Positions 1-39,748 of a DNA stretch of 39,748 nucleotides are shown piece after piece. The DNA is from a virus. Every line of letters starts with the position of its first letter. Within the stretch, counting starts at the first letter, position 1. Location of the stretch: positions 1-39,748 of IMG/VR virus record IMGVR_UViG_3300009009_000007; one strand, given 5' to 3'. The notes under the pieces were generated by a model. It was not told where the DNA came from. It worked only from the letters and a program-made list of their open reading frames with translations, and searched no databases. A program made the translations under genes and the position numbers.

Positions 1-123
1 CCTTTTTGTTTTACCTGGATATCAGATAATTGAGCTGTAGTATAAGGACTACTTATTTCATAAGGGCTTCCGCCACTTAATACTTGAGCTTCATTAGTAT
101 AAAATCTTATATAGGTATTACCG
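1..123. repeat. Left copy of 123-bp terminal direct repeat
   Basis: Bases 1-123 are identical to 39626-39748. The repeat lies inside a protein-coding gene that reads in frame across the join, so it is best read as assembly overlap of a circular or circularly permuted genome. A genuine terminal repeat of a linear phage would rarely sit inside a tail gene. It gives a unique genome length of 39,625 bp. Confidence 0.95.
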
Positions 124-371
124 AGTTCTAAAATATAAGCTATGTCTTGACTAAATTGGAAGCGTAATAATCTGACTGTTGCAGAACTAGATTTTATTTC
201 TGCTATATATTTAGATCCATTACGTCGTCTTATTGGACCATAAGCAGTTACTGTAGCATTAGTTGCAGTTTGTAATGAATGTTGATATTCTGCTGTATCT
301 GCTCTACCATCTAATACTGTAGAAACTTCTCCTGAAGTAAAGGCTGTTTGATTTATTATTTTTTTTGCCAT
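1..371 (-). CDS. Tail tubular protein B-like (nozzle) protein, N-terminal part
   Basis: This is the 5' part of a tail gene cut by the linearisation point. The ATG at 371 (MAKKIINQTAFTSGEV) begins the N-terminal pattern common to the large podovirus tail-tube/nozzle proteins. Reading on past base 1 into 39625 gives ...DIQVKQKG-NQIFMVHPSVTP without a stop. The joined gene (371 to 1, then 39625 to 37288) is 2709 nt, an exact multiple of three, encoding about 902 residues, close to T7 gp12 (794). It sits just after the tail tubular A-like gene, as in T7. The distal part is annotated at 37288-39748. Confidence 0.85.
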   Translation of the reverse strand, partial: MAKKIINQTAFTSGEVSTVLDGRADTAEYQHSLQTATNATVTAYGPIRRRNGSKYIAEIKSSSATVRLLRFQFSQDIAYILELGNTYIRFYTNEAQVLSGGSPYEISSPYTTAQLSDIQVKQK

Positions 372-385
372 TTATTAAAATCCTC

Positions 386-979
386 TTATGGCCAATAATA
401 ATCATTTATGCTAGTATATCTTACAGACGTTAAATCAGATATTTCTACTTCATCTTTAGAGCCTTGTTGACCATCTATAGCTAAATTAGTTAATATCAAT
501 TCCTCATATTCTTTTCTTAATCCTGCAGATAATTCTTTATTTGCGGTTAAAGGATACGCGAGATATGAAGCTAATAAAGTTTCTATAGCCTCAGTTAAAA
601 GTGGGCCATAATCTTCTGTGCTCGCAGGAACTCCTATATATCTTAAAAAAATTTCTGACTCATCTGTAAGTAATTTATCTCCTTCTATTTTATATTCAAT
701 AAAAGGGTCCCCACACACATCTAATACTTTCAAACATTTAGGATCTGTTGGTAGTTGATACGCATACGCATAATCATATTCCGGGGGAAATGCAGATTGG
801 GCAAGTTCTGCTCTAAATATGGTAGTTGTCCATGACCCTTGAACCATAGCTCTATAAGATAAATTATCTATTAAAGTATTACAAAGATTTGCAGAGGTAG
901 TTCCATCAGTTAAAGAAACTATAATGGCGGCCCCTAATCTAGTTAATGCCATATTACATATTTGAACTTTAGAAGCCAT
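386..979 (-). CDS. Tail tubular protein A-like head-tail adaptor
   Basis: A 197-residue protein with the typical start of T7 gp11-like proteins: VQICNMALTRLGA near residues 5-17, SLTDGT with a conserved CN motif in the next helix, a W at about residue 50, and YAYAYQLPTDPKCLKVL around 70-87. These proteins form the gatekeeper ring between portal and nozzle in podoviruses. The gene is followed 14 bases later by the nozzle gene at 371, the same A-then-B order as T7 genes 11 and 12. Length matches T7 gp11 (196). Family identity is from motif recognition, not from a search. Confidence 0.85.
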   Translation of the reverse strand: MASKVQICNMALTRLGAAIIVSLTDGTTSANLCNTLIDNLSYRAMVQGSWTTTIFRAELAQSAFPPEYDYAYAYQLPTDPKCLKVLDVCGDPFIEYKIEGDKLLTDESEIFLRYIGVPASTEDYGPLLTEAIETLLASYLAYPLTANKELSAGLRKEYEELILTNLAIDGQQGSKDEVEISDLTSVRYTSINDYYWP

Positions 980-1023
980 TATCTATTCCTTCTATACCAT
1001 GTTTATATTTTTTCTCCACATAA

Positions 1024-1728
1024 TTATGCTGTACCACTAAATGGAGTTGCCGGATTAGATCCCGCAGGAACAGTTAATTGCCCAAACACCATCCATTTAT
1101 CAGTAGCAATATCTAATATTTCTATAAAATCACCAATCTGCCCGCCTGTTGTAGTACCATTTAATGTAATTAAATCATCTGTGGCGGCTGGACTATATGC
1201 CCCTTGAGCTGCTGCATCTTTATCTAATATATTGACGCTACCATAATATCCACAATTATCAGTATCTGCTGTTTTAATTATAGTTCCATTAGTATTAACC
1301 TGTCCCATAACAAAACGAAACCTTGCTCCGCTTCCTGTTGCTTCTGGTAAAGTATATGTTGCAGCTGCTGTGCCTGTAATATACATATCCCTACCTTCGT
1401 TGGCAGCAACAGTTATACTAGCAGTAGCAGTTAAAGCTACAAGTCTTGCAGATACATCACAAGTTCTGGTTATTTCAGCTCCAGTAGCATTTATTGCCCC
1501 TGCTCCATAAGTTAAAATTCCTGTAGCAGGCCAGGTATAATCTTCTCCTGCATCTAATACAACAGCTTTTGATGCTGCTCCTGTACCTAATGTAGTTATA
1601 TCTAAATAATTAAGTTCCGCAGCAGTAGCTGTAGTAGCAGGAACTGCATTTAATTGTGCTGCTGTTGCTGTAATTAAAGTACCGTCTATTGATAAACGAT
1701 CAACATTTTGTTCTCTCTTTAATGCCAT
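1024..1728 (-). CDS. Virion surface/decoration-like structural protein
   Basis: A 234-residue, Ala/Thr/Gly-rich protein. The N-terminal half carries the repeat-like phrases ATAAQLNAVPATTATAAELN and ILTYGAGAINATGAE, which are frequent in phage capsid-fibre or decoration proteins. The second half (TYTLPEATGSGARFRF, then GGQIGDFIEILDIATDKW) looks like a trimeric beta-structured head domain. It lies between the capsid genes and the tail tube genes. A structural role is inferred from composition and position; I do not recognise a specific family. Confidence 0.6.
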   Translation of the reverse strand: MALKREQNVDRLSIDGTLITATAAQLNAVPATTATAAELNYLDITTLGTGAASKAVVLDAGEDYTWPATGILTYGAGAINATGAEITRTCDVSARLVALTATASITVAANEGRDMYITGTAAATYTLPEATGSGARFRFVMGQVNTNGTIIKTADTDNCGYYGSVNILDKDAAAQGAYSPAATDDLITLNGTTTGGQIGDFIEILDIATDKWMVFGQLTVPAGSNPATPFSGTA

Positions 1729-1747
1729 TGTAAATCCCCTTTATAGA

Positions 1748-1790
1748 TTAGCCCCGATATCTTTTCCGACAAGAAATATACCAGGGCTAA
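1748..1790 (-). other. Intergenic hairpin between two virion genes
   Basis: TTAGCCC (1748-1754) and GGGCTAA (1784-1790) are perfect 7-base inverted repeats, and the enclosed sequence continues as an imperfect A/T stem. On the transcribed (minus) strand it follows the stop of the gene ending at 1799 and precedes the ribosome-binding site of the next gene. There is no U-run, so a simple terminator is unlikely. An mRNA stability or processing hairpin fits better. Confidence 0.5.
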
Positions 1791-1798
1791 ACAAAGTT

Positions 1799-2341
1799 TT
1801 ATATATATTCTACTGAAACCACTATATCCCCAGCTTGAGCTGTTGCTGCTTGAGTAGTTACTGTTACACCAATATAGAATAATCCACCTGGATCTGCGGA
1901 TAACCCGCCTATTTCCCAAGCCTCTTGGTCTGCTGTTGTTATATTTGCGGCTTCAAATCTTAAAGAAGTCCAAGTAGTAACTGCTGCTTGAAAGGTTGCT
2001 ACCGCAGATGCAAAACAATCGGCATCTACTACTATGCCTGAAGTTTTACCTTCTAAAAGTTGGTTTCCTCCGATTCCTGAATAATATAATCCAATATCTA
2101 CCGCTAATGCTGGAGACCCGCCAGAATCTAAATCATCACATAAAAACAAAACATCTTTAATAACAGCATTAGAAGGGATTGGACAAAATAACATTTTATC
2201 CCCAACCTCATCTAAAGATGTAGTTAGAATTGCATCTTGGTCAACTATCGTTTTTAATACACCAGCTTTACGGTCTAATGCAGTAATAGGATTAGCTTCA
2301 ATATTAGTTACTGCTTCTGATTTAACTGTACTTGCAGTCAT
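1799..2341 (-). CDS. Putative capsid-associated structural protein
   Basis: A 180-residue protein directly downstream of the major capsid gene in the late operon. It is rich in Ala, Val, Asp and Gly, has a single Cys pair around SNAVIKDVLFLCDDLDSGG and DADCFASA, and ends in a beta-rich tail (GDIVVSVEYI). No catalytic motif is visible. Position between major capsid and tail genes, and the beta-rich composition, suggest a decoration or head-completion protein. Function is not established from the sequence. Confidence 0.55.
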   Translation of the reverse strand: MTASTVKSEAVTNIEANPITALDRKAGVLKTIVDQDAILTTSLDEVGDKMLFCPIPSNAVIKDVLFLCDDLDSGGSPALAVDIGLYYSGIGGNQLLEGKTSGIVVDADCFASAVATFQAAVTTWTSLRFEAANITTADQEAWEIGGLSADPGGLFYIGVTVTTQAATAQAGDIVVSVEYI

Positions 2342-2365
2342 TATTTATCTCCTTAATTAAATTCT

Positions 2366-3229
2366 TTATTGATATAAAATATCTACTACTGATTCTTCTT
2401 CCATACGAACTGCACCAAACATCATATAGGAAGCAATTACCATCAAGAAGTTTTTCGTTACATCTTCCCCTGTTTTTACTTCTATATCTTTACTCAAAGC
2501 TACTCTCATTGTATCTTCACTGAAAAGTACGCATCTAAATACTGAACCAGAAGTTTGGTCTGGAATACGTTGTGTTCTTATGATATTTACTCCACGAAAC
2601 ATTGGGAGTTTTCCGTCTGATAAAGCTTTGGTATTTTGAAAATCGAAACTTACGATATCGTCTTCTCCAAATAATGCTTTTATAGCACTTGCCCCAGCAG
2701 CTAAATATAATCTAATACCATCAACATCTACATCATTAGCTTCTAATAAACGTAATCCCTCATTTAATTTAGCAACACTGAATGCTGTAGAACCATGAGC
2801 TATTTGTTGGTTTGAATCAAAAGCTTGTGATCCTGTTCCTGTTTGTCCTGTTGCTGCTGTTCCAAGCATTGCTGTTAAAATTACATCATCTAAATTTCTT
2901 CCGTGTGCTCTTGCTAATTTTTGAGCATAATCACTAGAAGGATCTATAAGCATCTTTAATTTATCCATATCATCTAGATAAGTAGTTGCCTCATATCTAT
3001 CTACAGTAGCCATACGTCTACTATGAGACGGATCTTGAAGGTTGGTTTCTTGTGCACGAGATACAATCTTCGTAGCAGTAAAAGAACCAAGTCTATCAAA
3101 GAAATGTTTTTCGCCTTTTGCAGTTTCTATTTTCATTGCGGGACGAAGTTTTGAACCTTTTTGCTCTAATAAACTAAATAAGTTGTCTGAAAATTGACTA
3201 ATAAATGCTGAACTAATGGTCGCAGTCAT
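2366..3229 (-). CDS. Major capsid protein
   Basis: A 287-residue protein with the pattern of the phage_capsid_2-type major capsid family: an N-terminal helix (ISQFSDNLFSLLEQKGSKLRP), an E-loop-like segment with FFDRLG and SRRMATVDRYEA at about 46-80, a conserved DDMDKLKMLIDPSSDYAQ, and a C-terminal beta-hinge ending MMFGAVRMEEESVV. It is preceded by the scaffold gene and a structured leader, and has a strong AAGGAG ribosome-binding site just upstream of its ATG. It assembles the icosahedral HK97-fold shell. The start gives the expected family length. Confidence 0.9.
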   Translation of the reverse strand: MTATISSAFISQFSDNLFSLLEQKGSKLRPAMKIETAKGEKHFFDRLGSFTATKIVSRAQETNLQDPSHSRRMATVDRYEATTYLDDMDKLKMLIDPSSDYAQKLARAHGRNLDDVILTAMLGTAATGQTGTGSQAFDSNQQIAHGSTAFSVAKLNEGLRLLEANDVDVDGIRLYLAAGASAIKALFGEDDIVSFDFQNTKALSDGKLPMFRGVNIIRTQRIPDQTSGSVFRCVLFSEDTMRVALSKDIEVKTGEDVTKNFLMVIASYMMFGAVRMEEESVVDILYQ

Positions 3230-3236
3230 TTTATTC

Positions 3237-3426
3237 TCCTTAAGAATTAATAATTTATTGTTTTTTTTCGAGCGACTTGTCCAAAACTGGGGTCACTGCT
3301 CTTCCATATAAGTTTATGGATGAAACAGCTTATATAACGGGGGTAGCCAACCTTATCCGAACTTTAGAAATACTAAAGTTATAGTATTTATATAGTATAT
3401 AAGGTAGATAAATACAAATATTTTTA
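3237..3426 (-). promoter_or_regulatory. Promoter and structured leader RNA of the capsid gene
   Basis: A 197-base gap separates the scaffold stop from the capsid ATG. Reading the minus strand, TTGTAT and TATATA separated by 17 bases could be a sigma70 promoter just after the scaffold stop. Three inverted repeats follow: 3360-3380 (AACTTTAG/CTAAAGTT), 3306-3312 with 3329-3335 (ATATAAG/CTTATAT), and 3270-3301 (GAGC...GCTC with inner complementarity). The block is visibly more GC-rich than its surroundings. It ends in an A-run and the AAGGAG site. It contains no plausible ORF. Its role is unknown; it may boost or time capsid translation. Confidence 0.5.
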
Positions 3427-4311
3427 TTAACTATTAGCTATAGAATATAACTCTGACATTTCAGCTACAGCTTTTGCATGTCCAGGATCTAAACTATCAG
3501 AATATGCTCTCATAAAGCCTCTGTCTTTACGCTTTTCTAAAATTTTTTGTTTTGCAAATTCTGGGGTTATACCAAAATCTATGCCGGACATGCCCTCATG
3601 TCCTTTTTCTTTATATGTCTCAGCTAATTCAGAAAGCATGTGTAATAAAGCTGGGTTATTTCCTGAAGATCCCATTACTAATTTTTTTACATCCTCACCA
3701 AATTTATCTCCATATATTTTAGCTACTTGTTTAGCTGCCTTTAATCTATTATCATAGTCTTGTCCCCAAAGTTTTCTTAAGGATTCTTCAGCTTTTGTTT
3801 TTTCTTCGGTTTCTTTTTTATTATTTTCTTCTATGACGGTTAATTGTTTTTCAATTAAAATTTTAGTTTGGTCATTAGACAGTCCTAAATCAAATGCGAC
3901 TTTCTTAAAAGTATCTATATCAGCTTTAAATTTTATTTTGAAATTATCAGGAAGTATTTTATCTATATCATATTTATCTGCTGATTCTGGTCTGCCTAAT
4001 TTAGTATATAAATCTTTATCGTCTCTTAAAATGACTCCATCAATATCTTTTAATTTATTAAAAAAATCCTGTTTGGCTTCTGGTGATGCGTCTTTAGAAG
4101 GAATTCTAAGAGATCCTCCAACCATTTTTTGTAGTTCTAAATAACTTTTAGCTAAAGAAGTAACATCTTTAAAATCTTTAATATTTCCTTGTGTCCTTAT
4201 TTGTTCATCTATTAAAGATAAAAAATCTACATTAGTAGCAGCTTAAATTTCAGATGTTGTATTTTCTGCAATTACTTGTTCCGGGGAAGACATAATTGTT
4301 TCATCTGACAT
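3427..4311 (-). pseudogene. Capsid scaffold protein gene interrupted by in-frame UAA
   Basis: From the ATG at 4311 the frame encodes 22 residues (MSDETIMSSPEQVI...), hits a TAA at 4243-4245, and then continues open in the same frame for 271 more residues (AATNVDFLSLIDEQIR... to ELYSIANS). No ATG, GTG or TTG occurs between the stop and an internal ATG at 4125, so restart would lose about 47 residues. The protein is highly charged and helical (ENNKKETEEKTKAEESLRKL around the middle), as scaffolds are, and sits between connector genes and capsid. It should be essential, so sequencing error, population variant, suppression or internal restart at 4125 must be considered. Confidence 0.7.
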
Positions 4312-4316
4312 AATAT

Positions 4317-4550
4317 TCATTCCTCCATTAATGGTTGTATTACTTCATATTTATTTTTTGCTTCAAATATTAAAGATTGTATCAATTCTTTTTGTCCTAA
4401 TTTATACATTGTGATATTAGTATCAGAATTAAAAGCATTAGGTTCTACATAATATTTTTCTAAAGTATCTATTACAAGTTTGCCTTGAGGTGTTAAATAA
4501 ATCTCATTTAAAGATTTACGAAATTTTTCATAATCAAGTGTTTCTATCAT
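4317..4550 (-). CDS. Bbp19-like small virion-assembly protein
   Basis: A 77-residue protein resembling the Bbp19 family of podovirus proteins: FRKSLNEIYLTPQGKLVIDTLEKYY, then a short acidic loop and a GQKELIQSLI helix. Family members lie between portal and scaffold, as this gene does. Its 3' end supplies the GGAGG ribosome-binding site for the scaffold gene, and its TGA overlaps a possible alternative scaffold ATG at 4320, implying translational coupling. Molecular function of the family is unknown. Confidence 0.65.
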   Translation of the reverse strand: MIETLDYEKFRKSLNEIYLTPQGKLVIDTLEKYYVEPNAFNSDTNITMYKLGQKELIQSLIFEAKNKYEVIQPLMEE

Positions 4551-4561
4551 ATGTTCTATAC

Positions 4562-6202
4562 TTATTGCATTCCTATTCCTTGAACTTTAGAAGCAACATC
4601 TGCACCTTTCATAGCCATATCAGCCATCTGCATCTGTTGTTGTTGTTGAGCGCGCACTTGTCTAATAGCTTGGACTTCTTTATCGTTTTGCACAGCAACC
4701 TCTGGTACTCCTAATACTTTTGCTGTATGTTTTGCTATTCCATCAGCATTTATCATATCCATTATTTCTGGCTTTAATTGCGCTAACATTGCTAATCCTT
4801 GGATCCATTGTTGTATTGTAGAGACATCTTGTATTTGTTGTGCTCTGGCTAATTGATTTACAAATACAATATCTACATTTATTCCTAATTGTTTTAATAT
4901 AGCAGGAACTTCTGGAAGTTTTCCATTTCTTAATAAGATTTTAAAAGCTCTTACTATTAAAGGGCTTAATAATTCATTATTCATTCTGCTTAGAACAGGA
5001 CCTAATACTCTTTGCATTTGTTCCGTTCTTTGAGAAACTTCGTATGCTGTCATTTCTCCCGTTTCAGTTCGTGGAGGTAATAATAATTTATCTAAAAAGA
5101 ATATACTTTTAATTGATGCTTTTAAATCCTCTACACTAAATTGTAAAACATCCATTCTAGACTGAGAAACAAATTCTTTAAGGCCTGTATGATCTTTAAC
5201 TATAGAAATACCACCAGGGCGTAAATCTAATTTTCCTAAAATATCTCTCTGATTGGCAAAAAGTGGGGGCCTTACATGCATTTCAATAGCCTCTAAACCT
5301 CTTTGTTTTAATTTATTCAAGGTTCTAGTATCAGGCAGAGATAAATGCCCCGGCCCCCGTCCATGTATTTCTCCTGGTAATAATGACCATCTTGCTACAA
5401 AAACCGGCATTTCATAATAGCCGCCCTCTTCTACTAAATCATGGTGCGTCATATCTATATATAAAGAAGCTATTGGACGATTCTTCGCAGATGTTACACC
5501 TAATTTATTAATCTTTATATTTTTAGATTCTCTTGGCCCTATGAAATGTAAGAATGGAAATTCCCTATCAGGATCTTCCATTGAAGCTTTTATTATATCT
5601 ATATTTACTTTCTTTCCGAATTTCTCTATTATTTGACGGGCTGTAAGAGAGAACTTGCGATATATTGTGTCTACCATTCCTTCTTTATTTTCTGCCCATA
5701 CTACTTTACCTAAATGTACTGAAGTAAATATGAAATCCCCATTATCATTTTCTTCATGAAATAATACCATATTGGCTAAAGCCACAAAAGATTGATATCC
5801 TTTAGCTATTTCTGTGTTGAAATTAGATTCATTTAATGCATTATGTATTAATAAATTTACTTGTTCTAACCATTTAACAGCTTCTGAATCGTTATTTAAA
5901 TCTTCTTCTTTAAATCTAAGCTTAGACCAAATAGTTGCTGGGTTTGTTAAAGTTCCTTGGAAGGCCGAAGCTAAATCTTGTGCTGCTTGAAGTGCAGTTG
6001 AATCAAAAAGACGTCTTGTTGTACGACTTCCTTTAGAATTTATAGTAGAATCTATAACTCCAGTATGAGCATCTTTAAATGCAGAATATTGATTATTCAA
6101 CATAAATTCAGAAAGTTCTTTCCATAGTTCTTCAACATTACCTCTTTCTAAAGAACTGAATAAACTTTCTCCTCTATATATTATTTTAGATACATCTAAC
6201 AC
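4562..6202 (-). CDS. Portal (head-to-tail connector) protein
   Basis: A 546-residue protein of the podovirus head-tail connector family. The N-terminal half has the characteristic RTTRRLFDSTALQAAQDLASAFQGTLTNP (about residues 58-88), then the wing with DNGDFIFTSV and the conserved GRGPGHLSLPDTRTLNKL (about 280-300). The DNA-channel stem has DKLLLPPRTETGEMTAYEVSQRTEQ around 365-390. The C-terminus is Gln-rich (RAQQQQQMQMADMA), as in the T7 gp8 barrel region. It forms the dodecameric portal through which DNA is packaged and ejected. Length is close to T7 gp8 (536). Confidence 0.92.
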   Translation of the reverse strand: MLDVSKIIYRGESLFSSLERGNVEELWKELSEFMLNNQYSAFKDAHTGVIDSTINSKGSRTTRRLFDSTALQAAQDLASAFQGTLTNPATIWSKLRFKEEDLNNDSEAVKWLEQVNLLIHNALNESNFNTEIAKGYQSFVALANMVLFHEENDNGDFIFTSVHLGKVVWAENKEGMVDTIYRKFSLTARQIIEKFGKKVNIDIIKASMEDPDREFPFLHFIGPRESKNIKINKLGVTSAKNRPIASLYIDMTHHDLVEEGGYYEMPVFVARWSLLPGEIHGRGPGHLSLPDTRTLNKLKQRGLEAIEMHVRPPLFANQRDILGKLDLRPGGISIVKDHTGLKEFVSQSRMDVLQFSVEDLKASIKSIFFLDKLLLPPRTETGEMTAYEVSQRTEQMQRVLGPVLSRMNNELLSPLIVRAFKILLRNGKLPEVPAILKQLGINVDIVFVNQLARAQQIQDVSTIQQWIQGLAMLAQLKPEIMDMINADGIAKHTAKVLGVPEVAVQNDKEVQAIRQVRAQQQQQMQMADMAMKGADVASKVQGIGMQ

Positions 6203-6203
6203 G

Positions 6204-6530
6204 TTATTCTCCTAATAAAGAAGTGGCTTTTGTTGTTGGAGAATTAGATACTAATGATATCAAAGCATTTGCTGCTTCTTGAGTTGCTCTTCTTCTTTTA
6301 TCTGCTCTTAATCTTGCAGCTTCTGTATCTATTACAGGTTCTTGTACAGCAACTTCTGTAGCTTTTGATTCTGTAGGAACTTCTGGTTCTTTTGTTGCTG
6401 TAGATACATATTGAGGTGGAGGTGGTGCGGATGCCATTTCTGGTTCATCTTCAAATATACCTCCAAGAACACTACCTACTAGACCTTTACCTCCGCCTTT
6501 ACCTCCGCCTTTACCTCCGCCTCCGCCCAT
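6204..6530 (-). CDS. Gly/Lys-rich small structural-region protein
   Basis: A 108-residue protein starting with a GGGGGKGGGKGGGKG tract, then a hydrophobic LVGSVLGGIF stretch, a Pro-rich segment (APPPPQYVS), an acidic linker, and a basic helix (RLRADKRRRATQEAANAL). Similar short Gly-rich proteins are common next to podovirus portal genes, but their role is not known. It ends one base before the portal gene and begins one base after the upstream gene, so it belongs to the same transcript. No enzymatic motif is visible. Confidence 0.6.
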   Translation of the reverse strand: MGGGGGKGGGKGGGKGLVGSVLGGIFEDEPEMASAPPPPQYVSTATKEPEVPTESKATEVAVQEPVIDTEAARLRADKRRRATQEAANALISLVSNSPTTKATSLLGE

Positions 6531-6531
6531 A

Positions 6532-6846
6532 TCATCTTCCCCCTTTATATTTTTCTGCTAATGCTTTATAAGCTTCGTCATGTATAACCTCATCATAATG
6601 ATAAGACTTCATGCCTGCCCTTCTTCTATATATATCTTCTAATCTATTTAATATGCAAAATCTAGAACCAAACAACGGTGAATACAATAATGATATTAAT
6701 GGTAATGCTATATACCAAGGTTCGAAATATATTAAAAAAGGAATAGCTATTGTATTTGTCCAAATTAAAAACCTATGAACAAGAGCTACATATACTGCTC
6801 TCCACCAATTTTTATTACTTAATCTAACCTTCCAATTATATGACAC
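6532..6846 (-). CDS. Small membrane protein of the packaging region
   Basis: A 104-residue protein with two hydrophobic segments (VALVHRFLIWTNTIAIPFLIYF and WYIALPLISLLYSPLF, roughly residues 20-42 and 44-60), followed by a basic/aromatic cytosolic tail (DIYRRRAGMKSYHYDEV). It begins with GTG at 6846, inside the end of the preceding small ORF. Two-span proteins at this place may act in lysis or at the membrane, but nothing here proves it. I do not recognise the family. Confidence 0.55.
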   Translation of the reverse strand: MSYNWKVRLSNKNWWRAVYVALVHRFLIWTNTIAIPFLIYFEPWYIALPLISLLYSPLFGSRFCILNRLEDIYRRRAGMKSYHYDEVIHDEAYKALAEKYKGGR

Positions 6847-6964
6847 GTAATATTATCCCTATTAAACTTGCTATAACTAAGCGTATAGTAGACTTATCTC
6901 TTGTAATATATGCAAATTGAATATTAAGAGATATCATAGCTATGTATATAATTGTTAAAATCAT
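6836..6964 (-). CDS. 42-residue single-span membrane peptide
   Basis: The ATG (6964-6962) overlaps the TGA of large terminase (6963-6961) in an ATGA junction typical of translational coupling. The frame runs 42 codons (MILTIIYIAMISLNIQFAY...) and ends within the next gene, overlapping it by 11 bases. The N-terminal half is a hydrophobic segment; the middle is TRDKSTIRLV. Coupled overlaps at both ends support it being real. No function can be assigned. Confidence 0.5.
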   Translation of the reverse strand: MILTIIYIAMISLNIQFAYITRDKSTIRLVIASLIGIILRVI

Positions 6965-8325
6965 GCTAATGGGTCAAACTCCCAATCAACTTTTATATTG
7001 TTTAGTCTATAAAAATAATCATTCTCTATATCTTCTGACATAGCTTCTGTGCGTAAAGCGTCTGCACAATGAGAATTTTGATCGTGCACAGGCTCTTGAA
7101 TAAACACCATTCGCTTTTTGTCAAATCTTTTATGATATAAGTCTAGGTGCTTTAAGGCATCTCTGCAATTTTCCTTATCAAAATGATATCGAGAAAATCT
7201 TTTTTTAGTTGTATCTATCCCATGCTGTAAAGGAGATTTGTTCAGAGTAATGACCTCATCTGATAATCCATAATCTCTTAATGTCGATTCAAGAATTCTT
7301 GCAGTAGAGTTTCCTGTTTGTATAGATTTATTATCTGCATCATGTGGAACATAATGTGTTTTATACTCATATCCTTTATTTTTAAGTTCCTTAACAAATT
7401 CTGTTACGTCCCCTTTTTCCATTTCCCAGTAATCAATAAAAAATATGGCATTACCTGATTTTTGTCTAAACCAAATAGCGCAGCCGTCACGGCCTAGGTC
7501 CCAAAAAGTATCTACTGGTTTAGAGTCATCATATGGAAAATTTCCAACCCGGCCTGAATTTCTAGCTTTTTCAATATGATCTAAATAAATAGATCCTTTC
7601 ATTCCAGAATTAAAAGAACATCCATATTCTCTTTCTACATCTTCATCAGATAAACCTTCTTCTTCTTGTATTTGTTTCATCTGATCTATATTTATTAGTC
7701 CAGAATAACCTTCTTCTGTAGGCCAATATGTTTGTAGTAGTGATACAAACCAATTATGAGACGTGTATACGTTATCCCACATATCAGAAAAATGATTTCT
7801 TCCGTTAGGGGTACTATTAAATATCGCCCAACCATTAGATTCTCTAATAGCGGGCATCATTATTTTATAAGATTCAGGATCTGAAAAGGCGAATTCTGAA
7901 AATACTACACCTTTACAGGCTACTCCTCTAATAGAATCAGGATCTTTATCATATCCTAATACCCTAATAGTAGACCCTGTCATTGTTTCTATAAGCATCT
8001 CTTGATTACTAAGCCTAGAAATAAATTCTTTTGGCATATGATTAATTAATTTAAATCCATCTTTATCTATATTTTCCCATAGGGCTTGACGACTCATGGT
8101 TTTTGTAGGAAAAATATAAAAATAATTACCTGGATTTTGGGCTGCTTCTTTTAATAAATAACACCAACAACATTTATCTTTCCCTGCGCGTCTATGCCAG
8201 CGTAATATTGCTCTACGTTTACGAGTTTCAGGCTTTCCTTGTTGACCATCTAATGCTTTAAACAACTCCAATTGATAACTGCGAGGAGTGAAATTATAGG
8301 GTATTTGAATATTCGTTTTAGCCAT
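6961..8325 (-). CDS. terL: Terminase large subunit
   Basis: A 454-residue DNA-packaging motor with ATPase then nuclease domains. The Walker A-type RRAGKD is at 45-50. A Walker B-like GVVFSEFAFSD lies near 138-148, followed by the coupling motif NSTPNG (about 170). The RNase H-like nuclease domain shows DTFWDLGRDG (near 268), YVPHDADNKS (near 326) and HCADALR near the C-terminus, supplying the metal-binding acids. It would package DNA through the portal encoded downstream. It overlaps the zinc-ribbon gene upstream by 8 bases. The small subunit is 3 kb upstream, separated by cargo genes. Confidence 0.95.
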   Translation of the reverse strand: MAKTNIQIPYNFTPRSYQLELFKALDGQQGKPETRKRRAILRWHRRAGKDKCCWCYLLKEAAQNPGNYFYIFPTKTMSRQALWENIDKDGFKLINHMPKEFISRLSNQEMLIETMTGSTIRVLGYDKDPDSIRGVACKGVVFSEFAFSDPESYKIMMPAIRESNGWAIFNSTPNGRNHFSDMWDNVYTSHNWFVSLLQTYWPTEEGYSGLINIDQMKQIQEEEGLSDEDVEREYGCSFNSGMKGSIYLDHIEKARNSGRVGNFPYDDSKPVDTFWDLGRDGCAIWFRQKSGNAIFFIDYWEMEKGDVTEFVKELKNKGYEYKTHYVPHDADNKSIQTGNSTARILESTLRDYGLSDEVITLNKSPLQHGIDTTKKRFSRYHFDKENCRDALKHLDLYHKRFDKKRMVFIQEPVHDQNSHCADALRTEAMSEDIENDYFYRLNNIKVDWEFDPLA

Positions 8326-8605
8326 TAATTAATTCTGGATCTTTACTTGTAGATGTTACTCTATAAGAACCATCAATGTTCCTATCCACTATATTTATAG
8401 GTAGTATTGATTGTCTTTTATTTCCAGTTTTAAAAGAACTCGGATTTACTGCATCTTTTCTATTTTTAAATTTAAAGTGAGACGCCGAAATTATTTTAAT
8501 TAATCTGGCATAACATTTTTTACAAAAAGGAGAATCCTCCTTTATGTTTAGATAATACTCTTCTGTAGTCTTGCAATGCGGGCAATGAAAATCATATATT
8601 GGCAT
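8318..8605 (-). CDS. FmdB-type zinc-ribbon protein
   Basis: A 95-residue protein opening with MPIYDFHCPHC and a second CKKC about 20 residues later, the spacing of FmdB-family zinc ribbons. The rest is basic and unstructured-looking (KFKNRKDAV, SFKTGNKRQS). Such proteins occur in many phages directly upstream of terL; a DNA- or packaging-related role is plausible but undefined. Translation is coupled to terL by an 8-base overlap. A GGAAGG ribosome-binding site precedes the ATG, and the promoter at 8636-8663 lies just upstream. Confidence 0.75.
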   Translation of the reverse strand: MPIYDFHCPHCKTTEEYYLNIKEDSPFCKKCYARLIKIISASHFKFKNRKDAVNPSSFKTGNKRQSILPINIVDRNIDGSYRVTSTSKDPELING

Positions 8606-8635
8606 ATCTAACTTTTCCTTCCGTTGGTAGTATTA

Positions 8636-8663
8636 ATTATACCGTTCGTCTAAAATATATCAA
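8636..8663 (-). promoter_or_regulatory. Sigma70-type promoter for the terL operon
   Basis: Reading the minus strand, TTGATA (8663-8658) and a perfect TATAAT (8641-8636) are separated by 16 bases, about 30 bases upstream of the ATG at 8605. It would drive the zinc-ribbon, terL, portal and capsid block using host RNA polymerase; the phage has no RNA polymerase of its own. Confidence 0.65.
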
Positions 8664-8835
8664 ATTAACACTTTGTATCTTGACTTTCTTTTATTTATTC
8701 CTCCTATACTTTAAGGGTCCCCCGTTAATGTTCCACACCTTAAAGCGACTGTAAAAATTATCCTTACAGATTAAACATAAAGTTAAACTTTAAAGCATAC
8801 TTAAACATATATTAGTCCTTAAAGTTATTAAACTA

Positions 8836-8937
8836 TCAAATTATAATAGATATAAAAATAGAATACATTACTATAAATATAAAAGCTCCAAAAGCATCTC
8901 TTATATAAAACCACTTATCATCTTCTCTATTAAACAT
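8836..8937 (-). CDS. 33-residue single-span membrane peptide
   Basis: ATG at 8937 follows an AAGGAG ribosome-binding site at ideal spacing. The product starts MFNREDDKWFYIRDAFG and ends in one strongly hydrophobic segment (AFIFIVMYSIFISIII). It follows another tiny membrane protein (8954-9106) by 16 bases, and together they look like a small operon. Downstream (8664-8835) I see no further gene; there is a CTGTAA/TTACAG inverted repeat near 8750. Function unknown; a lysis accessory or toxin-like role is possible. Confidence 0.5.
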   Translation of the reverse strand: MFNREDDKWFYIRDAFGAFIFIVMYSIFISIII

Positions 8938-8953
8938 TTAAATCTCCTTAAAT

Positions 8954-9106
8954 TTAATCCTTTGGTCTATACTCTTTAAAATTTTTTAAAACATCTTTAT
9001 ATAAAAGGTTTTTAGGTGGAAGCTTAAAAGCCTTATACAATATATATCCAATAAAAAAACAACAAACAACAATAAAACTTAAAGAAAAAACATTAAAAGT
9101 AGACAT
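8954..9106 (-). CDS. 50-residue single-span membrane protein
   Basis: ATG at 9106 is preceded by GAGGGG as a ribosome-binding site. The product has an N-terminal membrane segment (about residues 4-25, FNVFSLSFIVVCCFFIGYIL) and a basic cytosolic tail (KAFKLPPKNLLYKDV...EYRPKD). The orientation would be N-out/C-in by the positive-inside rule. It precedes the 33-residue peptide gene in the same direction. The combination of strong ribosome-binding sites and clean membrane segments makes both likely to be expressed. No family recognised. Confidence 0.5.
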   Translation of the reverse strand: MSTFNVFSLSFIVVCCFFIGYILYKAFKLPPKNLLYKDVLKNFKEYRPKD

Positions 9107-9731
9107 CTTTATTCCCCTCAATTTTAATCCCACATATAGTATTGTAGTAGTTGTATCAATAACCTTCTAATATAAATACTGCCTAGTTATCTAGCCAAAT
9201 TCTTTTATTAGAATATATAAGATTTTTGTAGGTGGTTGTCCTATAAATTTTCAACCTGTAGAAAAAACCCGCGGCCCCCCTTCAATAATACCCCTGGGTG
9301 CAAAGTAAGTTGCGTTATATAGTAGTTATAGTGATAACATGTACAACTCTTGGGAGATCGCTATAGAGATTATAACTTTGGAGTATATACTGTGAAGCAT
9401 ATATACAATGTAGAATATTATTGTATAGGCACTTATGTAGCATTTTTGATATATCGCGCGTGTATATACGATACGTAAAATGTAAGAAGATAGCTCAATT
9501 CACTATTAATTACTCAACTATACCTAAATAGATTGATTTCACTAGTATTCTACTATAAGGTAATTATCTACTTTTAGTTCATTTAACCTCATTTTGATGT
9601 ATATGCTACGTAAATTGACTCAATTATAAGGCTATAGAGAGGTTATTCGATATGATCCTTTATGATTATATGGGGTGTTTTTCTTATATTTAGTCCATTA
9701 TAATACAACAACTAACCAAAAACATATAAAA
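9107..9731. other. 625-bp noncoding region between divergent genes
   Basis: I see no gene here. A strongly GC-rich patch (CCCGCGGCCCCCC around 9269-9281, then CCCCTGGGTGC) stands out in very AT-rich DNA. After it come short imperfect palindromes and repeated ACTCAA/CTCAATT words near 9494, 9511 and 9616. TTGATT (9533-9538) and TATAAG (9554-9559), 15 bases apart, may be a weak plus-strand promoter for the SemiSWEET gene. Being close to the terminase genes, the region is a candidate packaging (cos/pac) site or a second replication/partition element. Confidence 0.4.
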
Positions 9732-10010
9732 ATGGTATATCAAAAAATTATTGAAGTTCTTTTTAGTTTTGGATTAACCATAAATGCTACCTTATTTATC
9801 CCACAAGCTATCAGATTATTTAAAACGAAAAACACTGAAGGTTTATCAATATTAACTTTTTTCGGTTTTAATTGCATACAAATTTTAGGAAGTTTATATT
9901 GTTATTTTAATAACGACTATTTACCAATGCTCGGATGGGTCGTCAGTTTATGTACTTGTGGATGTATAACGTTATTAATTATATTTTACAGGTATAACAC
10001 ATCTACTTAA
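9732..10010 (+). CDS. SemiSWEET-type PQ-loop sugar transporter
   Basis: A 92-residue, three-span membrane protein from ATG 9732 (a GTG at 9675 in the same frame would add 19 poorly conserved residues). It has the PQ-loop signature INATLFIPQAIRLFKTKNTEGLS, followed by TFFGFNCIQILGSLYCYF, then a third span (VSLCTCGCITLLIIFY). Bacterial SemiSWEETs are 85-100 residues and work as dimers to pass small sugars across the inner membrane. The gene faces away from terL and ends one base before the tRNA-like gene's discriminator base. It is cargo, probably of host origin; phage carriage is unusual. Confidence 0.8.
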   Translation: MVYQKIIEVLFSFGLTINATLFIPQAIRLFKTKNTEGLSILTFFGFNCIQILGSLYCYFNNDYLPMLGWVVSLCTCGCITLLIIFYRYNTST

Positions 10011-10011
10011 T

Positions 10012-10103
10012 CGGAGAGGCTAGGATTCGAACCTAGGAAGAGAAATTCATCTCTTAACAGTCTTCTTCATCACTGTCGCTTTAAACCACTCAGCCACCTC
10101 TCC
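10012..10103 (-). tRNA. tRNA-Ser-like gene with 10-nt anticodon loop
   Basis: A 92-nt type II tRNA. The 7-bp acceptor stem GGAGAGG/CCTCTCC is perfect; D stem GCT/AGC; anticodon stem ACAGT/ACTGT; long variable arm AAGAGA/TCTCTT; T arm CTAGG-TTCGAAT-CCTAG; discriminator G; no encoded CCA. Serine identity is supported by the long variable arm, G1-C72, G2-C71, A3-T70, C11-G24 and G73. The anticodon loop (10071-10062) is GATGAAGAAG, ten bases rather than seven, so the anticodon is ambiguous (TGA would be Ser, GAA would be Phe). It may be unable to decode. It is co-oriented with the cyclodipeptide synthase gene upstream. Confidence 0.85.
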
Positions 10104-10150
10104 ATTGGACTTAAATCTTAATATGGTTAATATTGTATATGCAAATAACT

Positions 10151-10411
10151 TTATTTAAATATTTTGAATGATATACCAAAACCTTTTGGGGATATAAATA
10201 AATTAAAAGAACTATTCTTTGTTTTTATCTCTTTTAATGAAACCCCTAAAGGAAAATTTGAACTATAAATCAGTCTATTAGATCTACATTGATTAAAATT
10301 ATGAATATTCTTAATCCTTTTATATTCAAAGTTATTAGCATAAACATTAGAAGATAGAAAAAAAGATGAACAACATAATAAAACAATAAATTTAACCTTA
10401 ATTAACTGCAT
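10151..10411 (-). CDS. Short secreted protein with Sec signal peptide
   Basis: ATG 10411 follows an AGGAG site at 9 bases; a TTG three codons earlier is less likely. The 86-residue product starts with a classical signal peptide (MQLIKVKFIVLLCCSSFFLSSNVYA) with VYA as a probable cleavage site. The mature part is basic and polar, with one Cys, and ends in an alternating hydrophobic strand (GFGISFKIFK) that might insert in or associate with the outer membrane. It lies between the PAS gene and the tRNA-like gene on the same strand. No family recognised; exported cargo is the safest description. Confidence 0.6.
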   Translation of the reverse strand: MQLIKVKFIVLLCCSSFFLSSNVYANNFEYKRIKNIHNFNQCRSNRLIYSSNFPLGVSLKEIKTKNSSFNLFISPKGFGISFKIFK

Positions 10412-10482
10412 TCGTTTCAACTCCTACGAAAATAATTAGTAGTTGGCAGTTTAACTTATTAATACCTTTATGTCAATGTTTT

Positions 10483-10875
10483 TTATATATTATGAATATT
10501 TGTTATATCAGTAGATATTCCCATAATTCCAATAACAACCCCTTCTTTATTAATTAAAGGAACTTTATGCGATAAATATATAATTTCTCTACCATCAGAT
10601 AAAGTATTAACTTCTGTTCTAACTATAGGAATCTTTGTCTCCATAACCTCCTTATCAGTCTTACTAATTTCATCAGCATTATCTTTCCAAGGCATATCAT
10701 AATCACTCTTACCTAACATATCCTTACTATCTTGAAATCCAGCAGAAATAGCTTGTGCTTTATTGCAAGCTACAAATAAACCATAAATATCTTTCCAATA
10801 TATATGCCCAGGAAATATAGAAATCAACGTTTCTAATCCTGTTTGTAATTCATCATAAAGGCTAACTTCCAACAT
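10483..10875 (-). CDS. Stand-alone PAS-domain sensor protein
   Basis: A 130-residue protein made almost entirely of one PAS domain: IFPGHIYWKDIYGLFVACN, then GFQDSKDMLGKSDYDMPWKD, and the final strand GVVIGIMGISTDIT. The start at 10875 is chosen because AAGGAT precedes it and the upstream stop is two bases away (TAAAATG), so it is coupled to the cyclodipeptide synthase gene. In known proteins this PAS type is an input module of histidine kinases or LuxR regulators; here no output domain follows. It may sense a small ligand, perhaps the cyclodipeptide, but that is inference. Confidence 0.8.
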   Translation of the reverse strand: MLEVSLYDELQTGLETLISIFPGHIYWKDIYGLFVACNKAQAISAGFQDSKDMLGKSDYDMPWKDNADEISKTDKEVMETKIPIVRTEVNTLSDGREIIYLSHKVPLINKEGVVIGIMGISTDITNIHNI

Positions 10876-10876
10876 T

Positions 10877-11578
10877 TTACTTATCCTTATTATTTCTTCT
10901 AAATTTAACATGTAACCAAAACAACATATCATTGTTTACCAACTTACTATACGTATAATTCATAATATCTATTATTTTCCCCGGATATAATATGAAATCA
11001 TAATTACATTTTTGCCATACTCCCATAATCACAGCACATTCTTCTAATAAATATTCCAAACAAATATTATATGCTCTATCTAAACCTGTTATTTCAGTTT
11101 TTTCTTTATTTCTTCTTAAAAACTCATTAATTGTTATATCCATATTCTTTTTAAATTCTAAATCCTTTTCCCACATACTATTTATTTTTGCTCTATATTG
11201 AATATAATCTTTATCTTCTAACCAAGGGTCCCAATAATATAACGTATAAGGAATACTTAAAGACTCTATAAATTTATAATTTCTTTCTACCCACTCTTGT
11301 CCAGCCTTTATTGATCTATTATAAGCCTCTTCTATAGATAAATTACCACACTCCTCTAACATAATCGTATGTCTTTGTAAGCTATCATTAACCATAATAT
11401 TGCATTTTTTAAAGTTCTTATCTATAAAATTCATCATGGCCCATGACTTTTCTCCTTCATGATAAAATTTTCCAATACTAATTAATAAAGCTGCTTCTGA
11501 ATATTTAAATTTCTCCTTTTTTTCTTCAGGACATTTTAATAAAAAACATTTGAGGCTTTTACTATTATTTATATACAT
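10877..11578 (-). CDS. tRNA-dependent cyclodipeptide synthase (XYP type)
   Basis: A 233-residue Rossmann-like enzyme of the CDPS family, which takes two aminoacyl-tRNAs and forms a diketopiperazine. The nucleophile Ser is S34 in AALLISIGKFYHEGEK (AlbC S37). VNDSLQRHTIM follows, as in family members. Then comes EWVERN, and a C-terminal catalytic helix with Y176 and E180 (EYLLEE; AlbC Y178/E182). Y198-P199 in FILYPGKI marks the XYP subfamily. Length is typical (220-250). It has its own candidate promoter and is coupled to a PAS gene; a tRNA-Ser-like gene lies downstream on the same strand. Substrates cannot be read from the sequence. Confidence 0.85.
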   Translation of the reverse strand: MYINNSKSLKCFLLKCPEEKKEKFKYSEAALLISIGKFYHEGEKSWAMMNFIDKNFKKCNIMVNDSLQRHTIMLEECGNLSIEEAYNRSIKAGQEWVERNYKFIESLSIPYTLYYWDPWLEDKDYIQYRAKINSMWEKDLEFKKNMDITINEFLRRNKEKTEITGLDRAYNICLEYLLEECAVIMGVWQKCNYDFILYPGKIIDIMNYTYSKLVNNDMLFWLHVKFRRNNKDK

Positions 11579-11604
11579 AAATTATTTAATCCTTACTTTT
11601 TATA

Positions 11605-11633
11605 AATCTAAAATAAATTAATATTTAAATCAA
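11605..11633 (-). promoter_or_regulatory. Candidate promoter of the CDPS cargo operon
   Basis: On the minus strand TTGATT (11633-11628) and TAGATT (11610-11605) are 17 bases apart, in the 81-base gap between the small terminase stop and the CDPS start. A separate promoter would let the cargo be expressed outside the late programme. Moderate match only. Confidence 0.4.
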
Positions 11634-11659
11634 TAAACTTTATTGTTTGAGTAAATAAT

Positions 11660-12175
11660 TTAATCTTCGGGAAGTGTAACTAACTTTGATTTGGCTTCTA
11701 TAGGCACAGTAACAGTTGTTGATGGACTGTCTGCATAATAATTAATAACAGCAATCTTTGTTCCTTCTATTCCAGAAACTTCTAGTTTATCCATTCGTTG
11801 AAACTTTTTAGATAAAATAGGAGCCATCTTTCCTAAAAGAAATTTCTTAGTATCTATATTTCTTTTTAAAGTAGCCTCCCCTTCTCTCCAATCTATGTCT
11901 GGATATAAAATAGATGCCGGTAATGTTCCTATTTTATGTAACTCATCCATTCTTCTCATTAAAAGTACCGTATAAGCTTCATTAAGCTCTGCTTCAAATT
12001 CTTTATCTTTTAAAGGGGCTTTATAAATAGTATCTGCTACAGGAACTTTATCTGGAAAAGCCTCCGACAAAGTCAATATATCCATTCCTCCATGCATCTT
12101 TTCTAAAATAAAATCTTTTACTTCTCTGGTTAATCTTACTGCTTTTCTTTTACGAGATTTAGATTTTTTTATCAT
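11660..12175 (-). CDS. Terminase small subunit-like protein
   Basis: A 171-residue protein with a basic N-terminus (KKSKSRKRKAVRLT), a helix-turn-helix-like region (ILTLSEAFPDKVPVADTIYKAPLKDKEF, about 33-60) and a central helical domain with RRMDELHKIG. The segment TLKRNIDTKKFLLGKMAPILSKKF matches the common small-terminase phrase of R..DT.KW...K. It would bind the packaging site and recruit TerL. It is the first late gene after the divergent control region. In most related phages it sits beside terL; here five cargo genes, including the tRNA-like gene, and two tiny membrane ORFs intervene. Confidence 0.7.
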   Translation of the reverse strand: MIKKSKSRKRKAVRLTREVKDFILEKMHGGMDILTLSEAFPDKVPVADTIYKAPLKDKEFEAELNEAYTVLLMRRMDELHKIGTLPASILYPDIDWREGEATLKRNIDTKKFLLGKMAPILSKKFQRMDKLEVSGIEGTKIAVINYYADSPSTTVTVPIEAKSKLVTLPED

Positions 12176-12252
12176 ATTTTATAAAACGACCCTATCAAGA
12201 AGGGGATATATTTAAATATATAGGTTTATTTGTAACTTATAGGGTCATAATA

Positions 12253-12281
12253 ATTATAGAAGCTAAATAACATTTTTACAA
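12253..12281 (-). promoter_or_regulatory. Late-arm promoter upstream of small terminase
   Basis: On the minus strand TTGTAA (12281-12276) and a perfect TATAAT (12258-12253) are 17 bases apart, about 75 bases upstream of the gene starting at 12175. It lies in the 268-base divergent control region (12176-12443), which has no gene and also holds a plus-strand promoter at 12381-12409. Confidence 0.5.
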
Positions 12282-12380
12282 AACCCCTATTATCCGTTAT
12301 CTACTATACTAATAATAATAACATTTATGGATGAATGGTGTATATAAACAGACTAAAGGTATTAGTTACAAAAGTAAATA

Positions 12381-12409
12381 TTGATTAAATCTTAGTTTGG
12401 AAGTAAACT
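12381..12409 (+). promoter_or_regulatory. Early-arm promoter (TTGATT-17-TAAACT)
   Basis: TTGATT and TAAACT are 17 bases apart; the spacer (AAATCTTAGTTTGGAAG) is related to the repeated spacer of the promoters at 15361, 16140 and 23410. It would start the plus-strand early transcript before the three short genes and parA. Confidence 0.55.
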
Positions 12410-12443
12410 ATATACATAATATTTAGTTAAATAAGGAATGTAT

Positions 12444-12629
12444 ATGAGCTTTCTACAAGAAACAACCGAAGATAAAACAATAGTTATTTTAGACCAAATA
12501 AAAACACTATTAAATTTAGGTTTAAATTGTTCCACTTGTTCAATTAAAGAATCTAACTGGAATACTTATCTTTATTTAATTAATGACTTAATAAAACAAT
12601 TAGAATATGAAATTTTAGGAGAAATATAA
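12444..12629 (+). CDS. Small early protein, function unknown
   Basis: A 61-residue protein beginning at ATG 12444, six bases after AAGGA; an in-frame ATG at 12438 is too close to the ribosome-binding site. The product is acidic and helical (KTIVILDQIKTLLNLG) with a single CSTC pair in the middle, and helices to the end (LYLINDLIKQLEYEIL). It is the first gene of the early transcript, a place where phages keep host-takeover or regulatory peptides. No family recognised. Confidence 0.55.
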   Translation: MSFLQETTEDKTIVILDQIKTLLNLGLNCSTCSIKESNWNTYLYLINDLIKQLEYEILGEI

Positions 12630-12805
12630 TGATAATTTTTAAATATATTGTTTTTGAAGATAATGTTTATTCAGAAATTGAAGAAGAACCAGTAAATAAT
12701 TATTTTAATGAAGAATATTTAGAATCTGAAGAATTAGAAAGATTCTTAGATACTAGAGAAAGAGTAAACGATTTAAATAGTGAGTATTCAAATGTTTATA
12801 AGTAA
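12629..12805 (+). CDS. Acidic 58-residue early protein
   Basis: The ATG overlaps the preceding stop (TAATG at 12627-12631), showing coupling. The product (MIIFKYIVFEDNVYSEIEEEP...) is very acidic, with EEYLESEELERFLDTRERV in the middle, which could be DNA-mimic-like or a partner-binding helix. It overlaps the next ORF by 14 bases. No family recognised. Confidence 0.5.
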   Translation: MIIFKYIVFEDNVYSEIEEEPVNNYFNEEYLESEELERFLDTRERVNDLNSEYSNVYK

Positions 12806-12986
12806 TTCTGATAAAAGATTATATATTTTTTGTGAAGATTTATTAGATTCTAAATATCTAGAGCCCCCTTTACATGAAGAACTTTCTAGATTATTAAACA
12901 ATTCTACCCTAAAAGAATATTATTATATTGATAAATCTTTATCTAAATCCTTAAATAATATCATTACTCCTAATAATTTGAACTAA
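12792..12986 (+). CDS. Small early protein, function unknown
   Basis: A 64-residue ORF from ATG 12792 (a GTG at 12780 is the alternative start). It begins inside the end of the previous gene. The product (MFISNSDKRLYIFCEDLLDS...) is mixed charged and ends in a Ser/Asn-rich tail. A hairpin-free 141-base gap with an inverted repeat follows before parA. Moderate support only, from gene packing and coding-like composition. Confidence 0.4.
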   Translation: MFISNSDKRLYIFCEDLLDSKYLEPPLHEELSRLLNNSTLKEYYYIDKSLSKSLNNIITPNNLN

Positions 12987-13018
12987 ACTAAAAACAAGTA
13001 CTATTTTTATTTTGTAAT

Positions 13019-13068
13019 ACAACAAACAATCTTTATATTTTTAATTAGACCATAATGTAGTTTGTTGT
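13019..13068. promoter_or_regulatory. Inverted repeat upstream of parA (operator or parS candidate)
   Basis: ACAACAAAC (13019-13027) and its exact complement GTTTGTTGT (13060-13068) are 41 bases apart start to start, about four helical turns, so both would face the same side of the helix. They lie 60-110 bases before the parA ATG. ParA proteins with an N-terminal DNA-binding domain often bind their own promoter. A short AAGATT-TC-AATCTT hairpin also sits just before the ribosome-binding site. Confidence 0.4.
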
Positions 13069-13127
13069 TCTTCTTCATGTATAGTAGAATCGACGAAGAT
13101 TTCAATCTTTTCTACAAGGAGACTTAC

Positions 13128-14090
13128 ATGCTTCCTAAAATGTTACTTAAAGAAGCTCAAATTATACTTGGTTTAAAGCCCCACTCTATAACTCAAAAAT
13201 TAAAAAACCTAAGTCTTCCTTATACAAAAACATCAAAATTAAATTACTTTTCTCATACTGCAGCTAGAATATTATATAAAGATATAGTTGGAATAGATGA
13301 TATTAAGCCTACTGTAATAGCTATACAAATAGTTAAAGGCGGTACAGGTAAAACTGCATTAACTGTTAATTTAGCTGCTCGTTTATCTATATTGGGATTT
13401 AAAGTTTTAATGATTGATTTAGACCAACAAGCTAATCTAACTAGGTATTGTGATATATCTTCTAATGATAAACCCGCAATGATAGATATCATAATAGATA
13501 AAGGAATAAAAATCCAAGATTCTATCATAAAAGTAGCAGATGGATTATATGTTATACCAAGCAAGATTGATAATGCATTATTAGACGATACTCTTTTATT
13601 GAAGGGACTATCATTAAACTTAGCTCTTAAGAAACCTATTGATGCTATAAAATCTCAATTTGATTTCATATTGATTGATTGCCCTCCTTCTTTAGGTAAA
13701 GCTGTAGGAGCTGCAGCACTTGCTTCTGATTTTATTATTGCCCCAGTAACTCCAGATGAACAATGTTTAGCAGGATTACGCCTATTACATAGTGGTTTAG
13801 AGGATTTAAAAGAGAGAACGGGTAGTAAAATTAGTATTCCTTATAGGATTGTTTTAAATCAATGCGAAACAAAAACAATAGCTACCACAAAAATGATGGC
13901 AGCATTAGATGATAATGAAGATTATAGAAAGAGACTTTTCAAAAACACAATTAAAAAATCACAAGAATTTAAAAATAGATGCGATGAGAAACAATCTGTT
14001 TACGATTCTATGTCGTTTTCTGTTGCAAAAGTAGATATAGATTTTTTAACAAAGGAAGTTATAGAATTTACTAAACAAATATGCTTTTAA
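13128..14090 (+). CDS. parA: ParA-type partition ATPase with N-terminal HTH
   Basis: A 320-residue Walker-type ATPase. ATG 13128 is chosen because AAGGAG stands seven bases upstream. Residues 5-45 form a helix-turn-helix-like DNA-binding region (EAQIILGLKPHSITQKLKNL). The deviant Walker A is KGGTGKTALTVNLAARL, Walker A' is VLMIDLDQQAN, and Walker B is FDFILIDCPPSLG. This is the architecture of plasmid type Ia ParA, which moves low-copy replicons over the nucleoid and represses its own operon. No ParB-like gene is evident next to it. It precedes a replication-initiator-like gene, suggesting plasmid maintenance of the phage. Confidence 0.9.
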   Translation: MLPKMLLKEAQIILGLKPHSITQKLKNLSLPYTKTSKLNYFSHTAARILYKDIVGIDDIKPTVIAIQIVKGGTGKTALTVNLAARLSILGFKVLMIDLDQQANLTRYCDISSNDKPAMIDIIIDKGIKIQDSIIKVADGLYVIPSKIDNALLDDTLLLKGLSLNLALKKPIDAIKSQFDFILIDCPPSLGKAVGAAALASDFIIAPVTPDEQCLAGLRLLHSGLEDLKERTGSKISIPYRIVLNQCETKTIATTKMMAALDDNEDYRKRLFKNTIKKSQEFKNRCDEKQSVYDSMSFSVAKVDIDFLTKEVIEFTKQICF

Positions 14091-14124
14091 ACTATATTTA
14101 TACCAAGGAAAATAGGAAAGGAAA

Positions 14125-15354
14125 ATGACAGAAATAAAGAAGTTTATTCGCTCCCCCTTTGGAACAATAGAAGGATATGACGATCTTATTAAAAAATTAA
14201 ATGGCCAAAGCGATGTTCCAGAAATAAAACAAGAACAAACCAGAGCCAAAGTAGAGTCAAACCAGAGCCAAAGTGAAGTCAAAGTAGAGTCAAACTGGAG
14301 TCAAAGTAGAGTCAAAGTAGAGTCACAAAATATAGAAACTAGAGTCAAACTGGAGCCACAACTAGAGTCAAACCAGAGTCAAAGTAGAGCCAAAGCAGAG
14401 TCAAAATCATCTTTTTCTGATCTTGTTGGCTTGCAACGTGCTCTTGCCATTTTCATATTTAATGAATGTCAAATAGCCCGTGCAAAAACAACTAAAGGAT
14501 TGACGCTTGAATATATTAGTTCTGTTTTAAATTCTTCCTCTTTTTGTAGTATAAAAAAAGCATTGCAACGATTAATATCTAAACAGATTATTGAAAGAAC
14601 TGAATTTAAAAATGGTAGAGGAGGATGGTCAAAATATACTCTGCCAGATCCTATATTCCAAGAGGTCTTACAATACGAAACTGGAGTCAAACTAGAGTCA
14701 AAGTGGAGCCAAAGCAGAGTCAAAGTAGAGACACAACCAGAGCCAAACATCCCTGTAGTTAGTAGTAGTTATATTAATACAACTACCAACATCCTTGAGG
14801 GTATAGATTTGGACATGTTAGAAGAACTTGGTTTCAATCAGTCACATTTGCGACAAATCGAGAGGGAATACCAACTTCATCCTCAATCTGCATTGACAGC
14901 AGAGGACATACAAAATTCAATTTATAATTTTATTTTTGACTTGAAGCACAATAAAGATAAACTCAAGTTTAGGAATGACCCTATAACCGTTCTAATTTCG
15001 TTATTAAGACAAGGAAAACCTTATACCAGTGTAACCCCATCAAAATTTAAAACTCCTCGCCAGGAAGCTTTAGATTCATATAGGTTAGCAAAAGAACAAA
15101 ATGAACAATTAGAGATTAAAACAAGGGAAGAAATAAAAAATAAAGAGTACGATAAATGGCTTAGAGAATTAGAAGACAGAGGAGAGTTGCTTAGTTTATA
15201 TCCTGAAGAAGACCTCCCTAAAGGAATGCCTCAAATTCCAAAGAAAGCCGCATGGAGAAGAAAAGCCATAGAAGTAGCTAAAGATTATTTCATGGCTGAA
15301 ATATGGCCGAATAGAAAAAAAGAAATAGAACAAGAAACATCAAATAAAGTGTAG
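14125..15354 (+). CDS. Winged-helix replication-initiator-like protein with repeat tracts
   Basis: A 409-residue protein with a clear AAGGA-type site before ATG 14125. A short N-terminal region is followed by an 11-residue repeat tract (SQSRVKVESNW-type, about residues 38-95). Next comes a winged-helix domain (LVGLQRALAIFIFNECQ to KNGRGGWSKYTLP, about 97-175), then a second shorter repeat tract (about 187-207). A C-terminal helical region follows (RQIEREYQLHP, ITVLISLLRQGKPYTS, AAWRRKAIEVAKDYF). Similar proteins sit next to ParA in plasmids of intracellular gammaproteobacteria, as far as I recall. Replication initiation is inferred from this and from the iteron DNA within the gene. Confidence 0.65.
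   Translation: MTEIKKFIRSPFGTIEGYDDLIKKLNGQSDVPEIKQEQTRAKVESNQSQSEVKVESNWSQSRVKVESQNIETRVKLEPQLESNQSQSRAKAESKSSFSDLVGLQRALAIFIFNECQIARAKTTKGLTLEYISSVLNSSSFCSIKKALQRLISKQIIERTEFKNGRGGWSKYTLPDPIFQEVLQYETGVKLESKWSQSRVKVETQPEPNIPVVSSSYINTTTNILEGIDLDMLEELGFNQSHLRQIEREYQLHPQSALTAEDIQNSIYNFIFDLKHNKDKLKFRNDPITVLISLLRQGKPYTSVTPSKFKTPRQEALDSYRLAKEQNEQLEIKTREEIKNKEYDKWLRELEDRGELLSLYPEEDLPKGMPQIPKKAAWRRKAIEVAKDYFMAEIWPNRKKEIEQETSNKV
14243..14408 (+). repeat. 11-bp iteron array, cluster 1 (14 units)
   Basis: GAGYCAAANYN units begin at 14243, 14254, 14265, 14276 (AAG variant), 14287, 14298, 14309, 14320, then after one degenerate unit at 14342, 14353, 14365, 14376, 14387 and 14398. Spacing is 11 bases except one of 12. 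Since 11 is not a multiple of three, the frame rotates and the protein repeats every 11 residues. About one helical turn per unit suggests an in-phase protein-binding array, as in iteron origins. Confidence 0.85.
14684..14750 (+). repeat. 11-bp iteron array, cluster 2 (6 units)
   Basis: The same GAGYCAAA unit recurs at 14684, 14695, 14706, 14717, 14728 and 14740 (one 12-base step), after the winged-helix coding region. The 12-base step has the same ACAAC variant as in cluster 1, and both clusters contain a nearby degenerate GAAAC unit. The two arrays flank the DNA-binding domain coding sequence. Confidence 0.8.
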
Positions 15355-15360
15355 ATGCAA

Positions 15361-15389
15361 TTGATTATTAGTTAGTTTTATGATTTAAT
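15361..15389 (+). promoter_or_regulatory. Promoter copy A (TTGATT-17-TTTAAT)
   Basis: TTGATT and TTTAAT with spacer ATTAGTTAGTTTTATGA. The spacer is nearly identical to that of the promoters at 16140 and 23410, so the whole element is a repeated cassette. It stands about 34 bases before the ATG of the first Ntn hydrolase gene. Confidence 0.7.
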
Positions 15390-15422
15390 AGAGTTATATT
15401 CCAATTTTTTGGGAGATGTTTT

Positions 15423-16127
15423 ATGACTCTTATAATGATGTATAAAAAAGATAAATCAAGTCTTCCTGTAATAGCTGGAGATAGAGCTGTAACTAGAACT
15501 TTACCTTTACCTCTTTTTATAAAAAATAAATTAATGTCTTCTAGTAAATATAAGAGAACTTATTATTATCGTACAGATTCCCCAAAAATTAGTTTAAAAG
15601 AAAATATATTAATTGGTGGTGCGGGAGATGGTCCTCTTGTTAGATTTATAGTAAATGAAGATAGAATTAAATTTCCTAAGCCTTATTTAAAAGATGGTTC
15701 TTATAATCAATATGTTTCTTTCGTTTTTATAAATGCCATCTTAGACAAGATTGAAGAAGATAAAAACTTTAGACTTAAGTTAGATATAAATCAACTTGAT
15801 GCCAGCTTTCTTTTTAGTATTGGAACTCAAATTTATTGGTTACATTTAGAATATCCAATACATACTTTGAGCCTAAAAAAATTTAAAAGAAAGGATATAA
15901 ATATATTATATGAAAATAAAAGTTGCATACTTGTTGAATATATTGATGAACAAGGTTTTTATTCTATAGGATCTTCTAAAGCTGTAGATGAATCTATAAA
16001 ACATATAAATTCTTTAATAGTACCTTTACGTCATATGTCTGCGGAACAATTATTTGTGGGTGCTTATGAAAATGCTACTAGAGTAACCAAGCATGTTGGA
16101 TTTGGCTTAGATATTATGCAAGCTTAA
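15423..16127 (+). CDS. Proteasome-like Ntn hydrolase, paralogue 1
   Basis: A 234-residue protein with the fold signature of proteasome beta/HslV-like Ntn hydrolases. Thr2 would become the N-terminal nucleophile after Met removal; VIAGDRAVT carries the Asp at residue 20 (proteasome D17); SPKISLKENILIGGAGDG supplies the Lys region and the conserved Gly-rich turn. It is 45-residue-for-45-residue similar in order to the next gene (FPKPYLKDGSYNQYVS in both). It has its own repeated promoter and a GGGAG site. Such phage Ntn proteins are known but their substrates are not. It may self-assemble with its paralogue. Confidence 0.75.
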   Translation: MTLIMMYKKDKSSLPVIAGDRAVTRTLPLPLFIKNKLMSSSKYKRTYYYRTDSPKISLKENILIGGAGDGPLVRFIVNEDRIKFPKPYLKDGSYNQYVSFVFINAILDKIEEDKNFRLKLDINQLDASFLFSIGTQIYWLHLEYPIHTLSLKKFKRKDINILYENKSCILVEYIDEQGFYSIGSSKAVDESIKHINSLIVPLRHMSAEQLFVGAYENATRVTKHVGFGLDIMQA

Positions 16128-16139
16128 ATGTACTTACAA

Positions 16140-16168
16140 TTGTTATAAAGTTAGTTTTATGGTTTACT
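16140..16168 (+). promoter_or_regulatory. Promoter copy B (TTGTTA-17-TTTACT)
   Basis: TTGTTA and TTTACT flank the shared spacer core GTTAGTTTTATGG. It lies about 33 bases before the second Ntn hydrolase ATG, which has a GGAGG ribosome-binding site. Each paralogue therefore has its own copy of the cassette, consistent with duplication of promoter plus gene. Confidence 0.65.
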
Positions 16169-16201
16169 ACAATCATACATCAAGAACATTGGAGGTGTAT
16201 C

Positions 16202-16876
16202 ATGACTTGTGTAATTGCATATAAAGATAAATCTAACCATGTTTGGATGGCTTCAGATAGATGTGTGCGTTTTACCTCATCTAAAGATGAAACAAGAGAT
16301 GAGTCTCTTAGAGAGAGTAAATGCATATTAAATAATGGAGTATTATTAGGTGGGGCAGGAAATGCTCTTATATGTGATCTTATTAAACATCTATATTTCC
16401 CTAAACCTTATTTAAAAAATGGGTCGTATAACCATTATGTTTCTAATAGTTTGATGAGAATCATAATAACTAATGTAGAGAAATGGATACAATATTCTAG
16501 ATATAATCATGCTTATGATTATGTATATTTTATATTAGCTATCAAGTCTCAACTATATTATTGTCTTATAAATTATAATAGAGATTACTGTATAAAAAAT
16601 ATATTAAAAAATCAGAAAAAAGAGGACTCAAAACTTATATATTTAAGCAAACATTGTAAAGTTTCAGCACATCTTAAAGATGGAAATTTCGCTATCGTTG
16701 GTAATATTGATTCTATTACTATCCTTGATATTTTAAAAAAGCATCCTTTATATAGAGCAACTAATGATATTGACGTAGAGCAATTTTTAATTAGCATACT
16801 CAAAGATGTGGCAGAAGTGGCAGACGGCTGTAATAGTGATATAGATGTTATAAATAATGATACTTTTTCTTGGTAG
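16202..16876 (+). CDS. Proteasome-like Ntn hydrolase, paralogue 2
   Basis: A 224-residue paralogue of the upstream protein. Mature Thr1 (MTCVIAYKDKS), WMASDRC with Asp18 in mature numbering, a Lys in RESKCILNNG, and the LLGGAGNALICDL turn give a complete Thr/Asp/Lys set. FPKPYLKNGSYNHYVS aligns with the same segment in paralogue 1. The second half has diverged strongly and is Lys/Ile-rich. Two different but co-regulated subunits recall hetero-oligomeric proteasome rings. Targets may be host or competing-phage proteins; unproven. Confidence 0.72.
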   Translation: MTCVIAYKDKSNHVWMASDRCVRFTSSKDETRDESLRESKCILNNGVLLGGAGNALICDLIKHLYFPKPYLKNGSYNHYVSNSLMRIIITNVEKWIQYSRYNHAYDYVYFILAIKSQLYYCLINYNRDYCIKNILKNQKKEDSKLIYLSKHCKVSAHLKDGNFAIVGNIDSITILDILKKHPLYRATNDIDVEQFLISILKDVAEVADGCNSDIDVINNDTFSW

Positions 16877-16965
16877 GTCATAAATAGCTTCAAGGGGCAC
16901 AAGAAAAGTTTGTTTGTATCTACTAAGCTAATAATTATTAACCATAAAATTATGTGAGATACAAT

Positions 16966-17391
16966 ATGATATCTGAAGTTGTTGGGGTCTTAGGATCTGT
17001 AATAGGCGGTTTCTTTAATTTGAAACAAGGACAACAACAAACAATAGAAAAAGCTTTCGATATTATATCTGATGGAAATAAAGCGGACGAAGCAAGAGCA
17101 GTAGCGGCAGCCCAAATCATAACTGCTGAGGCTAATTCTGCTTCTTGGTTAGTTAGAAGTTGGAGACCCATTACAGCATTAACGTTCTTGGCAATCTTGG
17201 TTGGATATTTTTTTGGGTGGTGGAATCCAGAAGAGCACGTTGATATCCAAGTCGTAAATAGGATTTTTGATATTATGGAATATTCTGTGCTGGGGTATGG
17301 AGGAGCTAGATCTTTAGATAAATGGGTGAAAGATCTTACCTCAAATAAAACCATAGTAAAAATAATAGAAAATACAATACGTAAAAAATAA
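16966..17391 (+). CDS. Holin of the 3TM family
   Basis: A 141-residue protein. ATG 16966 is preferred over GTG 16954 because family proteins start just before the first hydrophobic segment (MISEVVGVLGSVIGGFF). A Lys/Gln-rich amphipathic region with AAAQIITAEANSASWLVRSWRPITAL follows, the hallmark of the 3TM-type holin family, then a strong membrane span (FLAILVGYFFGWW). The C-terminus has the conserved YSVLGYGGARSLDKW. It would open the inner membrane for the lysozyme encoded 7.3 kb downstream. Early-arm location of the holin, apart from the lysozyme, is slightly unusual. Confidence 0.85.
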   Translation: MISEVVGVLGSVIGGFFNLKQGQQQTIEKAFDIISDGNKADEARAVAAAQIITAEANSASWLVRSWRPITALTFLAILVGYFFGWWNPEEHVDIQVVNRIFDIMEYSVLGYGGARSLDKWVKDLTSNKTIVKIIENTIRKK

Positions 17392-17466
17392 TTCTTAATA
17401 TGTAAATATTTTATTTATGTATATACTGAATAAGTCAAAGGGAATTGATATTAAGAGAATATAAAT

Positions 17467-17640
17467 ATGGGCAGCATAGAAATAGTATTTGAGCAAAACA
17501 CAATTCAATATCTTAGAGATAACATCCATACAGATATCTTTAACGACCTCACTGTGGGGGAAATTATAGATAAACTTATTAGATATGAACAACCTGAAGA
17601 TGGCTCTTTTAGAGTCGCTAGCTTTCAGATTAAAGATTAA
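17467..17640 (+). CDS. 57-residue early protein, function unknown
   Basis: An open frame from ATG 17467 to TAA 17640 (MGSIEIVFEQNTIQYLRD... to RVASFQIKD). It is acidic, with helix-forming segments and an LTVGEIIDKLIRYE phrase. It ends 21 bases before the ssDNA-binding candidate and is in the same direction, filling what would otherwise be an empty gap. No family recognised. Confidence 0.5.
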   Translation: MGSIEIVFEQNTIQYLRDNIHTDIFNDLTVGEIIDKLIRYEQPEDGSFRVASFQIKD

Positions 17641-17661
17641 TACAAGTATAGTGAGGAAACA

Positions 17662-18144
17662 ATGGCTAAAAATGCAACATATCATTTAACAGAAGAAGCA
17701 GAAGTTCTTTTCATGTCTATCAAACTTCCTGCTAAGAATCAATTTAAAAATGACCAAGAGGAATATGCAGTTAAGCTTAAACTTTTAAATGGATCGAAAA
17801 CAGTGCAGCATCTATTAGAAATAAAGGCAGACTCAAAGGTGGATACTAAAACCAATAGAAAATTAGAGGGTGGTGAGAAGCATGTTTCTTTTAAATCTTA
17901 CTATCAACCTAAGGTTTGGGATGCTCAAGGAAATAAATTAGAAGGAAATGCTATTCCATTTTTCAGTGGAAATAAAGATAAAGCAAGAGCAATTGTAGCA
18001 TATGTTGTCACGCCTCACAAAAACGGCAATGGTATGGGTGTATATTTACATGGAGTTAAACTTCTCGAATTAGAGTTGGCGCCGAGAGAAGAATTTAAAT
18101 CTGTTGATACTATAGCAGAAGAAATAAAACAGTTTTTAAATTAA
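17662..18144 (+). CDS. Putative ssDNA-binding (OB-fold) protein
   Basis: A 160-residue protein with a beta-rich core of alternating hydrophobic strands (EVLFMSIKLPAKN, AVKLKLLNG, HVSFKSYYQPKVWD, ARAIVAYVVTPHKNGNGMGVYLHGVKLLEL), compatible with an OB-fold similar to phage ssDNA-binding proteins. The last strand phrase VYLHGVKLLELEL resembles the end of such domains, and the tail is acidic-to-mixed (VDTIAEEIKQFLN). It lies directly upstream of the DNA polymerase genes, as T7 gp2.5 lies near the replication genes. An AGTGAGGAAAC site precedes the ATG. Assignment rests on pattern and context. Confidence 0.55.
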   Translation: MAKNATYHLTEEAEVLFMSIKLPAKNQFKNDQEEYAVKLKLLNGSKTVQHLLEIKADSKVDTKTNRKLEGGEKHVSFKSYYQPKVWDAQGNKLEGNAIPFFSGNKDKARAIVAYVVTPHKNGNGMGVYLHGVKLLELELAPREEFKSVDTIAEEIKQFLN

Positions 18145-18163
18145 TTTCTAAAAGGGCAAGGAC

Positions 18164-18418
18164 ATGCTTAGACGCATAATCAGATTTATTAAATCTCCTT
18201 TTGTTAGAAATTGTTTAACAGGGGATTTGATGTTAAATATAAGAGTTTCTTATATACATATAAATAATATTCAAGGATATGTAGCTAAAGATTTGGGGTG
18301 TGTAATTAATAGTTGTTATATCTTGGACTCTAAGAAGCTAGAAGATATATTTAATTCATATAAGATTACACATAAACCAAATGCTTTTATTTATAGATTT
18401 CGAAACATATTTAATTAA
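18164..18418 (+). CDS. Small protein upstream of DNA polymerase
   Basis: An 84-residue basic protein (MLRRIIRFIKSPFVRNC...) with an AAGG site before ATG 18164. Its 3' end overlaps the polymerase gene by 38 bases in another frame, so translation of the polymerase, which lacks its own good ribosome-binding site, may depend on it. The N-terminal helix is amphipathic and basic. No family recognised; it might also be a leader ORF only. Confidence 0.45.
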   Translation: MLRRIIRFIKSPFVRNCLTGDLMLNIRVSYIHINNIQGYVAKDLGCVINSCYILDSKKLEDIFNSYKITHKPNAFIYRFRNIFN

Positions 18419-19472
18419 TAGCGCCGGTCCTATACCAGAGCCTATATGCCTTTCTTATTACGATGGGAAAACAGATGGCATATTAAAAGGCCCTGATATA
18501 GAGAAGTTCTTATCGTATATATTTAATAATAAGCATACCCTTATGGGGGCACATAATGCGGCCTTTGAATTAAATGTCATAACAAAATATTATCCCAAAT
18601 TAAAATCTTGTTTATATAAAAAACTTAAACACAAACAAATTATATGTACAAAAATCTATGAACAATTGCTAGATTGTACTAGAAAAAAACCTATTGCTAG
18701 TTTCGGCCTTGCCTCATTAGTTCTGAAATATTTTAATATTGATATCTCCGAAAATAAAAAGAATAAGAACTCTTGGAGGTATAGATATCACGAGTTAGTA
18801 GATATTCCCTTATTAGATTGGCCCGAAGAAGCTATAAAATATTCGAAGGAAGATTCTATATGGGCTTATAAAATATATCTAAAGCAATTAGAAGAAAAGA
18901 AAATAGATACTAGCATATCGGTTGCCGCTGATTATTATTTAAATAGAATGGGATTAACAGGTATTAATATAGACCAAGGTAGGATAGTGCAAATAGAGGA
19001 GGAATTAAAAGAAAAGATTAAAGATTATGTTAAGCAGCTAGAGGAAGCTTCTATTCTTATTCATGATAAGAAGGGCAGAAAAAGAAATATGAAATATTTT
19101 AAGGAAGTTATAAAAGAAAAGCTGCCTAACGCAAGGCATACCTCTAAAGGATCGGTGTCTACTTCGCATGAAGATATGATATATTATTTAACTTTAGTTC
19201 CTGAAGACGATCCCTTTCATAATATACTTACTTCCTTTATTGAAGTAATGAAAGCGGAGAAAATCTTAACTGCTTTTGTATCTAGATTAAAGAAAGCAGA
19301 TCCATATATCCGCACTCAATATAAAGCAGTAGTTAATTCTGATAGAACATCTAGTTTTACTTCAGAAAATTTCCCTTCAGTGAATATACAACAGATGCCA
19401 AGGGAGATTAAAGGTCTCACCTGGGATGTAAGAAACTGTTTTATTCCAAGAAAAGGAACAGATATTTTATGA
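18381..19472 (+). CDS. Split family A DNA polymerase, exonuclease/thumb subunit
   Basis: A 363-residue N-terminal half of a PolA-type polymerase. The 3'-5' exonuclease has all motifs: Exo I LLFIDFETY (D6, E8), Exo II LMGAHNAAFEL, Exo III YSKEDSIW (Y and D). The thumb region follows (LEEKKIDTSISVAADYYLNRMGLTGI...), then the start of the palm (NSDRTSSFTSENFPSVNIQQMPRE, corresponding to TGRLSS...LQNIP). The frame stops at DIL-TGA just before motif A. The palm/fingers half starts in the overlapping ATGA. Both halves are open and conserved, so the split looks functional rather than degenerate. Confidence 0.88.
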   Translation: MLLFIDFETYLINSAGPIPEPICLSYYDGKTDGILKGPDIEKFLSYIFNNKHTLMGAHNAAFELNVITKYYPKLKSCLYKKLKHKQIICTKIYEQLLDCTRKKPIASFGLASLVLKYFNIDISENKKNKNSWRYRYHELVDIPLLDWPEEAIKYSKEDSIWAYKIYLKQLEEKKIDTSISVAADYYLNRMGLTGINIDQGRIVQIEEELKEKIKDYVKQLEEASILIHDKKGRKRNMKYFKEVIKEKLPNARHTSKGSVSTSHEDMIYYLTLVPEDDPFHNILTSFIEVMKAEKILTAFVSRLKKADPYIRTQYKAVVNSDRTSSFTSENFPSVNIQQMPREIKGLTWDVRNCFIPRKGTDIL

Positions 19473-20449
19473 CAAATTATAAACTATGTAGCATAGATTA
19501 TTCTGGATTGGAGTTAGCAAGCGCAGCCTCTCAATTATATAAAATAACTGGGCAACGAGATATGTTAGATATACTTAATCAAGGAGATGAGCCAGTTGAT
19601 ATGCACAGCATGTTAGCATATAGATTTATGAACATGAAAGAAAAAACAAATGAAACATATGAATCTTTTGTTCGGCATAAGAAAGAACCTCTGTATAAAA
19701 AATATAGACAACTTGCAAAGCCTATAAACTTAGGCTTCCCAGGAGGAATTGGTTATGATACTATGAGAACTCTTCTTGCCAGGGATGGCATTTATCCCAA
19801 ATTAAAAGTTCTAAATTCTGCTAAATATGAAGAGCCATTACAGAGAAATACCTCAGTTTTAAGGAAGAAAGGATATCCCATAAGAGTAAGGCAAATAGCC
19901 CGGCATAATTTCGAATTAATATATGATGAATTAGTTGCTTTAAAAGACGAGCTATTTAATTTATATCCAGACCTAAAGAACTTTTTAAATGATGGTCATA
20001 AACAATTTCTAACTGGTGAATCCAAGCAAATGAAAAATGAGTTTGGAGAATGGGAGACAGAAGAAATGTACAGCTATCAGATAGAAGATTTTGAGAGGAG
20101 TTGGTGTACATATACCCAATTATGTAATGGCATATTAATGCAATCTCCTTCAGCAATAGGGGCTAAGCGTGCTGTTATAAAGGTTATGGAAGAGTTTGCA
20201 GATACAAATGTTATTATTCCTCAAGCTTTTATTCACGATGAGATTCTATTTGAAATTAAAGAATGTCCTCAGATGTATAGTTTAATACAAGATGTAGCAG
20301 AAATAATGCTTATAGAAATGAGCACTATATTAACTGAATCAAGGATAGCATGTGAAGCTGAGCTAATGGATCACTGGAAAAAAAGTGGAGGAGATTGGAG
20401 TTGTGTCTATTGGATGGAACCACATACAACAAAAATAAAATTTAAATGA
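19469..20449 (+). CDS. Split family A DNA polymerase, palm/fingers subunit
   Basis: A 326-residue C-terminal half. Motif A is LCSIDYSGLELASAASQL (catalytic D10). Motif B is R80-QLA-K84-PIN-L88-GFPGGIGY (E. coli R754, K758, F762 positions, with Leu at 762). Motif C is FIHDEILFEI (H256, D257, E258). Its ATG overlaps the upstream stop by ATGA, giving coupled synthesis at similar levels. It ends at a clean TAA. It must pair with the upstream product to give a complete primer-grip and proofreading polymerase. No helicase or primase is seen near it. Confidence 0.88.
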   Translation: MTNYKLCSIDYSGLELASAASQLYKITGQRDMLDILNQGDEPVDMHSMLAYRFMNMKEKTNETYESFVRHKKEPLYKKYRQLAKPINLGFPGGIGYDTMRTLLARDGIYPKLKVLNSAKYEEPLQRNTSVLRKKGYPIRVRQIARHNFELIYDELVALKDELFNLYPDLKNFLNDGHKQFLTGESKQMKNEFGEWETEEMYSYQIEDFERSWCTYTQLCNGILMQSPSAIGAKRAVIKVMEEFADTNVIIPQAFIHDEILFEIKECPQMYSLIQDVAEIMLIEMSTILTESRIACEAELMDHWKKSGGDWSCVYWMEPHTTKIKFK

Positions 20450-20502
20450 TTGTGCTATTACACAAAATATTTCATATAATTATTAAGGCACATCACAAAT
20501 AA

Positions 20503-20531
20503 TTGACTTAATGCTAGTAGTATGTTACATT
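20503..20531 (+). promoter_or_regulatory. Promoter (TTGACT-17-TACATT)
   Basis: TTGACT and TACATT, 17 bases apart, lie 36 bases before the ATG at 20567, in the only sizeable gap (117 bases) after the polymerase genes. Its spacer is not of the repeated kind. A small TTGTG/CACAA hairpin lies just upstream, after the polymerase stop. Confidence 0.5.
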
Positions 20532-20566
20532 ACACAGGAAAATAACCATATAAATTAGGAGTTTAA

Positions 20567-20887
20567 ATGGCAACCATACACTCAAAAACCCCAATTATAA
20601 AAGGGAATTTTGAAGGGGCAAAAAAATTCGATAGTAATCTTGATTCACAGGAATTAAAAATCAGAAAAGGTCAAGCATATAATTGTGCTATAAATTCTGC
20701 TGCAGCATTAGGTAAATTAAACGATACTAAATTTATTTGTAAAGAATTTTTAAGACATTTGCAGTTCGCAAATTTCCTACAGAAAACCAGAGTTGAAGAT
20801 TTAGTAAATGCTTTAGACAGCCCAGAATTCTTAAGTCTTTTGAATAATGTTGATGAACACTTAAAGTATTTAAAGGAAAGTAATTAA
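20567..20887 (+). CDS. Conserved-looking early protein, function unknown
   Basis: A 106-residue protein with a good AGGAG site. The N-terminus is polar (MATIHSKTPIIKGNFEGAKKF), the rest helical (KGQAYNCAINSAAALGKL, CKEFLRHLQFANFLQKTRVEDLVNAL). It is the first gene after its own promoter and precedes the TetR gene by 25 bases. Nothing identifies a domain. Helical, soluble and early-expressed is all that can be said. Confidence 0.5.
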   Translation: MATIHSKTPIIKGNFEGAKKFDSNLDSQELKIRKGQAYNCAINSAAALGKLNDTKFICKEFLRHLQFANFLQKTRVEDLVNALDSPEFLSLLNNVDEHLKYLKESN

Positions 20888-20912
20888 TAGCAACAAAGAG
20901 GATTATTTAATT

Positions 20913-21551
20913 ATGGCAAAAAAAATTTCAAAACGAGCTAAATTATTAGCAGCTATAGATCTGTTATTTTTACAGAAAGGATTTGATGTTGTTACGATAT
21001 CTGAAATTGCTTTTTTAGCAAAGGTTCCAATAGGAAATGTTTATTATTATTTTAAAACTAAAAAAGATATGATACAAGAAGTCTTAAAATTAAGACATTC
21101 AAATTTAAAATCAGAATTAAATACAATAGAAAAAACTTATAAGCAACCAAAAACACAATTACAATCCTTTATTAATTTGTTTATTGGTTATCCAAAGACT
21201 CCTATGTTAGAAGAAATAAATTCTATATACAAAGAAATTCTTGAAATAAAAGAAGAACATATAGATTATCCAAGCTTAGGAAAGTTTATAACTATTTTAT
21301 TATTAGATATTGAAAAAGAAAACAATAATAACTTACATGAATATTTCCTTCCTATTATTGAAGATGTTTTAGCCTGGTGTAAAATTAAATTTATTGAATT
21401 AAATAAAACTGAACAAGAAGCTGAAGTACTTTCAACACAATTTTTTAATGCCTTGCTTGGACCTTGTATTTTTAGTTTAAATAAAAACTTTAATTCTGGT
21501 GTGTTATATTATATATCTTTTATTAATAAGTCTTTTGGATTAGAATATTAA
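20913..21551 (+). CDS. TetR-family transcriptional regulator
   Basis: A 212-residue regulator. The N-terminal TetR HTH is clear: KRAKLLAAIDLLFLQKGFDVVTISEIAFLAKVPIGNVYYYFKTKKDMIQEV (about residues 8-58), with the VYYYFKTK recognition-helix phrase. The C-terminal helical ligand/dimer domain fits the usual length. TetR proteins repress nearby genes until a ligand binds. In the absence of a CI-like repressor it is a candidate lysogeny or cargo switch. It is coupled to the downstream zinc-ribbon gene by a TAATG overlap, and the outer-membrane barrel gene lies convergent 200 bases further. Confidence 0.85.
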   Translation: MAKKISKRAKLLAAIDLLFLQKGFDVVTISEIAFLAKVPIGNVYYYFKTKKDMIQEVLKLRHSNLKSELNTIEKTYKQPKTQLQSFINLFIGYPKTPMLEEINSIYKEILEIKEEHIDYPSLGKFITILLLDIEKENNNNLHEYFLPIIEDVLAWCKIKFIELNKTEQEAEVLSTQFFNALLGPCIFSLNKNFNSGVLYYISFINKSFGLEY

Positions 21552-21736
21552 TGTATTCTTTTTCTAATTTTAATAACCAAGATATTGATTTTCTTTATAG
21601 GAAATGTATTAAATGTGGGTCAACTTATCTAGTATATTATTGGGATTATGAATTAGAAACATATATTTATTTAATAAAAGAATGGGAATTATATTGCAGT
21701 AAATGTATGGAAAAACATAGTTTAATAACACATTAA
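21551..21736 (+). CDS. Small zinc-finger-like protein
   Basis: A 61-residue protein starting in the TAATG overlap with the TetR gene. It has two CxxC pairs (RKCIKCGS and YCSKCMEK) about 30 residues apart, with aromatic and acidic residues between (YLVYYWDYELETYIYLIKEWEL), so it probably binds one zinc. The overlap suggests it works with the regulator. No named family recognised. Confidence 0.55.
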   Translation: MYSFSNFNNQDIDFLYRKCIKCGSTYLVYYWDYELETYIYLIKEWELYCSKCMEKHSLITH

Positions 21737-21759
21737 TTATAAAAAGAAAGCAAGAATGA

Positions 21760-22572
21760 TTACCAGAATCTATAAACAAGTCCTATCGCAATATTATAGT
21801 CATCTCTTAATTTAATTTCGGTTTTTGTATCAGGTCTCTCATTTGACTTAGCTCTTAGAAGTCTTAAATTGCTCCAGCCTACTGATCCCCGAACACTTAA
21901 GTTTTCTGTAATATTACAATCTGTTCCAAGTTTAATTACAGGAATTAATTTTTTACTTTTAAATGTTCTTGATAATAAATCTACTGGAACATTCCAAACA
22001 GCAAGAGGAGGTCCTCCATCAATAACATATAATATATTCTGCGAAGCTCTGAGTTGTGAATAAGATGCACCAACCTGTCCCCATAAATTAACTTTAGATT
22101 TTGATTCAATCTCATTTAATCTTACTTTTAATAGTACTTGAAAATGCTCTGTTCGAGCGGAGGTCTGTATGAAAACAACATCGTTAGGATCTATAATAAT
22201 ATGTCCAGGCAAGGGTTCTCCCATAGTAACTTTATTTAATCTTTTTTTTGTGCGCTGGGTCTCATATCCTATTTCCATCCCAAGTCTATCATTAAAATTA
22301 GTGCCTATAAAAATCCCATACATATCAGGATGATTGTAATAAACGTTTTTCCCGTAGCCTTCTCTAAAGGAATATGTTCCATGTATGGTTGGAGAAATTA
22401 CGCTGGCATTAAAGACCATGTACAGGTTATTATTCCGATGTAATGTACATGTATCCCCACATAATGTTGTTGATTTGATGGTATATGCATTAGTATTTTG
22501 CGCTAAGAATATGTACATAGCGGCTAACAATGCCTGTGCCCCATTCTTATATTTTAATATAATATTTTTCAT
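21760..22572 (-). CDS. Outer-membrane beta-barrel protein (lysogenic conversion candidate)
   Basis: A 270-residue protein with a signal peptide (NIILKYKNGAQALLAAMYIF to NTNAYT). The mature part consists of amphipathic strands with aromatic ends (MYGIFIGTNFNDRLGMEIGYET, VNLWGQVGASYSQLRAS, LSVRGSVGWSNLRLL). It ends in YRFW, the terminal aromatic that the BAM complex recognises. Length fits an 8- to 10-stranded barrel. A GGAG site precedes the ATG; TTATTA-17-TATAAT on the minus strand upstream may be its promoter. It is transcribed opposite to the early genes, as moron genes expressed in lysogens often are. It might block superinfection or alter surface properties. Confidence 0.8.
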   Translation of the reverse strand: MKNIILKYKNGAQALLAAMYIFLAQNTNAYTIKSTTLCGDTCTLHRNNNLYMVFNASVISPTIHGTYSFREGYGKNVYYNHPDMYGIFIGTNFNDRLGMEIGYETQRTKKRLNKVTMGEPLPGHIIIDPNDVVFIQTSARTEHFQVLLKVRLNEIESKSKVNLWGQVGASYSQLRASQNILYVIDGGPPLAVWNVPVDLLSRTFKSKKLIPVIKLGTDCNITENLSVRGSVGWSNLRLLRAKSNERPDTKTEIKLRDDYNIAIGLVYRFW

Positions 22573-22729
22573 CTTCTAATTTCTCCGGTGTATTTGCATT
22601 TGTATTTTTATTATAAATGTTGTATAACTTAATAATAAATATGTTATAGTTATATTGTAATTAAAGTTAATTCTGACAATATTTCAAGATAGGCATAGGT
22701 TTAACTAACATTAATTAAAATAAGATTAA

Positions 22730-23395
22730 ATGTTCAAAGAATTAAAAGTTAACACAGAGCAAGAATGGTTACAGTTGAGATCTAACGTAATAACCGCAAC
22801 AGATATGGGAGTTATACTAGGTTTAAACCCTTATGTTTCTGTTGCTAAAATGCTAGAAGAAAAAATAAATACAGAATCTTTAAATAATTCTTATGTGTTT
22901 ATAGGAAATATATTAGAGTCTGTAGTAGTAAAAGCCACAAATAAAGCTTTAAATAAAGACTTTAAATTGTTCGAAGATGAACAAGGCAAGACCTTCTTTA
23001 TAGATGAGGATTTAAAATTAGGCGCAACTCCTGATGCTCATGACGATCAATATATTCTAGAATGCAAAAGCACTAAGCCTATTAATTATTTGAAGTGGAC
23101 TAATTGGCCACCTGCTTATTATCTAATACAATTATATACGCAATTAATATGTACCAATAAAGAGCGTGGATTACTTGCTATTCTTTCTACCAACTTATCA
23201 CAACATTCATCAGAACTAGAACTTCCTTTAATTATATTTCTACTACAACGAACTACTAAACTAGATGATATGATCTTTACAGAACTAAAAAGATTTTTAG
23301 AATCTATTCACACCAATAAACAATTTAAAGTCAATAGAAAACAAACACAAGAATTAGAACTTAGACTACGATTTAATACTAATAAAATATATTAA
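22730..23395 (+). CDS. YqaJ-type viral recombinase exonuclease
   Basis: A 221-residue PD-(D/E)XK nuclease of the YqaJ/lambda-exonuclease group: EWLQLRSNVITATDMGVILGLNPY (about 12-35), GNILESVVV, KLGATPDAHDD with the metal-binding Asp, and ILECKSTKP giving the E-x-K. A QLYTQL helix follows. It digests one strand of dsDNA ends for recombination. No Bet/RecT-type annealing protein is apparent. A stop directly precedes the ATG and there is no ribosome-binding site; a candidate -10 lies within 20 bases, so the mRNA may be nearly leaderless. Confidence 0.85.
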   Translation: MFKELKVNTEQEWLQLRSNVITATDMGVILGLNPYVSVAKMLEEKINTESLNNSYVFIGNILESVVVKATNKALNKDFKLFEDEQGKTFFIDEDLKLGATPDAHDDQYILECKSTKPINYLKWTNWPPAYYLIQLYTQLICTNKERGLLAILSTNLSQHSSELELPLIIFLLQRTTKLDDMIFTELKRFLESIHTNKQFKVNRKQTQELELRLRFNTNKIY

Positions 23396-23409
23396 TCTTG
23401 TATATACAA

Positions 23410-23438
23410 TTGACTATTAGTTAGTTTTATGGTTTAAT
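23410..23438 (+). promoter_or_regulatory. Promoter copy C (TTGACT-17-TTTAAT)
   Basis: TTGACT and TTTAAT with spacer ATTAGTTAGTTTTATGG, the best match to consensus of the three copies. It is 28 bases before the ATG at 23466 and drives the small-gene cluster. Confidence 0.75.
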
Positions 23439-23465
23439 ATAAGTATAAAATCAATTGGAGGAATT

Positions 23466-23648
23466 ATGAGTAACAAACAAAATGTAGATTTATCTAATTT
23501 AGATTTAATGAAACTTGGTTTATTCCAACAATCTTTAAGTTTATATTTAGCAGATAAATCTTTAGAAGAACTTTTAGTACTTAAACCTCATTTCAAACCT
23601 TTGGTAGATGAAATGAAATTGTTATCTAACAATTTAAATAAATTATAA
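23466..23648 (+). CDS. 60-residue early protein, function unknown
   Basis: A Leu-rich helical protein (LSNLDLMKLGLFQQSLSLYL, EELLVLKPHFKPLVDEMKLL) with a GGAGG ribosome-binding site, directly behind promoter copy C. Strong promoter and ribosome-binding site predict high expression. The two-helix hairpin pattern could be a small inhibitor or adaptor of a host protein. No family recognised. Confidence 0.6.
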   Translation: MSNKQNVDLSNLDLMKLGLFQQSLSLYLADKSLEELLVLKPHFKPLVDEMKLLSNNLNKL

Positions 23649-23663
23649 TAAGAGGAGCGTACT

Positions 23664-23753
23664 ATGAAAAATAAGAAAGAATTTTTTAAATATTTATTTA
23701 TTATATTGGCTCCTGCAATATTTATTATATTAAGAACTTTATTATGTATGTAA
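23664..23753 (+). CDS. 29-residue membrane peptide 1
   Basis: ATG 23664 follows AGAGGAG. The product (MKNKKEFFKYLFIILAP...) has a basic N-terminus and one hydrophobic span to the end. It belongs to the transcript from promoter copy C. Twin of the next ORF in size and type; small lysis or toxin-like peptides have this look. Confidence 0.5.
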   Translation: MKNKKEFFKYLFIILAPAIFIILRTLLCM

Positions 23754-23775
23754 GTTAAATAAAGGAGTGATTATT

Positions 23776-23865
23776 ATGTGGCTTATATATTATTTATTAG
23801 AGATAGTGTTTTATTTTGCTTTGTATTGTACAATTATATTCTCCTTTTTTGGGATGTGTATATAA
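23776..23865 (+). CDS. 29-residue membrane peptide 2
   Basis: ATG 23776 follows AAAGGAG. The product (MWLIYYLLEIVLYFALYC...) is almost wholly hydrophobic. It is the last ORF before the terminator at 23890, and the spacing (22 bases) and strong sites of both tiny ORFs suggest deliberate expression. Function unknown. Confidence 0.5.
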   Translation: MWLIYYLLEIVFYFALYCTIIFSFFGMCI

Positions 23866-23889
23866 AAATAAACTCCTCGTTTGTATTTT

Positions 23890-23927
23890 AAGAGTCCATA
23901 AGATTAACTTATAGGCTCTTTTTTTAT
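23890..23927 (+). terminator. Strong intrinsic terminator
   Basis: A 13-bp stem (23890-23902 with 23908-23920; one mismatch and one G-T pair), loop ATTAA, followed by a run of Ts. It closes the promoter C transcript just before the rusA gene. Confidence 0.9.
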
Positions 23928-23943
23928 ATTCTATACTTTTGGT

Positions 23944-24330
23944 ATGGAAAATAAAAATGATATAAACCCTCTCTACTCTATATTTATTCTTCCTTTTCCT
24001 CCTTCTATAAATCATTATTGGACTCTTATCCCTATGGGAAGAAAAGTACGAATGATAATAGGGAAAAGGGGTAAAGACTTTAGACAACAAATACAAAGAA
24101 CAATAGGTAAAATACAGTGTAATTTCAATAAACTTTCTGTTAAAATAATGGTTTGTCCGCCAGATAAAAGAAGAAGAGATTTGGATAATTTATTAAAGGC
24201 AACATTAGATGCTCTTCAACATGCTGGTGTATATAAAGATGATTGTCAAATAGATGATTTACATATATGTAGATCTTCTAAAATAATTTCAGGCGGTAAG
24301 TTAATTATTTATATTAAAGAAATATTATAA
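23944..24330 (+). CDS. rusA: RusA-family Holliday junction resolvase
   Basis: A 128-residue protein with the RusA core: FILPFPPSINHYW at the start, and CPPDKRRRDLDNLLKATLDAL (about 75-95), carrying the two Asp and the Lys that form the active site, followed by GVYKDDCQIDDL with further acidic residues. It resolves four-way DNA junctions, completing the YqaJ recombination set or debranching replicating DNA before packaging. It starts 17 bases after the terminator and has no clear ribosome-binding site, so its transcription may be readthrough-limited or from an overlapped promoter. Confidence 0.88.
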   Translation: MENKNDINPLYSIFILPFPPSINHYWTLIPMGRKVRMIIGKRGKDFRQQIQRTIGKIQCNFNKLSVKIMVCPPDKRRRDLDNLLKATLDALQHAGVYKDDCQIDDLHICRSSKIISGGKLIIYIKEIL

Positions 24331-24348
24331 TAAGTTATAAAATATAAT

Positions 24349-24702
24349 ATGAATATAAAATTAATATTCATAAAAGAATTAATACAAGAAGCGTATAAAT
24401 TAGAAACTAATAAAACACCTTTATTAATTATCAATAATAATATAATAAAATATATTATGATAAATCTTTGGTGTATTTCTATAAAAGAAAGATTGTTGTT
24501 GTTACAAATAATATGCAAATTAATAAGTATGTATCCTAACAGGATAGAAAATATTACGAAAAATTTATTATGTGACTTTTCTTTTTTCCAAAATGGAACA
24601 GATGAATTTTATACATTATACTCCGTAATTAATGATCTATTACATTTAAGGGCTAAATATGAAAATCAGCCAGGATGGGATAAATATTATAAAAAGATTT
24701 GA
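24349..24702 (+). CDS. Unrecognised helical protein before lysozyme
   Basis: A 117-residue protein, Ile/Leu/Asn-rich (PLLIINNNIIKYIMINLWCISIKERLLLLQIICKLISMYP), which may be membrane-associated. Its 3' end overlaps the lysozyme gene by 44 bases in another frame. Position just before the endolysin suggests an accessory in lysis timing or a simple early protein. No domain recognised. Confidence 0.5.
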   Translation: MNIKLIFIKELIQEAYKLETNKTPLLIINNNIIKYIMINLWCISIKERLLLLQIICKLISMYPNRIENITKNLLCDFSFFQNGTDEFYTLYSVINDLLHLRAKYENQPGWDKYYKKI

Positions 24703-25090
24703 AGGTCTTATGTATAAATCATATTTATGTCCAGGTAAGATATGGTCAATTGGATATGGACATACTGGGGAAGATGTAATTCCTAATATGTATATAACAA
24801 AAGAAAAAGCAGAAGAGCTTTTATTAAAAGATTTAGAAAGGTTCGAAGACTGCGTTAACGAAATAGTAGATACATCAAAACTAAACCAGCACCAATTTGA
24901 TGCATTGGTTTCTCTTGCATATAATATAGGACCAGAAGCTATAAAGAGATCTACTTTAATTAAAGCCTTAAATGCTGGGGAATATAAGAAAGCCGCAAAC
25001 CATTTCCTTGATTGGAAAATGGCAGGAGGTAAAGTATTAGCAGGCTTAATTCAAAGAAGACTTGCAGAAAAAAAATTATTTCTTTCCTGA
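24659..25090 (+). CDS. Endolysin, GH24 (T4/P22-type) lysozyme
   Basis: A 143-residue muramidase: INIIKRFEGLMYKSYLCPGKIWSIGYGHTG holds the catalytic Glu (E15 region), the Cys of the family and the conserved GYGHTG Thr. LNQHQFDALVSLAYNIGPEAIKRST follows, and the C-terminal VLAGLIQRRLAEKKLF matches the family end. It has no signal peptide, so it needs the holin at 16966. AAGGG stands six bases before its ATG. It is the last plus-strand gene; a minus-strand ORF overlaps its end by 15 bases. Confidence 0.92.
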   Translation: MKISQDGINIIKRFEGLMYKSYLCPGKIWSIGYGHTGEDVIPNMYITKEKAEELLLKDLERFEDCVNEIVDTSKLNQHQFDALVSLAYNIGPEAIKRSTLIKALNAGEYKKAANHFLDWKMAGGKVLAGLIQRRLAEKKLFLS

Positions 25091-25213
25091 TTTATGTTTA
25101 AAATATTCTACTTGTCTAAGTCTTTTATTAGCTGCTTCTTTAGTAGAATATATTCCAAGATTCTTGCCTTCTTTAGATTTTACTTGCCATTTATTTCCAG
25201 TCTTTACTATCAT
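25076..25213 (-). CDS. 45-residue basic protein, last late gene
   Basis: ATG 25213 directly adjoins the stop of the previous gene (25215), in the coupled style of this operon. The product (MIVKTGNKWQVKSKEGKNLG... KHKSGKK) is very basic. It reads WxVxSKEGKxLGxYxTKEAAxKRLxQVEYFK, a short motif I have seen in small phage proteins and at the ends of larger ones. Its 3' end overlaps the lysozyme gene tail to tail. A DNA-contact or virion role is possible. Confidence 0.55.
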   Translation of the reverse strand: MIVKTGNKWQVKSKEGKNLGIYSTKEAANKRLRQVEYFKHKSGKK

Positions 25214-25214
25214 A

Positions 25215-25622
25215 TTAATACCTAATTTTTTTGCATTCTAATATGATACTGCTTATAGTATCTTCAGATACATTAATAGTTACTCCATAAGTTGCTAACA
25301 TTATATCTCCAGTAAATCCAGAAGACTTAGGATTCTTAATTCCTTCTATAGAAGAAAAATCATAACTTCCTGTTTTACTCAGAGATATACCTTCATCATC
25401 AGTGTCGGCATCAAATAATAATTTAATGCTCATATTAGAACATGACCACCATATTCTATTAATAGAAAGCGTAGTAGCTACGCCTCCTATTGTATATTCC
25501 GACATGTCAGCAAATTTAGTAGCAGACATATCTGTGGTTCCTCCTGAAGAAATTAATCCCTCCAATAGAACAGTATCGTAATCTTCTGCTAATAATCTAA
25601 TTGTTAATGTAGGCGCTGCCAT
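25215..25622 (-). CDS. Paralogue of the adhesin N-terminal domain
   Basis: A 135-residue protein colinear with the first about 140 residues of the 1146-residue adhesin: MAAPTLTIRLLAEDYDTVLLEG vs MAAPALSIVKLAENDRTVLLRA; LSINRIWWSCSNMSIKL vs LSINRIWWSLENMNIEL; SYDFSSIEGIKNPKSSG vs SYDFENIYGIKNPGGSG. It stands alone, with no fibre attached. Free-standing forms of this domain are common in marine phages as small structural proteins. With the upstream 86-residue gene it repeats the pattern at 29354-29593 plus 25898-29338, i.e. a duplicated cassette. Confidence 0.7.
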   Translation of the reverse strand: MAAPTLTIRLLAEDYDTVLLEGLISSGGTTDMSATKFADMSEYTIGGVATTLSINRIWWSCSNMSIKLLFDADTDDEGISLSKTGSYDFSSIEGIKNPKSSGFTGDIMLATYGVTINVSEDTISSIILECKKIRY

Positions 25623-25623
25623 A

Positions 25624-25884
25624 TTATTCTCCTATTCTAAATGAGGGCCCAGATAATTTTTTAGACCTAGCAATATCTATAATTTCTTTAGTCCATATTG
25701 TAGAAGCTATATTTTGTGCTTCTGGGGGTAATTTTTTTAAAGACTCATATGGTTCAAAAGAAGATCTATGAATAGTAGAACTTATAACATTTCCATTTTC
25801 TACTATGTCTATAGTTTTTTCTACAAATATTGTTTTAGTTGCATCTATTTCTATTTTAATTATTTTCTCTATTTTCTCTAACAT
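25624..25884 (-). CDS. Small tail-associated protein, paralogue 2
   Basis: An 86-residue protein related to the 79-residue protein at 29354: both have a charged beta strand region then a helix with W/HTKEIIDIARSKKL vs HTPEVIAAARAKLL. The first 40 residues are charged strands (IEKIIKIEIDATKTIFVEKTI). It is translationally adjacent to the next gene (one base). Its position before a copy of the adhesin N-terminal domain matches its paralogue exactly. Possibly a chaperone or linker for that domain; unproven. Confidence 0.6.
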   Translation of the reverse strand: MLEKIEKIIKIEIDATKTIFVEKTIDIVENGNVISSTIHRSSFEPYESLKKLPPEAQNIASTIWTKEIIDIARSKKLSGPSFRIGE

Positions 25885-25897
25885 TGATTATCTCCTA

Positions 25898-28800
25898 TTA
25901 AGACGCTGTTCTATATACAAAACTAAAAATCATAACATTACTATTTATATCGTTAGTAATATTAGACCCAGTTAAATACGCATAATTAGTACCGTTGTTA
26001 TTTAATAAATATAATTTAGTAGTAGAATCCCCTGGTGTTCCTTGAATTATATCAGGTCTAACTGTTGTCCAATTCCAAGAAACAAAAGATCCCACAGTAA
26101 AATTATTATCTATAGCATAAGGCAAACCTTTTAAATACACATAAGAACCTCCTGCCCCAGACCAAGAATCAGTCATACATTTTCCAGAAACATAAACCAT
26201 TCTACCTATTTTCATCCAAATACCCGCGGTAGTTCCATCATAAGTTATAGTTTCATCTCCATCTGATTCATATTCAGGTGTCCAAGTACCAGTAGTAAGA
26301 GTATCTCCAGATCCTCCGGCTGCCCAAGTCAATACTCCAGACCCATCTGTCTGTAAAAATTGATTAGCATCCCCATCATTAGCTGGTAATGTTAATGTGT
26401 AATCTGCAGATAAAGTTGCTGGAGCTTGGATAGTAACTTTGTTTGTACCATTATCAGTATCCTCAGCAAAATAAAGACTACTTGGACCAGATGCTGAAGC
26501 TGATGTATATTCAGTTAATCCACTTGATGGTGTAACCCAAGATAGGTTACCAGAACCGTCGGTTTTTAATACTTGATTTACATCTCCGTCGGTTGTTGGT
26601 AGTGTTAAAGTATAATCCCCCGCAAGTGCTGGAACAGTTATAGTTACTTTATTTGTACCATCATCTGTATCTTCATATAAACTTAATGACGCCGCTCCAC
26701 TAGCAGAAGCTTTAGTATAATTAGCAGCTAAATCTGTTAAGTCTGCATCATAGGCTTGTACCGTAGCCCCTATATCCTGATCTGTTAATAGCGTACCAGT
26801 GGCTGCTGGAAGTGTTACAACAAAATCTGAAGCTAAAGTAGCCGGAGCTTGAACAGTAACTTTATTAGTGCCGTTATCTGTATCCTCTGCGAAATAAAGA
26901 CTGCTAGGGCCAGATGCAGAAGCGGATGTGTATTCTGTTAAACCCGATGATGGAGTTGCCCATGATAAAGTTCCCGACCCATCAGTTTTTAATACTTGGT
27001 TAGCATCTCCATCTGTAGTAGGTAAAGTAAGTGTTACGTCAGCTACAAGACTAGCTGGAGCTTGAAGAGTTATTTTATTAGTTCCATTATCTGTGCCTTC
27101 TACAAGACTAATATTAGACCCTACAGTAGTAGTTGCTTTAGTATAGTTCACTGCAATATCTGTTAATTTAGCATCATAGGCTTGAACATTAGTGCCTATA
27201 GCAAGCCCTAAAGTAGTTCTTTGATCTGATGCAGTAGCATCATCTAAAATAGCTCTTCCTGCTGCAGTTAAATCTATAGCTGCATAAGTATCAGAGGCCG
27301 TAGTATAAATCATCTTATCAGCAGCTGTAGTTAATCCCGCAATAGATGCTAATCCTGCGTCATAAGCTTGAACATCAGTTCCAATAACTAATCCTAATGT
27401 TGTAGAAGTTATACGATTTGTTGATTGTAATACTTCCTTAGAAGATTCTTTGCTAATATATGTAGCATAAGATTCACCTGAACCTTTACCTGTTTTATAT
27501 AATAAAAGTTCTCCATCAGAATTTAATAAAGGAAATGGAACATAACATCTTTCAGCATATTCTATTTTGTCAGATCCTTTAGTATATAAAGGATATGGTA
27601 TTACCGTGAATATATCTAATAAGTCTGTTGTATAGGCTAAGCCAATGTTTTGATTGCCAGGAGTAGCAGAACTTCCTTGAAAATATGCAATATATTTGTT
27701 TAAATTTTCATCTTTTATTAAAGATACGGTGTTTAAATAAGTAGAATAAAAAGTATTAGCAACCCTAGGTATAAGGGCAGTATCTCCTCTGCCTTCCCAT
27801 CTGGTAAAAGCTAGCCCATCAGTAGAATATACTAATATACAATCTTCTGTACTGCCTGAAGTTACTCCTAATAAACCATAAAAAGTATAATCTTTTGGAT
27901 TTGACCCGGAATTTGTAGCACTAGCATTAAAAAATATAGAAGATATACCATAAGTTCCTCTACGATATCCAACACCAGAAACTCCAGTTAATACTTGACC
28001 AACTGTAACTTCAGTGGTGGCCGCATCAGAACTAAATTGATGACATGTTGAAGGGGTAGAAATAGCATGACGCACATCGGACATAAGATAATTTGTAGCA
28101 CTAGTCCAATACCAAATATGTAAATTAATGCCATCAAATACCATGGCAGAATGAGCAGGAGTATTACTTAGTCCAGTTATTAATTGTTCATTAGTCCACG
28201 TTTCTCCGTCATTGGAAAATGCCATAGTTAAAGCAGTGGTACCGCTATTTCCATTCTGGAATATACCTATATATTTATAGAAAGTAGCATTATCAGAACT
28301 AAATACAGCAGAAGTATGACTTATAGCATTAAAATAATAAGCTCTAGTAGTTGTAGTTGGAAATACTTTTTTAGGTATACCAAAAAATCCTTCAGTTAAA
28401 TAATATTTATTTAATATGTCAGAATTAGAAATTGAAGATATTGTTTCCCAACTTGTTACTCCTGCTCCATCCGTTACTAATGCTTGGCCTGAAGTTCCTG
28501 TTGTTCCTGGTAATGTTATACTTATATTTGAAGATACAGAATCTGGAATGGTTAATGTTATTTTATTGGTTCCATTATTTGTAGCTTCTAAAAAATCAAT
28601 ATATGCAGCTTCTGTTGCTGTCTCTGCATGTACATTAGTAGCCAAATAATCTAAATCTGAATCGTGTGCTTCTACTGTAACTCCAATATCAGCAGTAGTT
28701 AATATTGTTCCAGTAGCAGAAGGTAATGTTAAAACATAATTAGCGGCTAAACTAGCAGGCGCAGTAACAGTTATATAATTGGTGCCATTATCTGTATCTT

Positions 28801-29338
28801 CTAAAAATCTAATATAACCTGATGCTGCTGGGTTTCCCCCTACAATTATTCCTCCAGAAACTTCTGCAACTTCTGGAGTAAATAAACTAGAAGTGGCTGC
28901 AGTATCTAATTCTCCCCCAGATTCTCCTGCTCTTACTTTCCATAATTCTATTATTAATGACCCGACAGTACCTGCAGCCGCATTAATAACTATTCCGTAA
29001 GTATCTAATAATATACTTCCAGTAGTTCCACTACCACCTGGATTTTTTATTCCATATATATTCTCAAAATCATAAGATCCATTTCCACTTAAAGTTAAAG
29101 CCTTAATCGGAGTATCCGCCTCGAACTTTAATTCTATGTTCATATTCTCTAAAGACCACCAAATTCTATTAATAGATAATGCTACGGCAGCAGGGCCTAC
29201 AGAATCAGCGTAGTCATCTATATCTGCTAATACATAATTAGTTATCTCAGCGTCTCCACCTTCAGCTATATTAGCTCGAAGTAATACAGTGCGATCATTC
29301 TCAGCTAATTTAACAATACTTAATGCTGGTGCAGCCAT
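25898..29338 (-). CDS. Large adhesin/tail-fibre protein with repeats and propeller-like insert
   Basis: An 1146-residue protein. Residues 1-140 are the MAAP-type domain shared with the 135-residue gene. From about 160 on, modules of the form LYFAEDTDNGTNKVTVQAP...YTLTLPTTDGDANQVLKTDGSGxLSW recur several times, with AYDADLTDLAAN linkers. Between two sets of modules (about 310-640) is a non-repetitive domain with SNDGETW and STDGLAFTRW, resembling BNR/beta-propeller glycosidase blades, a possible glycan-binding or -cutting head. The C-terminus (GTWTPEYESDGDETITYDG...IGRMVYVSG) is a common fibre tip domain. AGGAG precedes ATG 29338. Probably the host-range determinant. Confidence 0.8.
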   Translation of the reverse strand: MAAPALSIVKLAENDRTVLLRANIAEGGDAEITNYVLADIDDYADSVGPAAVALSINRIWWSLENMNIELKFEADTPIKALTLSGNGSYDFENIYGIKNPGGSGTTGSILLDTYGIVINAAAGTVGSLIIELWKVRAGESGGELDTAATSSLFTPEVAEVSGGIIVGGNPAASGYIRFLEDTDNGTNYITVTAPASLAANYVLTLPSATGTILTTADIGVTVEAHDSDLDYLATNVHAETATEAAYIDFLEATNNGTNKITLTIPDSVSSNISITLPGTTGTSGQALVTDGAGVTSWETISSISNSDILNKYYLTEGFFGIPKKVFPTTTTRAYYFNAISHTSAVFSSDNATFYKYIGIFQNGNSGTTALTMAFSNDGETWTNEQLITGLSNTPAHSAMVFDGINLHIWYWTSATNYLMSDVRHAISTPSTCHQFSSDAATTEVTVGQVLTGVSGVGYRRGTYGISSIFFNASATNSGSNPKDYTFYGLLGVTSGSTEDCILVYSTDGLAFTRWEGRGDTALIPRVANTFYSTYLNTVSLIKDENLNKYIAYFQGSSATPGNQNIGLAYTTDLLDIFTVIPYPLYTKGSDKIEYAERCYVPFPLLNSDGELLLYKTGKGSGESYATYISKESSKEVLQSTNRITSTTLGLVIGTDVQAYDAGLASIAGLTTAADKMIYTTASDTYAAIDLTAAGRAILDDATASDQRTTLGLAIGTNVQAYDAKLTDIAVNYTKATTTVGSNISLVEGTDNGTNKITLQAPASLVADVTLTLPTTDGDANQVLKTDGSGTLSWATPSSGLTEYTSASASGPSSLYFAEDTDNGTNKVTVQAPATLASDFVVTLPAATGTLLTDQDIGATVQAYDADLTDLAANYTKASASGAASLSLYEDTDDGTNKVTITVPALAGDYTLTLPTTDGDVNQVLKTDGSGNLSWVTPSSGLTEYTSASASGPSSLYFAEDTDNGTNKVTIQAPATLSADYTLTLPANDGDANQFLQTDGSGVLTWAAGGSGDTLTTGTWTPEYESDGDETITYDGTTAGIWMKIGRMVYVSGKCMTDSWSGAGGSYVYLKGLPYAIDNNFTVGSFVSWNWTTVRPDIIQGTPGDSTTKLYLLNNNGTNYAYLTGSNITNDINSNVMIFSFVYRTAS

Positions 29339-29353
29339 TTATTTTCTCCTCAA

Positions 29354-29593
29354 TTATCCTTCTAATAATTTTGCTCTAGCAGCCGCTATTACTTCTGGTG
29401 TGTGAATTAAAACTGCTATATCTTGTACAAGTTGGTCTTTCCCCGTTGTACTATCTAAGGGGCCAATAGTTTCTCTATGATAACTATAGGCTATTTCTAC
29501 GCCATCTTCAGTAACGCGATCTTTATATCTAATTTGAATCGCAGTTCCAACTATTTCTATTACATCAATTACTCGTTTTTTACTTAGTGCCAT
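29354..29593 (-). CDS. Small tail-associated protein, paralogue 1
   Basis: A 79-residue protein (MALSKKRVIDVIEIVG...) with strand-rich first half, a YSYHRETIGPLD turn and a C-terminal helix (DIAVLIHTPEVIAAARAKLL). Proteins of this type lie next to tail fibres in many marine and environmental phages. It immediately precedes the adhesin gene (15 bases), as its paralogue precedes the short adhesin-domain gene. Function unknown. Confidence 0.65.
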   Translation of the reverse strand: MALSKKRVIDVIEIVGTAIQIRYKDRVTEDGVEIAYSYHRETIGPLDSTTGKDQLVQDIAVLIHTPEVIAAARAKLLEG

Positions 29594-29611
29594 TTGTTTT
29601 CTCCTCCAAAA

Positions 29612-30976
29612 TTAGTTCTTGTCCACCCAACTTAAATTTCCACTTCCATCTGTAGATAATACTTGCCCCGAAGTACCGTCAGTAGTAGGTAAAGTATAGG
29701 TGGTATTTCCTGCTAAGGCGTCGGGACATTTTAATATTATGTAATTAGTTCCGTTAGTAGTTCCTTCATTAAATTGTAATTGAGAACCTACAGTAGATGT
29801 AGCCCCAGTCACTCCTAAAGCGGTACCAAAAAAACTAGATATATCTTGAAAAGCTATTTTCTTTAATGTTCCAGATGTAGATACATCCTGAAACATTATA
29901 TAATCCCCACCCGCAACACTAGAGTCATACCCCGCATGATTCCAGGCTTGTAAAAACACAGTATCTTGATTTAACCACATTGGCCCATTAATTGCATAAT
30001 ATATGACATATCCTTCCGCCCCATTGTTATATGGCAATCTAAAAGTAGTATTACTGGAAAGCATGCTTGCTTGAGAAGAAGCTATTATATTGTAATAATT
30101 ATTAGTGCTATTAAAGAAATTTATAGCCCCGTTAGTTGTACTGCCTTTTCCTACATTAATACTCCCATTTCCGCCAAGTAATGCTGCATAACCAGTAAAT
30201 CCCCCTGCCCCGTCATTTATTTGTATACTATTGGTTTCTCCTCCTGGGGTTATAGTTGAGGGCTCATCCCAACTCATATTTCCTGATCCGTCAGTTTTTA
30301 AATATTGATTAGCATCTCCATCTGTTGTTGGTAGTGTAAGAGTAACATCACCCGCTAAACTTGCTGGGGCTTTAATATAAACACCAGAAGTTCCGTTATC
30401 TGAATCCTCTTTAAATCTTAAACTTGCTGCTCCACTTGAGCTGGCTGGGGTCCAATTAGCAGCTATATCAGTTAAATCCGCTTGGTCTGTTGCTAATGCT
30501 AATAACTCAGCGCTCTGGTCTCCTAATGCTTCTAATTCAGGAGTTAAAGCTATATCAAAATAATCTGTTGGATCTACTAAATCTAAATCTATATCTGGAC
30601 CAACACGCAATGATCTTGCTACTCCATCTCTTAATGCCTGTACTTCTAGTTTTAATTTATCAAAATCATCTTCCATATTCTCGGCGGGAAGAGCTGAATT
30701 CTCGACATAATCTGAATTTTGTAACCAATCAGAATCGAATTCTATAATAACAAGGTCGTTGGTTGTTGGTATATAACCCACATTAAATATAATATTTGCT
30801 CCAGATACTTCATACTGTAAATGTTCAGCACATAAAGTGTACACTAGAGTAATTTCGTTTTTTAATGTTACTTTTATATAATCATTATCATTTAAAAAAT
30901 CAAATGTTATAGGAAAAGTGTCTAGAGACCCATCTCCATTATATACATCTGGTTCATATAAAGTTGCTACAGTCAT
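29612..30976 (-). CDS. T7 gp17-type tail fibre protein
   Basis: A 454-residue fibre. The N-terminal 130 residues form the T7 tail-fibre anchor domain: YNGDGSLDTFPITFDFLNDNDYIKVTLK, then DLVIIEF and DYVENSALPAENMEDDFDKLKLEVQALRDG. The remainder contains the same DNGTSGVYIKAPASLAGDVTLTLPTTDGDANQYLKTDGSG modules as the 1146-residue adhesin, ending with LSTDGSGNLSWVDKN. It would attach to the tail tube and bear the adhesin or bind the host itself. Order: internal virion proteins, then this gene, as in T7 (gp16, gp17). Confidence 0.88.
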   Translation of the reverse strand: MTVATLYEPDVYNGDGSLDTFPITFDFLNDNDYIKVTLKNEITLVYTLCAEHLQYEVSGANIIFNVGYIPTTNDLVIIEFDSDWLQNSDYVENSALPAENMEDDFDKLKLEVQALRDGVARSLRVGPDIDLDLVDPTDYFDIALTPELEALGDQSAELLALATDQADLTDIAANWTPASSSGAASLRFKEDSDNGTSGVYIKAPASLAGDVTLTLPTTDGDANQYLKTDGSGNMSWDEPSTITPGGETNSIQINDGAGGFTGYAALLGGNGSINVGKGSTTNGAINFFNSTNNYYNIIASSQASMLSSNTTFRLPYNNGAEGYVIYYAINGPMWLNQDTVFLQAWNHAGYDSSVAGGDYIMFQDVSTSGTLKKIAFQDISSFFGTALGVTGATSTVGSQLQFNEGTTNGTNYIILKCPDALAGNTTYTLPTTDGTSGQVLSTDGSGNLSWVDKN

Positions 30977-30994
30977 AATATTTTCATCTCACTT

Positions 30995-33900
30995 TTATTC
31001 ATTAGGAAATATTTGATTAAACAAATAAATAACTGGAGGCAAATTACTATAAGGAGCAAATCTTATTGCCGCCTTAATATCTTTATTAGTTATTTCCTCG
31101 TCAGTAAGCCCTTGCATTGTTTTAGTGGCTTGTCTAATCATGCCTGCCGTAGGCCCCATAAGCATTCCTTCTACTGTTGAATCTAAAAATCTAGCCCTTT
31201 CAGGGTCACTTGCTGCCCTATAAGTATCTAATCCTTTGGTTGCAAGAAGTCCTAAAACACCGCTATTGCTTAATCCAGTCAAAACAAAATCATTATAATC
31301 CATTTCCATATCTCTTCCTTGATATTTATTTCTTAATACTTGAACCAATCCTCCCATATGAACTAGTCCTATAGTCCCAATAAGTACATCCATATCTCTT
31401 CTTTGAATTCCACTAATTAATACTCTACTAGTAGCAGCGTTCATAAAAGAATTAAATTGAAATAATAATTTTCCTATTGCATTTTCTTGTACCCATAAAG
31501 GTTGAGTACCTATTCCGCTTTTAAGTATAGTTGCTTCTACATCAGTATTAACAGCAGATTTAAATATATTAAGAGCTTCTACGTCTTCCCATAAATGAGG
31601 ATTAATTACATAACTTCCCTTAAGTTTCTGAGTATGTTTGTTTACTTGAGATTCAAGTCTAGAATACATTTTTTTATCTACGCCAATAGAAGCTAATAAT
31701 TCTATATCTTTTTCAGATTTACTTGTTTTTCTTATTAGTCTAGTTAATCTAGCGGCAGATATTTGACCTGCAATACCAGATCCTAAAGCAGTCCAATCTC
31801 CTATAAAAGATGCTTTTGTTAATAATCCAGTTGCCGCTTTAAATGCTACATCTGTTCTAGTTGCTTCTCTTAATACTAATTCTGGGTCTTCCGCTCCATC
31901 CATTAATTTAAGAAAAGTATTTTGTTTCATCTCTAATGCCCCAATACAATCATCTAATTGGGACTTTGCAAATTTAGAAGTAGCTAGACTTCGGATCATG
32001 GGATACCAGCCTTCACTAACAGTATTCCATACCCCAAATCTAAATACGGGCATCATGATTTCAGACAAAGAAGATATAGTTACACCTCCTAAGAGACGAG
32101 TGTAATTATAATCTAATAATCTTGATATTGCTCGATCTCCTTTTCCTGGCTTTCTTAATTGCCCTAAAACAGAACGATACATTTTATTAGCTAAATTTTC
32201 TTGTTCTAGAAAATATCTATCTATTTTAGCTAATTCTGCTTTATCAGTAATACCAAGTTTAGCCGCATCGCCATCTGATTTTATATCTCTTAAGACATCT
32301 TCTATAGAATTATATTCAAGCTTTTTTAATGATTCTTTAGCTGCTAATAATCTTCCAGAACGCTCCATATAACTATGATATAATCTAAATGAATCATCTA
32401 TAAGAAATTCTTGAATTTCAGAATCTGGAATTAATAATTGTCTTTCTTTGGTAAATTTCCCTTTAGATATAAAATTCTCCATTAAAGAGCTCATCGCTAT
32501 TGCTTGGTCTGATTCCCTTCTAATATTTCTTAATGCTTCTGTAGCTATAGTTTCCGCTTCATCATCAGTCAGGGGATTTATTCTTAGAGTATTATCTTTA
32601 TTATAGATTTTAATCCAGTTAGATACTTTATTTATAAATGATTCTTGTGCTATTGGATCAGCTAATTTATCTTGATCATATGCTCTGGTCATATAATTTC
32701 TCATAAATTCTGGGTCTATATCTTTTTCTAAAATTCCAGCCTTTTGAAGTTCTGTAGCTCTTTCATCCATTCTTTTTCTAAGATAAGTAGATATTTTATT
32801 GACGCCTGGAATATTATCTACTCGTATATTATCTGTTAAATTTTGAAATGTTCTACGAGAAAATTCTCTAAATGATATTTTATCTGTTCCTCTAGTCGCT
32901 TTTAATCCACTTAAAATTCTTCCTTTTCCTGTATATTCAGTATAAGCATTTAATATCTCATCAGAATCTTTAACTAAATTTCTTCTATTTCTAGATATCA
33001 TAGATTCTGCTTTATCTCCAAGACTTATTCCTTGAGTATGTATTTTTTTAATTAAAGGAGAAGCATAGAAAATATCTCCTAATTTTTGAACTGTTTTAGA
33101 TTTGCTTAATGCTGCCCTTAATTCTGGAGCTCTTAATTCCTCAGGCCCTGATACTAATTTAACAGTCGTTTCATTTATATGAGCCAAACCTAAATCTAAA
33201 TTTTTAACTTCAGCCGCACCTATACTTCTGCCTAATTGTTTTTCTGCAGTCTCTAAGCCTACTTCCTCAATAAGATTTGCTGTAGATTTATCTAACGCCA
33301 ACCTAACTACTGCATTACCGTGCAAAGATACTGCTGCAGTCGGGGATATTAATTCGGTTTCAGGCATTTTTTTAACTGCTTCTTCGACTTCAGATAAATA
33401 ATCAACTTTGCCAAGAAGACCTTCTTGTTGGGTATCTTTAATAACAAATTGAATATCTTCTCCATCAATAGCTTTTGCTAACAATATATTAGAAGCTTCA
33501 TATGCGGCAGGCTTAGAGAACGCTGCGACCCCTGCTCCATATATAGTTCCTGCAACAGACATAACTAATAAATTAGTAAAAGATTGTTCTGTAGATCTAG
33601 TTTCTGTAGTTTCTTGAAGTATTCCTTCTCTAATTGCAGCCGAGCCCGCTCCTAAGCTAAGTCCCGCAGCTGCGCTTTTAGCAATCCTAACTGAATCAAT
33701 AGAGTCCTTAGCAATTTTCGCAAAAGGTAGTAATGTTATAGGGTCTACTACCCCGGCGGCTAAAGCTGCTCCTATATGTGTTATAGTAGATGCTTTATTT
33801 AATATCTCTTTTTGTTCTAATTCATAATCTATATTGAATGCCTTACGATTAAATTCTTCTTCATTTCTTATATCTATAAAACTATTAGCATATGAAATTA

Positions 33901-34177
33901 AATCCGGTCTATCCTGCTCAAGTTTATCTATTGGTCTAAAAGTAGGATCGAATACATCACTAGCTTTAGGCCCTATAAATCCTTTAACTATATTAAATAT
34001 AGGATCTTCCAAAGAATATACCGCTCTAGATGCTTCTAAAAAACCAGTGGTAGGCTCTTGATTAATAGGGCTTTCTTGTTCTGTATTAAGTTTATTAGCG
34101 ACGTTAGCTATATCATCAATAGTTGAAGCTGATTTAGATATTAATGTGCTTACAGCTTGTTCAGGTATTAATGGCAT
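30995..34177 (-). CDS. Large internal virion (DNA-ejection) protein, gp16-like position
   Basis: A 1060-residue, mostly helical protein with several hydrophobic patches (ITHIGAALAAGVVDPITLLP near 135-155, LLVMSVAGTIYGAGVAAF near 205-222, VLIGTIGLVHMGGLVQVL near 925-945). It has the size and place of T7 gp16 and related ejection proteins that form a channel in the cell envelope. No N-terminal transglycosylase motif is obvious, unlike T7 gp16. It is followed by the tail fibre gene and preceded by gp15- and gp14-like genes. Confidence 0.75.
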   Translation of the reverse strand: MPLIPEQAVSTLISKSASTIDDIANVANKLNTEQESPINQEPTTGFLEASRAVYSLEDPIFNIVKGFIGPKASDVFDPTFRPIDKLEQDRPDLISYANSFIDIRNEEEFNRKAFNIDYELEQKEILNKASTITHIGAALAAGVVDPITLLPFAKIAKDSIDSVRIAKSAAAGLSLGAGSAAIREGILQETTETRSTEQSFTNLLVMSVAGTIYGAGVAAFSKPAAYEASNILLAKAIDGEDIQFVIKDTQQEGLLGKVDYLSEVEEAVKKMPETELISPTAAVSLHGNAVVRLALDKSTANLIEEVGLETAEKQLGRSIGAAEVKNLDLGLAHINETTVKLVSGPEELRAPELRAALSKSKTVQKLGDIFYASPLIKKIHTQGISLGDKAESMISRNRRNLVKDSDEILNAYTEYTGKGRILSGLKATRGTDKISFREFSRRTFQNLTDNIRVDNIPGVNKISTYLRKRMDERATELQKAGILEKDIDPEFMRNYMTRAYDQDKLADPIAQESFINKVSNWIKIYNKDNTLRINPLTDDEAETIATEALRNIRRESDQAIAMSSLMENFISKGKFTKERQLLIPDSEIQEFLIDDSFRLYHSYMERSGRLLAAKESLKKLEYNSIEDVLRDIKSDGDAAKLGITDKAELAKIDRYFLEQENLANKMYRSVLGQLRKPGKGDRAISRLLDYNYTRLLGGVTISSLSEIMMPVFRFGVWNTVSEGWYPMIRSLATSKFAKSQLDDCIGALEMKQNTFLKLMDGAEDPELVLREATRTDVAFKAATGLLTKASFIGDWTALGSGIAGQISAARLTRLIRKTSKSEKDIELLASIGVDKKMYSRLESQVNKHTQKLKGSYVINPHLWEDVEALNIFKSAVNTDVEATILKSGIGTQPLWVQENAIGKLLFQFNSFMNAATSRVLISGIQRRDMDVLIGTIGLVHMGGLVQVLRNKYQGRDMEMDYNDFVLTGLSNSGVLGLLATKGLDTYRAASDPERARFLDSTVEGMLMGPTAGMIRQATKTMQGLTDEEITNKDIKAAIRFAPYSNLPPVIYLFNQIFPNE

Positions 34178-34179
34178 AA

Positions 34180-36366
34180 TTATTCTTCGTTTATATATTT
34201 AGTAATAGGAGAAAATACTTCATTAAGATTTTTCATAAAAGTTGTTTGTCTTCCTCCTCCTGCTCTAAATTCTTCATTAGCTTTTCTGGCTTCTGTTAGT
34301 TGTTGTTTCTGTAAAAGTCTTTCTCTTTCTTTGGCTCCTTGTATATAATCAGAATATGCAGGCCCCCATCTTAAGGGTTTCCCTGTATTCTTATCTGTTA
34401 AAGGTATTTCAACCAAAGTATCTCCATATTTTTTCTTTGCGGTAATTATCCAAGAAGGAGCAATAATTTGTTTTCCATTCTTTGTTATACCCATCCTTTC
34501 ACTAGAAAAATCATCTGCTCTCAAAGAAATTGAATCTAAAGATATCCCTTCTGGGAGAACTGCTTTACTATCTTCTAATAACGCTGTTCTAAGTTCTGAT
34601 ACAGGAATATGATTATATATTTTTTCTATAGGCATTCTAGTAAATTGTTTATTTCCTGAAATTTCAGAAACTCCATAATTCTTTTTCATCATCTCTGTTG
34701 CATATCCTATTGCTCCATCTTTAGTCCCAGTTTCAGAATATCCTTGTTCGGCAAATTGTTTAAAAACATATTTGGCTTCTTCATCTATTCTATTTCTTCC
34801 ATACCAATATTCAGCATCTGGTAAATTTGAAGCCGCAGTCTCTTCTAGATTTTTAAGTTTAAAAGCAGATTCCTTTCTAAAAGCATCTAATCTTTCTTTT
34901 CTATCTGCATCTTTAACATTTAATACATATTCTCTTGCTTTTATTAAGGCATCTTGTGGAGACATTCCTCCTTTCTCAACCATAAAATTCATCTGTTCAG
35001 CAATAGCTAACGACTTGCCGGAAAACCCTTTGTCCAAAGTTACTCCTTGGCGGTCCTTGATATAAGTATATGCGGACAACATATCGGCAGCACTTTGTGG
35101 GTTCCCGTGGATAAAGTTAGTTTCTAATTTTTCAGTGAACCTTCCTACGGGAGCTGGAATAATAGAGGCGATTTGAGCTTCTTCTTGTAATGTAACAGGC
35201 TGTTTAGTAATATCCGCCCTTTGCTTAACCATAAAGTCGTAGGCTTTATTCAATGTGGAGCTTGACATTTGGTCTACCCCATCGTTATTAATTATCCTAT
35301 TAAAAGTATCATTTAAATTGGCCTGGTCTCTTTCTTGTTTTTTAACAGAATTAATATACATATTCTTAATAGAGTTAAATTGCTTCTTACTCATTTTTCC
35401 TTTAAGTTTAAGAATGTCGTCCCCTCGTATTGCTCCTGCATCCATCAATCTTTTAACATTTTCTGTTAAAGACGCCTGTGCAGTAAGCTTATCTGTTTGT
35501 TGCATTAATTGAGCTTTACTATATTCGAGGTCATCCGCTTGGATCTTAGTTCTTAATTGAGTTCTTAAATCCGTATGTAGTTGTGGCGAAATACCTAAAG
35601 ATTCTGTGGGCTGATTTAATATGTTCCCCGCGTTAATAGGATCGTTTTGTATTTGGTTCTCGATTACTTTTCCTTTAATAGTATCAGAGAAATCCCCGCT
35701 CAATTGTTTGAACTGATCTGTAGATATTATTCCCCCAGATAAAGCATTATTTATAGCTTCTAATCCGTGAGATTGATATGTACCTACTTGAGAGGGTTCG
35801 TCAGTTGTAGCTTGTGTAATTAAGGCTTCTAATCCTTTATTTAAAGCATCTTCTCCAAATTTTACTTGTTGTCTTAATCCTTTTTTTAGAGCTGATATTT
35901 TTTGATTAGATACATATTGTCCAAACTGCGCTCCAAATTCTCTAGCCGTCTCAGGATCAATAATAGTTCCTTGAATTTCTTTTAATATATCATTTCCAAG
36001 ATTACCTATATCTGTATGTAAATTAGTAAATACCGGGTTTCCATCTTCATCCGTAGTTTGTTTGACTCGTTCATTTTGAGATATTAGAAATTTTTTTGTG
36101 GCTTCTGTCATCTTATTTAAAAGCACTGCTGATTGATGTGCTTTCTTAGAAGATTCAAATAATTTTTGGCCTTCCATATCTATAGTATTTGATACTTTTA
36201 AAGATTCATTCATTCTTCTGGCAGCCGAATCCTCAATAACTCTAGCTGCTCCTTCCATTGCCCTTCCTGCACCTATTTCTCCTCTTCCAGTTAATTTGGC
36301 TGTTTCATAGCTTATTCCAATATTAGGGGTGCTTATATTTTCTTCTGGTCTAGTAATAGTTGCCAT
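34180..36366 (-). CDS. Internal virion protein, gp15-like
   Basis: A 728-residue, strongly helical and Gln/Lys-rich protein (ESLKVSNTIDMEGQKLFESSK, EAREFGAQFGQ-like repeats, KIQADDLEYSKAQLMQQ), with long coiled-coil propensity and no membrane span. Length matches T7 gp15 (747). The end (RERLLQKQQLTEARKANEEFRAGGG) is charged. It starts three bases after the gp14-like gene and ends two bases before the gp16-like gene. It would form part of the internal core ejected with DNA. Confidence 0.75.
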   Translation of the reverse strand: MATITRPEENISTPNIGISYETAKLTGRGEIGAGRAMEGAARVIEDSAARRMNESLKVSNTIDMEGQKLFESSKKAHQSAVLLNKMTEATKKFLISQNERVKQTTDEDGNPVFTNLHTDIGNLGNDILKEIQGTIIDPETAREFGAQFGQYVSNQKISALKKGLRQQVKFGEDALNKGLEALITQATTDEPSQVGTYQSHGLEAINNALSGGIISTDQFKQLSGDFSDTIKGKVIENQIQNDPINAGNILNQPTESLGISPQLHTDLRTQLRTKIQADDLEYSKAQLMQQTDKLTAQASLTENVKRLMDAGAIRGDDILKLKGKMSKKQFNSIKNMYINSVKKQERDQANLNDTFNRIINNDGVDQMSSSTLNKAYDFMVKQRADITKQPVTLQEEAQIASIIPAPVGRFTEKLETNFIHGNPQSAADMLSAYTYIKDRQGVTLDKGFSGKSLAIAEQMNFMVEKGGMSPQDALIKAREYVLNVKDADRKERLDAFRKESAFKLKNLEETAASNLPDAEYWYGRNRIDEEAKYVFKQFAEQGYSETGTKDGAIGYATEMMKKNYGVSEISGNKQFTRMPIEKIYNHIPVSELRTALLEDSKAVLPEGISLDSISLRADDFSSERMGITKNGKQIIAPSWIITAKKKYGDTLVEIPLTDKNTGKPLRWGPAYSDYIQGAKERERLLQKQQLTEARKANEEFRAGGGRQTTFMKNLNEVFSPITKYINEE

Positions 36367-36369
36367 TTA

Positions 36370-37011
36370 TCACTCCTGAAATAATTCACTAAACAAGGTG
36401 GGAATCATACTGCTAGCAGATCTCTGATATTGCCATGACCTAACAGAAGCCGCATTTTTAGCATTTATTGTCTGTACTTCAGCATTCCATTGAGCAAGTT
36501 TCGCATTATAATCTTCTACACTTGCTTGTTCTTCTAATTGAAATTGTTGCATATTTGCATTAAATATTTCAGTTCTTTTTTTATTTTCTGCATCTGTTCT
36601 GGTTTGAAGCATTCTATTAGCAAAAGTATTAATAGTTTCATTTCTAATTTGTAAAGCAGAACCTGAAGATAAAGATGCTCCTGAAGCTGCTATTTGAGAA
36701 ACTTGTGCTCCTAATAATCTTTGAAATTGTCTGCTTTGAGCATCTAAATTTCTTTGGGTGTTTAATCTATCTATATCTAAATTAAAGTTTAAAATTTTAG
36801 GAATTAAGGCAGCTTGTTTTCTATATCCTTCTGCAGATAACATAGCACCTTGAGCAGCTACTTGTCCTGAATATCTAATTTGAGATATTTGATTTGCTGT
36901 TGCTGATTGTTGAATACTATCCGCTTGGTATATTTGAGATAATCCTGAAAAACTTTGTCCAAAATTATTCCAATCTATACTTCCTAACCCTTCTTCAAAT
37001 AAATCAGCCAT
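36370..37011 (-). CDS. Internal virion protein, gp14-like
   Basis: A 213-residue protein, Ala/Gln/Ser-rich and helical: FGQSFSGLSQIYQADSIQQSATANQISQIRYSGQVAAQGAMLSAEGYRKQAAL, then QVSQIAASGASLSSGSALQI, typical of gp14-like and related ejection proteins with repeated small residues. Length is near T7 gp14 (196). It is the first of the three consecutive core proteins and overlaps the endonuclease VII-like gene by eight bases. Confidence 0.75.
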   Translation of the reverse strand: MADLFEEGLGSIDWNNFGQSFSGLSQIYQADSIQQSATANQISQIRYSGQVAAQGAMLSAEGYRKQAALIPKILNFNLDIDRLNTQRNLDAQSRQFQRLLGAQVSQIAASGASLSSGSALQIRNETINTFANRMLQTRTDAENKKRTEIFNANMQQFQLEEQASVEDYNAKLAQWNAEVQTINAKNAASVRSWQYQRSASSMIPTLFSELFQE

Positions 37012-37288
37012 TATTATTCTCCTTTAAATATTCAATTATATTAAAGGTTTTATCTCTTAAATATTTTATATTTTCTAAACACTCTGGACAAAGTAATCCT
37101 TTAACGCCCTCATCTGTTTTATCTACTAATAGTCTATTTTTAAAATTAACCATGTGTTGTTTACATATAGAGCAACAATTACTTTGTTTTTCTAGTAGTT
37201 TGTTGTAGTCGTCTTTAGTTATTCCGTATGCTAAGTTAAAAGCGTCTGGTCTAATAAACTTTACAGGAGGTTTTTTATTTTTAATCAT
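37004..37288 (-). CDS. Endonuclease VII-like HNH protein, altered active site
   Basis: A 94-residue protein of the recombination endonuclease VII family: LAYGITKDDYNKLLEKQSNCCSICKQHM, LLVDKTDEGVKGLLCPECLENI. The two CxxC pairs for zinc are intact. In the family the sequence is usually VDHxHxTGxVRGLLCxxCN: here the His after VD is Lys (VDKTDE) and the CN after the second pair is replaced by CLEN, so the metal-binding His and Asn appear lost. The ATG overlaps the nozzle gene's stop (TAATG), so it is fully embedded in the tail operon. Confidence 0.75.
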   Translation of the reverse strand: MIKNKKPPVKFIRPDAFNLAYGITKDDYNKLLEKQSNCCSICKQHMVNFKNRLLVDKTDEGVKGLLCPECLENIKYLRDKTFNIIEYLKENNNG

Positions 37289-39748
37289 TATATTATTCCT
37301 GAATCTATAGCCCCAGTTATGGATATTAAAGTTAAAGGTAAAGGATCTTCTAATGTAATAGTTATTCTAGAAGTATCACTCCAAGTTAATGGTCCATAAT
37401 CTACAGAGCCTGTAAATAAAGGTATTTTAACTCCTAACGGATCTGCCGCACTTCTTGCAGGAATATAGGTGGTATTGATTATAGGCTTAACTGATTTATA
37501 TACTCTAAGTATTGGATTACTCCAACGAACTCTTTGACCCTGCATTGAACCTTGCCCTATATCAAACTCTACGCTTTTAGTAACTAAAGTAGTTCTATAA
37601 GTAAGACCTATTGTAACTTCCCCCGCAGCCCAGTCTAAAGTAATTGCTCCTGAAGATACTGTTTCATCTGGATGAGCTGCTCCATCAGTTTTTATTTGTA
37701 CACTTTTTCCTTCTAAATGACTCAACCCAGATATAGAAGATACTTTCTTAAAGGCTTCTCCTCCAGTTCCATAAGAATTAAAATTAGTTGTATTCAATCC
37801 AACCAATTTAAAAGTATGAGTACTTACATTTGATATTTCATAACTAGTATCATTTAAACTTGACATTAAATCTTTTTCTGAATCTAACGATAATTCATAT
37901 GGGTCAATTAATCCTTTAATTATAACATGGTCTCCATTTGAAAAGCCGTGGCTAGTAGCTGTTACTACTGCAGGATTGGCTTGGGTTATATTAGAAATTG
38001 TTTTTGGATTACTAAGAGTTAAATATGAATCAGAAAATCCATCTATATCATCTTCGCCAGACCCAGTAAGAAATACTTCAACATATCTCTTGACGTTTCC
38101 GTTTATTGTTCTTTTAACGACGACCCAAACTTGATCTTCACTTTCGCGAGTTATTGTTTGTACAGATTCATAATAACCATCAGTAATATGTTTAGTCCAA
38201 CCTATTACTCGTTTAGATCTATCATATGTCCCAGATAATAATTCTCCTGTATTGGTGACAGCATATAATATACTATAAGGTTCTTGAGCATATGCTATTT
38301 CTTTAATACCATTTACAGCTATATGTTCAGATAAAAAGGTTAAATCTTCTCCTGTATATGAATCAATATTAAAATCATATCTAAATGTCCTAACCTTTGT
38401 ACCCGCTCCTTGTACAAAAATAATTTCTTCTCCTATTGTCGCAACTTGTTGTTTTCTAGAACCATAATAAGTTCTTGGATAAATTGTAGGTATTACTGAA
38501 GAAGTACCAGGAGTTAAAGTAAATTCTCCGCCAGATGTTCCAATTATTAAATCCCTAGATTCCGCCATCCAGTTAATTTGATTTACTTCATTAGAATCTA
38601 AATCAACTTCTATGGAATCTTCTGAATCTGGTCCCGTCCCAAACGAAGTATATAACCCTATTTCAGACATCCAGATTGTTTGGTTCTGAGTAGTTGTTCC
38701 TCCATATATTAATCTTTGATCAAATAACCCTATAGCTCTAGGATACCCTCTAGTGGCAGTCCAAGTATCTGTTTCTAAAGACCATAAAGCAGTGTTAGTT
38801 GTTGTATTTAAGGATTTAAGAACTAAAGCATCAATGCTTGTAGCACTATTAACTGTAATTATTTCTAATACCCCACCATTAGCTTTTATATATTTACCTA
38901 CATCTGCAGATCTAAATGTATCGCAAGCTAATCCGGCAAATCTTTTTCTTACTATACCTCCTGAACTATATGCTGTATAGCCTGTAGTATTTTCTCCATG
39001 TAATTCAAAAGTATAAGTTGATACAGTTCCTACAGTAAATATTTTACTATTTAAGGTTGACATTCCTATAACATCTTCAATAATTATTGAATCTCCAGCC
39101 GTATAACCATGTGCTGTAGAAGTAGTAACTACACCAGGATTTGCTTGAGTTATACCAGTTATAGTAAAAGCAGCACCTAAAGTTCCAGATAAAAATTCAG
39201 GTCTAATATTAATTATTGATCCAATTGCAGAACCATCAAAAGTAAGTTCAACTACAGGACTTAAATCTATAGTCCAATCCCCACCTGCAATTGCATTAGT
39301 ATCAGTAAAATTTTCAATAATATCGCATGTTGCTGATGTAGAAGAGGATATTGCTGTAATTACAGCTTTGCCTGTTTCTCCTGAAGAATTATTTACAATT
39401 TGTCTTCCTATATCTCCTTTTAAAAATATACTACTAGATGCTGTTAATGTTCTATCTATTCCAGAAGTATGTGAAGGAGTTAAAGTTATAGACCCCCCAG
39501 GGGTATATCCTGATTCATAAGAAGGGGCAGGAGAAAAATCTGTAATTTCTAGTGTCCAAGTTAAATCTGAATTTAAAGTTAATGTCCTAGGAGTCACACT
39601 AGGATGAACCATAAATATTTGATTGCCTTTTTGTTTTACCTGGATATCAGATAATTGAGCTGTAGTATAAGGACTACTTATTTCATAAGGGCTTCCGCCA
39701 CTTAATACTTGAGCTTCATTAGTATAAAATCTTATATAGGTATTACCG
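37288..39748 (-). CDS. Tail tubular protein B-like (nozzle) protein, distal part
   Basis: The larger part of the gene starting at 371 (see 1-371). Strand-rich throughout. Two copies of an FCCH-like domain are evident: ITGITQANPGVVTTSTAHGY... YTAYSSGGIV and ISNITQANPAVVTATSHGF... FNSYGTGGEA. Between them is the nozzle core with RGYPRAIGLFDQRLIYGGT, WMSEIGLYTSFGTGPDS and GTSGGEFTLTPGT, phrases shared by podovirus tail B proteins. The end has QGQRVRWSNPILRVYKS. It forms the tail tube tip below the adaptor. The in-window ATG at 39612 is internal, not the start. Confidence 0.85.
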   Translation of the reverse strand, partial: GNTYIRFYTNEAQVLSGGSPYEISSPYTTAQLSDIQVKQKGNQIFMVHPSVTPRTLTLNSDLTWTLEITDFSPAPSYESGYTPGGSITLTPSHTSGIDRTLTASSSIFLKGDIGRQIVNNSSGETGKAVITAISSSTSATCDIIENFTDTNAIAGGDWTIDLSPVVELTFDGSAIGSIINIRPEFLSGTLGAAFTITGITQANPGVVTTSTAHGYTAGDSIIIEDVIGMSTLNSKIFTVGTVSTYTFELHGENTTGYTAYSSGGIVRKRFAGLACDTFRSADVGKYIKANGGVLEIITVNSATSIDALVLKSLNTTTNTALWSLETDTWTATRGYPRAIGLFDQRLIYGGTTTQNQTIWMSEIGLYTSFGTGPDSEDSIEVDLDSNEVNQINWMAESRDLIIGTSGGEFTLTPGTSSVIPTIYPRTYYGSRKQQVATIGEEIIFVQGAGTKVRTFRYDFNIDSYTGEDLTFLSEHIAVNGIKEIAYAQEPYSILYAVTNTGELLSGTYDRSKRVIGWTKHITDGYYESVQTITRESEDQVWVVVKRTINGNVKRYVEVFLTGSGEDDIDGFSDSYLTLSNPKTISNITQANPAVVTATSHGFSNGDHVIIKGLIDPYELSLDSEKDLMSSLNDTSYEISNVSTHTFKLVGLNTTNFNSYGTGGEAFKKVSSISGLSHLEGKSVQIKTDGAAHPDETVSSGAITLDWAAGEVTIGLTYRTTLVTKSVEFDIGQGSMQGQRVRWSNPILRVYKSVKPIINTTYIPARSAADPLGVKIPLFTGSVDYGPLTWSDTSRITITLEDPLPLTLISITGAIDSGII
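39626..39748. repeat. Right copy of 123-bp terminal direct repeat
   Basis: Identical to bases 1-123. See the left copy: it marks the linearisation point of a circular map within the nozzle gene. Confidence 0.95.

Follow-up and report, generated by a model that had tools for sequence, protein, structure and literature searches.

In the arbitrium system of Bacillus phages the signal is a processed peptide. The locus described here resembles arbitrium in that a phage encodes both a signal maker and a candidate receptor (no homology is claimed); it differs in that aminoacyl-tRNA would be the source of its signal, a cyclodipeptide, and in that no regulatory output was identified. The candidate receptor is a PAS domain, and such domains bind many ligands, or none. 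For the signal maker, the closest described relatives are cyclodipeptide synthases (CDPSs) of the XYP subfamily from Fluoribacter dumoffii (5ocd) and Nocardia brasiliensis (Nbra-CDPS; 5mlq/9iam), with which it shares sequence, fold, catalytic residues and the Y-P motif; unlike these it is phage-borne and paired with a stand-alone PAS protein. VqmA, which is also carried by phage VP882, is the receptor for DPO, a pyrazinone autoinducer (PMC12802170, PMC8284805). VqmA, that of VP882 included, is nearest in the PDB to the phage PAS protein both by sequence and by fold and has the ligand Lys in common with it; each case presents a phage-borne sensor domain from a family binding a small N-heterocycle, whereas the phage studied here also carries a synthase. 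A third set consists of a CDPS gene and a PAS-histidine kinase gene (sometimes with a PQ-loop gene) in Legionellales, pairs for which we found no publication. Homologues and grouping are as in the phage, the differences being that the bacteria keep the kinase, often with a receiver domain, and have no tRNA there.

The window, that is, the whole 39,748-nt stretch of viral DNA analysed, carries the following features in and around the locus:

6961 to 8605, minus strand: zinc-ribbon gene and terminase large subunit (TerL), one flank of the island, syntenic in relatives
9732 to 10010, plus strand: PQ-loop (SemiSWEET-like) membrane protein (Pfam PQ-loop, 6.6e-10)
10012 to 10103, minus strand: tRNA-Ser-like gene with a 10-nt anticodon loop (Rfam tRNA)
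10151 to 10411, minus strand: small protein with a signal peptide-like N-terminus
10483 to 10875, minus strand: stand-alone PAS domain protein, 130 aa (Pfam PAS_4, VqmA matches)
10877 to 11578, minus strand: CDPS gene, XYP subfamily, 233 aa (phmmer against the PDB, alignment, model)
11660 to 12175, minus strand: terminase small subunit (TerS), the opposite flank of the island (PHROG 1482, E 9e-7), syntenic in L002, L003 and L004

A sequence-only reading of this region had described a CDPS gene, a PAS gene, a gene for a secreted-type protein and a tRNA-Ser-like gene, all on the minus strand inside 1.6 kb, and all are present as claimed. To these the PQ-loop gene, absent from that reading, adds a fifth part. 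It lies on the plus strand, convergent with the tRNA gene and ending 1 nt from it; being on the opposite strand, it does not form one operon with the CDPS and PAS genes. The secreted-type ORF has no convincing family in Pfam, PHROG or NCBIfam and does not significantly resemble the small secreted ORF found at the equivalent site in a related phage.

The interval between TerS and TerL differs among the closest phages by TerL (L002-L005, partial records), and the cassette is therefore regarded as accessory DNA; these phages have neither the CDPS nor the tRNA. The phage encodes a plasmid-type ParA and a TetR-type regulator, and no integrase was recognised among the phage genes examined. To judge from its genes, a ParA with no recognised integrase would be in keeping with a plasmid-like lysogen; VP882, too, carries on as a plasmid phage. 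The phage TerL had no match in 143 Legionellales genomes, and the major capsid protein gave a single weak match (30%) among 369 Gammaproteobacteria; the content of the module and the similarity of the tRNA to tRNA-Ser(UGA) only suggest a host among the Legionellales or their relatives. Elsewhere in the window, an outer-membrane beta-barrel (OMP_b-brl) gene at 21760-22572 is possible lysogenic conversion or receptor-masking cargo. The DNA polymerase is encoded in two ORFs with a 4-base overlap (18381-20449), where the related phage L004 has one ORF of 696 aa. Two adjacent, related-looking proteins (15423-16127 and 16202-16876) have no Pfam match; their N-terminal pattern may resemble that of proteasome/HslV-type Ntn hydrolases.

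The best PDB sequence match of the CDPS is 5ocd (phmmer, E 5.3e-39), and its identity to the XYP relatives aligned is 31-36%. The catalytic Ser, the Tyr/Glu pair and the Y202-P203 motif that mark the XYP subfamily are all present, and S34, Y176, E180 and Y198-P199 of the phage protein are invariant in an alignment with 21 relatives. The model (pLDDT 88.5) has the CDPS Rossmann fold, again with the F. dumoffii enzyme (5ocd) as the best PDB match (TM 0.90, rmsd 1.3). The 5ocd match, the catalytic residues and the fold together confirm that the CDPS gene is real; by sequence and model, its product is an XYP-type CDPS, predicted to synthesize a cyclodipeptide. The protein scores under the curated cut-offs of Pfam PF16715 (18.8 bits, cut-off 27) and NCBIfam TIGR04539 (38.3, cut-off 45), a criterion that is practical and not biochemical, and automatic annotation could therefore miss the gene. 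Its P1 position is L32, two residues before the catalytic Ser. Since Leu at P1 goes with Ala in Nbra-CDPS (PMC5816076, PMC13062777), the first substrate is predicted, by homology only, to be Ala and not Ser.

The PAS gene is best started from the ATG at 10875, which has an upstream AAGGA, lies 1 nt past the CDPS stop and gives a protein of 130 aa; translational coupling of the two genes is therefore probable. The protein matches Pfam PAS_4 (E 7.5e-13) and ends after the PAS domain, with neither a kinase nor an HTH domain and with 62 bp to the next gene. We considered a decayed kinase gene and rejected it, because there is no room for kinase remnants and the start is coupled to the CDPS. VqmA provides the only PDB sequence matches below E 0.01 (E 3e-7). 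When the model (pLDDT 90.9) was compared with known structures, VqmA chains filled the first six places in Foldseek and the first three in VIA-align, in the latter with a modest lead (Z of 17.2-17.1 against 15.6 for the next PAS structure). The DPO-critical residues of VqmA are F67, F99 and K101 (PMC10426928). K101 aligns with a Lys that is invariant in this PAS family, the phage protein included; in contrast to VqmA, the phage PAS has Ile in place of F67 and Ser in place of F99, and it is without the C-terminal HTH DNA-binding domain. With both Phe residues replaced, the phage PAS probably does not bind DPO itself, and the natural inference from these residues is a ligand related to DPO but different from it. 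The phage PAS sits on a long branch, and its position in the PAS tree comes out unresolved.

Bacterial counterparts were reached from three starting points. Using PAS similarity alone, homologues were collected from 143 Legionellales genomes (85 loci read, with 89 PAS-kinase genes). These homologues are histidine kinases, and a CDPS gene, of one of several sequence types, lies within 1 kb of 44 of the 89. The other neighbours are a family of about 430 aa, here called family X (23), an NRPS-like gene (10) and a PLP enzyme (1); thus 34 of the 89 adjoin another synthase-like gene and 11 adjoin none of these. A PQ-loop gene is found within 3 kb of 19 of the 89. If about three CDPS genes per genome are assumed, chance adjacency of a CDPS to a PAS kinase would be well under 1%, but the loci share descent, and because the Legionella species are related the 44 cannot be counted as independent. 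When Legionellales loci were instead found by their CDPS, nearly all had the PAS kinase adjacent, in co-directional, divergent or convergent order, and these differing arrangements give independent support for the pairing. Outside Legionellales-like genomes, none of about 60 loci had this PAS within 6 kb of the CDPS. The phage PAS belongs to this family and stands beside a CDPS as its bacterial relatives do, and has no HisKA/HATPase domains.

When 369 Gammaproteobacteria were searched with the PQ-loop protein alone, 14 genomes (1-2.6 Mb) had the gene, and a CDPS gene is beside it in 8 of the 17 loci read. The phage PQ-loop protein is up to 59% identical to the products of genes beside PAS-kinase or CDPS genes. 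The three parts occur as PQ-CDPS-PAS runs in L324 (overlapping genes, the PAS gene being cut by the contig end) and in L328 and L337 (PAS with kinase). Downstream of the CDPS, PQ-loop, PAS and kinase are fused in one protein in L332, L334 and L336, and on a plasmid of Ca. Endohaliclona renieramycinifaciens a single protein with PQ-loop, two PAS and kinase domains comes after the CDPS. PQ-loop, CDPS and PAS, the same three that the phage has, thus recur together whichever of them a search begins with. The earlier suggestion that the stand-alone PAS senses a CDPS-type product is probably correct, given the adjacency to CDPS genes across Legionellales and VqmA as the nearest structure.

The same data bear on two other explanations. 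In one, the CDPS would deplete charged tRNAs or serve in host takeover, and the PAS would regulate it. It is established that CDPSs consume aminoacyl-tRNAs, and the translational coupling of the PAS to the CDPS would suit such a regulator; but CDPS and PAS are stably kept as pairs in many bacteria, and E. coli is used to express known CDPSs when their products are analysed (PMC5816076), so we regard this role as quite improbable. The other takes the cassette to be secondary-metabolite cargo acting by lysogenic conversion, with a bioactive diketopiperazine made for the host and a PAS that is incidental or a redox sensor. Such cargo seems unlikely to us, even if CDPS genes are known mostly from secondary metabolism (PMC5816076) and the outer-membrane beta-barrel gene elsewhere in the phage is also cargo-like: there is no tailoring enzyme next to the CDPS, this PAS family is specifically paired with synthases, and a pyrazinone receptor is closer to it in fold than flavin or haem PAS domains are.

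Other loci with the same PAS-kinase family also deserve mention. Family X (L116:2672-4054 and 20 relatives) stands beside PQ-loop and PAS-kinase genes where other loci have a CDPS or an NRPS-like gene. Its 21 members have no convincing match in Pfam, NCBIfam or the PDB and no similarity to CDPSs; the family is a candidate for a new small-molecule synthase. NRPS-like genes are paired with the same PAS kinases in four Legionellales loci (L103:1705-4641, L105, L166 and L171), that of L103 having adenylation and methyltransferase domains. Five loci (L113, L120, L121, L135 and L136), in apparent synteny with CDPS and PAS-kinase loci, keep the kinase and are missing the CDPS beside it; they are possible receivers without a synthase of their own at that place.

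Among viral sequences, no relative came from pattern scans of viral contigs, whether the query was the single CDPS or a CDPS alignment. Scanning with the PAS alignment found three records (L306-L308), all of them CDPS-bearing, and the empty CDPS scans therefore mark a limit of the pattern method. In each, the order is an MFS transporter gene, the CDPS and, directly after it, a PAS-histidine kinase (L306:3808-7503, L307:1-3195 and L308:3853-7479); response-regulator genes are near in L306. The records are fragmentary, but with a tail-fibre gene in L308 and a TerL-like fragment in L307 they are plausibly prophages; none is closely related to the window phage. A tblastn search of 50,697 phage records with the CDPS, PAS and PQ-loop proteins returned no match, and neither the viral contig scans nor the phage records yielded the kinase-less form in another phage. 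In the open-access literature, outside which most subscription papers lie, we found no paper joining CDPSs with phages in this sense, nor anything joining PQ-loop proteins with PAS histidine kinases or CDPSs with Legionella histidine kinases. Novelty is thus likely, if not certain.

The tRNA-Ser-like gene scores 46.9 bits (E 4e-7) with the Rfam tRNA model. Its predicted fold is a cloverleaf with a long variable arm of 6 bp (z -3.2); G73 is present and CCA is not encoded. Cloverleaf, long variable arm and G73 are as in a tRNA-Ser, and the 7-nt anticodon loop with a Ser anticodon is not: the anticodon stem ACAGT/ACTGT closes a loop of 10 nt, GATGAAGAAG, for which ARAGORN finds nothing better than a forced 4-nt anticodon with a G.G pair. 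Intact arms around a 10-nt loop, as originally described, are thus borne out by both Rfam and the fold. In Legionellales its best matches are mostly tRNA-Ser(UGA) genes, with 26 of the first 27 bases and the whole acceptor stem identical; three pairs in the anticodon and T-arm stems are changed on both sides with pairing kept, and none is broken. It follows that the fold is maintained and that only the loop is abnormal. The gene is, as far as its sequence tells, a structurally maintained tRNA-Ser(UGA)-like gene. The option of an attachment-site remnant was rejected because all arms are present. For comparison, we looked through about 120 tRNA-Ser matches in viral contigs that share its acceptor/D-arm motif: the loop is 7 nt in every complete one, and apparent loops of 8-9 nt were truncated tRNA halves. 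The exact anticodon arm of the phage tRNA occurs in no viral contig scanned.

The sequence-only reading had gone further and proposed a dedicated, non-decoding tRNA-Ser, charged by SerRS, that feeds the CDPS for the synthesis of seryl-diketopiperazines. The two genes are near each other on the same strand, the arms are intact (three compensated changes, no broken pairs) and the 10-nt loop is unlike that of any complete comparison tRNA. Acceptor-arm microhelices moreover suffice as substrates of Nbra-CDPS, an XYP enzyme that requires the acceptor arm only (2026 work; PMC13062777), so that a chargeable tRNA-Ser is possible as a CDPS substrate in principle. The distribution of the tRNA does not support the proposal. 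In a set of 81 CDPS loci (80 bacterial and one plasmid), ARAGORN called tRNAs within about 6 kb of four; the sole tRNA-Ser call (L060) looks spurious, its sequence not being tRNA-like. The 85 PAS-kinase loci hold 1 tRNA in all, and the three other viral CDPS records (L306-L308), unrelated to this phage, hold 0. Related phages are without both CDPS and tRNA. A CDPS without the tRNA, together with the tRNA bearing a normal loop in related phages, had been named beforehand as refuting the proposal; the first half of this is what was found elsewhere, while for the second half no related phage has the tRNA. In addition, L32 in the P1 pocket predicts Ala (PMC5816076), and a promoter shared by the tRNA and the CDPS was not shown; that the tRNA is dedicated to the CDPS now appears highly improbable.

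It is rather probable that the tRNA is unrelated to the CDPS, being a loop-changed phage tRNA that may act in frameshifting or suppression, may be bait for a host anticodon nuclease or may be decaying. tRNA genes are common in phages, ARAGORN assigns a 4-nt anticodon, the loop may also be read as a UGA anticodon plus 3 nt, and the tRNA does not co-occur with CDPSs; the maintained stems, however, speak against simple decay. Such a tRNA is compatible with a signalling role of the neighbouring genes.

For these genes, we give slightly better than even chances to a captured cyclodipeptide signal module that comprises a synthase, a PQ-loop protein and a receptor domain but lacks the kinase. Starting from the homology, adjacency, folds, gene spacing and absence of a kinase described above, we infer product, binding, transport and effect as follows: (i) the CDPS would take two host aminoacyl-tRNAs to make a cyclodipeptide, probably containing Ala, (ii) the co-translated stand-alone PAS would bind this cyclodipeptide or a derivative and (iii) the PQ-loop protein may help the product to pass the membrane, or may anchor the receptor or serve in membrane sensing. 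Bacteria have the PAS, and some of them the PQ-loop domain too, as part of a histidine kinase; the phage would have kept synthase, PQ-loop protein and receptor domain and not the kinase. Most likely it would then work either as signal plus decoy, the phage PAS titrating the signal or pairing with host PAS kinases and so distorting host signalling, or as a circuit of the phage's own, in which the PAS does the sensing and a further phage partner takes part. The most elaborate form, a phage circuit with a cyclodipeptide made from aminoacyl-tRNA, a VqmA-like PAS, PQ-loop transport and a supply coming in part from a chargeable, non-decoding phage tRNA, strikes us as barely credible.

The papers searched gave no role for the Legionellales CDPSs. 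Should the pairing hold, dedicated PAS kinases across Legionellales would be reading cyclodipeptides and other small products derived from amino acids as signals, and phages would have taken over synthase and receptor domain. If true, this would add a new chemical class to phage-host communication, together with a testable ligand-receptor prediction.
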